From Saccharomycopsis phalli (lineage: Eukaryota > Ascomycota > Saccharomycetes > Ascoideales > Saccharomycopsidaceae), in contig CP073213.1 in the NCBI GenBank assembly GCA_020342235.1, positions 2,086,501 to 2,150,500 of the forward strand: a DNA stretch of 64,000 nt. The letters are read 5' to 3'. The translations under genes and the position numbers were made by a program. Below the pieces are notes generated by a model. That model saw only the letters and a program-made list of their open reading frames with translations, was not told where the DNA came from and did no database searches. Below are positions 1-64,000 of this stretch, piece after piece. Positions within the stretch are counted from its first letter, which is position 1. Each line of letters opens with the position of its first letter.

Positions 1-1
1 G

Positions 2-133
2 CACCGCCTGCTGGGTATCCCGGTGTTTCGCACTATCCAGGAGGCCCTCGACCGGGTCGACGAGCAGGAAAATGTCTACGCTGATGACTACAGTATATAT
101 TCCGCAACCACAATCCCTGCTCTAGGGACGTGA
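2..133 (+). CDS. 3' end of an unidentified gene running off the left edge
   Basis: An open frame enters from the window edge and ends at a TGA at 131-133, giving the last 43 residues of a protein. It reads GIPVFRTIQEALDRVDEQEN and ends in TIPALGT; two CTG codons near the edge would be serine here. The composition looks like real coding sequence. I do not recognise the family. It could be a host gene or the end of a mobile-element frame, given the LTR-like repeat that follows at 211. Confidence 0.4.
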   Translation, partial: HRLLGIPVFRTIQEALDRVDEQENVYADDYSIYSATTIPALGT

Positions 134-176
134 GTGAAGTTTCGAAACCTCAGCAATGTGTACATGGATCTCAAGA

Positions 177-493
177 GTCGGGAAATTTTTGTAACGTGAA
201 ATCTCAAGTGTCCAGGAGGGCTATCACCTCCAATGACCTAGGCAAAAGCTCAATGCTCCTCGAGTGTCAGATTCTCTACATTTACACCATCTCTAGTGGG
301 AAGTTTCATGTTGCAGTGTTTTCTTCCGACTACATGGCCGTTCTGAGTCGTGGACGGCAAAGTATAAACCTCCTCTGGGAGCCTAGTATAAATATAGCCT
401 TAATAAATGGTATTATTATTTTTATTATTACATCTCAGTCGGGAAAATTTCGCAACGTGAGGAGCTAACAGCCGGGAAAATCTTGTAACGTGC
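177..493 (+). promoter_or_regulatory. Three copies of a 23-bp motif upstream of the C2H2 gene
   Basis: Copies lie at 177-199, 438-460 and 471-493, all in the same orientation, with consensus GTCGGGAAAATTTTGTAACG followed by TGA. A fourth partial match (ACGGGAAAAA) follows near 517. The LTR-like repeat at 211-427 sits between copies 1 and 2, so the motif array looks older than that insertion. The role is inferred: repeated binding sites for a regulator in the promoter of the gene at 781. Confidence 0.5.
211..427 (+). mobile_element. LTR-like dispersed repeat, copy 1 (fossil)
   Basis: This stretch aligns along its length with 43892-44118. Shared blocks include CACCTCCAAT, CCTAGGCAA, GGACGGCAAAGTATA, CTCCTCTGGGAGCCT and TTAATAAAT followed by a TATTATTA tract. 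Length (about 220 bp), a TATA-like core and an AT-rich end fit a diverged solo LTR. No internal retrotransposon genes are visible beside it. The two copies are clearly diverged, so the insertion is old. A non-LTR dispersed repeat cannot be excluded. Confidence 0.5.
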
Positions 494-780
494 GCTTGGA
501 TCTTAAGTAGGTCACGGGAAAAACTTTTTTAGCTCAAGATGCCGTTGCCCCGCCCCCACATTTGCGAGAGCATGTGCCTGGCCAGAGGGGGAGGGGCGTG
601 GAAATCCCGCAGACGTTAGACTAGGTTTACATACCAAATATTTCTGAAATCACACTCTTCCCTGGATATCAATCGCAGTTGTGCTGCGGATTTGCTGTGT
701 ACGCCCATTTTTTCTTTTTCGCACCTGACTTGTATTCTCTTACAGTATCGCATCAAAAAAAGTCCCAGCACCTTATCTAC

Positions 781-3700
781 ATGCCTCCCACCAGAAGATA
801 TATATGCTCCTTCTGCGCAAAGTCCTTCTCCAGATCGGAGCACAAGACTAGGCATGAGAGGTCCCACACCAATGAAAAGCCCTTTAGTTGCAGCATTTGC
901 TTTGCAAAGTTTGTCCGCAGAGACTTGCTACAGCGTCACTTGAGAACCGTCCACAACGAACTGAATCCTTCCCGGCTAATCAACACCGCTCCCCTGACCG
1001 AAGAAGACGAAAAGCAAGAGCCTCCAATTGTCTCCGAGGAAGTCGCCAGCGATCAAACCTCCCCAGAAGTGCCGGCCCCCGAAGATGCTGCCGACCCAGA
1101 TTTGATGTCCTCCAGCATCATTTCGTCCATCTTCTACTCGCTCAGCGAACGCAATCTCATCTTGCTCTTGACATTGAGCAAGAAGTTTGCCAACCTAGGC
1201 TTGAAGGACGGCAAATTGGTGCCGCCAGCCATCAGCGAACCAGAGCACCCTTCCAACCTGATCATCACCAGCTCCAAGATCCTGAACTACCTATTAATCT
1301 GGGGGACCATCTCCAATATCAAGTTCCCAATCATATTGAATCTCAACAAACTATTGACCGTCAGCTCCTTGCCCGAAAACTCTCAGAGCAGCGTGTACAC
1401 CTCCAGCTTGTTCTACGCAGTTTTGGCGTTTGGCGCCGCAGAATACGGCCAGTTCAATGACTGTATCAAGCTCACAAACACCTGCTGGGACTTGGTGATT
1501 GAAAAAATGAGCACCCCGGAACAAATCATCGAGCCTCTCACAATCCTCGCCTACATCTCCTTCAACTATCTCCAGGAATTGTACTACTACAAAAACGAAC
1601 CACAGTACAATACCATCAACACCATCTCGATCCACACCATCTTCCAGTGCTTAAACGACGTCATCTTTCTCTTAGTGACAAACGACTCCGACACCAAGCC
1701 CAAAAACTCACACGGGAGCGTCTCCCTAAGCACAATTAATTACTACAAACTGCGCGGGTTACCTGTTCCTCCAGAAATAATAAACTCCGGCCCTTCAAAT
1801 GCCCCCTCGCAAGACGAGGAACTCTTCAATTATTGGTACGCTTACAACTTATTATCGTCGTACTCCCTCAACTTTGGAAAGCCCACGCCTCTGATCCATG
1901 GCCCATTCCTAAGCAAGATCTTGCCTACCAACAATGACTATCACCTCATGTCTTCCGAGTCACAGGTTTCCAAGGATGGCAGTGCCAATGAAAAGAAAAT
2001 CGATTTTGTGCCCAATGAATCTTTGAAGGAGACGTTGCTCAGCCTTACAAAGTCGCCCAACTTGTTAAGAAACTTGATGGCCAACACCAGCAACATCAAC
2101 TCATTGACAAACGCCATATTTCCTACAAATACCTTCAAGAACTTAACTCTAAGAGAAAACTGTATCATCATGGGTCTCTCAAATGAGCTTCAGTGCTTCC
2201 GCCTAGGCGAAAACAACTTGTTCAATAACAACAAAAACTTCCTTCACAACGCAATTATCATGGCCAACAAGTCGTTGAACACCAATTCAAATTACCAGCT
2301 GTTTAGCGGCGGTTCGCATGTTGTGGAAAGTCCAGTGAGTTCAGGTACGGGCACAAACGAACTGCAGTCGCTTCAATTCAATTACCCATACTCTCAGCAT
2401 GCTTCTGACGCCTCACTAGTAAAGTACTCCAGAAACGTATCCACGTTTGGATCCAAGTCTCACGGAGTACACTCGCCAAATGAACCTAACTTGAACATTA
2501 TAAACAACACCACAATCAACTCAAACTCCAATTACCTATTCAATGTCAACAATTTCTCAAACATGATAGTCAATAACAACATAAACCAGGACTTGATTAA
2601 TGTCTACAACTTGATAATTATTCTCAAGAAGAAGATCCTCATAAACTGTGAAAATAAACTTATTCAGGACTTGCTCATTGACTACATAATCATTCCTAAC
2701 CATGAGATATATTGGAATTTGTTGTATATAACAATAAAGGAGTTTACCTTCATTAATAGCGACTTCACCCAGTGGAACGAAATGGACGACGAGGCTATGG
2801 AGCACAAGTTCCACCAATCTTATTACACACCAAACATCCATGGAAGTACAAGTTTCAGCTATCAAGATTTCAATAATTCGTTCAATGGCTTTGCGGACCT
2901 CATTCATGACATAATGAGAGACGTGGATATCAACGGAGTGGTATCCAAAATTACAAATTTTCTCAAGGGGAACAACAGAAAGCAGTTGGTTAACAATGTG
3001 ATTATTAACAACAACCTAGGCTTGACGGCGCTTCCTCTATTGTTCATTGGGTATTTGATCAGCTCATTGTCCCCGCAGAATTCTATAAATGAAGGCTTGA
3101 GAAATCTCAATGCAAATTCGCCCGAGGAATTAATGATGAACTTTATCAACCTCAATGCAGGTTCCGTTTCAAACAGCAACTTAATCTTTCTCAAGTACTT
3201 TTTAAAATTGCCAAAGAACTTTGTCAACTTGTTAATTGAAAACTTTTTTATATTAATCAAGATTTTCTACTCCTTCAGAAAGAATTCTCCTCAAAACACG
3301 TTGACAGCCTCTGGAGATCCAGTGGTCAAACGGCAAAAGACAGAGTCTGACCCTACAAGACATAGTCCCGCAATGTTGGAAATAATAAACTCGCCCATTC
3401 TACAGTCTATTATCTATCTAATTAGAGAGATGGGCTCGAACTTGTGCAATGATAAATACTTGCGTGAGGAGGAGTTGAATAAAGATAAATTCCATATTGA
3501 TAATGTGTTGAATGTGAGAAACGATACGGTACTTTATTTCTACTTGAAAAACCTTGAGATTGTGTTTATTACCTGGCTAAATTTTTTGAACTTTGGAAAC
3601 AACCAATTGAGCAATGTCCCGGCATCCAACGAGAATTACCTCACAAGATTAGTCAAGTATATTGAAATTACAATGGAGGAGTTATATATCACTCTCGATA

Positions 3701-4005
3701 TCGACAAGAATTCTAATATAGGTGAAGGCGGTGTATCAGCAAGAAATATCAATACCTCGTTACACAATCAGTTTGGGAGTCATGCACCACTCCCTCAACA
3801 TACAAATCATCACCAAGGACCCCCGCCATACAGTGGACCGTTGCCTACCAATTGGAACAATGGAGCCAGTACAAATGCTAGTGACAAAGTCATGCTCCCC
3901 CCAATCATTCAAAGACCAGAAAATAACCACAAGGATAGTTCACAGGTTGCAAAAGCTAGTTCGATTTCTAACTTGATCAACGCCTCTAAAAGACCACACA
4001 GCTAG
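781..4005 (+). CDS. C2H2 zinc-finger transcription factor (RSF2/YGR067C-like)
   Basis: A 1,074-residue protein. Two tandem C2H2 fingers open the protein (about residues 7-58): CSFC..HKTRH, then CSIC..LQRHLRTVH, joined by a SHTNEKPF linker. This N-terminal pair followed by a long regulatory body is the layout of the S. cerevisiae RSF2/TDA9/YGR067C and Adr1 group. The middle has helical segments resembling a fungal-type transcription factor domain; asparagine-rich tracts and a PVVKRQKT basic patch (near residue 850) follow. The ATG at 781 is chosen because the fingers begin at once after it; the frame stays open upstream but without another ATG. Several CTG codons (for example 961, 994, 1258, 1282, 1891) should be serine. 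It is convergent with MED19. The target genes cannot be told from sequence. Confidence 0.85.
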   Translation: MPPTRRYICSFCAKSFSRSEHKTRHERSHTNEKPFSCSICFAKFVRRDLLQRHLRTVHNELNPSRLINTAPLTEEDEKQEPPIVSEEVASDQTSPEVPAPEDAADPDLMSSSIISSIFYSLSERNLILLLTLSKKFANLGLKDGKLVPPAISEPEHPSNLIITSSKILNYLLIWGTISNIKFPIILNLNKLLTVSSLPENSQSSVYTSSLFYAVLAFGAAEYGQFNDCIKLTNTCWDLVIEKMSTPEQIIEPLTILAYISFNYLQELYYYKNEPQYNTINTISIHTIFQCLNDVIFLLVTNDSDTKPKNSHGSVSLSTINYYKLRGLPVPPEIINSGPSNAPSQDEELFNYWYAYNLLSSYSLNFGKPTPLIHGPFLSKILPTNNDYHLMSSESQVSKDGSANEKKIDFVPNESLKETLLSLTKSPNLLRNLMANTSNINSLTNAIFPTNTFKNLTLRENCIIMGLSNELQCFRLGENNLFNNNKNFLHNAIIMANKSLNTNSNYQLFSGGSHVVESPVSSGTGTNELQSLQFNYPYSQHASDASLVKYSRNVSTFGSKSHGVHSPNEPNLNIINNTTINSNSNYLFNVNNFSNMIVNNNINQDLINVYNLIIILKKKILINCENKLIQDLLIDYIIIPNHEIYWNLLYITIKEFTFINSDFTQWNEMDDEAMEHKFHQSYYTPNIHGSTSFSYQDFNNSFNGFADLIHDIMRDVDINGVVSKITNFLKGNNRKQLVNNVIINNNLGLTALPLLFIGYLISSLSPQNSINEGLRNLNANSPEELMMNFINLNAGSVSNSNLIFLKYFLKLPKNFVNLLIENFFILIKIFYSFRKNSPQNTLTASGDPVVKRQKTESDPTRHSPAMLEIINSPILQSIIYLIREMGSNLCNDKYLREEELNKDKFHIDNVLNVRNDTVLYFYLKNLEIVFITWLNFLNFGNNQLSNVPASNENYLTRLVKYIEITMEELYITLDIDKNSNIGEGGVSARNINTSLHNQFGSHAPLPQHTNHHQGPPPYSGPLPTNWNNGASTNASDKVMLPPIIQRPENNHKDSSQVAKASSISNLINASKRPHS

Positions 4006-4076
4006 TCAGCATAGACGCTTTTGTATAATATTTAATGAACCAAGTTAATTTATTATGACACAATGTAAACGGCATA

Positions 4077-4547
4077 CTACATCTTTCTCCGTTTAACTGG
4101 GTCGTCTTCTGCGATTTTTTTCTTTCGCTTTTTACTCTCATCTCCACCTTTAGCCGACATATCTCCAACAGCCAAATCGTTAACATCAAAGTCAGGTATG
4201 CCGGTATCCGGAGTTCTATCAAATCTCAATTTGTCCTGCAAATATGATGGATCGAGCGACTTGATCACAACTTGATCTTGCGGTACGCCCTCGAAACTAG
4301 GCCGGAACACAATCGGACTGATATCCCGAACGGTAGAAATGTTTATATGTCGACCAGGAAGATCCGAGATGTGTGACTTGTAAGACTTTCTCAACTTTAT
4401 ACCCTTTGAGCCATCTGGATTATTTCTCGCGACCGACGACACCAAATTGTTTAGATCATACAATTGTAGTAAGTTCTGGGTCGGGGAAGGTCTTGAAGGT
4501 TCATATTGCTTATTAGGGTCGATTAAGTATACATTTGGTGAACCCAT
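4077..4547 (-). CDS. ROX3: Mediator complex subunit 19
   Basis: A 156-residue nuclear protein. The N-terminal half carries the Med19 signature: a YLIDP start, then LLQLYDLNNLVSSVARNNPD, then GSKGIKLRKSYKSHISDLPG, closely matching S. cerevisiae Rox3 (LRKSYKNQIADLSG). The C-terminus is a lysine/arginine-rich tail (KKRKKK and VKRRKM), also typical of Rox3. Med19 joins the Mediator head and middle modules and helps hold RNA polymerase II. The first in-frame ATG is at 4547; the frame extends a few codons upstream only through GTG. It is tail-to-tail with the C2H2 gene and head-to-head with RPL32. A second Mediator subunit, MED20, lies at 26.4 kb. Confidence 0.9.
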   Translation of the reverse strand: MGSPNVYLIDPNKQYEPSRPSPTQNLLQLYDLNNLVSSVARNNPDGSKGIKLRKSYKSHISDLPGRHINISTVRDISPIVFRPSFEGVPQDQVVIKSLDPSYLQDKLRFDRTPDTGIPDFDVNDLAVGDMSAKGGDESKKRKKKIAEDDPVKRRKM

Positions 4548-4614
4548 TATAAGAACGGCCACACAGGAGCATTAACCGGTTTTACATTTTGATGTAGTTG
4601 TTGTGTGTGCTATA

Positions 4615-4687
4615 CACGTGCATACGTCTGGGTTTATTGTACATCACGCGACCCTAGGGTTATTTGAACGTCACAAAGTATCACGTG
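4615..4687 (+). promoter_or_regulatory. Ribosomal-protein promoter: Cbf1 and Tbf1 sites
   Basis: Two CACGTG E-boxes (4615-4620 and 4682-4687) flank a palindromic ACCCTAGGGTTAT (4651-4663). In C. albicans and relatives, Tbf1 (ACCCTA-type motif) with Cbf1 (CACGTG) drives ribosomal protein genes in place of Rap1. They sit 120-190 bp upstream of the first RPL32 exon. The interval is shared with the divergent MED19 gene. Confidence 0.7.
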
Positions 4688-4800
4688 CATGGAAAAGATT
4701 TTTGGCATTTTGGTATTTTTCAGCTGAACACTCCGGGTAATTTGCTTGAGTAGTAACGAGAAATTTATTACCATTCTATAGACTATTCGATACAGTAAAG

Positions 4801-5000
4801 GTATGTTGAAATGAGAATTAAGAATGAGCTTGTGGAGTAAATGTTATAATTGAATAGAATGGGGGATATTGTACGTCTAATGAATACGAAGAATAATGTG
4901 AAGAAAGTGTGTTACAAATAGTACGAAATCAATTAACGTCATTAATGAATTATCAGTTCACCAAGCATTCTAACTAGGAGATTACAATACTAACTTGCAG
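4801..5000 (+). other. RPL32: RPL32 5'UTR intron
   Basis: A 200-nt spliceosomal intron with consensus signals: donor GTATGT at 4801-4806, branch site TACTAAC at 4988-4994, acceptor CAG at 4998-5000. The acceptor abuts the start codon, so the whole intron lies in the leader and the first coding base begins exon 2. The transcript leader ends AGTAAAG before the donor. Confidence 0.9.
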
Positions 5001-5396
5001 ATGGCTAGCTCATTACCTCATCCAAAGATTGTCAAGAAGCACAGTAAAAAGTTCAAGAGACACCATTCTGACAGATACCACAGAGTGGCTGAGAACTGGA
5101 GAAAGCAAAAGGGTATCGACTCCTGTGTCAGAAGAAGATTCAGAGGTAACATTGCTCAACCAAAGATCGGTTACGGATCTAACGTCAAGACCAGAGGTTT
5201 GTCTCCTTCTGGCCACAAGTCTTTCTTGGTCAAGAACGTTTCTGACTTGGACTTGTTGTTGTTGCACACTAAATCTTATGCTGCTGAGATTGCTCACAAT
5301 GTTAGCTCTAAGAACAGAGTTGGTATTTTGTCCAGAGCTAAGGCTTTGGGTATTAAGGTCACCAATCCAAAGGGACGTCTTGCTTTGGTTGCCTAA
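5001..5396 (+). CDS. RPL32: 60S ribosomal protein eL32
   Basis: A 131-residue basic protein of the L32e family, full length. It starts [20 protein letters not shown] and carries the family core [21 protein letters not shown] and the [20 protein letters not shown] stretch. It belongs to the large ribosomal subunit. The ATG lies directly after the intron acceptor. Leucine codons are mostly TTG with no CTG, as expected for a highly expressed gene in a CUG-Ser yeast. Confidence 0.97.
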
Positions 5397-5544
5397 GTAC
5401 GTAATATAATAAACTAGCGCTAATGAACAAGATGTAAATTACAGGAGTCGTAGACAGGGATGAATTGGAGTTGGTGAAGTGACTGAGGTAGAATCAAGTT
5501 GATGTTTGTAGATTGATTCGGATTTGGAAATTGCCTAAGGTTTG

Positions 5545-5661
5545 ATGGCATTAGACGCGATCGAGGAAGATGTTTTCAAAGCTTACATGGATAACGTGAG
5601 CTGGAAAAACATGACAGTTTCAGCTGAGGAATACGATTTCAAGTGGTATAATTCAAAGTAG
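5545..5661 (+). CDS. Possible 38-residue small protein
   Basis: An ATG at 5545 opens a 38-codon frame ending in TAG at 5661. The peptide starts MALDAIEEDVFKAYMDNVSW and ends in YNSK; it is acidic and rich in aromatic residues, with codon choice like a real gene rather than AT-rich spacer. A stop lies just upstream in frame, so this is either a complete small ORF or a last exon. It sits between RPL32 and the convergent dioxygenase gene. I do not recognise it, and chance is possible. Confidence 0.3.
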   Translation: MALDAIEEDVFKAYMDNVSWKNMTVSAEEYDFKWYNSK

Positions 5662-5730
5662 ACCAGGAAGCATAACCTGGAAAGTGAGGCGGTCAAAAAT
5701 TAGGTATCTTTATACTTTGCATGGAGCGAT

Positions 5731-6525
5731 TCAGTCAAACTGATATATACCCCAGCCGAGACTTGCGGTTTCTGCACTGTACAACACTTTTCCAGGCAGA
5801 TTGTAAGCAGCCCCAGCAGCAACTACTAGTGGCATTAAATGCTCGGGTGTCGGATGAGCCTGGTGAAATAACCTTGAGCTTGGAAGCTCCTCGAACTCGT
5901 GCAAACGCTGATCCAGGGTCTTGGAGACAATTCCCGTGAGAAGATCATTAAACGGCTTGACGTACGACATGCTGTCGCCGTATCTCAAGTCGCGGAGATT
6001 GTGCACCGACATTCCCGAACCAATAATCAACCCACCTTGGTTCCGCAACTGTGACAAGGCCTTGCCCAACTGATAATGCGCCTTGAAGTCACCATGAAGC
6101 AACGATACCTGTATTAGCGGGACGTCCAAGTTGCCAAAGGCGACTTTTAAAGGCACCCAGACCCCGTGGTCGATACCTCTGGCTACGAGCTTGGTGCTGA
6201 TGCTATGCAGATTCAATTGGTCCAGGATCAACTTTGCGTATTCCTCCGGGCCTCGGGAACGAAACGTCTCCTGGTACATGTGCAGCGGGAAGCCGTGAAA
6301 GTCGTAAATGAGTTTATTTTCCAGGCGAGAGAATGAGATTTCCGCCAAGGAGGAGTCGCTTTCCCAGTGAGCAGACACGCAGACTATAAACTTTGGTTTG
6401 AGGACCTCGGAGATGTGGTTTCCGATGGAATTGATTTTGTCGTAGGCACCAATATTGGCCCCTAACTCGTCTGAGCGGTACATAAAAGTGGGACCGCCAT
6501 GAGAGAAGAAGTACACGGGAAGCAT
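5731..6525 (-). CDS. LigB-type extradiol dioxygenase (4,5-DOPA dioxygenase family)
   Basis: A 264-residue protein of the class III extradiol ring-cleavage dioxygenase family (YgiD/DODA type), full length. Metal-site and active-site histidines are visible: SHGGPTFM near residue 9, CVSAHWE near 52, GIDHGVWVPL near 118, and the C-terminal AHPTPEHLMPL. Bacterial and plant members open catechol rings such as L-DOPA with a single metal ion; the true substrate in yeast is uncertain. There is no signal peptide, so it is probably cytosolic. The start is the first ATG, giving MLPVYFFSHGGP, as in relatives. Confidence 0.85.
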   Translation of the reverse strand: MLPVYFFSHGGPTFMYRSDELGANIGAYDKINSIGNHISEVLKPKFIVCVSAHWESDSSLAEISFSRLENKLIYDFHGFPLHMYQETFRSRGPEEYAKLILDQLNLHSISTKLVARGIDHGVWVPLKVAFGNLDVPLIQVSLLHGDFKAHYQLGKALSQLRNQGGLIIGSGMSVHNLRDLRYGDSMSYVKPFNDLLTGIVSKTLDQRLHEFEELPSSRLFHQAHPTPEHLMPLVVAAGAAYNLPGKVLYSAETASLGWGIYQFD

Positions 6526-7000
6526 GGAGTGGAGTAGAGTTGTATTTCAAAGAGGTTGGGTTGTAATTGCTGACTAATGATGTGCACTAGGTAGTGATGA
6601 TTATATTGAAGAGAGATTTTATTTTTTTTTTTGACTGCATTCTGGCTGGCCTAAGTTTCTGATATAGGCAGTGGATTTGGCTAGGCCATTATAGAGAATG
6701 AGTCTCGTTTTTCAAGTGTAATGGTCATTTTTCTTTGCAGTTGAGCGAATATATTATAGCTATTTTACAACTGGCATCGCCATAGAAGTAAATAAATATA
6801 TTATAATAATTACATTGTAATAAATACATTAAGTAAATAAACATATCACTACAAACATCTATCCTAGCTACTACAATAATATTCAAACTGTAGACTGACA
6901 CGTCCAATTGAAAACACCCAAAGCCACGCATCTCAGCTACCTCGTGCAGCTCCGCAATCTGCCCTACAAAAACACTAATTAAATCCATTACCTAAATATA
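6526..7000. other. Intergenic: dioxygenase promoter and RNR1 3' region
   Basis: An AT-rich spacer between two minus-strand genes. It has poly-A/T runs and alternating ATTATAATAATT-like sequence around 6800-6830, suited to RNR1 transcript ends. I see no gene in it. Confidence 0.6.
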
Positions 7001-9559
7001 CTAACCAGAGCACATTTCGCATGCCTCCGGGTTGTCAATAGCACATGCAATCACCTTTGAGCTGAAAATATCCTGTTCAGTTTGCCCGCCCTCCTTCAAC
7101 GACAAGTTCTCAACTTGTTCCACTGGCACCTGTACCGCGTCGGTCGATGTCTCTGGCGTGGAAACAGGCGAAGCCACGCTGGGCGTGCTTTGTGCCGTGG
7201 TAGCTAGCTGTGCAGCCTTGTAGTTTGGAATGTACTCCTTGGTCTTCAACTCCAAAGCCACGCCCTTGGACGCGTTCCCAATGCCGCTCTTGTCGACCGT
7301 GAACTGGATGGCGGCGGATGCGGCCTGGGTCCGGAGGTAGTACATACCGGTCTTCAAGCCCTTTTTCCAGCCGTAGAAATGCATTGACGTCAACTTGCCC
7401 ATTGTTGGGTCCTTGATGTGGATGTTCATTGACTGCGACTGGTCAATGAACGCCGCACGGTCGGCAGCCAAGTCGATGATCTTCTTCTGGGAGATTTCCC
7501 AGACGGTCTTGTAGAGCTCCTTCAACTCCTGCGGGATGTTTGGAAGCGACTGGATCGAGCCATTGGCTGAGATGATGTGGTCCTTCATGGACGTCGACCA
7601 CAACCCCATGTCCACGAGATCCTTTAACAAGTATGGGTTCACAATCTGGAACTCGCCCGCCAACACACGTCGCGAGTAGATGTTCGATGTGTATGGCTCA
7701 AAGCACTCGTTGTAGCCCAATATCTGCGACGTAGAAGCAGTAGGCATTGGTGCCACCATGAGCGAGTTCCGCAACCCGTGCTTCGCGATCTTGCCCTTGA
7801 GCTCGTCCCAGTCCCACATGTCCGAAGGCTTGACTCCCCAGAGGTCGTACGAGAGAAGTCCCTGCGACGCTGGCGAACCCTGGAACGTCTCGTAAGGCCC
7901 GTCTCTTTCTGCCAACTCGGTGGACATTTCCACGGCAGCATGGTAGATCGTCTCAAAGATGCGTGCGTTCAACTCGCGCGCCTGGTCCGACTCAAACGGC
8001 AAACGGAGCATCATGAACGTGTCGGCCAATCCCTGGACGCCCACTGCAATCGGCCGGTGTCTGAAATTCGACTTCCGGGCCTCCGGCACTGGGTAGAAGT
8101 TCCGGTCAATAATCTTGTTCAAGTTCTTGGTCACCACCTTGGCAATCTGGTGCAACTTCTCAAAGTTGTAAGTGCACGAGTCCTCGCTGAACTCAACAAA
8201 CGCAGGAAGCGCAATCGACGCCAAGTTGCACACCGCAGTCTCGTCTGGGTCAGAGTACTCCACAATCTCGCAGCACAAGTTGGAGCTCTTGATAATACCC
8301 AAGTTCTTTTGGTTGCTCTTTTGGTTGCACGCGTCCTTGTACAACATAAACGGCGTCCCGGTCTCGGTCTGTGCCTCCAAGATCGCGTACCACAACTTCT
8401 GGGCACGAACAACCTTCCGGCCGCGTCCCTCCTGCTCGTACTTCTCGTACAACTTCTCAAACTCATCGCCATAGCTGTCGGCCAATCCCGGTGCCTCGTT
8501 TGGCGAGAAGAGCGTCCAGTCCTTGTTCTGCTCAACACGCTTCATAAACAAGTCTGGAATCCAGAGAGCCGGAAACAAGTCCCGGGCCCGGATCTCCTCC
8601 TTACCGTGGTTCTTGCGGATGTCTATGAAGTCAAAAATGTCAGAGTGCCATGGCTCAACGTAAATGGCAAACGCACCTGGCCGCTTGTTGCCACCTTGGT
8701 CCACGTATCTGGCGGTGTTGTTGAACACTCTGAGCATCGGAATGATCCCGTTACTAGTGCCGTTGGTTCCGGCAATGTACGATCCAGTAGATCTGATGTT
8801 GTTGATGTGCAAGCCGATTCCACCCGCATGCTTCGAAATAATCGCCATCTGCTTGAGAGTCTCGAAGATCCCGTCAATCGAGTCGTTCTTCATGGCAACC
8901 AAGAAACACGAAGACATTTGCGAGTTTGGTGTTCCTGCGTTGAACAATGTTGGCGACGCGTGGGTAAAGTACTTGTTCGACATCATATTGTATGTCTCCA
9001 TGATACTCTTCATGTCATCGCCATGGATACCAATGGCAACCCGCATAAGCAAGTGCTGTGGTCGCTCAGCAACCTTGCCGTTGATCCGAAGAAGATACGA
9101 CCGCTCAAGAGTCTTGAAGCCAAAGTAATTGTAGTTAAAGTCACGGTCGTACACAATAGCCGAGTTCAATTCGTCCTCATACTTCATCACAATCTCGTAC
9201 GTCTCCTTGGAGATCATTGGAGACAACGACCCAGTCTTTGGGTTGATGTACTCGTACAAGTCCTTCACCACCGTCGAAAACTGCTTAGTCGTCTGCTTGT
9301 GAAGATTCGACACCGCGATACGAGCAGCAAGAATAGCATAGTCTGGATGAACAGTCGTCATATAGGCAGCAGTTTCAGCCGCAAGGTTGTCCAACTCAAC
9401 AGTAGTGACACCTTCATAGACACCACTGATGATCCGCTGGGTAATCGTCACTGGATCAACGTGTTTAGCATCAAGCCCATAACATAACCGAGAGATTCTT
9501 GCTGTGATCTTGTCGAATCTAACGGGCTCCTTTCTGCCATTACGCTTATAAACAAACAT
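7001..9559 (-). CDS. RNR1: Ribonucleoside-diphosphate reductase large subunit
   Basis: An 852-residue class I ribonucleotide reductase alpha subunit, which makes dNDPs from NDPs. It shows the N-terminal ATP-cone ([20 protein letters not shown]), the first redox cysteine in [13 protein letters not shown], the active-site loop [20 protein letters not shown], the [20 protein letters not shown] motif, and a C-terminal CEMCSG tail whose cysteines re-reduce the active site. Length and ends match yeast Rnr1. The ATG at 9559 is used; the frame extends upstream without another ATG. The region before the tail (about residues 790-835) is a low-complexity linker. Upstream MCB boxes point to G1/S expression. 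Confidence 0.97.
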
Positions 9560-9634
9560 GGTCAATGGAAAAAGCGCGAGTGAAGAAAAAAATGTATATA
9601 AACGGCACCCTCGGTACTTATATAGAAAATAAAA

Positions 9635-10007
9635 ACGCGTTCCAAAAACAGAATTTTCACTCGCAGCAGCCCCCAAAAGTTGGCGTTTATTAATAATCGA
9701 CGCGTCACTGACGGTTACCCGGGCAATGACCCTCGCTACCGCATCATCACCTTAGTACTACCACATGCTTGCATCTCTCTTTAATATTTATATACCGCTA
9801 TAATGGCAGCAGATCATTATAATATTAGATTTAATCAATACCATCGCTAATAAGCTCAATTTTTTCGCGGGTTATTTTGCATTATTGACAAAGTGCTACA
9901 CCCCAATTTGATCTGGTTTGTTTATTTTGCTAACGCAGCCTTCACGTGAAAACTTTAATAATAAACTAGTAATAGCTACACACTACTGGATACAGCTATC
10001 TACGCGT
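9635..10007 (-). promoter_or_regulatory. MCB boxes (ACGCGT) in the RNR1 promoter
   Basis: Three ACGCGT hexamers lie upstream of RNR1, at 9635-9640, 9700-9705 and 10002-10007, about 80, 140 and 445 bp from its start codon. MBF (Mbp1-Swi6) binds this site and drives DNA-synthesis genes at G1/S in yeasts. A TATA-like TATATAAG lies nearer the gene. Confidence 0.75.
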
Positions 10008-10112
10008 TTCCATGAGTCCTATTTACTTCTAGTCACTAGATCTACTATACTTTAACCATGGTTGGGTGACTTTTGTATATATCAAAGATTTATAAAAATA
10101 TATGCAAAAAAA

Positions 10113-10199
10113 TCTCCCGGGTGTGAGTCGAACACACGATCTCAAGATAAATGTGAAACATTACAGTCTTGCGCCTTAAACCAACTTGGCTACCGAGAG
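10113..10199 (-). tRNA. tY(GUA): tRNA-Tyr (GTA) with a 12-nt intron
   Basis: The minus strand reads CTCTCGGTAGCCAAGTTGG at the 5' end, pairs with CCGGGAG at the 3' end, and carries GACTGTAA with anticodon GTA (plus strand 10162-10164). About 12 nt of intron (TGTTTCACATTT) follow the anticodon before ATCTTGAGATC resumes, the usual intron site of yeast tRNA-Tyr. The T-arm is GTGTG-TTCGACT-CACAC. A T-run on the transcribed strand follows as Pol III terminator. Confidence 0.95.
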
Positions 10200-12544
10200 G
10201 ACTGAAAACTTTGTTTCACTTTTCTACTGATCACTGGGAAAATCGGTTCATTTTGCTCTATAATCAATATTTGGCGTATTTAATACCTCCTCAGGGAATT
10301 TATGTTCTTGAAGTATATATTGGTACTTCTTTTAATAGAAGAAGGTTTGTCTAGTGTTCATTATTATTGTAAAATGACAGACATGAAATAGACTTATTGT
10401 ACGTAAAATCACGTCTGGTCATTCTAAATATCCACATAACATTTTGTTTGATAGTCTATAATGACCCCAGTGACAACTTTTATAGTTCTCTTAATTATTC
10501 CACTTGTCACAGATGCAGTTCAGTTGGTTTCTTCAGAAATAAAACTCTCTTTGAAGAATTTATCATTTCAAAAGCGCAGTATCATTGACGATTCTTTGAA
10601 ACGACAGTACTGTGAAATGGTTTGTTATTTGCATTGAAAATTGTTTGCCTATTTATAATTCATATACACCGAATGTTTCAATATACTTGCGATATTTCTG
10701 GAAGCTAAACATAGAGTAAGCCATATAAAAACTTGATTCTCAAGGAACTATAATATGTTACGTATCAAAAAGATGCTACAAAGTATGAATAGCGACATAC
10801 TGGAAGAGCATAGTAAACCATCTGAACAGGATGAAAATCTGGTATCTCAAAGTTTTGGGAATTCACCAAACAAGAGAGGAAGCCACAAGTAAAACGGTCC
10901 AATATATCAAGCACCCATTAACCATTGAAATTGATGACCTAGTATAAAATTTATATATATTGTATTACACAATTTCTGCCTTATCCAATCAACCATTTAC
11001 CCTTTATAGTGACCAGTATGAAAGGCCAAATCATTCAATGGAGTAGTAGTCAAGGATCCTCACATCACAATTGAACAAAATACGCACAAACCATATACGG
11101 GTAACAGCTTGGGCGGCGTAATACTGGTAGTGTGAGAGTCTCCTCAACTCAAAAAGTAACATCTGACTCAGTGTTACAGGATAAGAGTCGGTTTAACTCA
11201 ATTCAGTATACGACTGTTCTGCGAACGGGTTGGCAAGTTACAGTCAACCATAAATGTTTAGCTCAGTTAGTTGATGTATAATTCTTGCTATGTGCCTTCA
11301 GTTGCGAATCATTGGCTATGATTGACTGACGTAGGGTCGAGCCTTTTCTTCAGTAGCATAGCTCATGCGTATTCATGAAATATCGACGCTGTTCACTCAA
11401 ATAGTTGCTAGATATTTCTATACCAGTCTATTAGTAAATAGACCAATGTTAATTTTTATAAACAGTTTTATTCAGCATGTCTCAGGTTATATTTCAACAG
11501 AGTAACCACCGGGAATTTGTCAAATTGAAACACGCCAAGAAGTAAGTATACGGAATCTTTGATGTTGTTCAGGAGGACGCAATTGGCCTAGTGGCAACTT
11601 AAAAAATAGTGATTAGTTATTGAAGCTAATATGTGTCATTTACCCGTTCTACTTTGTACAGAGCAAGTCCTTAATTGTACTGGAGGATATCGACACTACA
11701 AAGTCGTTAGCCACTGTATTACCCCACGATAGTACTAGAAATATGAGGCTGTACGTGGACAATAAAACGTGAGAGCGATGCGTAATGTCGGAAATACCAA
11801 AAGAGTAAATGTAGTGCCCAAATTGCAACTAATGCTGCTCAAATGGGATGTTCCATGTACCATTCGTCCGGGTCATTGCAGTATTTTGCTACCTGTCTAA
11901 GACACATTTCTGCAAGATTAGCTTTATTTGACAATACAGATAACTCAAACTGTGACTTGGGAAGCTTGACTGGGATGAAACGGCAAATATACCAATAGCT
12001 TTTTCCTGAGGGGATATCTGCTAATTACTAACATTCGCGAACCATGTTATTTCAATACTACACGTTGTATTATCCTGAGTTGTATTATTTTCCGGCTGCC
12101 GGTTATCTTTGGTAATACCGGCTATAATGAGTGTATTATTGTCTTGTTTTCTTTTGCGTTACCATAGGCAAAACTAGACCCCAAATAACGGAATCCGGAT
12201 GGGAGATGCAGATCCTAAATAGTGCTGTTGATCAGAAAGGCTTCGCCTCTGCAAGTAGTGCTGGTTTGACTGGTTTTCTGTAATGTGATTAGTAGTTTTG
12301 TTTGCATTGTGAGATGTGGGATTTTCGCGGGGAATTTTCCCTTGCGAACCAGTGATTAGTGAGGGCCAAACAAGAATTCATCGTAGGATACGAAAAATAG
12401 TAGTAATTAAAATTAAGAGAACTAAGAAGCGAATGAATGCAAAAAGCCCGGGAGCAGTGTATGTGAAAAAAATGAGTAAAGAGTGTCATGTAGAATTGAT
12501 GGGTATTGGGCCATGGACTTGTTCACCTGAACAAGCCGCCAATT
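10200..12544. other. Long spacer between tRNA-Tyr and the Chs4-like gene
   Basis: About 2.3 kb of AT-rich sequence with only short, frame-switching open stretches. One 22-codon ATG frame at 11477 is followed by GTAAGT and, 120 nt later, TACAG, but splicing there gives an immediate stop. I see no supportable gene, tRNA or clear repeat. Confidence 0.5.
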
Positions 12545-13867
12545 CTATACCTTTGCCTTGCGGAATCCCAAAGAGGAGAGTCTTCCAAACGTTCTCGACT
12601 TGAATTTGCTATCCGAAGATAGAGCAGGCGAGCTCTTGAATTTGCTTTCGGAAGATGGGGCAGGCGAGCTCTTCAAGTCGCCTTCCTTAGTATTGAGCCT
12701 AGTGAGCTTTTCCATCGCACGTGGATACCCAGACTTTGCTGCAGCCTCTAACCACACTAAAGACTGCTTGGAATCTGGCTCGCAGCCATATCCATTTTCC
12801 AAGAAGAAGCTCAACGTGAATTGTGCCTTTGGGTGCTGCACCTTGGCAGCTTGGTCTGCCCAGTAGTATGCCTTTTCAAGGTCCTTTGGTAAGATGTCGT
12901 TACCAATAAAGTACCATGCGCAGAGGCCCAACATACACTCTGGGTCGTGTCCTTCGGCCCCGAGCGAAAAGTATCGGATGGAAAGCTCGGGGTTTGCCTC
13001 CACACCGTAGAATTCGTCGCCGGTTTCGTAGAGCTTGCCCACAATTGCACAGCTCGGGTAGTGTTCTAGAGCAGCCGACTTGCTGTAGAGCTCAAAGGCG
13101 TACTTTTTGTCCGAGATGACCACGTCGCTGTAGCCCGACTCGTATATCTTGGCCAACTCGTACGGTGCTGACTTGGTGAGCTGGTTGGCGTTTTTCGCCG
13201 CTAACGAGAGCCACTTGATGCCCTTGATTTTCGTCTGGGCCTCGGTGTCCAACCCCATTTTCCCGTAAAACGCATAAATGCCCAACTTGTACATGGCACT
13301 CGGATGGTTCTTGGTGGCTGCAATGGTGAGAAACTTGATTGCTTTCTGAGCGTCCCGGCTACAACCTTCACCGGCTTCGTAGCAGCATGATACCCGGTAC
13401 GCCGATTCGACATGGCCGTGTTTCGCTGCGGCTAAAAAGAGGTCAAAAGCCTTTAGGGACGATTTTTTGCCAAGAATGCCGGAGGAGTAGGCGTCCCCGA
13501 GAAGATACTGCGCGTCTGGATAGCCCTTTGCACTTAGTTGGGAGAGCCAGTGGACCGATTCACGCACAAGGATTTTCTGTTTGACGGAGTCAGACATGAA
13601 GTCGCGCTCGGACTTGTTGAGATCAGAGACCACAGACACGGCTCCAGAGGCAGATGAGGAGGAGGCGTCCGACAACGGTTCGCCCAGCGAACTGGTGGCC
13701 TGGGCCTGGATCGAGGTGAATGCTTTTGTAAGGAGGAGTTGAGAAAAGGCGAATATCACCACCGGGTCATTTCCTAGTTTGACCTTTTCCCTGAGCTGGT
13801 CCACGGACTCGTCGCTCAAGTCGGACTTGGACAACTCGTCGATCAAGGTCACTGGTGAAGTGGTCAT
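12545..13867 (-). CDS. Sel1-repeat protein of the Chs4/Skt5 family (short form)
   Basis: A 440-residue protein with about seven Sel1-like repeats (residues 105-395). Its repeat sequence follows S. cerevisiae Skt5 closely: GYPDAQYLLGDAYSSGILGK, AAKHGHVESAYRVSCCYEAG, SAPYELAKIYESGY, CMLGLCAWYFIGND, PKAQFTLSFFLENGYGC. Skt5/Chs4 activates and localises chitin synthase III. Unlike Skt5 it lacks the long C-terminal extension and a CaaX prenylation box; it ends in a repeated SSPAxSSxSKFKS segment and a basic FGRLSSLGFRKAKV tail. It is probably a paralogue (Shc1-like or clade-specific) rather than the main activator. Confidence 0.8.
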   Translation of the reverse strand: MTTSPVTLIDELSKSDLSDESVDQLREKVKLGNDPVVIFAFSQLLLTKAFTSIQAQATSSLGEPLSDASSSSASGAVSVVSDLNKSERDFMSDSVKQKILVRESVHWLSQLSAKGYPDAQYLLGDAYSSGILGKKSSLKAFDLFLAAAKHGHVESAYRVSCCYEAGEGCSRDAQKAIKFLTIAATKNHPSAMYKLGIYAFYGKMGLDTEAQTKIKGIKWLSLAAKNANQLTKSAPYELAKIYESGYSDVVISDKKYAFELYSKSAALEHYPSCAIVGKLYETGDEFYGVEANPELSIRYFSLGAEGHDPECMLGLCAWYFIGNDILPKDLEKAYYWADQAAKVQHPKAQFTLSFFLENGYGCEPDSKQSLVWLEAAAKSGYPRAMEKLTRLNTKEGDLKSSPAPSSESKFKSSPALSSDSKFKSRTFGRLSSLGFRKAKV

Positions 13868-15026
13868 TGCAAAATTTCTATGGAATGAAAATATTTAAAA
13901 GTCGCCTAAATAGAATGTCGTGATACCCGCAGGTATGTATGTATGTGAAGACGTTGGTTCAAATTAAAGTTTCTTGCCAAGCCTTGTTTTCGGATTGAAA
14001 TTGGGCATTCCCAAAGCGGTGCTGACGGGACTCCAGGAAACATGGCCCGACAATATTGTACGCTAATTAAGGTCCGAAAATCCCCCCCGAATTCATCTCG
14101 TCTAAAGCCATGGCTCCATGTGCAAAGGCCAAGACCTGGGAAAATACATGTAGCATGCTGCACAAGGGATGCTTGAAACAGAATTCCGCACCTCCTATGT
14201 AGGGCCTCAGAGTTCAAAACACACCAATTAATTTATGAAATCAACACACATGCAATCCGCACAAATTCAAACAGCAATGGAAATCGCGCCTTTGCCATGA
14301 CGTATAGTCAGACGCCTGTACTACCGCAAGAGTAAACTCCTCGTGGAGAAGGTACTCAACCGCACAGTATAACCCACATGGGGGCATATGCAAGATAGAA
14401 TCCCTAATCAGAAACGTAAGAAATTGCCAAATGAAAAGAAAACTTTCCTAATGCATTGTAATTTGTCAACTTTCTTCTCTACCGCGACATTATGTCGGTT
14501 CCGCCCCAATACAGGTAAACACCATATATATACTTTAGATTTAATTTGAGGAATAGATATCTCTACAGGATATTGCTCAGGGGTATGCAGTGGCACAGCA
14601 CCACTAGGTAACTACTGCGTCTCCACATTGGTACTGGTCCTTTTAAACTTTGAAATAAACCAGAGAAGATCTTCAAATAATTTTTTTTTCCACAACAATA
14701 GCACTGCGTGATGGAGCCACTATCCGGTTGTGGAGAGTCGTGGTTTACTGCATCTGGCAAATCAGGACTGACTCAACCTCAAAAACAAAACAAAAGAATG
14801 GGTATACTTCTTTCGGCATTTATAATATTCCATACATTGTACTCAGATCCAACCAATGTTACCCCAATCGAATAATGGTTGCCCACAAACAAAACTGGGA
14901 CTCTTGTCTGTCACGATTTCTTCATCAATGCCTACAGAAGACTAATCTGTTAAATCATGCACCATCGCACATAACCGAGTATCGATGGAAAAAAAAACAA
15001 TAATACAAAAGGGACTTTGATTAACA
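13868..15026. other. Divergent promoter region, Chs4-like gene to NUP1
   Basis: 1.16 kb between head-to-head genes. A 103-codon minus-strand open stretch (13906-14217) has no recognisable protein features. Poly-A/T runs occur near 14680 and 14990, the latter just upstream of NUP1. Nothing else is supportable. Confidence 0.5.
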
Positions 15027-17375
15027 ATGTCAACAGAAGAGCGGCCTCTATTATATTCTTTGTCGCCTCTTGACCGAGTTAATCTTATACGATTAAAGCA
15101 GAAAATACGACAGCAGAAGTATTACAAGATCCAAAAATTGGGCTATGAGATATCCAAGAAGGAAAGACTAAAGCGGCAACAATTAATAGATCAAATCGCA
15201 CAACAGTCAATTGCAGCTCTTAGCCAATTGGTCGCACCTAGAAAACGGCTTTTAATTACAGATGGATCTAATGAGCCCCTGAAGAAGAAACAGAAACACA
15301 CATATTGCGGAGATTTCAGTTATGATGACGTGATTGACGAGGAGAATAAAAAGCTCAATGAAAATGAGCTGCAAAAAGAAAACTCGTTGTTAGCGCTACA
15401 TCCAGATATTACAGATGACTCAGGGAAAATTACGAGGAGTTCAATATTTGCAAAACGGGATATTCCCCAGCCTCAAGTATCACAGTCTAAATTGGAAACC
15501 CCAGTCAAGAGTTCATTATTCAGTAAACCCTTGGATGGGGCTAGTACAATAAGCCCGGCTAAGCAATTGCTAAAGAAGCCTGAATCTAAAAGCGTACAGG
15601 ACAATGGGTTGTTCTTGAATTCCAAGTTATCAGATAAAAGCGCGGAAACCAAGTCCTCATTGTTTCAAGCCTCCGAGCCCAAGACTTCATTGTTTGGCGA
15701 TAGTCAAAAGACTCCGCTGTTAGGCGAGTCTTCATTGGTAGATGAAAAGAAGACTTCATTGTTTGGAGACAAGCCGAAGATTTCATTTGGAGATAATCAA
15801 AAGACTTCTTTGTTTGGAGATAAGCCAAAGACTTCTTTGTTTGGTGACAGTAATGATAAGCCTACATTTTCGTTTTCCAAAGAGGAAAGCAAGTCACAAA
15901 AAACCGAAGAGCCAAAGACGTCCTTCTCCTTCGGTAAGCCAAAGAATGAAGAAGCTGGTGCTTCTACGATTTTCTCAGGCAAGAATGATACAGCTTCGAA
16001 ACCTGCATTTTCGTTTGGAAATATAGATAAGCCAGTGAAACCTGTTGAAGAGTCAAAGACCAAGCCGGCCTTTAGTCTTGGTAATTCAGAGCCGAAATCA
16101 TCACTATTCAATCCTGCAGAGAAAGAAAACTCAAAACCCACATTTTCATTTGGCGGAAATAAAGAAGGCAAAGCTTTTTCATTTGGGGCCAAGCCGGAAA
16201 CGGAATCAAAACCAACTTTTCTGTTTGGTAGCAAGTCGAATACAGAAGGAAAGGCAGAAAATGGGCACACAATCAACCAACAAAGTTCAGATCAACATAA
16301 ATCATCAACTTCATCTAAAGAGTCCACTCCATTTTCGTTCAGCAAAGCCTCAAGCGAACCGGTTGCTACTGATAAGCCATTGTTTTCATTTAATAAATCT
16401 TCATCAATCGAGCCTTCTGAAAAGAAAACATTTTCCTTTGGTAATACCACAGACAAGAAACCAGAATTCACCTTTGGCTCGTCTAAAGATTCAGAGTTTA
16501 AGGGAAATACAAACACGGGAAATTCTGAACTGCTGTCGTTTAATTTTGGTAGCAAAGAGTGGCCAAACAAATCTCTGGAGCAACCAGCTAAACCTGCATT
16601 TTCATTTGGAGGAGATAGTAATGGTCCTGCAACTAAGAAACCGACGTTTCTGTTTGGAAGTGGAGCGGACAAGAATTCCAATGGTAATAGCTTTGGTGAC
16701 AAGCCAGCGTTTTCATTTGGCAAGTCTGATTCAAATGGAATGAATAGTAAGCCGTTTTCATTTGGTAACACCTCATCTAATTCGTTTGGAAAGGACAACT
16801 CCAACTCCAATATCTTTGGCAACAATAATGATAATGATAGCAATAATAACAACAACAATACCGGTTTTAGTTTTGGCAAGAATGGAGGTTCTGGTATGTT
16901 TTCCAATTCAAACCAGCCGTCTGTATTTGGTAACAATAATGACTCGGGCAATTTTACAAACAAGAGCGGATTCAATTCCCAGCCTGTGGCTCCGGTTCCG
17001 CAGGCTCCACAAAATGGTATCCTGTTTGGGTTTAACAATGGAAATGATAATAATAACGTCAATTTCAATTTTGGATCTGGAGGATTCAACAATGGCGGAG
17101 GCAATAACGGAGGCAATAACGGAAGCAACACTTTCTCATTCAATTTCTCTGGCGGTAACAATGCGAATGGTGGCAATCAGGTGAATCCTGCAGATATATT
17201 CAACAATGGTGCGTCGACTCCAACGCCTACCAACAACGGGGGATTCCAATTTGGAAAGAACAATAACAGCAATGGAAACGACAGCTCGTTTTTCAATGGG
17301 GGTACACCTTCAAACCCCGGAACACCATTGGAGCGGAAGTACTTACGACCAAAGTCGAGAAAGCCAAGAAGATAA
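15027..17375 (+). CDS. NUP1: FG-repeat nucleoporin, Nup1 type
   Basis: A 782-residue nucleoporin. The N-terminal region has a charged helix (DRVNLIRLKQKIRQQKYYKI) and RPLLYSLSP, resembling the RPPLLPILPIQRLRLLREKQ segment of S. cerevisiae Nup1. Basic patches such as PLKKKQKH follow. Residues 170-760 are unstructured FG repeats, first SLFG/TSLFGDxxK, then FSFG, with asparagine/glycine-rich spacers after 580. It ends with a basic tail (KYLRPKSRKPRR), comparable to the Nup1 C-terminus. Nup1 lies in the nuclear basket and binds importin beta. It is shorter than S. cerevisiae Nup1 (1,076) and lacks that protein's N-terminal amphipathic segment, unless an upstream exon exists. Nup60 or Nup2 are less likely. 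Confidence 0.75.
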   Translation: MSTEERPLLYSLSPLDRVNLIRLKQKIRQQKYYKIQKLGYEISKKERLKRQQLIDQIAQQSIAALSQLVAPRKRLLITDGSNEPLKKKQKHTYCGDFSYDDVIDEENKKLNENELQKENSLLALHPDITDDSGKITRSSIFAKRDIPQPQVSQSKLETPVKSSLFSKPLDGASTISPAKQLLKKPESKSVQDNGLFLNSKLSDKSAETKSSLFQASEPKTSLFGDSQKTPLLGESSLVDEKKTSLFGDKPKISFGDNQKTSLFGDKPKTSLFGDSNDKPTFSFSKEESKSQKTEEPKTSFSFGKPKNEEAGASTIFSGKNDTASKPAFSFGNIDKPVKPVEESKTKPAFSLGNSEPKSSLFNPAEKENSKPTFSFGGNKEGKAFSFGAKPETESKPTFLFGSKSNTEGKAENGHTINQQSSDQHKSSTSSKESTPFSFSKASSEPVATDKPLFSFNKSSSIEPSEKKTFSFGNTTDKKPEFTFGSSKDSEFKGNTNTGNSELLSFNFGSKEWPNKSLEQPAKPAFSFGGDSNGPATKKPTFLFGSGADKNSNGNSFGDKPAFSFGKSDSNGMNSKPFSFGNTSSNSFGKDNSNSNIFGNNNDNDSNNNNNNTGFSFGKNGGSGMFSNSNQPSVFGNNNDSGNFTNKSGFNSQPVAPVPQAPQNGILFGFNNGNDNNNVNFNFGSGGFNNGGGNNGGNNGSNTFSFNFSGGNNANGGNQVNPADIFNNGASTPTPTNNGGFQFGKNNNSNGNDSSFFNGGTPSNPGTPLERKYLRPKSRKPRR

Positions 17376-17410
17376 ATATTTATTAAGCGTGTATAGATTA
17401 GGCAAATACA

Positions 17411-18592
17411 TTAATTTTGAAATTTTGGGCGACCTTTTTCGTCAATCAAGGATGTAGCAGCATCCAAAGGACCTTCGCCGATCCCTGTCAAGATTATTCT
17501 TGAGACGTCGAACTCGTCCTTGTCAAAACCGTCAATTGCTGACTCAGAGCCACTTAACTGCTGCTGGCTCAACTTCTCCCAGCCCTGGACGTGGCCAAAG
17601 TACTTGTGTAATGTAGGTAAGATTTTGCCCTGGTCTTTTTCCTGGTAGTAAATGACGGCATTAGGACCGGCGTCGTAAGTGTAAGCAGCAATCAAACCCT
17701 CACCTTTTGCAACGCTGATATCGTTAATGGCGTTAACTAACTTGATGATTCGCCTTGAAGTGTCGTTCAAGTAGAAAATTGGAGGATAAGAGTCAAGGCA
17801 AACCGCGTGGAACGAGTTGGAGTCTTTGATGGTCAATTCGGCAAACTTGCTAAAGTCCTTCTCCAAAATCGACTTCTCCATCTCCTTGTACCGTCTTGGT
17901 ACCACCTCCTTGATTCTGTATTGGAACAAGTCGGACGTCGCACAAGTGATTTGCATGCCGCTTGTAGACGAGGTGTCTTTTTTATCAGCACTGACCACCA
18001 AGATGGCAGCCTTGATCTCTGGCCAATGAGACTTTGGGGCAATTTGGATTGCCTTGGAATCCGATCCATCAGGCAATTCACCCATCTGCCAGGCTACAAA
18101 CCCACCAAATAATGAACGGCACGCGGACCCAGATCCCTGACGGGCAATCTTGGAAATTTCGTCCGGTGACTGCGGTAACTTGTACAATTTTGCAATCGCT
18201 GACACAAAGGCAGCTAATCCTGCTGCAGACGACGCCAATCCCGCTGCAGTTGGGAAGTTGTTCTCAGAAACAATGAGAATGTTCCACTGTGAAAACTTTG
18301 GCAATGAAGAGTCCTTCTCCTCAACCTGGCGACGCAAATCAGCCAAGGTCTTGAGAACGGCAATCAAACGTGGCTTGTCAAGAGAATCTTCCTTCTGGTT
18401 GAGAAACAATTGCGACTTGGTGTAGCTAGGACTGGTCGATACAGTCGTCAAGGTTCTCAAGTCATCCTGGTCCAAAGTCACGGAAATCGACGAGTTGGTA
18501 GGCAAGTTGAGCTTCGTGTCTCGCTTCCCCCAATATTTTAAGGTAGCAATATTCACTGGCGCGGTTATAGAAGCAGTATAAACTTCAGCCAT
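17411..18592 (-). CDS. MVD1: Mevalonate diphosphate decarboxylase
   Basis: A 393-residue GHMP-family enzyme that uses ATP to turn mevalonate diphosphate into isopentenyl diphosphate in the sterol/isoprenoid pathway. It starts with ITAPVNIATLKYWGKRD and SSISVTLDQDDLRT, contains the ATP-binding FPTAAGLASSAAGLAAF loop and the GSGSACRSLFGGFVAW stretch, and the catalytic-aspartate region YTYDAGPNAV. It is full length with no targeting signal. It is convergent with NUP1; the stop codons are only about 35 bp apart. Confidence 0.97.
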   Translation of the reverse strand: MAEVYTASITAPVNIATLKYWGKRDTKLNLPTNSSISVTLDQDDLRTLTTVSTSPSYTKSQLFLNQKEDSLDKPRLIAVLKTLADLRRQVEEKDSSLPKFSQWNILIVSENNFPTAAGLASSAAGLAAFVSAIAKLYKLPQSPDEISKIARQGSGSACRSLFGGFVAWQMGELPDGSDSKAIQIAPKSHWPEIKAAILVVSADKKDTSSTSGMQITCATSDLFQYRIKEVVPRRYKEMEKSILEKDFSKFAELTIKDSNSFHAVCLDSYPPIFYLNDTSRRIIKLVNAINDISVAKGEGLIAAYTYDAGPNAVIYYQEKDQGKILPTLHKYFGHVQGWEKLSQQQLSGSESAIDGFDKDEFDVSRIILTGIGEGPLDAATSLIDEKGRPKFQN

Positions 18593-19694
18593 GGTGGATA
18601 ATAAAAATTACAGTCACCACAATATACATATCAGGGATTATGTAAGCACGCGCAGGTATATACGAGGAACGACGATTCAGGTTCTTGCATCTTGAGTTAG
18701 TTATGTTGAAATATTCAACTCTACTGAGAATTTCTAATCTACCAGCGTCGCTCATCATTCTACATGCCGAGAGTCGTGGTTTCTAGAACCAGGATTTTTG
18801 CGTCCAGACTTGGAGAGTGACACCTTGATTGATTTACCGAGAATACCAGATTCATTCAAAAGTCGCACCTTGAATTTATATAAAGGTCTATATCTCTGTT
18901 GTTACTTATAACGGAGATATATTTGCCAGTCACTTTTTCTTTTTCGCGTCCGTCATCAGTTACTCTTGCTGGGAGTCTTTTGATTTTTGTAATTCTTTCC
19001 ATGTTAGACTCATGATACTCTTGTAATGGCTTCCTGGATATTAAATGCTATACAATGTCCATGACAAATGAATCAAGCATTATTCGGATAACTGGCCCCA
19101 CCTGGCATTGTAAAATAATCAGAAGCTAGTTATCTTGTTTTAAATCGATAACCTACCTTCAATATTTATTGTATACAACTTATTAAGATTAGATATAGGG
19201 CAAATAGCACTATATTGTCAATTTATGAGTGTTAGCGATATCGTTGTGAACAATTTCACCGTATAATTGACATTCTTGGTATTGTTAAAGGAGGAGATAG
19301 TAACAGCTGCTTCAATAGTTGTAGCTAGTTAAAGCAGTCAATAATTTGAGAATTGATTTCACACTAAAGTAAATTTAGAAAAAAATCTAACCCTTGGTTA
19401 CACTAATTGAACAATACCATTTATTGAGCTCAGACACTTTTTTCTATAACAAAAACCGTCTAATCTTCGCTGGTACAACACTTGAAATAGTACAGTCTAC
19501 AAAATTAATTTCTACAAAAAATAAATTCTATTTTAATTCACAAATTGATCTTTGATTTTTCATTATTGTCTCCCTTGATATATCGTATTTCCTGGAATAT
19601 TCAATACAAACTGCATCACCCCAATTCTGTTATTGTCACGTGATATATGATACAAGAATTAAATACTCTTGAAAATAAACTCATCATGTGATTG
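18593..19694. other. MVD1 promoter and spacer to tRNA-Met
   Basis: 1.1 kb of AT-rich sequence with no coding frame of interest. Poly-T runs and dispersed TATA-like stretches (for example GAATTTATATAAAGG near 18874) are present. I see no gene. Confidence 0.5.
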
Positions 19695-19768
19695 GCTTTC
19701 GTGGCCCAGTTGGCTAGGGCGTCAGTCTCATAATCTGAAGATCGCGAGTTCGAACCTCGCCGAGAGCA
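19695..19768 (+). tRNA. tM(CAU): Elongator tRNA-Met (CAT)
   Basis: A 74-nt intronless cloverleaf: acceptor GCTTTCG/CGAGAGC with discriminator A, D-arm GCCC..GGGC, anticodon arm GTCAG-TCTCATAATCTGA with CAT, and T-arm GCGAG-TTCGAAC-CTCGC. The elongator form is inferred from the similarity of the anticodon arm to S. cerevisiae elongator tRNA-Met. TTCTTTTTT follows as terminator. Confidence 0.95.
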
Positions 19769-20128
19769 TTCTTTTTTGCAATCCTTTCCTCTCTAAGGAA
19801 TAGTCCTTGAGCCAGCCTTTTCGTACTATGGTGTAACAATTGGAAGTCAGAGGCTCGCATCAAATGTGAAAAATAGGCATATTTGTTATACCAATGGAGG
19901 TTAACTTGTTTTGAAAGTGGTTCTTTTATTACGACAACGAATGCATTTCATTGTGACTTAGTATAATTCAATAGTTGCGACCGTAGACAAATGTTTTTAC
20001 AGACGACAAAATTTAACACTACATACCTAGAATACATGAGAAAATTCCCATTTTGAAGACTGATTACACATAGCCATACATATTAATTCATTGTTCGTAT
20101 AATGCTACTTAATGTGTATACCACAAGT
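19769..20128. other. Spacer between tRNA-Met and the ILV3 3' end
   Basis: 360 bp of AT-rich sequence with a T-run just after the tRNA. No further feature is visible. Confidence 0.5.
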
Positions 20129-21907
20129 TTAAAATTTGTCTGTAACACAGCCATGAGACGCATCATCGACCAATGCTGCGTACTTAGCCAAAGTTCCGCG
20201 GGTGTATCTTGGCTTTGGAGCAACCCAAGATTCTCTTCTCTTTGCCAATTCAGCCTCGCTGACTAACAAGTCGATCTTGTTGTTGTCGGAGTCAATGACG
20301 ATCTCATCACCGTCTTTAACCAAACCAATAGGTCCACCGGTTGCAGCTTCAGGCACAATGTGGCCGATAATAAACCCGTGAGATCCACCAGAGAATCTAC
20401 CGTCGGTCAATAAAGCGACATCCTTACCCAAACCGTAGCCCATCAAAGCCGAGGAAGGCTTCAACATTTCTGGCATTCCTGGACCACCCTTTGGACCCTC
20501 GTAACGGATAATACACACGGTCTTCTCGCCCTTTTTGATCTCGCCGTTTTCCAAGGCCTTGATGAAGGACTCCTCATCGTCAAAGACACGCGACTTACCC
20601 TTGAAGTAAGTACCTTCCTTGCCTGTGATCTTGCCCACAGCTCCGCCTGGAGCCAAAGATCCATACAAGATTTGCAAGTGACCGTTTTTCTTGATTGGGT
20701 CGGAGACCTTGTGAATGATTTGCGGGCTGGCTGGCAATTCTCTTGCGCTGGCGACGTTCTCAGCCAATGTCTTACCGGTGACGGTCAAGGTACTTCCGTC
20801 CAAGAGTCCCTCGCTCAAGAGATACTTCATAACGGCCTGGGTTCCTCCGATCTCGATCAAATCGGCCATGACATACTTACCACTTGGTTTCAAGTCGCCG
20901 AGCAATGGAGTACGGTCGGAGACCTTCTGGAAGTCGTCAAGGGAAAGCTTGACGCCACAGGAGTGGGCAATGGCAATCAAATGAAGCACGGTGTTTGTAG
21001 AACCTCCCGTGGCCACGATGTAGGTGATGGCATTGATGAACGAAGCCCTGGTCATGACATCACGTGGCTTAATGTCCAATTGCATAATGTTCTTGATGGC
21101 CTCACCGACATTGTCGCACTCTGAAGCTTTCTCCTTGCTGACTGCAGGGAATGCAGACGAGTTAGGCAAGGTCATGCCCATGACTTCGGCAGCAGAAGCC
21201 ATGGAGTTGGCCGTGTACATCCCACCGCAAGATCCTGGACCAGGGCACGCGTGCGTGACGACGTCCTTTCTCTCTTCCTCGGAGATTTGGTTGGAGATGT
21301 ATTGTCCGTATGACTGGAATGCGGCCACAAGCTCAATACGCTCGTCCTTGAACTGACCACAGGTTCCATGGCCGGGCAAGATCGTTCCCCCATAGACCAT
21401 AATCAGCGGACGGTTGTGTCTGGCCATGCCAATCAACACACCCGGCATGTTCTTGTCACATGACGGGATGCCTACGTTTGCGTCGTAGTGCTGTGCCATT
21501 ACCAAACTCTCAAATGAGTCAGCAATGATTTCACGTGACTGCAACGAGTAGCGCATACCGGTGGTGCCCATGGAAATACCGTCAGAGACGCCAATGGTGT
21601 TGAACTGCATGGCCTTCAAGTCGGCCTTCTCAATGGACGCCGAACACTTGTTGTTCAACTCGAGCAAGTGCATGTTACAAGGGTTTCCCGACCACCAGCA
21701 CGAGCCCACGCCCACCTGACCTTTTTGGAAGTCCTCCTCCTTGAAACCAGTGGCGTAGAGCATGGCCTGCGAGGCGCCCTGCGACTTTGGTGTCGTGATG
21801 ATCGAAGAATACTTGTTGTACTTCTTCTGTACAGCTCTACTTGTGCTGAATTGACGCTTGACGGAATATCTCAACATCTTGCCCAGAGTCCAGCTGAAAA
21901 TTCCCAT
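20129..21907 (-). CDS. ILV3: Dihydroxy-acid dehydratase, mitochondrial
   Basis: A 592-residue IlvD/Edd family enzyme for the third step of valine/isoleucine synthesis; it dehydrates 2,3-dihydroxy acids to 2-keto acids using an iron-sulphur cluster. Cluster and active-site motifs are present: [40 protein letters not shown], and [14 protein letters not shown] near the C-terminus. The N-terminus ([16 protein letters not shown]) is a basic, serine-rich mitochondrial presequence like that of S. cerevisiae Ilv3. I give the ATG at 21907; the ATG at 21877, with a better A at -3, is an equally good start and leaves a standard presequence. The frame beyond 21907 has no ATG. Confidence 0.95.
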
Positions 21908-22093
21908 TAAAACATGCGGCCGGGTTACACGCGCACTGCCAATGGGAGTGGCGCAGAAGGTAAGCAGTTGCTTGGTTACCAATGCGGTATAAAAGGCATC
22001 GACACACTATAGTTTGTGAAACGGCCGAGGCGCAGTCGGGATATCGTACCGACGGATGTTAGTTTGATTGTGTAGTACCGACGGATATCTAGT

Positions 22094-22186
22094 TCAATTG
22101 TATATTCAGTTGATTGTATATTCAGTTATTGTATATTCAGTTGATTGTATACTCAGTTGATTGTATATTCAGTCAATTGTATGTTC
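22094..22186. repeat. Tandem repeat, about 16 bp unit, ILV3 upstream
   Basis: Roughly six imperfect copies of TTGATTGTATATTCAG. A separate pair of GTACCGACGGAT motifs precedes it, and three copies of a GACTTCATTGTC-like 14-mer follow at about 22288-22330. It lies 190-280 bp upstream of the ILV3 start, so it may modulate that promoter or simply be slippage-prone DNA. Confidence 0.75.
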
Positions 22187-22590
22187 TACTTTCTCTAGTA
22201 ATTCTCATATCAGACGCCTGATATTGAATCAGGTACATGCCTCTTGCTTACAAATTCTATAATGTAATAAAAAGAGAATTTTCACTTCTCGACTTCATTG
22301 TCCTGACTTCATTGTCCCGACTTTATTGTCTCATAGCTTATTCCTGATCCATGCTTTTGGCATAGGTATTGGCCTAACCAAGCCCATTTCCCCCACACAA
22401 CAGCACTGTCTTTCCCATAACCCCTTCTTGTTCCTATTACAACTTCTCCTCGTCTTTGTTGCCTGTTTTCTGGTCTAATATCCCGTCACAAAGTCAATGT
22501 CCTAGCCATGTCCATTTCCTTTCTACAGCAAGTCTCCTATTCCAAGTATAGCCAGACTACTTGAACAGTTGTGTGAATATATTTACCAGA

Positions 22591-22755
22591 TCATATTTTA
22601 CCAGCTTATATTTTACCAGCTTATATTTTACCAGCTTATATTTTACCAGCTTATATTTTACCAGCTTATATTTTACCAGCTTATATTTTACCAGCTTATA
22701 TTTTACCAGCTCATATTTTAACAGCTCATATTTTAACAGCTCATATCTTAGCTAC
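22591..22755. repeat. 15-bp tandem repeat between ILV3 and the copper ATPase
   Basis: Eight near-identical copies of TTATATTTTACCAGC (22591-22710), then two with AACAGC (22711-22740), then a decaying partial copy. The unit is divisible by three, so the plus strand stays open through the array as a YFTSL repeat, but no start or flanking coding signal supports a gene. It is 95 bp downstream of the ATPase stop codon. Confidence 0.9.
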
Positions 22756-22848
22756 CATATTACATATATCTACAACTGGACTGCGGTAAAACATACCATA
22801 CTACACCAACTATAACCAATCATATTTTGCTTTACTTAACTTGCAAAC

Positions 22849-25800
22849 TCACTTAAACTGGCGAACCTCCTTTGGTAATTTGAAAAAGTTCAACGCCAAG
22901 CTACTCAACACCACACTAAGCGAACTCAAGGCCATGGCAGCACTAGCCCAGATTGGTGACAAACGGAACTGGTGGGCAGGAAAAGCCACTCCTGCTGCAA
23001 TGGGAATGCCCACGGAATTGTAGACAATTGCCCAGAGAAAGTTAAACTTGACACGGCTGTTGACCTTGTTGGCGATCTTGAGCATGGTGAGAATCGACCC
23101 CAAGGCATATGGCTTGTCCAATAGAATAAAGTCCGCAGACGTAGACGCAAGCTCCGACCCTGAGGCCAAGGCAATGCCAATATCTGCTTCTGCCAATGCC
23201 GGAGCGTCGTTGATACCATCTCCCACCATTGCAACAACCAGCTCCACGCCCAGATCCGCGGATTTCGCCTTTCTGATCTTGCCAATCATCTGGAGTTTCT
23301 CGTCGGGAAGAACATCAGCGACCACATGGTCCTCTGGAATGCCAACCTCATTGGCTATAGCCTTGGCTGTAAGCTCGTTGTCGCCAGATATCATCCAGGT
23401 GTCGATTCCGCGGGCATTCAAGCTCCGGATCACCGTGCTAGCCTCCGGTCGGATCTCATCTCTGATGGTGAAGAAAAAAAACGGAACCATCTTGTCGCCG
23501 ACTCGCTCGCCAAAAATAGCAATAGACTTGCCCTGGGTCTTCCACATGTGCAACTTCTCCAGATGCTCGTGCGACAACGCCTCGGAATCGTACATGCCAA
23601 GCAACTTGTCGTTGCCAATCACATAAAACTTGTCTCCCACAGTTCCAGTGACTCCTTTGCCGATGATATCCTGAGCATCCACATCAATGCTCCGCAACTC
23701 AATATCCCTTTCCTTGCAGTACCCCTCAATGTGCTTCTTGATCCCTTTGGACAATGGATGGTTCGACGCCGACTCAAGCTCGTATGCCACCGCTAGGTGC
23801 GCCTCAATGTCACCAGACTCGCTCACAAAGTCAATAACCTTTGGACTCTCGCCCTTGGTCAATGTCCCTGTCTTGTCAAAGCACATGATACTGATCTTCG
23901 ATGCCTGCTGGAAACTCCAGCCATTGCTTCCCCGCGACAAAATCCCGTTTTTGGCTGCCAAGGTGCTACCCACAAACATCGCAGTAGGAGCAGCAAGACC
24001 AATTCCACAAGGACATGCCATTACAAAAACAGCAATGGCAAACTCCAAGCTCCAGTAGGCCCATCCTCCTTGGCTATTATCTAAGTACGACTCAGGAAGA
24101 ACCCCGCTGTAGCAAATCGCCAACCAAATGACCCAGGTCAACACTGCCAACAACGTGATCACTGGCACAAAATACCCAGTGATGGTGTCAATATACGCCT
24201 CGATCTGCGAGTCGCTCGCCTTGGAGATCTGCCCGTCTCGCACACTGGTCACAATGTGATCAAACACAGAGTCACCATAGATTGTAGCCACGCGACAAAT
24301 AACCGTTTTCGAGCCAACATTGACTGTCCCTGTGAAAATCTCGTCGCCAACGTCCCGGGAAATTGGCACCGACTCACCAGTTAACGAACTCTCGTCAAAC
24401 TGCGAGGTTCCTTCCATGACAACACCATCAAGAGGCGGGGTTTCTCCCGGATAAACCCGCACAAGATCGCCGACCTCAAGCAACTGGATATCAACCGACA
24501 GCTCTCTGCCGTTCTCAATCAAATGCGCATCGTTGACTCTTAAGCCATGCCCACTGATGATCGATTCATTGGACTTGAGCCGCGAGTAGCTTTCCAAAAA
24601 CTTGCCAAGCACAATGAAGAACGTGAGAAACACCACCGAGTCGAAATAAGTCATGGTATCTCCCACCATTACCCCGTTTGACAGTTCCATCTTGTGTTTG
24701 TTCAAGCCGGCGATAACCAACTCGGCAAGAGACGCAAAATATGAAACAGAGGTACCGAGTGACACCAATAAATTCATGCTACCAAATTTCAACAATCTGT
24801 CCTTGGTACTGCGGTACTTCCACAAGGACTTGATCTCGATAAGCGAGTTCTTGTGGAAGTGCGAGTCGACAAGGAAAAAGACCGGGGTAGCAAGCCACAA
24901 AAGAATCCAGTCCAAGCGAGAAATCTGCCCGGAGATGATTGGAGTGCGGCTCCAGATTTTGAATGGGTCTGAATTTTTGAGAAACGACGTTGGTACAATG
25001 CCAAAGATAAATGTAGGAATGGCAAAGATAAACGTGATTGCCAACTTCACAAGATACGACTGCATATCCTTTTTCGCACCGAGAATCAAAGTCTCATTGA
25101 ACGACCTTGGCTTGACAATCTCCACGTCAAATGAGGAATTCATCGCCTTGACATCAGCAATAATGCTCCGTATTGTGACATTATGATCCAAATCGGGAGT
25201 ATAGGTGACGTTCAAGGTGCTGTTTTCCACGCCAAATGGCTCACTGCCACTGCTTTCAAACTTTGCATTTGTCATCTTGTTCAAATGGTTGGTGATTCTC
25301 GAGGGACACTCGTCGCAAAACATACCCTTGATGTTGATAATAACAGTACGAGACAGATCAACATGGACGTCGCTGAGATCCTGCACATTCATAATGGTGA
25401 AATCATAGCCACAGTCTTCAACGGTGGTCTTCAAGACGTCCAAGTCCTTTTTAGTAAGCACAAACTTCCCTGTCCGGGCCATCAAGTCAACTTTTGTTTC
25501 CTCGACAAAGTCCAATTCCCCAGTAACAGTTTCAATGGCATTGGTACAACTGGAACATGTCATTCCCTCAATCAAGCCAGTAACCAAGTACTTGGTACCG
25601 ACATCACTGCTAGTAATCGCGGAAACGTCGACTAACGAACACTCGTAGCCAAGATCATCGACAGTTTCAATGACAGAATCAACCAACAGTTTCAGCGGCA
25701 AAATAACAGTAGCATATCCGCTAACAAAGTCAACGTTGACCGGTTTCTCCGCTAAAAACGCTTGGTCCTCCAAAGTGATGTCACGTGACCACACAGCGAT

Positions 25801-26322
25801 TTGGCGCATCAATGTGTCGGAAATTGTACCGACACACGACTTACATGTCATTCCACCGACGCGGAAAACCGCCTTGTATCGGGTAGGAGACGATAGAACG
25901 ATCTCCGGCTTATCACCCACCAAGGTATCTTCAGATCCCGTGGCTTGGCATGCTTTGCAATACTTCAAGTGGTTCTTGCGACCGGATTCACGCAGTTTAA
26001 ACCATGAAAACAACGAGCTGACCATCGAGGTTCCATGGTCGCTTGCAGATTCGTCCCTGACTCTAAGTCCCAGTTTCTCAATCAACTTGACGATTCTCCG
26101 GCGCTGTGCAGCACTGTACTTGTCTCCGCTGACAGTAACGGTATCGTTTTCGAGCTTAAAGCTGGTGGAGCGAAACGCAGCAGGCAAGACTTGGCGCAAA
26201 TAGTCGCGGCATGTGCCGCAGTGAATGTTCAAGATTTCCAAGGAGTACTCAAACATCGATATAGACCATTTTTGCAGCCATGGGGTGAATATATAGTCTT
26301 GCGCGGTTTTTGCGGCCTGCAT
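22849..26322 (-). CDS. CRP1: Copper-transporting P1B-type ATPase (Crp1/Ccc2 family)
   Basis: A 1,157-residue heavy-metal P-type ATPase. Four N-terminal heavy-metal (HMA) modules are visible: a degenerate one (IHCGTC, near residue 35), two canonical (GMTCKSC near 157, GMTCSSC near 254), and one variant (GMFCDEC near 335). Then come the transmembrane domain with the CPC ion motif (ACPCGIGLAAP), the TGESVP actuator loop, the DKTGTLTKGE phosphorylation site, ASNHPLSKGI (HP motif) and GDGINDAPALA. The four-module layout and length resemble C. albicans Crp1, a copper/silver efflux pump, more than the shorter Golgi pump Ccc2, but either is possible. An alternative start at 26256 (MFEYSLEI) begins just before the first module. 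It is divergent from MED20 with about 120 bp between. Confidence 0.85.
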   Translation of the reverse strand: MQAAKTAQDYIFTPWLQKWSISMFEYSLEILNIHCGTCRDYLRQVLPAAFRSTSFKLENDTVTVSGDKYSAAQRRRIVKLIEKLGLRVRDESASDHGTSMVSSLFSWFKLRESGRKNHLKYCKACQATGSEDTLVGDKPEIVLSSPTRYKAVFRVGGMTCKSCVGTISDTLMRQIAVWSRDITLEDQAFLAEKPVNVDFVSGYATVILPLKLLVDSVIETVDDLGYECSLVDVSAITSSDVGTKYLVTGLIEGMTCSSCTNAIETVTGELDFVEETKVDLMARTGKFVLTKKDLDVLKTTVEDCGYDFTIMNVQDLSDVHVDLSRTVIINIKGMFCDECPSRITNHLNKMTNAKFESSGSEPFGVENSTLNVTYTPDLDHNVTIRSIIADVKAMNSSFDVEIVKPRSFNETLILGAKKDMQSYLVKLAITFIFAIPTFIFGIVPTSFLKNSDPFKIWSRTPIISGQISRLDWILLWLATPVFFLVDSHFHKNSLIEIKSLWKYRSTKDRLLKFGSMNLLVSLGTSVSYFASLAELVIAGLNKHKMELSNGVMVGDTMTYFDSVVFLTFFIVLGKFLESYSRLKSNESIISGHGLRVNDAHLIENGRELSVDIQLLEVGDLVRVYPGETPPLDGVVMEGTSQFDESSLTGESVPISRDVGDEIFTGTVNVGSKTVICRVATIYGDSVFDHIVTSVRDGQISKASDSQIEAYIDTITGYFVPVITLLAVLTWVIWLAICYSGVLPESYLDNSQGGWAYWSLEFAIAVFVMACPCGIGLAAPTAMFVGSTLAAKNGILSRGSNGWSFQQASKISIMCFDKTGTLTKGESPKVIDFVSESGDIEAHLAVAYELESASNHPLSKGIKKHIEGYCKERDIELRSIDVDAQDIIGKGVTGTVGDKFYVIGNDKLLGMYDSEALSHEHLEKLHMWKTQGKSIAIFGERVGDKMVPFFFFTIRDEIRPEASTVIRSLNARGIDTWMISGDNELTAKAIANEVGIPEDHVVADVLPDEKLQMIGKIRKAKSADLGVELVVAMVGDGINDAPALAEADIGIALASGSELASTSADFILLDKPYALGSILTMLKIANKVNSRVKFNFLWAIVYNSVGIPIAAGVAFPAHQFRLSPIWASAAMALSSLSVVLSSLALNFFKLPKEVRQFK

Positions 26323-26440
26323 GAGCACATTTCGCTGCTTTTTCGTGTGGTCACAAGCCCTGATGCAATAAAGTCGGAATGGAGCGTATGGTCATGGGCC
26401 CTGGCACAATAAAGTCGGGCTGGGAGAATGTTAAAGTGTC

Positions 26441-27116
26441 ATGACGACAGCGTGAGTCGGATAATGTTTTGGAACGGATTACTAATTGTAGAGTACTATT
26501 TGTACAGAGCACGGCATTGAATGGGATTTCGTCGTTCCACGACCAGATATCCAATGAGATTCCAAAGATACTTGACCCATGGACATTTGACATAAAAATA
26601 TACCGGCTTAATCCGTTAATTCAGAAATTGCTTGGGGGTAATAGTGCCAGCGATATTTTGTACACCATGAACTTGTCCTACGAGCCGCACAACTCGGTGT
26701 CGATAATCGGTAAGCAATGCACGATTTTCAGCACCAAGGGCAACACAAATCTCGTAAACAGCGGCAGCTCCAGCGGATTTTGTGATGGGATTGACCAGAT
26801 TCTCCAAAACAAGCTCAATAGCACGTGGGTGTTGAAGCAGAGTCTCCGGGGCGAGGGTGGGAATTCGTACGAGTTGGAGAACGAAGACGGAGAGCTGTTT
26901 ATAGTGAGGTCAGCCAACTGTCTTTTGCATGGGGGGTTCAAGGGCATTGTCATTGAAGTCACGTACAAGGGCGAAGAAAACGGAGAGGCGAAGATCACGG
27001 AGTTGATTCAGAAGTTGCAGTTTCCAAAGGGGAAATTGAGCTTTGCCAAGCTCGATAGTCCTGGCAGCTACTTGGGGGACTTGGTTTATCAGTATACACA
27101 GGCACTAAGGTTTTAG
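26441..27116 (+). CDS. SRB2: Mediator complex subunit 20 (spliced; join 26441-26451, 26492-27116)
   Basis: After splicing, a 211-residue Med20/Srb2 homologue. Exon 1 gives M-T-T-A and exon 2 continues VLFVQSTALNG, which aligns with the S. cerevisiae Srb2 start (SAVIFVERAT). Further family matches: DPWTFDIKIYRLNP, SSSGFCDGIDQILQNKL, TWVLKQSLRGEGG, GFKGIVIEV, and the final DLVYQYTQALRF. Med20 pairs with Med18 in the Mediator head. Without splicing no upstream ATG gives this N-terminus, since the unspliced frame opens at a TTG inside the intron. It shares a short divergent promoter with the copper ATPase gene and is convergent with the hexose transporter. Confidence 0.9.
26452..26491 (+). other. 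SRB2: 40-nt intron in MED20
   Basis: Donor GTGAGT at 26452, branch-like TACTAAT at 26480-26486, acceptor TGTAG ending at 26491. The distance from branch sequence to acceptor is only five bases. Removal joins codon phase 2 to restore the conserved N-terminus. The intron is short and also carries a non-canonical branch base (T for the final C). Confidence 0.8.
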
Positions 27117-27191
27117 ATCGAGATTACGTATAATATTTTAAAGTATGTGCATTAGGTACATCAATGTAAGTATAAATGGGAATGAAAATTT

Positions 27192-28829
27192 TTAAACCTC
27201 CTGGATGCTTTCAGCAGGAGAAGTCTTAATGTCGTCAGAGTTTGTTGCTGGTGGGACCCACTTGGAACTGTTCCACGCATTCACAGACTTGTCAGCATAT
27301 AAAATGTCAACCTGTTCCAAGGTCAAGCCCTTAGTCTCGTAAATGAAAAAGTATGCATAGAAGATCGAAAAGGTCAAGCAGCCAGTGAAGATCCAGCCAA
27401 AGTTGTAGTGGATCTTGTTGGTGATAAATGGCGTAAAGAAACTAATCAAAAAGTTCGAAGTAAAGTTGGCCAACATACCGACAGAGGACGCCTTTGATCT
27501 GATTCTAATTGGGAACGACTCGGCAAGAATAACCCAACAAACGGCACCCCAAGAGGCAGCAAACGATGCAATGAACATACAGGTCAAGAAGATCATGGCG
27601 TTACCAACTGGCTTCGAGGATGGTTGACTTCTTCCATTTGGAAAGAGGGCAACGACACCGAGAATAGTGTAGATAAACAAGGCAACGGCACCAACAATAG
27701 ATCCAGCAATCAAGGTGGTTCTTCTTCCAAACTTGTCAACCAAGTAGAGAGACAATCCAGTAAAGACCAAGTTGATGACACCCAAGATGATACTAGTCAT
27801 GTAAGAGTCTTCCAAACCAACAGACTTGAAGATGGTAGTACCGTAGTAGAAGAAGAAGTTAATACCAGTAAACTGCTGGAGAGCCATGACCATGAATCCC
27901 ATAAACACTCTTTGGAAAATCTTTGGCTTACCGGTGATGAGCTCTTTCCAGGTAGCAGTTCCAGCTGCTTTGACCAACAAAAAGGCCTCCTCGATTTGCT
28001 TGAACTCATTTTCAACAAAGGCAGAGGAGACTGGGACCTTGTTGATGTAGGCAATGTTCTTTTTGGCTTCCTCGTTCTTCCCTTTTTCAATAAGATATCT
28101 TGGAGATTCTGGCACAATCGCGACAACCAAGGCAGTGAGGATCAAACCAAAGGCAAAGTTAAGACCCATTGGAATACGCCATTGGGAAGAGTCGTTCTCG
28201 GAGTTGTGGTGCTTGGTAGCAAAAGTGACACAGTATCCCAAGAAAATAGCCAAGGTGATACACAACTGGAAAGAAGACACAAGAGCACCTCTGTATTTAG
28301 CTGGAGCAAGCTCACCACCAAACATTGGCACAACAGTAGCAACAGCACCAGCAGACATACCAGTGATGATTCTTCCAATAAACATTTGGTACCATTTTCC
28401 TTTTCTTGAGGTGATTTGAACCAAGTATCCAATAATGTAAAGTGCAAGATAGAAAAGCAAAGCTGGCTTTCTTCCTCGGGTACTAGCAATGTTAGCCAAA
28501 AGAAGTCCGCCAATGGCAGCACCAACAGAGTAAATAGCGACAATCAATGAAGTTCTCACGGTAGAAAGGTAGTACTCTCCATGGCTGTTGAGCTGACCAA
28601 AACGTTCAATATAGTCTTTGAAGTTGGTGAAACCAGCAATAGTACCGGTATCAAAACCAAAGGTGAAACCAACAAAAGTGACAGAAAACACAATCAAAGT
28701 TGCAAAGAAGAGCGATGGCTTCGTGTTGTAGTCACCCAACGAGTTGAGTACAACTTGATCAGGCGAGGGATCGGCTCGAAGCTGCTGTGTCTTTTGCTCC
28801 TCGTCCTTTGTAGATTCTAAGTCAGACAT
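27192..28829 (-). CDS. Hexose transporter (sugar porter, MFS)
   Basis: A 545-residue, 12-TM sugar porter. Signature motifs: GFDTGTIAGF in TM1, RGRKPALLF after TM2, GELAPAKYRGALVSSFQL, PESPRYLIEKGKNEEAK in the central loop, QQFTGINFFFYYGTTIF in TM7, DKFGRRTTL, and LAESFPIRIRSKA, ending with FIYETKGLTLEQVD. These fit yeast Hxt/Hgt proton-coupled or facilitative hexose carriers at the plasma membrane. Codon use is biased to TTG/GCC-type codons, suggesting strong expression. The substrate cannot be told. Regulation is probably by carbon source; the upstream region has GC-rich CCCCGGGG-type blocks near 29211 that resemble Mig1 sites. Confidence 0.93.
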   Translation of the reverse strand: MSDLESTKDEEQKTQQLRADPSPDQVVLNSLGDYNTKPSLFFATLIVFSVTFVGFTFGFDTGTIAGFTNFKDYIERFGQLNSHGEYYLSTVRTSLIVAIYSVGAAIGGLLLANIASTRGRKPALLFYLALYIIGYLVQITSRKGKWYQMFIGRIITGMSAGAVATVVPMFGGELAPAKYRGALVSSFQLCITLAIFLGYCVTFATKHHNSENDSSQWRIPMGLNFAFGLILTALVVAIVPESPRYLIEKGKNEEAKKNIAYINKVPVSSAFVENEFKQIEEAFLLVKAAGTATWKELITGKPKIFQRVFMGFMVMALQQFTGINFFFYYGTTIFKSVGLEDSYMTSIILGVINLVFTGLSLYLVDKFGRRTTLIAGSIVGAVALFIYTILGVVALFPNGRSQPSSKPVGNAMIFLTCMFIASFAASWGAVCWVILAESFPIRIRSKASSVGMLANFTSNFLISFFTPFITNKIHYNFGWIFTGCLTFSIFYAYFFIYETKGLTLEQVDILYADKSVNAWNSSKWVPPATNSDDIKTSPAESIQEV

Positions 28830-31800
28830 GTGTATAAATAAATGTGATGATTAAGATAATGAAAAAACTATCAGCGAGTGTGAAATATTTATACCAAAAG
28901 TGAATCCTTTGTAATGTGGAAAACGCATAAAAAGAAAGTATTTCAGGGTCACTTCGGAACATCTCGCGACAGAAAAATCTTTGCGTTAGTGCGTCATGGT
29001 ACCGATGATTATCGACAATAAAGGAGAATCATGCACTTCAATGTCGTTCTCAGCAAGGTTTTTCCGGAAAAACCCATGTTCCTCCTACCTGACCTAAACA
29101 CTCACCAGACGCTCAGAATTTATTCCATTATACCACCGGGGATTCCCGTACAACCCACTGCCGCTGGTTTTATGGTAAAAATTGTCTTGCATTTTAGTAG
29201 CCTGACCCCGGGGTTATCCTGGCCGAAATTTACCAATTTGGACAATAAATTGGCCAAGGTCTACGGGTACATTTCCTAAAAAGAAAACCTATCCGCACCA
29301 CCTACTGTTCCCCAGTTCTTTATTATTCTGGGGCAGCAGATGAAGCTGGGGGCAACTCTGGAGTATCAAACTATAATATTAGCCGATGGCGTATAGATTA
29401 CATCCCTGTACGCACACAATTACTTGTAGCATTGGGCTATATGAAAATTCTCTCACGGGTAAAATTTAAAAATTTTTCAACCGGAGGGCGAAAAGACAAA
29501 AAACACTCCTTCAAAATAAAACCCCATTAAACATCCTCGCTACGGGCCACCCATTTCTCTATTTCAGTACGCAGAATACGCTAACTAAATTCCCGGGGAT
29601 TTTAGCCATCTTTTTTCCTCCAACAGTCGTACAGACTTACTTAATCATGCAGCACACAACCCGAGTTGTATCACTTTCCTGATACTCACTGGTTTCCATT
29701 GTCTGACGTTTTGCTGGACTCGGATCATTCAGAATGGCTCGGTTATAATATCCACATTAATATTCACCGGCAAAAGGAAGTTCCAAACCTACACTTCACC
29801 TTTCTTTTGCTCCCACTCAGCTACATTGCTATCTGCGATCGTGATACGTCCGAATTTGAGTTTCTTGGCTTTACTAAACCTGAGACTTTAACCTCCCATG
29901 CTTGGCATTACTTATTTATAGATTAAATATCACAACCGCTATTTGCGGCTTACTATGATTAGTACCAGCAAATACGGAGAAAGGAAAACAGGGCAGCATA
30001 ATTCCTAACCATTACATGCGAAGAGAACGGAAAAACATAAATGTAAATCTCGGAAAAAATTTTTTGAGACATTTTATGATGCAGCAATGACCTATTCTTT
30101 CCTTTAACGTATGCGCGAGTCACGTGCACGGGCAGATTAATAATGAAAAAATTATTTGAGGTCCGTTGCTTTCCCAACAAGAGATGAATTTTTCACCCGA
30201 ATCACAATTGACCGAACCGCATATGGGGCTTTGATTATTAGGTTGGTCTCCATATGCTTAGATAATATCGAGGTCTGTTACCAAGAGTACGAAATTAAAA
30301 GCGTTAAAAAGAAACAATGGGAGCACCATACTACATTGTATCAGGTCATTCATGCTGTAAAAATTATGAAGAGAGAAGGCCTCATTAGGAAGTTCCATCA
30401 TGCCATGGGAAACTTGGTCCCCCTGTAGTACAACAAATTGCCTGCTTACCTTTGTTACACATGATTACCCATTATCCTCTTGCATGCTCTTAAGAAGAAG
30501 CATTGCGCTTTGTTGCTGTTGCTGTTGAACTAGACTTGTATTTAACAGTAAATAGTAACTCGCAGCACTTGTATGGTGATGGTCATGAGCCATTGAATAC
30601 GCAGTGGGGAAGGATGACATTGATTGATTTGTTTGATGTACCATTTCCAAGTTAACCTCGAGTAGACAAATCACATTGTGATTCAGAATCCAAGGTCTTT
30701 CATGATGATTGGCAAACCAAAAACATTATGTGAGAATCCTAATGACCATATTCCCTCAAGAATCAATCAAATACAGTGTGTACAATCATCGATGCAGCTT
30801 TGTATATTAATCTAGATTAGCATACATCACTTTAAAGCCTCAAGGGCAGCTGTTGTGTAGACATCCCGTCAAAAATGGAAGAATTTGTGATTCGTGTAAA
30901 GTGACTAATTGATGCTACAAATCACACTGCCGAAATATTGTCTCACACTCTAAACAAGTCTTGAGTATGGACGCTGATTGTAGAGAGTAAACAAGTTCCG
31001 TGTCTGAGTATTTGTGCCAAATTTACACTTGGGTTGTATTATTTCTCAAGTCTCCAGCTGTTTATTCATTACCAGGAAGGATAATAATAGTTGTGTGCTA
31101 TGGCTATAATAGGCATCACCAGACATTAAAAAAAGCGTGAAAACTTTATTAGTTTACTGGGATCCACAGAGCAATCATCATGGTATTGGAATCAGTCAAT
31201 CACGGTATTGGAATAATTTAATCATGATGTTTGAGTCATTCAATCATGATGTTTGAATCATTCAATCATGATGTTTGAATCATTCAATGACGGTATTGGA
31301 ATCGTTGTGAGTGTATAATCAATTTTCCCAAAGCAGCCAGCCAGTAAAGATGTGATCCGTGCGGATTTTACGTTTAGCCGTGTACAAAGACATGACAATC
31401 AATTGAAGGCGATATCGGCAAAGATAAAGTCGAGAATGCTTCGGATCATATCCTAGCATACTGCTTCCATTATGGCAATCGGCTGGATTTGTATTTGCCC
31501 ATTTTAGTTTACCAAGGTGCGTGGATTCCATTGGAATGTTTAAAAGTGTTGGAATGACCGGATATACATGCTCCAACACGGACTTACGGAGCTATAATTA
31601 AAATCTATGTACGTTTGCCTAAGTTGAAATTTGTCTTGCTGATAGGCTCAAACACCAATATGTTCTCCACTTGAAGAGACAAAAAATAATCAATCATTCA
31701 GTTCCAAGCGACAGCAAAGTTGATGGGTGTACTTCACTTATCAAGTCACAGTTTACATCAATTTTCCTGCAACCAGATTAAAAACGGTAGCTCTATAATT

Positions 31801-32779
31801 TTAAAATTTCAGTTTATATTGCCTGCCAGTGATTATATTGCCGTAATTCAGCGTTTATCCTTGTCATGTCATTTTACGGTTCATATCTGAGCTTTGATAC
31901 AGGAAAGGAATAATAAAGAGAGTCGTAAAGGTCACCATGGATCTTGAGATGATAATTTACATTACCATGAGCATGCTGCAGGAAATAACAAAGACCCTCT
32001 CGGGGATAATAATAGATACTTTAGCCTAATTGTGGTTAGCAGGAGTGGACGTTTAATAATGCTTATTAATAAACAGAGAGAATTGTCCCAGGCATTGTAG
32101 CGCATATTTAGTGTACAAGCAAACACGCTAAATAGATTCTAAATATTTCAAGAGTGATTTCCTTAGGCAGCCTCACAAGCTATCTATTTTAGAGACTGAT
32201 GTTTGCGTGTATTTACAGGAACCACGCTGTGCGACATAAAGTTATATGAGGGATCTGAATCAATAAATTTTCATCTGGCTCACTATTTTGAAACCGATTA
32301 AATGAGCTGTAAAATTGCGCTCCGTGATGTGATCTGCAAAGCACATTGTCTATTCGTTGGATTGTATCACATACAGTGGCTTGCAGATACGCTATAGTGG
32401 TACTTCCAAGGGTCAATGGCACTCTTGGAGGTGATGTGAAGGATGAGGCGTGTGATTTTTGAATATGATAATCTGGTTGTCTACATAGGGTTACCGTGAG
32501 GGTGTCCAAGTCAATTAGAGTAAATAGCATGGCACAGTAGGAACATGTCTGGTTGCGAGAACCGATCAACACTCGCAAGACCAAGATCCACATTTGCGAT
32601 TTTCAATACACTGTGTTTGAGCCTCCTGATCCAGTCGACGATACCTCGACACGCATGTGGGTAATATCAAGACTAAATCGCGAATACATGAAAATCCCGA
32701 GGGTCAACAAGCGGTGCTGCCATGAATAAACAAGCGTACTGCCAATGAAACATTATCGCGACACCTTTACCACACCAGA
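28830..32779. other. 3.9-kb gene-free region upstream of the hexose transporter
   Basis: No convincing gene. Short open frames (for example 29031-29279, 30465-30674, 31319-31579, 32213-32593) lack recognisable features, and several lack an ATG. GC-rich CCCCGGGG and CCACCGGGG motifs near 29140-29220 and 29590 may be glucose-repression sites for the transporter. A tandem repeat lies at 31172-31306. Confidence 0.5.
31172..31306. repeat. 22-bp imperfect tandem repeat
   Basis: About six units of the form CAATCATGATGTTTGAATCATT; three central copies are nearly identical and the outer ones carry GGTATTGGAATC. It contains overlapping ATCATGAT palindromes. It is non-coding. Confidence 0.8.
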
Positions 32780-33850
32780 CTACTCCTCTCGCCAGTTAAT
32801 CCACACTTGGTCTGTACGGAATCTCTGCAGACACACCGTCTCCTTCATATCTTGGACATGGTCACCTGTCCGGTAGCTCAACAACCCTGCATGGGCAATC
32901 ATAATGCCATTATCAATACAAAACCGTTCGTCAGTAGCATAGACCCGGCCGTCGCGATCTCTGGCCATGATTGCCATCATTTCCTGCAAGCGCTCATTAC
33001 AGCCCACGCCTCCTACAATAAGAACCTGGTTCGAGTCAACATGAGCCATGGCCCGTTCGGTGATTTCCACCAACATCGAGAAGAGACACTCCTGGAGACT
33101 GAAGCACAAATCCTGGGGAGTGTACTTCCCCTGATGGTCGTTCTTGGCCACGTTCTCAATGTGCTCTAGAATGCCACTCAAACTGAGATCCATGCCCTTG
33201 ACGGTGTATGGGAGCTGCAAGAACTTGTCTGGAGCCAGCAATCCCTTTCTGGCCAAGAGCTCGATGTTGTACCCCGGACTTGGGTCGTTTGGAATCTTCA
33301 ACAACCGCGCAAATCGGTCAAGGCAGTTTCCAATGGCAATGTCCAACGTCTCGCCAAAGATCCGGTACTTCTGCCTCGAATACGCAATCACCTGGGTGTT
33401 TCCCCCACTCACATACAACACCACCGGGTTCGAAGCCCCGGTGATCTCTCTCCCCATTTCAATGTGGCCAATGCAGTGGTTCACGCCCACCATTGGAATG
33501 TCATACAATTGCGACAATGTCCGAGCGACTATGACAACCGCATTTAGCGGGGCGCCCATTCCCGGACCCCGAGTGAAGCAAATGACGTCAATGTCGGAAA
33601 GGGCCAATTTAGCCTCATCGAGCGCCCGCTTGACGAGCCGCACGATCCAGTTCCGATGGTGACGGGCGGTATCCCGAGGCAAAAATCCTTCTCCAGGAGG
33701 CGTGGTGTAGGTGTCTCTGATGTTGGCTAGAACCTCTGCGTTTGTGTTCTGGCTTATATCGGAGTCTGCCTTGTGCCGCACAATGCCCACACCAAGCTTA
33801 TTGGCGGAGCCTTCGAGCCCCAACGCGATGTATGGTGCGGTTCTTGTCAT
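32780..33850 (-). CDS. KAE1: tRNA N6-threonylcarbamoyladenosine (t6A) transferase, KEOPS subunit Kae1
   Basis: A 356-residue member of the Kae1/TsaD/Qri7 ASKHA-fold family, which transfers the threonylcarbamoyl group to A37 of ANN-decoding tRNAs as the catalytic subunit of KEOPS. It begins [18 protein letters not shown], has the [17 protein letters not shown] stretch, the metal-binding [12 protein letters not shown] (HxxxH), [29 protein letters not shown], and [14 protein letters not shown]. It lacks a mitochondrial presequence and matches the cytosolic length, so it is Kae1 rather than Qri7. The ATG at 33850 is used; the frame extends upstream without another start fitting the family. Confidence 0.96.
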
Positions 33851-34052
33851 GAAGATGACAAGACGGGATGGAAAAAAGTAGAGATAAATTATCACGTGAC
33901 ACGCGATGTGATCTGGAACGTGATTGATGTGGTGAAATTTCAGCATCACATGACCTCCGCCAAGTTGGCCTACACCGAGTAACAACACATGTATTAACAA
34001 ATGCAACCGCTAAACACACCCAGACCAATCTCTGGCCACAATATATGCTACA

Positions 34053-34421
34053 CTAAGGCCTTGGGGCACTTGGAGATACCGCAAAAGTGATTGGCTCAAG
34101 CGGAATATCCATCTGGTTCGAGCCTTGATTGACAGCAGCCGAGCCGCCTGGCCGAGGTGTTTGGAGATTCTGCCCGACGGCCTCACTGTAAAACGGATTC
34201 CCGTTGTATGACGTGTGCACTGTATTCAAGTCACCCTGGGATCCTCCATTGTGATAGTATGACACCGGATGCTGGTTGCGCTTTCTGTACGGCGTGTGGC
34301 TGTTTGACGGATTATATATCAAGACCGCCGAGGCGATCATGCCGATAATGAAGAACGCCAACAAGATATATAGCTCTAGCGAAAAGGTTAGGTTGAATGT
34401 CTTACTATCAAAGATGCCCAT
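34053..34421 (-). CDS. Small single-pass membrane protein, unidentified
   Basis: A 122-residue protein with one membrane span at about residues 15-40 (ELYILLAFFIIGMIASAVLI), a short N-terminal part and an 80-residue polar, Asn/Ser/Pro-rich tail containing RKRNQHP just after the membrane, which suggests the tail is cytosolic. I do not recognise the family. The ATG at 34421 lies 94 bp from the SEC12 start, giving a plausible divergent pair. The frame continues a few codons upstream only through TTG. Confidence 0.6.
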   Translation of the reverse strand: MGIFDSKTFNLTFSLELYILLAFFIIGMIASAVLIYNPSNSHTPYRKRNQHPVSYYHNGGSQGDLNTVHTSYNGNPFYSEAVGQNLQTPRPGGSAAVNQGSNQMDIPLEPITFAVSPSAPRP

Positions 34422-34515
34422 TGTGTATGGCAGTGACAAAATTCAATTTCCACTGTACAGCCTCAGCGGCCGGGTAACCGCAGCATATGGCGAGAGGCTG
34501 CTGACGTTTCATGTC

Positions 34516-35691
34516 ATGTCTTTCAACTCGTTGGACCATACAGTGGAGTACCCGGTTTTCGGTGCCGGGTATGTGAGCGACGACACGTTTGTGGTGTCTG
34601 GAGGCGGCGGGGAGGGTCGCCACGGTATACCCAACGTGGTGGACTTGTTCCAGATCGTTGACAAGTCGCAAGAGGAGTCTGAGAAATTGCCCGAATTGTT
34701 GCGGACCAAGGCCCTTAAAAAGCTCGACGAGTGGACGTTTGAGAAAGGCGCCACTGACGCGCCAATGAGCTTGGGAGTTCTGGGCCAGGATGTTTTTATT
34801 GGGTGTAATGATGCCAAGAGCATTGTCGAATCGAGCAGCCTGAACAGAAGCTTGAGGCGGTTTGCTGTGGAGGAAACGCGGCTCAGCAAAAAGTCCGAGT
34901 TGGACGTTGTTGGCGGACCTGCAGATGTGTATATAAAAAAAGTAGAAATTGCTAACGACGGCACAGTGGTATTGTTGGACTCCAGTAGCAAGAGCAAGAT
35001 GCTAGGAGTGGATTTTGCAGGAAAGCTGCGGCTTCGCGTGGTGGGAGAGGGCGAAATCAAGGATTTCAGCGTGAATCCATTCAAGAAAAGCTTGGAGGTT
35101 GCATACATTTCCAGAGAGGCGATCCATGTGACGAAGGCGGATTCCGGAAAAACGAGCGAAGAAGTGCTCAAGATCAACGCGTACAAGCCGAAAATGACAG
35201 TTCTTTCGCGATTAGTGTACCTTGACGAGTCGCACGTGTTGGTGGTTGGGTCACTTAGCAAGGAGAAAAAGGTGTTTGCGCTCGTGTACTCTGTCGCAGA
35301 AAACAAGGTGGTGCACCAGCAGATCCTTGTGAGCAACACCAAGAGCGCAAATTCGCTAGACTACAGGCAGTTTACGAGCGAAAAGGGACATGGTCTCTTG
35401 GCATTGGCGACGAGCAACGTGGCAATTGTGCTCTTTGACGTTGATTTGGCCAACTTCCGGCTTCGCCAGTTGTACCAGTTTGACAGTGTCCACACGTTTG
35501 CCATGACCAACATCAAAATCTCGCCGGAGATGTCGTCGATTGTGAGCGTGAGTGCAGCAAACACCATCAACGTCATCGAGTTGCCGGAGTCCGAGCAGGA
35601 CCTTTTGAAGTTGGGGCAGTCCAGCCAGTGGGGCATCATTGTATTTGTGATTATCCTCTTGTTGGCGTTGCTCCTTAGACAGGTGGTCTGA
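34516..35691 (+). CDS. SEC12: Guanine nucleotide exchange factor for Sar1 (ER export)
   Basis: A 391-residue Sec12/Sed4-type protein: a cytosolic seven-bladed WD40-like propeller followed by a C-terminal membrane span (GIIVFVIILLLALLLRQVV). The family start YPVFGAGYV and the potassium-binding K-loop motif VVSGGGGEGRHGIPN match S. cerevisiae Sec12 (YPAYGAKFL, VAGGGGEGNNGIPN), as does SVSAANTINVIELP. Sec12 loads GTP on Sar1 at the ER to start COPII coats. I chose the ATG at 34516 because it places YPVFGAGY near the N-terminus as in relatives; an in-frame ATG at 34414 would add 34 residues and overlap the divergent gene. The protein ends right after the membrane span, without the lumenal domain of S. 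cerevisiae Sec12. Confidence 0.9.
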   Translation: MSFNSLDHTVEYPVFGAGYVSDDTFVVSGGGGEGRHGIPNVVDLFQIVDKSQEESEKLPELLRTKALKKLDEWTFEKGATDAPMSLGVLGQDVFIGCNDAKSIVESSSLNRSLRRFAVEETRLSKKSELDVVGGPADVYIKKVEIANDGTVVLLDSSSKSKMLGVDFAGKLRLRVVGEGEIKDFSVNPFKKSLEVAYISREAIHVTKADSGKTSEEVLKINAYKPKMTVLSRLVYLDESHVLVVGSLSKEKKVFALVYSVAENKVVHQQILVSNTKSANSLDYRQFTSEKGHGLLALATSNVAIVLFDVDLANFRLRQLYQFDSVHTFAMTNIKISPEMSSIVSVSAANTINVIELPESEQDLLKLGQSSQWGIIVFVIILLLALLLRQVV

Positions 35692-37242
35692 TGGTGCTTG
35701 TGGTTACAGCTCAGCTGGCTAGCTCATTGCCGTTGGGAGGCCCCTGGATATTTCTCCTTATGTAATAACATCCTATACTTGACATGACAATTGCACCCTG
35801 AAGAGCGTAGCGACTTTTCCTGCAATGTCCAATGAATACTACCGGCACATATTTCAAAAACTCCTTTTCTTGCACCCTACACCGGCCATTCTGACGTTTC
35901 CACCACTGGGACATTGACTAATCATTAATCAGCAGCGTATAGCTCAACATATTGATCTACAGCCGGATATAACATGAGCAAGGCTTGGAATTAGCCTGCG
36001 GGTTTAGATGCAGTGGCAGGTATATTGTAGGCCGATCACTGAAGATTACACAACAGCACTGTGGCCAGAACATCATTGGCGTGTGTGAGGCTGAATATTA
36101 CGAGAGGAAAACTGTAAACAAGAGACTTAAACCAGGAAGATTGACGTGAAGGCGGTACCGGAGTCAAGAGGACGGTACGCTTGACTTCTGCGTTAATCGG
36201 TAATGGTGCGTTAACTTCTACGCAAGATCAAACTTTATTTATTAGATTAGCCAACCAGAAATGGTTTCAACAGAATATTTGTCGCCGTGAAAATATCAAT
36301 GGAATAGTAATGAATATTAGGAAATATTAATGGAATATTAATGGGATAGCAATGGGATATCAATGGGATATCAATGGGATATCAATGGGATATCAATGGG
36401 ATATCAATGGGATATCAATGGGCTATTAATTGAATATTAATTGAATTATGGAACATCAATTGGATTCCCCAAGTATATCCAGACTCCTCTGAGAAACATA
36501 ACCTACTACCCTTGATAACGTCTGATCATTTATTTGGACATATCTATATACTTGCCGACTCATGCGGATTTCACAGTGTATAACCATTTCCAAACCAGGA
36601 TACCGCACGGTTTGACACCTTCTGATTGATAAGGAGATTTGGCGGGTACCCCAAAATATTCCAAAAGAAGTAAACCAAAGGAGAAATGGAAAATTCCTTA
36701 AATAATACGTTCAAGTATAATGACTAGTCATTAACAGAGACGCATTGGTAGGTAGCCAGACCAATTAGATTGGCCAAGCCAGACCAATTAGCTTGAGCCA
36801 AGCCGGATCAAGCAACCGGAGAATGTGACCAACCAAGCATCCAGAGAATGTGACCAACACAGTATTGGAACCGCCAGGGTCTTATTTTCATTGACACCTT
36901 AAAACGGACTGGTTCCAAGCCACTGAATGCCCAATTGCATTTTCGCATCCCTATTGCATTTTCTAGGCAATCCAAACCACCTTAAAGTCCCAAACTCTAA
37001 TCAAGCGATCGGCAGCTTGTCATCATTGGCAGACAAAATGGAATGGGACAGTGCCACCATTTTGCTGTTTTTCCGAGATTACCTGGCATTGAACCACCAG
37101 TGTCCCACCATCAAACAAAACCGTCCGTTTGATACCAGAAAATGACCGATGCGCTGGGCATTCCCAAACCTTGCCAAGTCACGCCGGCCATCGGCTGGTA
37201 TATACAAAATGCATTACTGTTTCTGTATTGTAACCCTGTAGT
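35692..37242. other. Intergenic region, SEC12 3' to RME1 3'
   Basis: 1.55 kb between convergent genes, long for such an arrangement. It holds the 11-bp tandem repeat at 36320-36422 and a doubled CCAGACCAATTAG-type motif near 36758-36800 and AGAATGTGACCAAC near 36820-36855. No gene is visible. Confidence 0.55.
36320..36422. repeat. 11-bp tandem repeat GGGATATCAAT
   Basis: Six exact consecutive copies of GGGATATCAAT (36354-36419), preceded by diverged copies (GGGATAGCAAT, GGAATATTAAT) and followed by TTAATTGAATA-like decay. Confidence 0.9.
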
Positions 37243-37980
37243 CTATAGTAGCCGCTTCTTTTTCATGCTGCGATTGAACCTGCTATCGGGGTTCTCGTGG
37301 CATAGCCGAATGTGGCGCAACAAACTGTCCTTTCTGGGAAACACCTTGGAGCAGTGCGGCTTCATCTGGTCGCACACAAACTTGCCCGAGGCACACTCGT
37401 TTTCCGAGGAAACCCCGTGGATGGCCTGTAAATGGCGTCGGAGTTCGGCCCGTCGAGGAAGCCCAACGTACTTCCAGGCACAATCGTTGAAAGAGCATTT
37501 GTGCGGTCGGGTGCTCTCCAAATTGTAGTAGTCCAAGTGCTGGACAAAGTCCATCAATGTCTTGAACGTCTCCGCGCAGTGGGAGCACTTGAACGAGCCC
37601 TTTTTCACGTTGCTGGCCATGGCCTTGTCCCAGAGCCTAGCACGCTTCAACTGCTGCTCAATAGTGATGTCTGGTGGAGCAAACGGAAACTGCACTGTGT
37701 CCTTGGCAATGTAGTGGTTGTTGATACGGTAATTCTTGAGATCCGTGTTGTCCAAAAGAGGACGCCCGGCAAACGCCAACGACTCTGTCAGAATTTGCAC
37801 CACGGGCATTGTCTGGGGCATCAGCTGGAGCTGGTAAAAGTCCAGAAAGCCTCTCAGGAGCACGTCGTGGCAATAGTAGCTTTTGTCTTCGAGAGCAATC
37901 TGGCTGCTGTTGGGTTGGTAGTAGCTCAACTCCTCCTGGCTCGGGTGGATCATCTCGTGATCGTAAATTGGTCTCATCAT
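37243..37980 (-). CDS. RME1: Rme1-type zinc-finger regulator
   Basis: A 245-residue protein whose C-terminal half matches S. cerevisiae Rme1 closely: GSFKCSHCAETFKTLMDFVQ then HLDYYNLE (Rme1: GSYHCSHCSEKF...AHLDEFNLE), CSFNDCAWKYVGLPRRAELRR (Rme1: CPIEQCPWKILGFQQATGLRR), and PHCSKVFPRKDSLLRHIRLC followed by PDSRFNRSMKKK (Rme1: ADSRFNKRLKK). Three C2H2-like fingers thus span about residues 128-235, ending in a basic tail. Rme1 represses entry to meiosis in S. cerevisiae and influences development in CUG-clade yeasts. The N-terminus is not conserved. The ATG at 37980 is used, with a second ATG next to it; the frame beyond opens only with GTG. Confidence 0.88.
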   Translation of the reverse strand: MMRPIYDHEMIHPSQEELSYYQPNSSQIALEDKSYYCHDVLLRGFLDFYQLQLMPQTMPVVQILTESLAFAGRPLLDNTDLKNYRINNHYIAKDTVQFPFAPPDITIEQQLKRARLWDKAMASNVKKGSFKCSHCAETFKTLMDFVQHLDYYNLESTRPHKCSFNDCAWKYVGLPRRAELRRHLQAIHGVSSENECASGKFVCDQMKPHCSKVFPRKDSLLRHIRLCHENPDSRFNRSMKKKRLL

Positions 37981-39891
37981 TTGTGGTATTATCACTTGCT
38001 GGTTGTCTAGCAGATTGCAAAATAAATGTAAACCATAGCCGGGAATCCTAGAGTTTTATATGCACCACAATCATGTGCAGAGACAGGCCTCCAACCAACT
38101 TGTGTCAGACAATGCATGTCATCTCCGGCACTACCATTTACAGAAACGCCAAATCAGTGCACTAGCTTGTCGTTGAGGGCCCAAACGCCGCTCGAATATA
38201 GTGGATAAAACCTAGTCGATAACGCGACCTGTGGGACAAACGCACGATGACGCGCCGCTCAAGATTGCCCTCTGTACGTACGTTAGCACCTGGGTATTAT
38301 AGCGAATGATCCTTTAAATGCCTGCGTGTGCCAATCACTTTCAAATCCCACGGGATATCATATGATGCCCCATGCATCGCCACGCGGGGTGTCAAAACAG
38401 AGAATCTGCCCCGCCCCCAGCCACCTGGAACCCTTGCCCTGGCCCTGGCCATTTATCCATCAGCTCCAACAGAAGCATGTCTCAAGTGGTGTACATGCAT
38501 CCAGCGTGTCCCAGCCAACTGTGGGACCACAAACGCATAATCGTGTATAAACATGCAGTCGGATCGACTTGGGTCCACCATCACCGGCAAATCCCTGGGC
38601 TTTTATTCCACTCACCGGCTTTTATTTCCACGCAAAAATATCCGCAGTTGATCGCTTATGCTCCCAACTCGGATGCGACCGTCATAGTGAGTGCTATTCG
38701 CCTTGTCAGTACCCTCACGCCGCACTTCTAGAATACCGCAAGGTCCAGGCGCTATGCCTCCGCGGGGGAACTACATATGATGGTTTGAACATGAGTTCGG
38801 CCGGGTATTTAATTATGGGCACTGGCGCGCAAAAGGCGGTGACTAGCCAGTGATTTGGCCCGATTCGGCCTTGTCGCTGGGCCATTGAGAACGTACCCCG
38901 GCATCAATTAATCATTGCTCATAATCTGGCACCAATATGCTTCTTTTCTTATAATGGCGTGCCATTCTTTTGATCTCAAGGAACGTTCCACGTAGAATGC
39001 TGTAGCCATGTGGCCTAATGTAGGAGTTTTTTTTTTTTTTTTGCTTTTGTGTCTCTTTTTTTTTTTTTTTTTTTTTTTTGTTGTATTTGTATCTTTTGAT
39101 TTCTGTTTATTGTTTGATTTCCATTTATTTTGTATTTCATTTGTATTAATTACTGATGAGCGCAGGATGAATCAGCAATGCCAGTTGCACCTCAATTAAT
39201 TTGCAAAGGCAGGTTCACTGAGGATTTGTCAAAGGGACCAACTGCCACATGAAAAATAATTCTACATGCATTCGCTTAGAAATTTTCCAGAATAGTTTAC
39301 ACTGCGCATTACGGAAACAATTGCAAACCATATCGGCACGCACAAACTATACTAGTCATACATGGCATCTCATCTCAGTTTAGACCATACATTTTTAATG
39401 GGATATTTGCTGCTAATTTCAAGGCAACAGATTAAAGTTTCAAACTTTATGTGCCTTGAGCATGGGCGAGTGTAAAAATCATATGATCTGGGCAAGTTTA
39501 CAATGTAAAATATAACGAGACTTTTGAGCTTGAAGACGCAATCAACAACATCTCTGGTGGTAATTTCAGGTAGAGCACTTGTAAGCCGCTTACCAGCATT
39601 CTTGGACCCCCGAGAAACCCCCAGCACCCACCAGAAAATCCCCAAACCCAACAGTTCAATCACTTGACCCTTTGGCGGGACACTGGTTCTTTTCTTTTTA
39701 CTACAGTAAGATCATGCCTATACTTGGACCGCGTCTCTTCTGCGGGAGCTTGGAATAGGCCGACCTGCGCACTTGATGCCTGATTTCACATGAAAACTTT
39801 TATTTCGCCTCAAACAGTCATACAAAAATACATACTACCCACAAGAGCATCGTCATTAGAAGTGGCTCAAGTAATCAGCGTCGGGGTTCCA
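37981..39891. other. Long RME1 promoter region
   Basis: 1.9 kb upstream of RME1, ending at the alpha-tubulin stop. It is GC-richer than most spacers at 38150-38900. A CCCTGGCCCTGGCC tract lies at about 38438, and two long T-runs at 39027-39042 and 39056-39079. The open frames here lack protein features. A long upstream region suits a heavily regulated developmental gene. Confidence 0.5.
39027..39079 (+). repeat. Two long poly-T tracts
   Basis: Sixteen T (39027-39042) and twenty-four T (39056-39079) separated by GCTTTTGTGTCTC. Such dA:dT tracts exclude nucleosomes; they are unusually long for this window. Confidence 0.9.
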
Positions 39892-41202
39892 TTAGTACTC
39901 GTCCATCTGTTCTTCGCCCACCTCTTGATAATCGCGGATTAAAGCGGCCAAGTCCTCTCTCGCCTCACCAAACTCGCCTTCCTCCATTCCTTCGCCGACA
40001 TACCAGTGTACAAACGCCCGTTTTCTAAACATCAAGTCGAACTTGTGCCCGAGTCGCTCCCAGGACTCGGCGATTGAGGTCAGGTTAGCGAGCATGCATA
40101 CTGCGCGATCGGACGCAGACAAGTCACCCTTGGGGACAAATCCCGGGGCCTTGCTGCAGATGCCGACCTTGAACCCGGTTGGGCACCAGTCCACAAGCTG
40201 GACCCTGCTTTTGATGTGCTGGATCGCAGCTTGGACGTCACGTGTCACAACGTCGCCGCGGTAAAGGAGGCAGACTGCCATGTACTTGCCCGCGGCAGCA
40301 TCGCATTTGACCATTTGGCTGCTCTTTTCTAAGCAGGCGGCTGTGATTTCTGCGACGCTGTTGGAGACATGGTGCAGGTTGGCAGCGCTGACGACCGGCG
40401 CATAGCTAATGAGCGGGAAGTGCATTCTTGGAAACGGCACCAAGTTGGTCTGGAACTCGTTGAGATCGACGTTCAAGGGGCCCTGGAACCGAAGTGACGC
40501 GGTAACCGACAGCTGGACCTGGCTGATGAGGCGGTTGAGGTTGTCCATGCCCGGCCGGGCGACCCCCAAGTGCATGCGGCAGATGTCGTAGATGGCCTCG
40601 TTGTCGACCATGAACGTGCAGTCTGCCTGGGTCGAGTGCGTAGCAAGCACCGCGTTGTACGGCTCGACCACCGACGTCAGCACCTGTGGCGCAGGGTGCA
40701 CAGCAAATTCCAATTTGGTCTTTTTGCCAAACTCCTCTGCGACGCGGTCCAACAACAACGACCCAAACCCGGACCCCGTCCCGCCGCCAATGCTGTGCGT
40801 CACCAAGAACCCCTGGAGCCCCTCGCTCTGCTCCGCCAACTTGCGCACGCGCTCCATTGTGGTTTCCAACATTGCCTGCCCCACGGTGTAGTGCCCACGT
40901 GCATAGTTGTTGGCAGCGTCCTCGCTGCCGCTGAGCAACTGGTTTGGGTGGAACAACTGCAGGAACGCGCTTGTTTGTATCTCGTCAATGACGCCAGGTT
41001 CCAAGTCCACAAACACTGCACGTGGCACGTATTTCCCTGTACCGGTTTCGGCGAAAAACGTCTCGTAGCCGTCGCTAAGCGTGGCCAGTGGCTCCAAGTA
41101 TCCGTCCGGCTGGATCCCGTGCTCCAAGCAGTAGAGTTCCCAGCAGCTGCTGCCAATCTGGCAGCCTGCCTGGCCGATGTTGATGCTGACGACTTCTCTC
41201 AT
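39892..41202 (-). CDS. TUB1: Alpha-tubulin
   Basis: A 436-residue alpha-tubulin, intronless. It starts [17 protein letters not shown], has the GTP-binding [15 protein letters not shown] loop, [11 protein letters not shown], the [14 protein letters not shown] and [12 protein letters not shown] regions, and [19 protein letters not shown] near the end, followed by a short acidic tail ending EEQMDEY. Two in-frame CTG codons fall at universally serine positions (PAPQV-S-TSVVEP and QVQ-S-SVTASL), showing CTG is read as serine. S. cerevisiae TUB1/TUB3 have an intron near the start; none is seen here. The open frame upstream of 41202 is the antisense of the dynein gene and not part of the protein. 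Some otherwise conserved segments differ, so it could be the more divergent of two alpha-tubulins. Confidence 0.96.
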
Positions 41203-41293
41203 GGTGCAAAAACCCCACGCCGCCCGGCTCAGCTTGGGTGCATGCCCGGGTAACCACGAGTCTTTGGTGGAGAAATGTTGATGCCATGGGCAG
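41203..41293. promoter_or_regulatory. 91-bp bidirectional promoter, alpha-tubulin / dynein intermediate chain
   Basis: Only 91 bp separate the two start codons on opposite strands. No TATAAA is visible. The interval is GC-richer than typical promoters here and includes GCATGCCCGGG and AGTCTTTGGTGGAG. At least part of one promoter must overlap the other gene's leader or coding sequence. Confidence 0.7.
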
Positions 41294-43234
41294 ATGCTGA
41301 GTCGACGCGAGGAGATTGAGGCGAAGCGATTGAAGCTCCAGCGGCTCCGGCAGCAGCGGCAGCAGCGCGAGTTGCGCGAAAAGAGCCACGATCCGCTTTC
41401 GAGGTCGCCGGACAGGTTTTTGTCGCCGGACAGGTTGGTGTCGCTGGATAAGTTGATGTCTCCGGACAAGTTGATTGATGAGTTGATTTCTGATACTTCG
41501 CGGCAGAGTATTGATGTGGAGAAGCAGCCGACTGAAAAGTTTGGGTTGGAAAAGTTTGGACTGGAGAAGCAGCCGACTGAAAAGTTTGGGCTGGTGGAAA
41601 AGTCTGAGTTGGTGGAGAAACCAAAGTACGTGACTGTTGGCATTCAGACGGAAGATGGGTCCAAGAGCGAGGTGCGTGAGGTGTACGACAAGTCTGTACA
41701 GACGGATTTTCGGCTTCAGGCGGCGGAACTGAAGGCGGAAGAGGAGCGGAAGATGCTCCGTGACTTGGAACGGCGGATCCGGCTGGAGTTGGAAGTGCGT
41801 GATGAGAGAGATGAAAAGGAGAGTGGGAGTGAAGAGGAGAGTGAGGAGGAGGAGGAGGAGGAGGAGGAGAAGAAGAAGAAGGAGGAGAAGGAAGACGACA
41901 CTACTGGATTGCAGAACAAGCAGTCCGACTTCTTTGAATTACAATCCACCAACCCTCCTGACGACGCATTGGCAGGCTTTTTCCGCAACTCGTTCCGCTT
42001 GGTGAACCGCGCGCTCCAAGAAGACGACTCCCGGCTACTAAAAAACTACGGCGCCGTGGTGAGCGAAAACACCGTCCCTGAGGACGAGCCGGCGCATTTG
42101 GCACTTGTCGACGGCCGGAGCATCTTCAACGACAACTTCTGCGACCAGCGGTCGGTGAACGGCCTTGATTGGAGCGGGATCCACCGGGAGTTGGTGGTAG
42201 GAGCATACGGGGCCAGAGGGCAGGAGTCCGGCCGGGTGAACGAGTTCCACGATTCAGACAGCTTTGACCAGTCGGCAGTGCTAGTGTGGAACCTCAACTA
42301 CACCAGCAACTTGCCCGAGTACAAGTTCAAAGCCACCACCGAGATCGTGGCGGTGGCATTCAACCAGGAAAACCCGTGCTTGATCTACGGAGGCGGATAC
42401 AACGGCAAGGTGTTCTCCTGGGACACCCGAGTCGGCCGCGAAACTCCGAGCATGACCAGCGGCGAGTTCAACCACACGGGAGCAGTGTACTCGTTGAGGC
42501 ACCAGCGGGAACGGCGTACGAGCCACGACGCCAGCGTGCTCATCAGCTGCTCGACCGACGGCTCGCTCTGCTCATGGCCACCTTACAACATCAAGGCGCC
42601 CATTGGCAAGCCGATCCACTTGAAGCCGCCCGCGTCGCTCCTTTCCCGCTACGACGTGCTCACGCCCACGTGCTTGGCTCACAGCGTCGCTGGGCCGTTG
42701 GTCGGCTGTGAGGACGGCCGAATATACAAGTTGCGCGACTGGAACATCTACAACCCCAATGTCTCGGGCAAGTCGGCTGCGATCCAGAGCATCTTTGAGG
42801 GCCATCGGTATAGTCCCGTGACCAGCGTCGACTACCACCCGCTTGAGGAGTACGGCAGCTTGTTTCTCACCAGCGGCTTTGACTGGTCCATCAAGTTGTG
42901 GCGGAACGACATCGTGGCTGCCGACGACGAGCTCGTGCCGCCAGTGCTTGAAATCCCGCGCGACGACGCCGTCATGTGCGCCAAGTGGCGGCCAAACTCC
43001 ATAGGCCAGTTTGCAGCAGTCGGCGGCAGCGGCAGCTTGGAGTTGTTTGATCTTACCATCAGCACAGTGTCGCCAGTGGCTTCTCAGGGCGGCTCTGGGC
43101 CGTTGTTTAATGTGGTATTTGGCGACAGCGGAGGTATGGTGGCCACTGGTGGTGCTGACGGGCACGTGAATGTGTATAGGATTGAGGATCGTGGTGAGGT
43201 CGACGAGGAGAAGATGAAGAGTTTGGTGGGGTAG
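41294..43234 (+). CDS. PAC11: Cytoplasmic dynein intermediate chain
   Basis: A 646-residue dynein intermediate chain. Residues 1-30 form a charged N-terminal helix ([19 protein letters not shown]), the region that binds dynactin/NudE in the family. Two light-chain-binding QT motifs follow, TVGIQTED (near 116) and KSVQTDF (near 133), the arrangement that binds Dyn2 dimers in yeast Pac11. A Glu/Lys-rich acidic stretch (about 175-200) precedes a six- to seven-repeat WD40 domain (about 280-635) ending [17 protein letters not shown]. Residues 38-105 contain internal short repeats (SPDRLx[26 protein letters not shown]). It carries cargo and light chains on the dynein motor for spindle positioning. 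It is divergent from alpha-tubulin. Confidence 0.92.
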
Positions 43235-43299
43235 GAGTACGGGTGCGTGTAGTGTAATAGTGGATGTAATGCGACGGAGAAAGTATTTATGAATTGATG

Positions 43300-43785
43300 T
43301 CATGTGGAACTGCTCAAATAGCGAGTATTGCATCTGAATAGTTTCATCTGGGAACCACTAAATAACTAAATATTGCATCAATTGAATGTCATGATGGAAC
43401 TGCGCAGGTATTGTGTGAATTGAATGTCATGGCAGAATCATCAATAGCGAGTATTGTATCAATTGGATATTATAGCGGAACTACTCAAATAGCTAAATAT
43501 TGCACCAATTGAATATGTCATGATGGGAACTACGCAAGCAAGTATTGTATCAATGGAATTATAGTAATGAGGAAACCACTCAAATAACTAAATATTGCAT
43601 CAATTGAATGACATGATGGGACTGCACAGGCAAATATTGTATCAATTGAATGATAGTAATGAGGAAACCACTCAAATAACTAAATATTGCATCAATTGAA
43701 TGACATGATGGGACTGCACAGGCAAATATTGTATCAATTGAATGATAGTAATGAGGAAACTACTCAAACACCTAAATATTGCCAA
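43300..43785. repeat. Minisatellite with 92-bp higher-order unit
   Basis: Two exact 92-bp copies (43569-43660, 43661-43752) plus the start of a third, preceded by about 250 bp of diverged copies. Each 92-mer comprises two related half-units of about 46 bp built on CTAAATATTGCATCAATTGA and CAAATATTGTATCAATTGAA. It lies just downstream of PAC11 and is non-coding. Confidence 0.9.
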
Positions 43786-43891
43786 CCATGCCCGCTTCTC
43801 AGATAAGGCAAAGCTTAAACTTATGATTCTACTCGTCGGCGCTGGTTGTTTCCCTTTTGCTACAGCACGTTAGAATCGCTGCCGTGCTAGT

Positions 43892-44118
43892 ATCCAGAGA
43901 GTGGCTCAAGACACCTCCAATATCCTAGGCAACAGCTCATTAATCCTCCAACGCCCATTAGTTTACATATTTAAAAGCTCTAGTCGAAAGTATTTCTATG
44001 TCGCAGAGTCTTGTTTCGACGACTACATAGAGCACCGCCCTCAGTCATGGACGGCAAAGTATAGATCTCCTCTGGGAGCCTGCTATAACTATCGGCTTAA
44101 TAAATATTATTATTATAT
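43892..44118 (+). mobile_element. LTR-like dispersed repeat, copy 2 (fossil)
   Basis: It aligns with 211-427 in the same orientation, sharing CACCTCCAAT, CCTAGGCAA, GACTACAT, TGGACGGCAAAGTATA, CTCCTCTGGGAGCCT and the final TTAATAAAT/TATTATTA tract. It is interpreted as an old solo LTR of the same family. It ends about 58 bp before the TSC13 start codon, so it now forms most of that gene's proximal promoter. Confidence 0.55.
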
Positions 44119-44175
44119 ATATTGCATCGATTCAACATACTCATGGCACGATCCGCCCATCACTCATAACCACAA

Positions 44176-45144
44176 ATGTCAACAGAAAAATGTGTTGCGC
44201 TCGACATCAGCATGAAGGTCACCGTCAAACCAAGATCAAAGACTATAAAACCGTACGAGCAATCCGACTTTGCAGCCGACGCCCCGCTCAAAGACTTGGT
44301 CCGCGAAATCGCAAAGCGCAGCAGACTCAATCCCAACAGAATCAGATTGACATATGTGGACGAAAAGGCAACGTCAAAACACGTCCCGTTTGACGTCTCC
44401 AAACCGCTTTCCGCCAGTTTGCTATCCACCAGCGACGTCACATTGTACGCCAAGGACTTGGGCCCGCAGATTCCATGGAAAACCGTGTTTTCCGTCGAGT
44501 ACTTTGGCCCGATTTTGACTCACACCTTGGTCTACTGGTACTACCGTGGACAGCACAATACCACCCAGACGATTTCGTTCTACCTTGTGTTGTTGCATTT
44601 CATCAAGCGGGAACTCGAAAATGAGTTTGTCCACAAATTCTCCAGCGCGACCATGCCGTTGTTCAACTTGTTCAAAAACTGCTTCCACTACTGGATATTG
44701 GCCGGCATCAATATCGCCTACTTCACCTACGCTCCAAAGTCATTGCCTGGGACCAATGTCCTGTTTCTTGAGCGTGTGTTGTTCCACACCAATGACAATT
44801 CACAGACCCTCAACTGCATTTTGATTGGCACGTGGGTGTTTTTCGAGGCATCCAACTTGATCACCCACTTGAACTTGAGTAGCCTAAGACCGGCAGGAAG
44901 CACAGTGAGAAAAATCCCAGTAGGCTACGGGTTTAATTGGGTCACATGCCCAAACTACTTCTTTGAGATCATGGCATGGTTGGCGTTTTGCCTCATCAAC
45001 GGCAACCCGTTTTCCTGGTTGTTTATCATTGTGGGGACGGTGCAAATGATAATCTGGGCCGTTGGCAAGCAAAAGAGATACATCAAGGAGTTTGGCCAAC
45101 AGTATCCAAAGAACCGCAAGATTCTCTTGCCATGTTTATTCTAG
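44176..45144 (+). CDS. TSC13: Very-long-chain enoyl-CoA reductase
   Basis: A 322-residue ER membrane enzyme of the steroid 5-alpha-reductase-like family, catalysing the last reduction step of very-long-chain fatty acid elongation. The N-terminal ubiquitin-like region (MKVTVKPRSKTIKPYEQSDF...RIRLTY) matches S. cerevisiae Tsc13 (MPITIKSRSKG...RIRLTY). Core motifs are KDLGPQIPWKTVFSVEYFGP, FVHKFSSATMPLFNLFKNCF followed by HYW, and PNYFFEIMAWLAF, with about six membrane spans and a C-terminal basic tail (RKILLPCLF; S. cerevisiae ends AFLIPFVF). The ATG at 44176 is given; the ATG at 44212 (MKVTVKPRSK) fits the family start better and may be the true one. Confidence 0.93.
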   Translation: MSTEKCVALDISMKVTVKPRSKTIKPYEQSDFAADAPLKDLVREIAKRSRLNPNRIRLTYVDEKATSKHVPFDVSKPLSASLLSTSDVTLYAKDLGPQIPWKTVFSVEYFGPILTHTLVYWYYRGQHNTTQTISFYLVLLHFIKRELENEFVHKFSSATMPLFNLFKNCFHYWILAGINIAYFTYAPKSLPGTNVLFLERVLFHTNDNSQTLNCILIGTWVFFEASNLITHLNLSSLRPAGSTVRKIPVGYGFNWVTCPNYFFEIMAWLAFCLINGNPFSWLFIIVGTVQMIIWAVGKQKRYIKEFGQQYPKNRKILLPCLF

Positions 45145-46832
45145 ATGTACGTAGCACCCTGCGTGGTTCTGGGTAAATGTATACACCTTGAGTCTATTCG
45201 TATGTCAGGAGTACCTTAAAGTAGGGTCTGGAGAAGGTACCACGTATCCCCATGCAAGCACCTTTAGGTGGTATGGTTTGTCTAATTTGACATATCCGCA
45301 AACTGCGCGGCGAAGCTCACGGAGTGCTGGAGGAATTTCTACATACTCTGGGCATCTGATCAACGCCGGCACTACTGCAATAGCATCGAAAACGATGTGC
45401 ATACCAGTGTCTTAACCCACCCTATGAAAACAAGCCTGGCGTTTTGGGGCACAGCGCACGCATGTACCAGCTGTATCAATAGCATGTGCAGCTTAGTAAT
45501 TGAATGTGCCCAGAAATGTGGGAAGCAGCAGTCCAGTCCCACTTGAGTCGACAGACGAGAGCTTATACTGCCGATCTTTTTCAATAATGGCCCCGATTGC
45601 TCCTCAGAAAAGCCAAGCAAATGTATCGTGATGCTATTATAACAGATTGCCACAGAAGACTAAGAGCCAATGTTTCATCATTCAATTAATGACTAGTTTT
45701 TCGTGTGCTGTTATCTGCTATGCACTAGGTCGCTTCTTTAGCAAAAAAAAAAAAAGGGTCTGATAGAAACTCTTGTCATTAATATTTTAATCTTGTATCC
45801 AGGTCCTGAGGAAAATCGTTCTTCAGCATAACCGTAACATGATCGAAACACTAGTACATTACAACAATGCGTTCCAGAAAGTTTGCTGACTTGGTGTCGG
45901 CATTTATGAATTTCGCTCAGGCCTGAAAGGGGACTGTCAAATTTTTTGCATTTAGTTTAGAATTGATAGACCTATGTATAATCGGAACACTCATAATCAC
46001 GTACGAAAAGATTCTCACGAGTAACATACAGATACGGATTATGGGTTAGTTGCGGATACCGTGAATAAAGCTACTCACCCATGGGCATAGAGTTTGTACA
46101 ATTGGTTAAAGAATGGGCGAAACAATCATCTGGCGCAGTATAACGAGTTGATTATGTTTACTTTGAGTATTGTGTTGATTATGTTTACTTTGAGAATTGT
46201 GTTGATTATGTTTACTTTGAGAATTGTGTCAAGTACGTTTACTATGGGAAATGAACAAATTACATTCACTTTGAGAAATAAGTGAATCCTGTTATACCTT
46301 CACGGCTGGCAATTGGCTGTTTTCAGCTTAATCTCAAGACGCTGTTGCCATACCATTGAAAATTCATTGAGAGTTACCACCCTCCCATATGTACCTTTTT
46401 CGTTCATAGTAATAATCTGGTTAATCCTCGACAAATCACATCTCTTGCAAATCACCCAACCGATAATCACCAAGTGAATGTCCCGATTTTCGAGTCAAGG
46501 CGTCGCAATGAGAAATATAAGCTGAATAACTCAATTACGGATACACTAGTATATGCAATGTTAATTATACTCGGGAAACTTTTCACTACTATTGGAATCG
46601 TACTCTTCAGGGTGATGGATTTAGAAATTTCATTGATTAAATCATTCAGGACCGATAATATCAGATAGTCTTGCATTATCTGGTGCCACCAAGTCTTTTG
46701 CAAGTCATGCATCGGAAGTATACCAAAGATGAGTGTTTAAGATACCTTTTACAATATGCACTTTTTTTGACATAAATTCAGCTTATACAACAAGACAGTC
46801 ATTTAGACTTGATGCTATTCATAGCAAGGTGA
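45145..46832. other. Spacer between TSC13 and the Cys-rich GPI gene
   Basis: 1.7 kb between convergent genes, with a poly-A run at about 45741-45753 and a 27-bp repeat at 46147-46282. The open frames present look incidental. Confidence 0.5.
46147..46282 (+). repeat. 27-bp tandem repeat
   Basis: Three near-exact copies of a 27-mer starting GTTGATTATGTTTACTTTGA (46147-46227) and two diverged ones. The unit is a multiple of three and the plus frame stays open as a repeated LIMFTLRIV, but there is no promoter, ATG context or non-repeat sequence to support a gene. Confidence 0.85.
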
Positions 46833-47645
46833 TTAATACAAAGCAAGCAATCCTGCAACAACGGCTGCTATTGACGCAAATGTAGCACCCGAAGTGAAAG
46901 CAATACCCTCGCCAGAGAAGACGGAAACGGCGGAGGTGGACTGGACAGTTGATTCTGGTTTGGATTCAACAGAAGGAGAAGCAGAAGGTTTAGAATTGAT
47001 GTCATTAACAGACGAGGCAGAGGCAGAAGACGAAACAGCAGACGAAGCAGCAGACGAGGCAGGAGAGGTATCAGAAGACGCAGCAGAAGAAGCAGCAGCA
47101 GGCGAACTTTCGGCTTGAGAACTTGGTTGAGAACTTGGTTGAGAACTTGATTGGGAACTTGGTTGGGAACTTGGTTGGGACAGGGGTGCTGGTGCTGATG
47201 ATGATGTTGGTACTGCTTCAGCATTGTTGGAGCTAGGCGCACCAGTAGAAGATGGTGCACACGAAGTACCCGTTGGAGCAGTTGGGTCATTGCAAGCCGC
47301 CAATGCAGCAGTCAACGACGGAAAGTAGTTGTCGTACAAACACCATCCGCAGTCCAAGCATCCAGGCAAGTATTTGTTAAAGTTGGAACCGTCAGAACAC
47401 ATGCAGTCTGTATCGTAAGAGCTTCCTTTGGCACAAGCTTGTGCAGCATAGATCAAGTACCCACAGTTGGCATGACATTCATATGGAACGTCGTCTCTCT
47501 TGTGGATCCCGGCTACCGCTTCCAAGAAGACATCAGGCAACGAGTTTCGTTTAGAGAACTCAACAAGGTCCCGGCTTGGTGCGGAGACAGCTTGGGCAGC
47601 AGAAATGAGAGCAGTAAGAGACAAGACAAATTTAGCACTAAACAT
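46833..47645 (-). CDS. GPI-anchored, cysteine-rich cell-wall protein
   Basis: A 270-residue predicted surface protein. It has a signal peptide (MFSAKFVLSLTALISAAQA), a region with a KR site (GIHKRDD) that could be cut by Kex2, then a compact cysteine-rich domain (about residues 55-115) including YECHANCGYLIYAAQAC, DTDCMCSDG and GCLDCGWCLYDNY. A Ser/Ala/Pro-rich stalk with SQPSSQ repeats follows, then a hydrophobic C-terminus (FASIAAVVAGLLALY) for GPI attachment. The cysteine pattern is not a standard CFEM domain; similar CLDCxWCLY domains occur in yeast GPI proteins of unknown function, as I recall. A TATATAAAG box lies about 45 bp upstream. The ATG at 47645 is chosen for the signal peptide. 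Confidence 0.8.
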   Translation of the reverse strand: MFSAKFVLSLTALISAAQAVSAPSRDLVEFSKRNSLPDVFLEAVAGIHKRDDVPYECHANCGYLIYAAQACAKGSSYDTDCMCSDGSNFNKYLPGCLDCGWCLYDNYFPSLTAALAACNDPTAPTGTSCAPSSTGAPSSNNAEAVPTSSSAPAPLSQPSSQPSSQSSSQPSSQPSSQAESSPAAASSAASSDTSPASSAASSAVSSSASASSVNDINSKPSASPSVESKPESTVQSTSAVSVFSGEGIAFTSGATFASIAAVVAGLLALY

Positions 47646-48362
47646 TGTTTGCAGGAGAATATATTGGTCTTCTTTTTGGCAGAAACGTCTCTTTATATAG
47701 CCCAATCCGGGGTTCCAATCTCTCAAAATCCTCATGGTCAATTCCGCTTTGGGTAGCTGCATGTGGTGTCATATAAAAACTCAGGGTGTGCTTTATGCCA
47801 GAGCTGTATTACTGTACTCGTACCGTATAGAGATTTTCTGAGACTCAATTCATCCAAGAAGATTAAGTAAACTTAATACTTTGAGAACTGATTTTTAGCA
47901 TTCTCTTTCCCAGCCAGTGTGCAACGGTGTCTGGTATTGTAATGAAAACTGTTATCAAAAAGATCAGTACATGGTTATGCATGAATCAGCACCTGGGGTA
48001 AATGAAGTAGTGCTATTGAGCATAAACAATCGCTTACAATTCTAAGGATAAGAGGCTACTCAAAACACCATAATCTGAATTATATTTCCATTATATTTTC
48101 ATTGATTCAATTAAACTGAGACGTGATGATACCAGGTTAGTTTCTGTTTTGACAAGCATTCAGTACAAATAGGATCAAGATTTAACTCAAACGGGGACGG
48201 ATCCAACTGCATCGGCAATTCATATCCATTAATTCACAGGGTGCGAAATAAATTATTTAGCGCAGATGTTATTCCTGATTCTTGGCATTTAAAGTATCCT
48301 CACCCCATCACAACTAATACACATATAAAAGTGCTGACTGTGATTTTGTTGCATTTTAAACA
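47646..48362. other. Divergent promoter between two GPI-protein genes
   Basis: 0.7 kb shared upstream region of two head-to-head cell-wall genes. TATATAAAG lies near 47695 (minus gene), and ACATATAAAAG near 48320, about 40 bp upstream of the plus gene. No other gene is seen. Confidence 0.6.
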
Positions 48363-48992
48363 ATGATTGGTTACTATTGGATTTCATCAGTCTTGCTATT
48401 GAGTTTAGTGAGTGCAGATAACTGGGCTACTTATCCTCAGGTTCCAAAAACAGCTAGTATCAATGGGTTTGCTGATCCTATTTATGACCAGCTCCCTAGT
48501 TGCGCAAAAGAATGTGTTAGGCGTGATACTGGAAATACTCCTTGTCCTTTCTGGGATACTGGATGCTTTTGCGTGATGCCTCAATGGGCCGGGCCTGTAG
48601 CAGAATGTTTTGCAAGTGCCTGTTCTGGTTCAGATGTCGACTCAGCTACTTCATTGGCAATTTCCTTGTGTGGGTCAGTGGGAGCAAAGACTTGGATGAT
48701 TCCTCCTGAAGCTTCTACTGCTGTCCAAAAGGCTGAAAACAATGCTGCTAGTGCCACTACCACTGGTACAACTAGTACCGCTACAAGTTCAAATAGTGCC
48801 ACCACCACAAGTGCAACTAATGCTTCGTCATCTGGCAGTCCAAGAGCCACCAGTAGTTCGTCTAATACCGCAAGGTCGTCTTCTGAGTCGTCACCTTCTT
48901 CCAGTAGCACTGCTTCTAAAAATAATGCTAAATCAGTAGGCATTGGTATGTTTGACATGTTTTTTATAGGATTGGTTTCTCTAATGGTTTAA
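48363..48992 (+). CDS. CFEM-domain GPI protein (Rbt5/Pga7/Pga10-like haem receptor)
   Basis: A 209-residue protein: signal peptide (MIGYYWISSVLLLSLVSA), one CFEM domain (about residues 25-105), Ser/Thr-rich stalk, and a C-terminal hydrophobic GPI signal (MFDMFFIGLVSLMV). The CFEM core INGFADPIYDQLPSCAKEC, CPFWDTGCFCVMPQWAGPV and the eight spaced cysteines match C. albicans Rbt5/Pga7/Csa2. The aspartate in CPFWDTGC is the family's axial haem ligand. Such proteins pass haem across the wall for uptake in low iron. Whether this one is a wall or membrane member is not clear. Confidence 0.9.
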   Translation: MIGYYWISSVLLLSLVSADNWATYPQVPKTASINGFADPIYDQLPSCAKECVRRDTGNTPCPFWDTGCFCVMPQWAGPVAECFASACSGSDVDSATSLAISLCGSVGAKTWMIPPEASTAVQKAENNAASATTTGTTSTATSSNSATTTSATNASSSGSPRATSSSSNTARSSSESSPSSSSTASKNNAKSVGIGMFDMFFIGLVSLMV

Positions 48993-49552
48993 CTAATTGG
49001 TAAAATTATTAGATTTGGGTTAGTAGCCGCGTTGTTAAGCACTGGGATATAATTATAATGTCCCAGTTATTTACATGAGTGAGCTGTATTACCTTTAGAT
49101 AGTGAATGAATAATTGTGTTTAGTTTAGAGTACAGCCCAAAAGTAAATAGAATTTAAAGAGTAATTGAATATATTGCTTAACAAAGCACTATGATCTCGC
49201 AATTGTCTCTATCAAATAGGTATTGTCGTGTTTCTTTTACTATATCGATATTCCAAATTTAAAACATTTCCTAAATTACTGACAGCAACCTGCTATATAT
49301 AATATAATAACTAATATGTGACTTAGTAAAACAAGTAGAAAGGCTATCTACTTATAATTATGTGAATAGGACGACTCGGCCGTACATTCTTTTTGGTAAT
49401 AGGGATAATACATGCGGGGCAGCCCTTATTGTCTTGGGCGGAAGATTCGGAAGGAAATAACAACGACAGGGATTTAGTGTTAGTAAGACAAATCAAATGT
49501 TACTGTATTATACAAGATATTAATATATTATTTGCAAGTTTATTTACATAGC
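48993..49552. other. Spacer between CFEM gene and antiporter
   Basis: 560 bp of AT-rich sequence between convergent genes. The sequence CGGCCGTACATTC at about 49378 is the only GC-rich patch. No gene is seen. Confidence 0.5.
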
Positions 49553-51196
49553 TCAAGCATCCTCTTTAGCCTCAACCGATGGGTTAGCAGAAGCAACCGA
49601 TTCTACCGCTGACTCTGGCTCTATAATGAAAAACATTAACAAGAACTGTAAGACAGAAGCAGCAAATGGCACGTATAATGCATGGTAGAACTTCTGATAT
49701 GTATCTTCCAATTTGACTGGGTCACATCGGTCAAATTCCAACACACCCAAGAGTGTAGAAGTAATGGCACTGGCAATACAGACACCTACTTGCCCAATTG
49801 TTTGGAACACACCTGTCACCAAGCCGTGCAAGTGCAACGGCGTGTGAGACATAATACCATTTAAATATACAAGGAAGTACAAGTTTGCGGCATATCCAGC
49901 AATGAAAAGCGGTATAAACTCAAATTTCCAGTAGCTGTTTGCACTCTTGTAATCGATTCTAGTCATCCAAATGGTGCTTCCTGTCATGAGGAAACCAGAA
50001 ATAAAAAGTGTGTTCTTGACGCCGACAACCGAGACGTAACGCGAACGGAAGATAATTGAGCCAAAGACCAATGCAGTAGCATGTGGAAGAAGCTTAACGC
50101 CAGCCATGATATAGCTATCCCCTTCAATGTACTGATGGTATTGAGTCAATGTGGCAATTATTCCGATAAAGGAAATATACAAGCTGAAAATACCAAAAAA
50201 CAATGGGAAGAAATTTGGAAGCTTGAAAATGATGGTAGGAAACAACAAATCCATCTTGGTTCTCCAATCAGCCTTCTCTTCTTGGATAGGAGTTTCTGGC
50301 AATACCGTATCCGTATCATCCTTGTCGCTCATAGTAGCATTCGCAATTTGCAAAGGGTGTCTCTTCTTATAAGTAGCAATATAAACGTTCTCCCATAAGA
50401 GGACTGCAACAATTAATACAAAACCAACCGGTATTGTGACGTACACTTTTGGAGAGTTCCATTTCTGACCAGCCTCAGTCAACCCCAAGATAACAAGAAG
50501 TAAGCCTGCGATTAAAGTAACCAAGCCAGGATAGTCTATATTCTTTATACTGAGGTTTAAGTGTCCCTGTGTTTTTTCAATTGGAATTAAAAAGAAGTAG
50601 AGCATGATTGAAAACACCATTGACGCGGAAAAGGTGAAGTAGAAAAGCCCTTTGTAGCCTATTTTGCTTTCATCAAAAGCACCTCCCAAGTCAATCCCGT
50701 AGCCAAAGCTTGCAGTCAAAACAATGTCAAAGAAACGAATAGCCTTCTCCAAAGCAGGTCCTTGAAAATAATTTCCAGTAATGGCGTACCCTGACGGAAG
50801 TAATGCTGCTCCAGAAATTCCTTGCAACGCTCTAAACACAATGATCACGTAAATGTTATCAACTGCCGCGGTGATCAAGGAAAAGATCCCCATGGTAAAA
50901 GTTCCCCAAAAAAAAACTAAGTGCACACCAAAAACATCAGCCATCTTACCAAGCATGATAATAAACGAGCCTAAGGTCAATGCGTAAGCAGAAATCACCC
51001 AACAAACAGTAGTAGAATCGACATGAAGATGCTCAGAGATGGACACAACAGAAATCAAGGCCCCAGTAACATTAAGATTGTCCAATGTTATAGCCAACAA
51101 AACAATCCCGTACACAAATGGCTTTGGACGGTATTTAGCTGGGACCAAAGTCCTGCCCTTATCCACACCGGTGTATAAAGTATTCCACAAGGTCAT
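49553..51196 (-). CDS. MFS drug:H+ antiporter, DHA2 family (Atr1/Amf1-like)
   Basis: A 547-residue transporter with about 14 membrane spans. It starts with TM1 containing LDNLNVTGALISVVSIS (family LDxTIVNVALP equivalent), followed by WVISAYALTLGSFIIMLGKM and ADVFG, VIIVFRALQGISGAALLPSG (motif B/C region) and a charged central loop (DKDDTDTVLPETPIQEEKAD). This layout matches fungal 14-spanner exporters such as Atr1 and its relatives, which move boron, aminotriazole or ammonium. The substrate is unknown. There is no regulatory evidence in the sequence. Confidence 0.88.
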   Translation of the reverse strand: MTLWNTLYTGVDKGRTLVPAKYRPKPFVYGIVLLAITLDNLNVTGALISVVSISEHLHVDSTTVCWVISAYALTLGSFIIMLGKMADVFGVHLVFFWGTFTMGIFSLITAAVDNIYVIIVFRALQGISGAALLPSGYAITGNYFQGPALEKAIRFFDIVLTASFGYGIDLGGAFDESKIGYKGLFYFTFSASMVFSIMLYFFLIPIEKTQGHLNLSIKNIDYPGLVTLIAGLLLVILGLTEAGQKWNSPKVYVTIPVGFVLIVAVLLWENVYIATYKKRHPLQIANATMSDKDDTDTVLPETPIQEEKADWRTKMDLLFPTIIFKLPNFFPLFFGIFSLYISFIGIIATLTQYHQYIEGDSYIMAGVKLLPHATALVFGSIIFRSRYVSVVGVKNTLFISGFLMTGSTIWMTRIDYKSANSYWKFEFIPLFIAGYAANLYFLVYLNGIMSHTPLHLHGLVTGVFQTIGQVGVCIASAITSTLLGVLEFDRCDPVKLEDTYQKFYHALYVPFAASVLQFLLMFFIIEPESAVESVASANPSVEAKEDA

Positions 51197-53650
51197 TATT
51201 GAAAACTAATATGCCAAAAATAAAAGGAATAGCACCCTTAAGTATTGATTCCCCACATTATATTACTAATGTAATAATCACGGGTAGCTATGCAATACCC
51301 AAAATACATATATTGAGCACATTTGCCGGGTTTGCGAATACGGGCTTTGAGCTTGTATGCTAACACGAGGATCTATCAACGGGCCGCAATAATAATAATG
51401 ATGAAAAATAAGGCAGCGAATAGCAATATTTTGTCAAATAATGTATCCAATATCTTATTTTGTGTCCTTTTCTTTCAAGTAAGTCCTACATTATCTGATA
51501 ATTTAACAGATAACTCCGACATGGTGCATGTTGCTTAATAATTCGCCCTACATGATTTTGATTGATGTAGGTATACGAAACAGCCACAACAAGAATACTT
51601 GGCCTAAATCAAAACTTTTGTACCATTCAGAACGGAGCTTAGCGCTTTTAATCGCATTCAAAACCAGAAGAAGCCAAACAAAGTTTCACGAAGCTTCTCT
51701 GATTACCCGTGTCTTGAAGTATTCAATATAATGTCCGCCGAAATTCGAACCATATATGGACATTTATATGCTTGACGGTTCCGCTTCCTGGATATGTGTT
51801 TGTAGCACTGATCATAGGTGCCATAACAACGGGTCAATGCATGCCAGATTAGTAGTGGTATATTTCAAGAGACGGTCGGTGTTTGCCAGTGTGTTGTTTT
51901 CGTGACGCTCTTTTCTATATGGTTCAGTAAGATCTTGGATAGTATTATCATATTACATGAGGTATTAACCTATCAGTTCACTTAAATGTTATAGTAACGT
52001 AAAAGTGTCTATGCTCCTTTAGGTGTTGAAACAATTGGAATAGTCAAAGCCCGGAGTTTCCGTACGGCTTCATCCTTCCCGGATGAGACATGCCAGATAC
52101 TTTATCTTGACATTCCGATTTTTAGGAATGCTGCGAAGAACACGGTCTAGGACATACTCAGACGAGTAATTGGAGCTGAAAAAGTATAGCACATTGTCAT
52201 CATCACCCAGTGGATCGTACAATTTGGCATTGCCAATTGATATTTTAGTGTTTCTTGGGAACTCGAAAATGCTTCAAGGCGATCCGTCAGTAGAAATCAA
52301 GGGCATTAGTACCTTTGCCTATTATTTGCTAGGCCCAAAATTCCTTTCAGCGAGAACATGCAAGGCCATTGAAGATTGAAGAATCTTCAAATCAGGAGCA
52401 CTTGGGATCGCAATTTGATCCAAATCGCGTTTTGATGGTACTTGATCTTAGAAGTCTACCAAGAAGTTAGTGGACCGAGCTTAAGATCCTTTTGGGGCAG
52501 GTCAAGGCCTCAGTGAGTAAAAGTTTGTCTTTGTTGGTGGTGTCATGAGCGTGAATCCGTTCCGTGTAGTGTCTTACAGTGGAACTGGCGAGTAATCTCT
52601 TTGGTGTCCACTAGTCTTCGCCTTCTGTCAGTTGTTGGTCTGAGCTTTGAGGACTCGGGTCTTTTATTGGAGTAATATTCAACTATGGGTCATCCGGTCG
52701 GACTGGACTTGGATCTTCATTTCTGCTTTATGGTTTATCTCTAATGCCACTTCATTGAATGACCTTCAATATGTCAACGGTTGTCTCGAGAGCTATAAGA
52801 GTCTCGGATAAGAGGATATGTACAAGTTTCTTGGTTTTTCACCCCTAACACTATCTAATTACTAGTGGTCTTTTCGAGTGAATTGAAGAACCATCGGATG
52901 CGCTGTTCTATCGCTATTCATTTTAGCAGCACTTGGATCGGAGCGATCCTACTTCGATATCGAGGATTCCGGTCAGAGTCGGCTTTAACATACCTAGTGC
53001 AGAGCGTAAAGAGACGTTGTAGCTTACTCGGATAGCTTCAATTTGATTTTCTGTTAACTTGCTGTGTAAAGTTTCTAGTCGATAGGCAATAGGAGGTAGC
53101 ACACAGGCCCTAAAAAGTGTTAGCGTGGCACGTACTCAGATTCCATAAGTAATGCGGATTATTTCTAGATCTTCCCAGTAGCATTTGCAATAATAACTGG
53201 TTTTATGAAACCAATACTTTGTCTATTCTGGAGCTGGGACTTTGACAATACCAATGTAGATTATAACTGAACAAGCTGGTTAATTATCCAACTGATTCAC
53301 AGACAACAAAGGATTACTCAGATATGCGGACCATTACTAAAAACTTGAGCTGCTTCTAAAGTCATATGATTAATTTTGCGCTATTCTATTGCTTGGACTT
53401 TGACATTACTACTGTTGAAGACTGCACTATCATGTGACTAAATTAACTATCACGTGATATTCTCTGAGGGGAAGTCATCTCGGTAATAACCACACATTAC
53501 TGAACTACCCACCACGTGATCACTATCACCAGAAGGTCAACGTAGCAATAACCAATCGACAAGACAAAGCATGTTACGCAAAGAAATGATTTGTAAATAT
53601 TAAAATATTAAAGATTACCTAGTGCTGTAAAAGTTCTAAATGTACTTAGC
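51197..53650. other. 2.4-kb spacer with a decayed gene
   Basis: Mostly non-coding. Leucine-rich coding remnants occur at about 52150-52690. Near 53430-53520 there are several CACGTGAT motifs (four within 90 bp), reminiscent of Cbf1 sites, some 740 bp upstream of nothing obvious; the nearest gene, at 53651, is transcribed towards them. Confidence 0.5.
52150..52690 (+). pseudogene. Decayed leucine-rich protein gene
   Basis: Protein-like segments appear in the plus strand interrupted by stops and frame changes: YNLALPIDILVFLGNSKML (52220s), FDPNRVLMVLDLRSLP, SWTELKILLGQVKA and SLSLLVV (52420-52545), and TSLRLLSVVGLSFEDSG (about 52608-52660). The LPIDILVFLGN part resembles an F-box start and the rest resembles leucine-rich repeats, so an F-box/LRR-type host gene is the likeliest ancestor. 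No intact open frame over 70 codons remains. The identification is weak. Confidence 0.35.
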
Positions 53651-54259
53651 TTATAACATGGCCATAAAACCAGCACCGGCCAAGAGAGAATAACCGTAAA
53701 CTTGCAAATTACCAGCACCTGCAGAGCTTCCAGAAGATTTTGCAGAAGAAGATCCTGAAGAACCTCCTGAAGAAGCGCCGGAAGAAGCGCCGGAAGAAGC
53801 ACCGGAAGAAGACTTGGCAGAGCCGGAGGTAGTCTTAGAAGCACCAGAGCTACCAGAGGCAGAAGCATCAGAGGCAGTCTTGGAGGAATCAGAGCCGGAC
53901 TTCTCACCGCTCTTGCTCAATTGAGAAGAGGCACCGGAAGCAGCAGCAGAGCCAGCAGAAGAGGCACCGGAAGCAGCAGCAGATCCAGCAGAAGAAGCAC
54001 CGGAAGCAGCGGACGCAGCAGCAGAGCCAGCAGCAGAAGTAGCAGCAGAAGCTTCAGATGCAGCACTAGATGCAGCAGCAGCAGAAGCTTCAGTAGACTT
54101 AGGAGTGGAGTCAGCAGAAGCCTTTCCGCCAACAGAAGTTTCGGCAGAACTACCACTAGCAACAGAAGCACCTGAAGAAGCAGAATCAGCGGCGGAAGCA
54201 GAGCTCTCAGCAGCAGCGACGTATGCAACGAAAATGGAGGCCAAGGTAAGAAATTTCAT
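53651..54259 (-). CDS. Ser/Ala/Gly-rich GPI-anchored cell-wall protein
   Basis: A 202-residue low-complexity surface protein: signal peptide (MKFLTLASIFVAYVAAA), a body made almost wholly of Ser, Ala and Gly with internal repeats (SGASSAGSAAA, SSGASSGASSG), and a C-terminal GPI signal (VYGYSLLAGAGFMAML). No cysteines. It is a typical small O-mannosylated wall protein. The internal repeats are near-identical at DNA level, so copy number probably varies between strains. Confidence 0.82.
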   Translation of the reverse strand: MKFLTLASIFVAYVAAAESSASAADSASSGASVASGSSAETSVGGKASADSTPKSTEASAAAASSAASEASAATSAAGSAAASAASGASSAGSAAASGASSAGSAAASGASSQLSKSGEKSGSDSSKTASDASASGSSGASKTTSGSAKSSSGASSGASSGASSGGSSGSSSAKSSGSSAGAGNLQVYGYSLLAGAGFMAML

Positions 54260-57200
54260 GACTAGCTTATGTATTTCACGATGGTTGCTGTTCCATTTAT
54301 ATATCTGAGAAAATCAGACTTGGTTGGTTGTGCGTTTGCAGCCTGAGACATTTACGCGCAACTGTCAAGGTCTGGAACGTTGTATGTGTATTGACTGTGG
54401 GGGCAATGTATTTTACCAAAAGGGCACGGATTGGTCGATAGCAGCAAAAAGGAGGCGCTGCCGAGAAACAATAGAATGGGGATGTAACTATCACACATAC
54501 AGGTATTTCACATGCTCTAGAAGGGCCTGCAAATATAGATCAATGCCCAGCCATTTAGACGTGATATTTCAATCTGGTATGGCAGACACGGTGAAATCAA
54601 GAGATTGTGTTTCCAATTAGCCATATGCTGCCTACTGCTAGTCAATCCAATCAGGTGTTCTGCAGTCACCTCCACATATAACGATGTCATATTGCAGGGA
54701 GTGGTATCAAACTACTGTGACTCTTTGGCGGAACACAAACTGCTTTCTCTGTTTATGATATACTGTTTCTCAAAACCGTCTGGCTTGTCTCAGATTTGTC
54801 GTAATTCACCACGAATCAGTGGTCTAGCTAGCTTTCCCTATATGAGTACATAAATATACATGATGATACGTGTACAATTTGATAGCAACATGGGCAAACC
54901 TAATGATATTGCAAAACATAGGGGAAGGATTGAGCCTTGCTGTCCTTATCAGCTCATGTAGCACCCCTGTAGGACACAGGGGTATCCCTTTTTTTTGTCA
55001 TTGGAAGTAAGCAATGCAGTCAGCTACGAATCTGCTTTGATATCGACTGCCAAGCAAACATGCACAATAACACAATCGGCTAGGCATATTTGCTGCCATA
55101 AATTACGGGAGTGTGTAGCTGTATCAAATCTAAAATTTTGAGTGCTAAAAATATTTACAGCAAATACCATAATATCTTGAGTACATATTGTTGTCGGAAG
55201 AAATAGTTGGGTAGATATTTCATGTCCAAACTAACCATAGGTAGCCCGATATCGGTACCCGTGCCCCGCTCAGACAATTTGTGCGACAAGTCGCAACAAA
55301 TCAAATATGCCCAAGAAACATAATAACGGTCCACGAAGGATATGGTGATTCTCCTATGATTGGAAAACATGATCTAACACCGACTTGGCTAGAGTGTATC
55401 TACTAGGCAAAATAAATGTAATGCAAGGTGCCATTAGATTCACTGCAGTGGGTGATTGATTGCCTGGATACCATATACATAAACAATGCAACCAATCCTT
55501 ATGGCCAATCATACGCGGTGAGCTTGTTTGGTTGCATGAGTGTATAAACTACGCGATTTACAATTCAGAGGATGCTAAAGATCCTTCCTCCTATATACAA
55601 GCAATTCTTGCAATCTCTCAACGCAAATAGCGAGGATATGCTATAGTATGCGAACCATATCGGAAACGGCACTAGCATAAAGATCAACGTCGTGGTTTAG
55701 TACGGTCAATGGCACCAAACCGAAGATCTACGTGTTTCGTCAACTACGGCAATGTGCCAGAACTTGCGTATTAAGAGGCCAATTGGGTCTATGAAAATTT
55801 TAGCTCGCTATTTAACATACGCCGGATTATTTCTCAAGCAGATCTATATCACCGGCAAGACCATGGATTAATCACTGATATATAGCTGAACTCAGCTATA
55901 TTTGTTACAAAGTACACAAATAACAGTACATGCCCTTTGGGGACTTGGAATCTCCAAAATACTCTGGGCAATTTAAGTACCGGAGATAACAACACGGTAC
56001 ATCAGAGTAGTCGATAGCATGAAGCTCCAAATCTTCCTTCTATCTAAGACATAAAAGCCTAAGCTAAAGTAGCATGGCTGATCAACCTACCTTTTGTGAT
56101 TTATTTCTGGAAAGCCCGTGTCTTCGCTATGTCGCAGAGAATTAAGGAGTGACTTTAATTATCGTGCTGTGTATTTCATAGATTCATTGCCACAGAAAAA
56201 TGACAGTAGTGGTAATGTAGAATGGAAATAAGAAGGCAATTACTAGAGCAGTAGCATTGTTACATAGAATAATCCACTCATTGAGGCACATCTTTCTTAC
56301 ACTTTGTTATTCGATTGATTTCTTTTTATATCTTTCGCGACGATCAAGCCCCTGTGCCATTGCCTAGCTTTTTTGTCTTAATCGCAATTCACTCAAACAT
56401 TCCTCCTTGTGCGAATGAAAATATTCAGCACCATACCTCTGGATCAGCTCTATGTGCCCCAGCCACGCTGGCTAAAGCGGAATTATTTATCATGTATGGA
56501 AATCCTTGGCAGTGTCAAATTCCAGACCCGTTAGAAAAATGGGCTGCCTACTTATATGAGTACGCATATGCACACTCCACTCCATGGGCATGGCAGTGCC
56601 TCCACTATAGAACTTAGAATACAAATTGGTTCGTCGAATACTCTAATTATTCACCATTCATCTAGTCTTGATTTCTCAGCTCAAAGTCTTGGCAGTCAAA
56701 AGTTAACACTCAATCGGGAAAACTGAAAATATATACCAACAACAGACACCTAGGGCTTATATTATTGAACACATTATCAAATGCTCACATCAATTCATCA
56801 CACAAGGCCTAGACCACAATTAAATAGTGAAAGTGCCAGTATGTCTGAAACAAGTTGACGGAAACTTGAGAGAAACAGCCATGGCTCATAATGCATGAAT
56901 ATTTTCAACTTTAGCGTCTAAGACATAAACATGGTGTCACTCAACGGTGAAAAAGACTGAAAGCAGAGCCAGATTCTTCTCTGAGAGCGCAAAAAAACAC
57001 TGATTAGCTTGAAGTGACACTGAATTTAACTTTAGCCTTGCACATATCGTTGTAAGGTCCATAGTTTATTTAACGATATGCCAGTGATACATCAGCTTTG
57101 TAATCAAGCATGGAATGAAATATAAATACATTGTGCTGGACTATAAAAATAATAGCATGACGCGGTCTACTACAAAGTGATGTTGATCAAGGGTATTCGC

Positions 57201-58115
57201 GCAAGAAATCAAGAGTTATTCATTCATCTGCTCACTAAATACAAAAGGAGCATAATAAATGCTCAAACGCTTTTTCAATCTTTCACTATGAGCTATGACA
57301 GAAGTCACCGGTTAGGACAAAGTTCAATAGAAGCTACTAAAATGTAAAAAGGTACATCTATAGTCGCCATATAACCATATCCAACCAACTCTACATTACA
57401 AGAGGACAGAAAGTTGATTGGTGAACAAATTCGATGTACCGCATTAGCTCTATATCTATATTTAGCACCATGACAATAGGAAAAGTCAATAAAAACTGCA
57501 ATGTTAGTCGTCCTGTCAAGTCCTTCTTTGAAAAATGATACCACTATAGACTGGTACAGTCCTTCCTATTAGAATGATACTCTGTGGGTATTATTATCAG
57601 TGCTATTTATGTTTCACATGTTTTGTTGTGTGGTTAAAGAGGCATCTCATAATCAACTTACATATCTGGAGTTATCCTGGCACTAAAGCTAATTCTGGGC
57701 AATTCAAGGGTTCTGAACCAAGATCCCAGAAAGTATAACGGTTGATTATTTGAGTACTATGTATCAAATATGGTGTGTCCAATGTGCATTACTGTGTAGT
57801 GTATGCTGTTTCTGGCTCTATAGGACTGGTTCTAATATAACATAATAAATGTTTAACGATGAACTAAAGTTTATAATATACCGCATGGGTCTTGCATACT
57901 AGATATGAAATATCGTTATTATGATACACGACACGTTTCGTACGTAGTATATCGTTTCTGTTCATTGATTCCTGGGCCGGGTACAAAAAAAGTCACGTTA
58001 CCAGCCGCATATCCCCTATTATTCATGTACCGTAACAAACTTGATGGTCGTCTAGGATGAAAAAATGATCCTATTACACCATTCCAGTTAATATAATTCA
58101 GAAAATAGGCAAAAA
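54260..58115. other. 3.9-kb region without a convincing gene
   Basis: AT-rich, with no frame over about 100 codons and no protein motif. The longest open stretches (54605-54853, 56315-56617, 57305-57544) lack ATG starts or family features. No long repeat is evident. It ends at a tRNA/LTR cluster. Candidate uses are a regional centromere, heterochromatin, or simply decayed sequence. Confidence 0.45.
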
Positions 58116-58197
58116 TGATAACGGCGAGATTCGAACTCGCGCATCCGAAGATACCAGGACCTTAACCTGGCGCCTTAGACCACTCGGCCACGTTACC
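58116..58197 (-). tRNA. tL(AAG): tRNA-Leu (AAG), copy 1
   Basis: An 82-nt cloverleaf on the minus strand: acceptor GGTAACG/CGTTATC with discriminator A, anticodon stem CCAGG/CCTGG around loop TTAAGGT (anticodon AAG), a long variable arm (TATCTTCGGATG) and T-arm GCGAG-TTCGAAT-CTCGC. No intron. TTTTT follows as terminator. An LTR-type end begins 14 bp upstream of its 5' end (58212). Confidence 0.93.
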
Positions 58198-58211
58198 ATG
58201 TGATGTCAGCG

Positions 58212-59229
58212 TGTAACGATAAAATATTGTTTACACTACACACGTGGGATACACGTGTTGGTCACATGGGATGACACGTGAACATCACATGCCAGCGTGA
58301 GGATAAGGGATGATGCCGATAGTGACGAGAAGGGAAATCAAAACACTGTTGAATAGAAGGACGAGTCAGGAAGAATCCCAAAAGGGATTTGAGGCAACCT
58401 TTAATTAAGGAAGTAACCCTGTCTCTGGAGTAATATAAATACAGAAGGAAATAGCTAATAAATCATCAAGTAACTTGGAGATACAGTCTGAGATAACTAT
58501 ACAACTTATGATGTACTAACAAAAAACCTTAGATTGTGATCAATCATAAGGAAAAACTTAATACATAAATACGGCCCACAATATGACGTACATTAGTGAA
58601 ATGTACTTATCCTATCAGAGTTCTTGGTCTCGTAACCACGATTATTGATGATGTGGTTGCAACCGGATGAAGCAGTATTACCCTACCTATAATGCCTTAT
58701 AAGAGGGATTTACTGCGCCAAAATATTTAGTTCAGAATTTTATATCTATTGGAACAATGTATAATTGTTGTAGTAGCTACTGATAGTTCTGTGCTCCGAA
58801 CCTACAATATTATTTATTTAATATTGTGGGCCGTATTTACGTATTAAGTTTTTCCTTATGATTGATTACAGTCTAAGGTTTTTTGTTAGTACATCACAAT
58901 ATTAAATAAATAATATTGTAGGTTCGGAGTACAGAACTATCAGTAACTACTACAACAATTATACATTGTTTCAATAGATATAAAATTCTGAACTAAATAT
59001 TTTGGCGCAGTAAATCCCTCTTATAAGGCATTATAGGTAGGGTAATACTGCTTCATCCGGTTGCAACCACATCATCAATAATCGTGGTTACGAGACCAAG
59101 AACTCTGATAGGATAAGTACATTTCACCAATGTACGTCAACTTATATCTTGTAGTTAACAATACTTCATATTGTTAATTAGCCAATTTATAAGTGATTGT
59201 AACGATACCACCAGGATTTTATCGTTACA
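58212..59229. mobile_element. 1-kb element with TGTAACGATAAAAT terminal inverted repeats, at tRNA-Leu
   Basis: The two ends are a perfect 14-bp inverted repeat: TGTAACGATAAAAT at 58212-58225 and its complement at 59216-59229, with TG..CA termini as in LTRs. GTCAG occurs next to both ends (58205-58209 and 59230-59234), a possible 5-bp target duplication, though two bases separate it from the left terminus. The left part has a TATA-like TAATATAAATACA near 58431, as LTR promoters do. The interior holds an interleaved inverted repeat (58510-59138). No coding sequence is present. The family is probably a tRNA-targeting, Ty3-like LTR lineage, or a foldback derivative of it. It looks young, to judge by the similarity of the arms. 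Confidence 0.55.
58510..59138. repeat. Interleaved inverted repeat F-A-F'-A'
   Basis: Segment F (58510-58584, 75 bp) is followed by A (58585-58828, 244 bp), then the reverse complement of F (58821-58895), then the reverse complement of A (58895-59138). Both pairs have identical lengths without gaps and are 96% (F) and 98% (A) identical by my count. The A arms can fold into a hairpin whose loop is F'; alternatively the F arms can pair around A. A simple palindrome would instead read F-A-A'-F'. Confidence 0.9.
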
Positions 59230-59333
59230 GTCAGGCGTCAAGTTCCGGACGTTGAGCTTCTGACCGAGGAAACATTCTAAAATTAAGAAAAATAAACCAA
59301 TAATACCCATTGAAGTTCAGGCTTGGCCAAAAA

Positions 59334-59415
59334 TGATAACGACGAGATTCGAACTCGCGCATCCGGAGATACCAGGACCTTAACCTGGCGCCTTAGACCA
59401 CTCGGCCACGTTACC
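59334..59415 (-). tRNA. tL(AAG): tRNA-Leu (AAG), copy 2
   Basis: The sequence is nearly identical to the tRNA at 58116 (same anticodon loop, acceptor and T-arm), differing in the variable arm (TATCTCCGGATG) and T-stem end (CTCGT). The cloverleaf still folds, with a G-T pair. Same orientation, 1.2 kb apart, so it is a tandem or dispersed duplicate. A complete solo LTR begins 12 bp upstream (59428). Confidence 0.92.
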
Positions 59416-59427
59416 CTTCGGAAACAT

Positions 59428-59714
59428 TGTAACCAGGAAGGTACACTTCCCTGGTTAGGAGAAATGATACAGCGGTTAGAGACCCTGGTTGTATACGTGC
59501 ACGTGATGGGAGGAAGCCCGGGTTATATGTGCACGTGAAATGAATGAAGCCCTGGTAAGGGGTGAGTATAAATATACAAACGGTGGCGTGAAGGAGGTCA
59601 CGCAAGGTTACGGTCATAATATTGTAAGCTTTGATATACGTGAATAAGGAATCACAGACGCCTTATTCAGCATAACCAGCGTTCTCAGAAGTAGATCGGA
59701 TCTAACTGGTTACA
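59428..59714. mobile_element. Solo LTR next to tRNA-Leu (fossil)
   Basis: 287 bp with inverted termini TGTAACCAG ... CTGGTTACA, a TATA-like GAGTATAAATATAC near 59563, and no internal genes. AAACA flanks both sides with a one-base offset. The position, about 12 bp from the 5' end of a tRNA gene, is that used by Ty3-type elements. It looks whole as an LTR and is related to the remnant at 61277-61484 (shared CCTGG..AGGGGTGA, CACCTTATTCAG-like and TCGGTTACA blocks). Confidence 0.75.
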
Positions 59715-60991
59715 AAACAAATTTATAATGACGAGTTGTGGATGGATAACCTCACGTGTCATAAACGTGACCCCAATTAAACATTGTGTTGTCTTTGACT
59801 GTAATCCGATCTACAGTAAAGTCGTATTGTACAAAAGGTATAAGGAGATAGAACAACTATAAAGTTGATTCAAAATGACTGTGTTAAGAATATAACGCCA
59901 CGCCGAAAAAAGTATAAATAACAGAAATAATAGCAAGAAGAAAAACGTGAATGTGATTCCATGATGATATCAACATCAGAAGTCTAAAGGTATAAGAACA
60001 GCAATGCGTAATACCAAATATGAGTGACCACGTTGAATTCCATGTAGTAATGTGTTACTGAATTAATCTCAGTCCATGATCAATTTAATGGTAGTGAATG
60101 TTGCCATCTGCTGAACCACAACACCGTAAGGTCACCATACACCAACTTTTCTTAGTGAGTGAGCATGATTAAACTGAAATATTCATGAATACTAGGGAAG
60201 GATAACTTAGCGTAAAAAAGGCCTCTCTATCACAAATAGATAGAAATTGGACCTCAATGTCTTGGCTCTGTCTAAACAGAGGGACAAAGTTTGAAATTGT
60301 ACATCCAGAAAACTTCCGTGGACAGAATATTTAGCGCAAATTTCCAGATGTGCAAAGTCTGTTATTTTCTCTTAGTGATAATGTAATGATGCTTTATTAC
60401 TATAATAATGATTTATATTAATTACTTCAATAGTTATACTGGGCTTCCCCGGAAGGAGAGATTGATATTTCGCCGCCTAAAAACTAAGGACCGCGTCGCT
60501 AAATTTGGAGTCAAGAGAAAACCATTTAAACGAGGAAAAGTTTTCGATTGAATCCTAAGAAACGGTTGAAGAATGATTTGGAAGGAGCTACGGAGTCTCG
60601 CACCAGAGGCACTACCTGCCCGGCCGCCCTTCGTGTGGAACAGTGAAGAAAAAAAAGACCTACCTATTCTACACTAACAAGTAGGATCCTATAGAAGAGT
60701 GAACTGCTTTTGCGTCTGTAAAGAGGCAGCGAATTTGCGCTCTAGTTATGAGGCCTTCGCCTATTGTTTGCTGATTTCGGAATAGCTCTAACCATGGGAT
60801 AGATCATGGAAGATAGCTGGTGTGGGATCCTCGCAATGGAAAGCTTCGAATTGCAGCTTGGCCAAACTGTTTCTTAGTGGACTTGATACCATGTTTTTTT
60901 CATGCTTTATTATAGGTAGATACTCTATCTTAGTTAGGAGAGATGGTGCAACAAGGGCACGTAACGATAAGCACAGGGATATATAACTAAC
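59715..60991. other. Spacer in the LTR/tRNA cluster
   Basis: 1.3 kb with no open frame of interest. It has a CACGTG-rich start resembling the interior of the neighbouring LTRs, and a GC-richer patch near 60590-60650. It may hold remnants of older insertions, but I cannot delimit any. Confidence 0.4.
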
Positions 60992-61276
60992 TGTAACGAG
61001 AAAAGGTCAAGATTACTCTTCACGTGATTGTACCCTGTGATAATGTTGTGATTGTGTTCCTTAGTACTATTGTGATTGTGTTCGGAGTGTCCCACATATT
61101 ACACAAGTACAAATCCATTCTTAGGAAAAGTATAAATAGCTGTTTAAGTCGCTAGTAATGGGATATCTTAAGTTCACTTTAGAACTATTTACAACTTATA
61201 TTTGTAGTTACTCTTATTATCTTATTGATTAACTCGATATAAGTGTTATAGCAGAAGCGTTGAATAAATTCTGTTA
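60992..61276 (+). mobile_element. LTR-like remnant (fossil)
   Basis: It begins TGTAACGAGAAAAGG, similar to the element terminus at 58212 (TGTAACGATAAAA), has a TATAAATA core at 61131-61138, and stops where the next remnant starts. Its length of about 285 bp equals that of the solo LTR at 59428. It is diverged and older. Confidence 0.45.
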
Positions 61277-61484
61277 TACTAACCAGGAGGGCGGGTCAGA
61301 GGGTACGTGGCAGGAGCCCTGGCTAGGGGTGACTATGAATATATACGCGGAAGGTCCTAGTAGAGGACACTCATGGTTATGTTAATAATTAGTGTAAACA
61401 TTTGTACATTGGATTAATGAAGCATTGTCACCTTATTCAGTATAATCAACACACTAGCGAGAAGATTGGATCCACTCGGTTACA
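61277..61484 (+). mobile_element. Diverged solo LTR of the 59428 family (fossil)
   Basis: Aligned features with 59428-59714: CTAACCAGGAGGG at the start, GAGCCCTGGCTAGGGGTGA, a TATAAAT-like core, CACCTTATTCAGTATAA and the final CACTCGGTTACA. It is shorter, with several breaks relative to the complete copy. It lies directly against the 60992 remnant, about 190 bp upstream of the Rai1/Dxo gene. Confidence 0.6.
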
Positions 61485-61671
61485 AGTTTTCATATTTTTA
61501 GTTATCTGCAACCATCTGCTATCTATACAGATTTGCACTGTAACTTGCAGTGGACTGTTATCTGTATAAAGCAAAATGGGGGTGAAAATCCATCAAAGGA
61601 AACAAACAATTTTCTTTCCAGGGAGGTAGGATCCTTGCTGCCAATATATCTTGTTGGATTTTACATATAGT

Positions 61672-62820
61672 ATGAATAGAAATTTTGAACATGGCAAGTT
61701 AAATTTTACTGATTACAAGACCCTAGACACTTTTGAATACTCTTCCACGCTACCAAAAGTATCGAAGGTTCAGGTAGGAAGTTTCAGTATACTAGATGGC
61801 TACTCAGTGGATCAGGACTTGAAAGCACATTTTGATGATTCTAGGAGCCTTTCTGTTTATAATCCACCCAAGATTGAAAAACCAATGAGTTTAATAGATG
61901 GATGGCAGTCATTTAAGGTGTATACATATCCACGAAACAAGCCGCGTCTTGAGAGATTCTTGAGTATGGTTAAACAATCAGAGGAAAAGAGCGGGAACAT
62001 TAATTATTGCGACTTCTATTGCAATAAAGGTATTCTAGTGAAGATTAGCTTATTATCTAGCAAGTATTTTTCGAAGGAAGATTTCAACGTCAACATCTAT
62101 CGAATCGGTGATGAAATTTTCATGAGTAATAAATCATTGCGGCTGAGTACTGTGAATCAAACTAATTGTATTGGGAAGCGCTTTGAAGATATAGTCACAG
62201 GGGTATCAGAATTAAGCAAGTCGGATTTTGCAAATTACAAGCTGCTTACCAAGATTTCCTTGAAAGAAACCTCTTTGCAGAAGGAAATTAAGCTTATATA
62301 CGCTGCAGAAATGGACTGCTGTAGGCTGAAAGAAGCATCAACTAAGGATCCAGAGAATTTTATAGAATTAAAGTGCCAATCTGACAAATCCAATCAAAAA
62401 TTTAAGGACCTGAAATTATTCAGAGCCTATATGCAATGCTTCCTTTCACAAATAAGTATCTTGGTGATTGGATATAGAAACAAGCATAGTCTAACTAGAA
62501 TTTCTACATTTAATGTGAGCGATATTCCATATAAGCATATTCAGGACACTGCATTGTTCAATGCAGAGAAGGCAAAGGGGTACTTGTTTGATGTTTTGAG
62601 CTGGGTCAAGAAGACAGTTAAGGAAGACCATATGGGCACTACTTGGCGATTAAGTACAAATAAAGCCATGAATCGACTAGAGCTAATATCAATAACCAAT
62701 CCCGAGAAACAAAAATACTGGAGTAAGAGGATTGTTCCTGCTCTGTTCGAGGACTACCGCAAGAAGGTGAAAAGTTATGATGTTGAGAAAATGCTTCTGT
62801 CGTTAAATATTAATGACTAG
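61672..62820 (+). CDS. Rai1/Dxo1-family decapping and 5' RNA quality-control nuclease
   Basis: A 382-residue protein matching S. cerevisiae Rai1 in size and core motifs: GKRFEDI (Rai1 GYKFETL), the metal-binding YAAEMDCC (Rai1 LGAEVDC), FIELKCQ (Rai1 AELKCT), and LKLFRAYMQCFLSQISILVI then GYRNKHSLTRI (Rai1 [20 protein letters not shown]). All the acidic and lysine catalytic residues of these motifs are present. Such enzymes remove incomplete caps, pyrophosphate or NAD from RNA 5' ends; Rai1 also partners the exonuclease Rat1. Whether this is the Rai1 or Dxo1 orthologue is unclear. The ATG at 61672 is used; the frame extends seven codons further to a TTG. It sits alone in an AT-rich, LTR-bearing region. 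Confidence 0.88.
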   Translation: MNRNFEHGKLNFTDYKTLDTFEYSSTLPKVSKVQVGSFSILDGYSVDQDLKAHFDDSRSLSVYNPPKIEKPMSLIDGWQSFKVYTYPRNKPRLERFLSMVKQSEEKSGNINYCDFYCNKGILVKISLLSSKYFSKEDFNVNIYRIGDEIFMSNKSLRLSTVNQTNCIGKRFEDIVTGVSELSKSDFANYKLLTKISLKETSLQKEIKLIYAAEMDCCRLKEASTKDPENFIELKCQSDKSNQKFKDLKLFRAYMQCFLSQISILVIGYRNKHSLTRISTFNVSDIPYKHIQDTALFNAEKAKGYLFDVLSWVKKTVKEDHMGTTWRLSTNKAMNRLELISITNPEKQKYWSKRIVPALFEDYRKKVKSYDVEKMLLSLNIND

Positions 62821-64000
62821 ACATTTACTATTAATCGTCTTGAAGCGAACTGAACGTCGAATGCGAACCGTGTGTAATATAAAAAGTAGGATACGAGTTG
62901 CTAAAATTGCTGAAAATACATTTGCTTGATAATTCAAAAGAACCACTTGCTAGTTATAATTGGAAAAATAGGGAAGATTAATCTTGGTAGTGACTAAGGT
63001 ACGAGTTTATAAAATGGCTAGAATAAATTTGCTTGACTATTCAGAAAAAAGTCTGACTATTTATACTTGGAAAGGAAAAGTTTAATCTTGGTAGATACGA
63101 GATAAGAATTGTACTAGAATGGATGAAAATAGCTATGGGACTTTATTAAATGTCGTGATGTACATGCGTAAACGTACAAAACGACAAGTAAATAGTATTC
63201 TTAGCATCACTACTGCTACACTGAAGTTATGCGATAGATGATGTGTTTACCAAGTAACGTATAGTTCTTGTCTTGGTTATATTGAAGCACACTATTATTA
63301 AGATCAAAATGTTAGACACAGAGGAATATTAAAGGGAATAAACACTAAGAATAGTGAGAAGTTACAAAAACTGTCAGTACCTACGAATCAGGGCAAATGA
63401 TCACTTTATCCAGTTATTAAGTTCCAAAAAACTTTATTTTATGATAAAATAAGAGAATCTTATGATATCATAGATGCACTCCAGCCATGGGAAACTTGGC
63501 TTCGGGTAAGTAGAAGCCACGGATTTAAAACTTTGTTACCACTGTGGTACTCTGTTTCCGGTTTGCTAGGCAGGTCTAGTAAAAGTATTTACCTCCCCAT
63601 CTCTGTGTGTCCCTTGTTTGAGAATCAATCCTAATATCAGGATGCACTTACTTACAGAAATGCATTGTGGATAGATACAATTTGGCTGCAAAATACATTT
63701 TCCTTTTGTGGTTTGTTCTAAGTGCCCTAGTCGATGAGGCGCATGAGGTACATTAATTTACAGTAGCATTTAGAGTCTATGACTGGTTTGCTATGTTTGA
63801 CGAGTAAGACACTAAGTAAGAAAGCACAAGAAACAACATGACTAAATCACGGAAAGATTTCAAATACGTTAAGAGCCATCTTTTATTAGCTAGGGTAATC
63901 GTCTGCATAAGCGATCAAACGAAATGTAAGCACCTTTACGGTACAATATTCAGTGGTCTTGTTAAATACGAAATTGTCATGAGGAGAGACAATACAAATA
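62821..64000. other. 3' flank of the Rai1/Dxo gene, no further gene seen
   Basis: 1.2 kb of AT-rich sequence to the window edge. It begins with the two 100-bp direct repeats at 62892-63094. No open frame with protein features is seen. Confidence 0.5.
62892..63094 (+). repeat. Two diverged 100-bp direct repeats
   Basis: 62892-62990 and 63000-63094 both begin TACGAGTT, contain AAATTTGCTTGA/ACATTTGCTTGA and TATAATTGGAAA/TATACTTGGAAA, and end TTAATCTTGGTAG. They are clearly diverged; probably an old tandem duplication. Confidence 0.75.

Follow-up and report, generated by a model that had tools for sequence, protein, structure and literature searches.

The interleaved inverted repeat upstream of a tRNA-Leu gene in this yeast is very probably a pair of solo LTRs belonging to one 313-bp family, with one copy nested inside the other. 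The window, that is, the whole stretch of DNA that was analyzed, comprises 64,000 bases (43.6% G+C, no N). A sequence-only reading had described two inverted pairs in alternating order at this locus, and both were found where it had placed them: a 75-bp pair, F (58510–58584 against the reverse complement of 58821–58895; 72 of 75 positions identical), and a 244-bp pair, A (58585–58828 against the reverse complement of 58895–59138; 240 of 244), giving the block order F-A-F'-A'. With its own extension, a repeat finder put the pairs at 245 nt (98%) and 88 nt (91%), and these were the only inverted pairs of at least 40 nt listed in the 64-kb window with a 14-base seed. The pairs are thus real, as had been proposed, but F and A are not the units: they appear to be the two parts of an older 313-bp copy, split at the point of insertion, the true unit being one 313-bp repeat present twice (Table 1).

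Table 1. Coordinates of the features at the nested locus, in positions of the window
Feature	Position	Strand	Remarks
tRNA-Leu (AAG)	58115..58198	-	ARAGORN; Rfam tRNA 58116-58197
Candidate older host element	58212..59229		14-bp perfect inverted ends TGTAACGATAAAAT
Outer copy, left TSD ACTTA	58504..58508		same as 59140-59144
Outer repeat, left part (F)	58509..58583	+	75 bp; joined to 58902-59139
Inner copy, left TSD CAATA, inside outer repeat	58579..58583		same as 58897-58901
Inner 313-bp TG...CA repeat, inverted (A plus F')	58584..58896	-	nhmmer model positions 1-313, E 3.4e-116
Inner copy, right TSD CAATA	58897..58901		same as 58579-58583
Outer repeat, right part (A')	58902..59139	+	238 bp
Outer copy, right TSD ACTTA	59140..59144		same as 58504-58508

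For comparison of the two copies, the outer one was rebuilt by removing 58584–58896 plus one 5-bp repeat, whereby 58509–58583 and 58902–59139 are rejoined (75 + 238 = 313 bp). The inner copy, on the minus strand, is exactly 313 bp as well. Once the inner copy is reverse-complemented, the two align without a gap and are identical at 306 of 313 positions (97.8%), all 7 differences being transitions; the best blastn match between them has an E value of 8e-123, far beyond chance. A cut-point scan was run over left cuts from 58540 to 58639, right ends from 58859 to 58928, and duplications of 0–11 bp; among solutions giving equal lengths, the 313-bp solution reached 97.8% versus 83.5% for the next best. 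With an nhmmer model made from the two copies, 58895–59139 matched model positions 69–313 (E 1.9e-90), and the full-length match of the inner copy listed in Table 1 is partly by construction. Both copies start with TG and finish with CA, as solo LTRs do, and the block common to them ends exactly with these dinucleotides; when each copy is taken in its own orientation, the neighboring base outside the block differs at both ends (A versus G at the left, A versus T at the right). A forward-strand search found AATAAA (at position 79) and TATAAA (at position 153) in each of the copies.

Each insertion carries a short direct repeat of its own, ACTTA around the outer copy and CAATA around the inner copy, as expected of the short TSD of a solo LTR. 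At the two TSD spacings, 5-mers match at 121 of 63354 and 98 of 63672 positions in the window; by the product of these rates, both 5-bp matches would fall at two predetermined boundaries by chance about three times in a million. The direct repeats in fact extend to 8 bp at both insertions (CAACTTAT and CACAATAT), with bases beside each 5-bp repeat matching too. Matching 8-mers at the two spacings were seen at 9 of 127030 positions, both insertion sites counted, and three extra matching bases at both sites are more than expected by chance. Part of this excess would be explained by an integrase that prefers A ahead of the duplicated bases and T behind them, a guess from two sites. A 5-bp TSD is usual for yeast LTR retrotransposons, and TG...CA ends with a 5-bp duplication are the convention for Ty solo LTRs. 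Because the common block is bounded exactly by TG and CA, 5 bp is the plainest TSD length. When inverted-end symmetry was scored, readings of 1, 3, 5, and 7 bp gave 6 to 8 of 10 matching end bases; a 7-bp TSD, which is symmetric and would fit both copies, may apply instead of 5 bp.

The length of these direct repeats also bears on the class of element. The insertion would be nested in just the same way if the 313-bp repeat were a MITE-like element, a small non-autonomous DNA transposon whose short inverted ends read TGAYGTAC, and several observations are in keeping with this: the ends of the repeat are imperfect inverted repeats (TGATGTAC and TGACGTAC, 7 of 8), the direct repeats reach 8 bp at both sites, a symmetric 7-bp duplication fits both copies, and a retrotransposon coding part is absent. 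An 8-bp duplication is typical of a hAT-type DNA transposon or MITE, and each copy should then have the same ends. Under an 8-bp TSD, however, the outer copy in its own orientation would lose T and CA and the inner copy TG and A, so that the former would begin GATG and end ACGT, whereas the latter, in its own direction, would begin ATGT and end CGTC. One element having both sets of ends is not expected. A DNA transposon with an 8-bp TSD was therefore rejected, since its two copies would receive different ends while the common block stops exactly at TG...CA, as LTR ends do; a MITE-like origin of any kind is considered unlikely.

The solo-LTR reading is drawn from the TG...CA ends, the short duplications, the 313-bp length, and the position 310 bp upstream of tRNA-Leu. 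Most simply, one copy of the repeat would have landed, in inverted orientation, within another member of its family. An LTR retrotransposon would first have integrated 310 bp upstream of the tRNA-Leu gene, duplicating ACTTA, and LTR–LTR recombination would later have left a solo LTR spanning 58509–59139 (without the insert). A second family member would then have inserted into the first LTR, immediately behind its base 75 and in opposite orientation, duplicating CAATA, and would likewise have been reduced to the solo LTR at 58584–58896. With the LTR denoted F + A', the reverse complement becomes A + F', and placing the latter at the F|A' boundary yields F-A-F'-A' by necessity. The layout had been put forward as an unnamed kind of element, a proposal that finds no support; nested insertion of the ordinary kind accounts for it, and a new mechanism is not needed. 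No gag, pol, or primer-binding site was found at the locus, the outer and inner copies both being bare repeats. We infer the LTR class, the exact TSD length of 5 bp, the loss of the internal parts by LTR–LTR recombination, and an integrase mechanism; the element may be of copia or gypsy type.

Self-insertion, template switching, or inversion between copies had also been suggested as the origin of the block order. The first of these comes nearest to the nested solo LTRs, and the other two are unneeded because the two different TSDs, ACTTA and CAATA, point to two separate integrations. A single event, whether self-integration of a linear cDNA, template switching, or a foldback-forming rearrangement, would be in line with two adjoining copies that are 97.8% identical, but it leaves the inner CAATA repeat and the equal 313-bp lengths without a reason, and a short direct repeat exactly at the ends of each copy, unrelated to that of the other, is a sign of two integrations. 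The foldback, template-switching, and self-integration models were set aside because each copy has its own TSD, and any such one-step origin is highly improbable. Least credible of all is an assembly artefact fusing two reads or haplotypes, in favor of which nothing was seen: TSDs at the exact ends of both copies would not be expected, and 7 of 313 positions differ between the copies, which are therefore not one contig end written twice. Flipping by recombination within the inverted pairs, raised in the sequence-only reading, is conceivable in principle, as for any inverted pair. It is very doubtful that recombination is frequent enough for cells to carry flipped forms of the stretch enclosed by the F arms, or of the short stretch enclosed by the A arms, next to the tRNA-Leu gene.

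No clear third copy of the 313-bp repeat was detected in the 64-kb window by blastn or nhmmer. Searched against the window, the outer copy gave 16 blastn rows and the inner copy 11; for each query, 3 rows had E values below 1e-20, all at this locus, and the remainder had E values of 0.05 or more. Of 5 nhmmer hits, 3 were above the inclusion threshold, and all 3 lie at this locus. A weak resemblance was seen at 63399–63475 when flanks were included in the query (E 0.007), reduced to 63425–63475 (E 0.054) with the repeat alone. An exact-pattern scan of viral contigs, a collection not expected to contain yeast DNA, gave 0 matches, and no paper on this 313-bp repeat was recognized in a literature search by general terms. 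Of the 40 ORFs listed with a length of at least 150 aa, 17 were scanned against Pfam; 14 were matched at E values up to 0.001 (one merely weak, below the cut-off) and 3 had no match, with no retrotransposon domain among the 17. Stop-to-stop frames of at least 60 aa number 29 at 54300–64000, and the 10 of these that were scanned had 0 Pfam families each; two further frames of the 29 (ORFs at 53651 and 61651) were, in their started form, among the 17 scanned ORFs.

The genes recognized in the window are ordinary cellular ones, including ribonucleotide reductase, mevalonate diphosphate decarboxylase, dihydroxy-acid dehydratase, a heavy-metal ATPase, tubulin, RAI1, and others. Chain 1fi4_A, which we take to be the S. 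cerevisiae mevalonate diphosphate decarboxylase, is matched by the decarboxylase of the window at E 8.9e-147, and the host, judged by this match, appears yeast-like. Two stretches elsewhere in the window, 207–426 and 43889–44123, are alike at 73% over ~235 alignment columns, each upstream of an ORF (679 and 44176, respectively), and may represent an old common repeat or a promoter block. Minisatellite-like tandem repeats were also noted at 22552–22780 (15-bp unit), 31177–31308 (22 bp), 36302–36455 (11 bp), 43526–43801 (92-bp unit), and 46120–46281 (27 bp).

Between the 5' end of the tRNA-Leu gene and the outer copy lie 310 bases. Two tRNA-Leu (AAG) genes are present on the same strand, at 58110–58197 and 59328–59415, 98% identical over 88 bp and 1218 bp apart. 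The perfect 14-bp inverted termini that had been reported around the repeat proved real: TGTAACGATAAAAT occupies 58212–58225, and its reverse complement occupies 59216–59229. The unit they bound starts with TG, ends with CA, lies 13 bases from the mature tRNA-Leu end, and measures 382 bp without the 636-bp nested block (one ACTTA left out). When the 493-bp inter-tRNA region was subjected to 2000 dinucleotide shuffles, 0 of them contained an exact inverted pair at least 14 bp long and spanning at least 200 bp. GTCAG directly follows the right end of the unit and also stands to its left, at a distance of 2 nt. On balance, an older Ty3-like LTR hosting the inserted pair, which would make three levels of nesting, is somewhat favored for 58212–59229; the main result of nested insertion does not need it. 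No clear relative of the 382-bp unit was found in the window. A short hairpin, TGTAACGATA-N12-TATCGTTACA, is present at 59198–59229, its right arm being common with the right end of this unit.

A second unit of 287 bp, at 59428–59714, lies 12 bases from the second tRNA-Leu and has 9-bp inverted ends (TGTAACCAG/CTGGTTACA); ends like these were obtained in 27 of 2000 shuffles and, taken alone, are weaker evidence. AAACA directly follows its right end and also stands to its left, at a distance of 1 nt. A 67.6% relative of the unit's last 167 bp, 170 bp long, lies at 61315–61484; with flanks in the query, the likeness ends one base past the right end of the unit (59715 and 61485), as expected of an element boundary. 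The units at 58212–59229 and 59428–59714 are weakly alike (61% over 100 columns; E 0.016 for that pair alone).

In length (~300 bp), TG...CA ends, 5-bp duplication, and position upstream of a tRNA gene, the two 313-bp copies resemble the solo LTRs of S. cerevisiae Ty1–Ty4, a likeness that rests on these features and not on sequence comparison with named LTRs. In one survey of S. cerevisiae, 280 of 331 Ty insertions were solo LTRs or fragments; solo LTRs originate when the paired LTRs of an element recombine, and ~90% of Ty1–Ty4 elements in S. cerevisiae lie upstream of Pol III genes within a 750-bp zone (PMC7175516); the 310 bp that separate the repeat from tRNA-Leu fall within the zone given there, which supports a Ty-like reading. 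The Ty1 LTR is 334 bp (PMC5911963), and a table in the same source shows Ty3-like elements (Ty3, Tca8/beta, and Ylt1) adjoining tRNA genes in several yeasts. The distances stated there are 6–30 bp for Tca8 and, for Ty3, 1–4 bp upstream of a start site that is itself ~10 bp upstream of the mature tRNA (PMC5911963). Like the LTRs of Ty3, Tca8/beta, and Ylt1 as described there, the candidate older host element starts close to a tRNA gene, 13 bases away; unlike them, its 5-bp flanking repeat is offset by 2 nt. Nested insertion of LTR retrotransposons has been proposed for one element of Saccharomycopsis schoenii and is reported as observed in S. cerevisiae and S. pombe (PMC13148404). The present locus is similar in having a younger LTR-type element inside an older one, but differs in that both would be solo LTRs, belonging to one family and oppositely oriented, so that the product looks like an interleaved inverted repeat.

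A repeat that lands inverted inside its own copy must give this seemingly unheard-of layout, and the TSDs make the order of events readable. The locus documents one LTR-like family in this yeast and may perhaps also mark a tRNA-flanking insertion hotspot in its genome.
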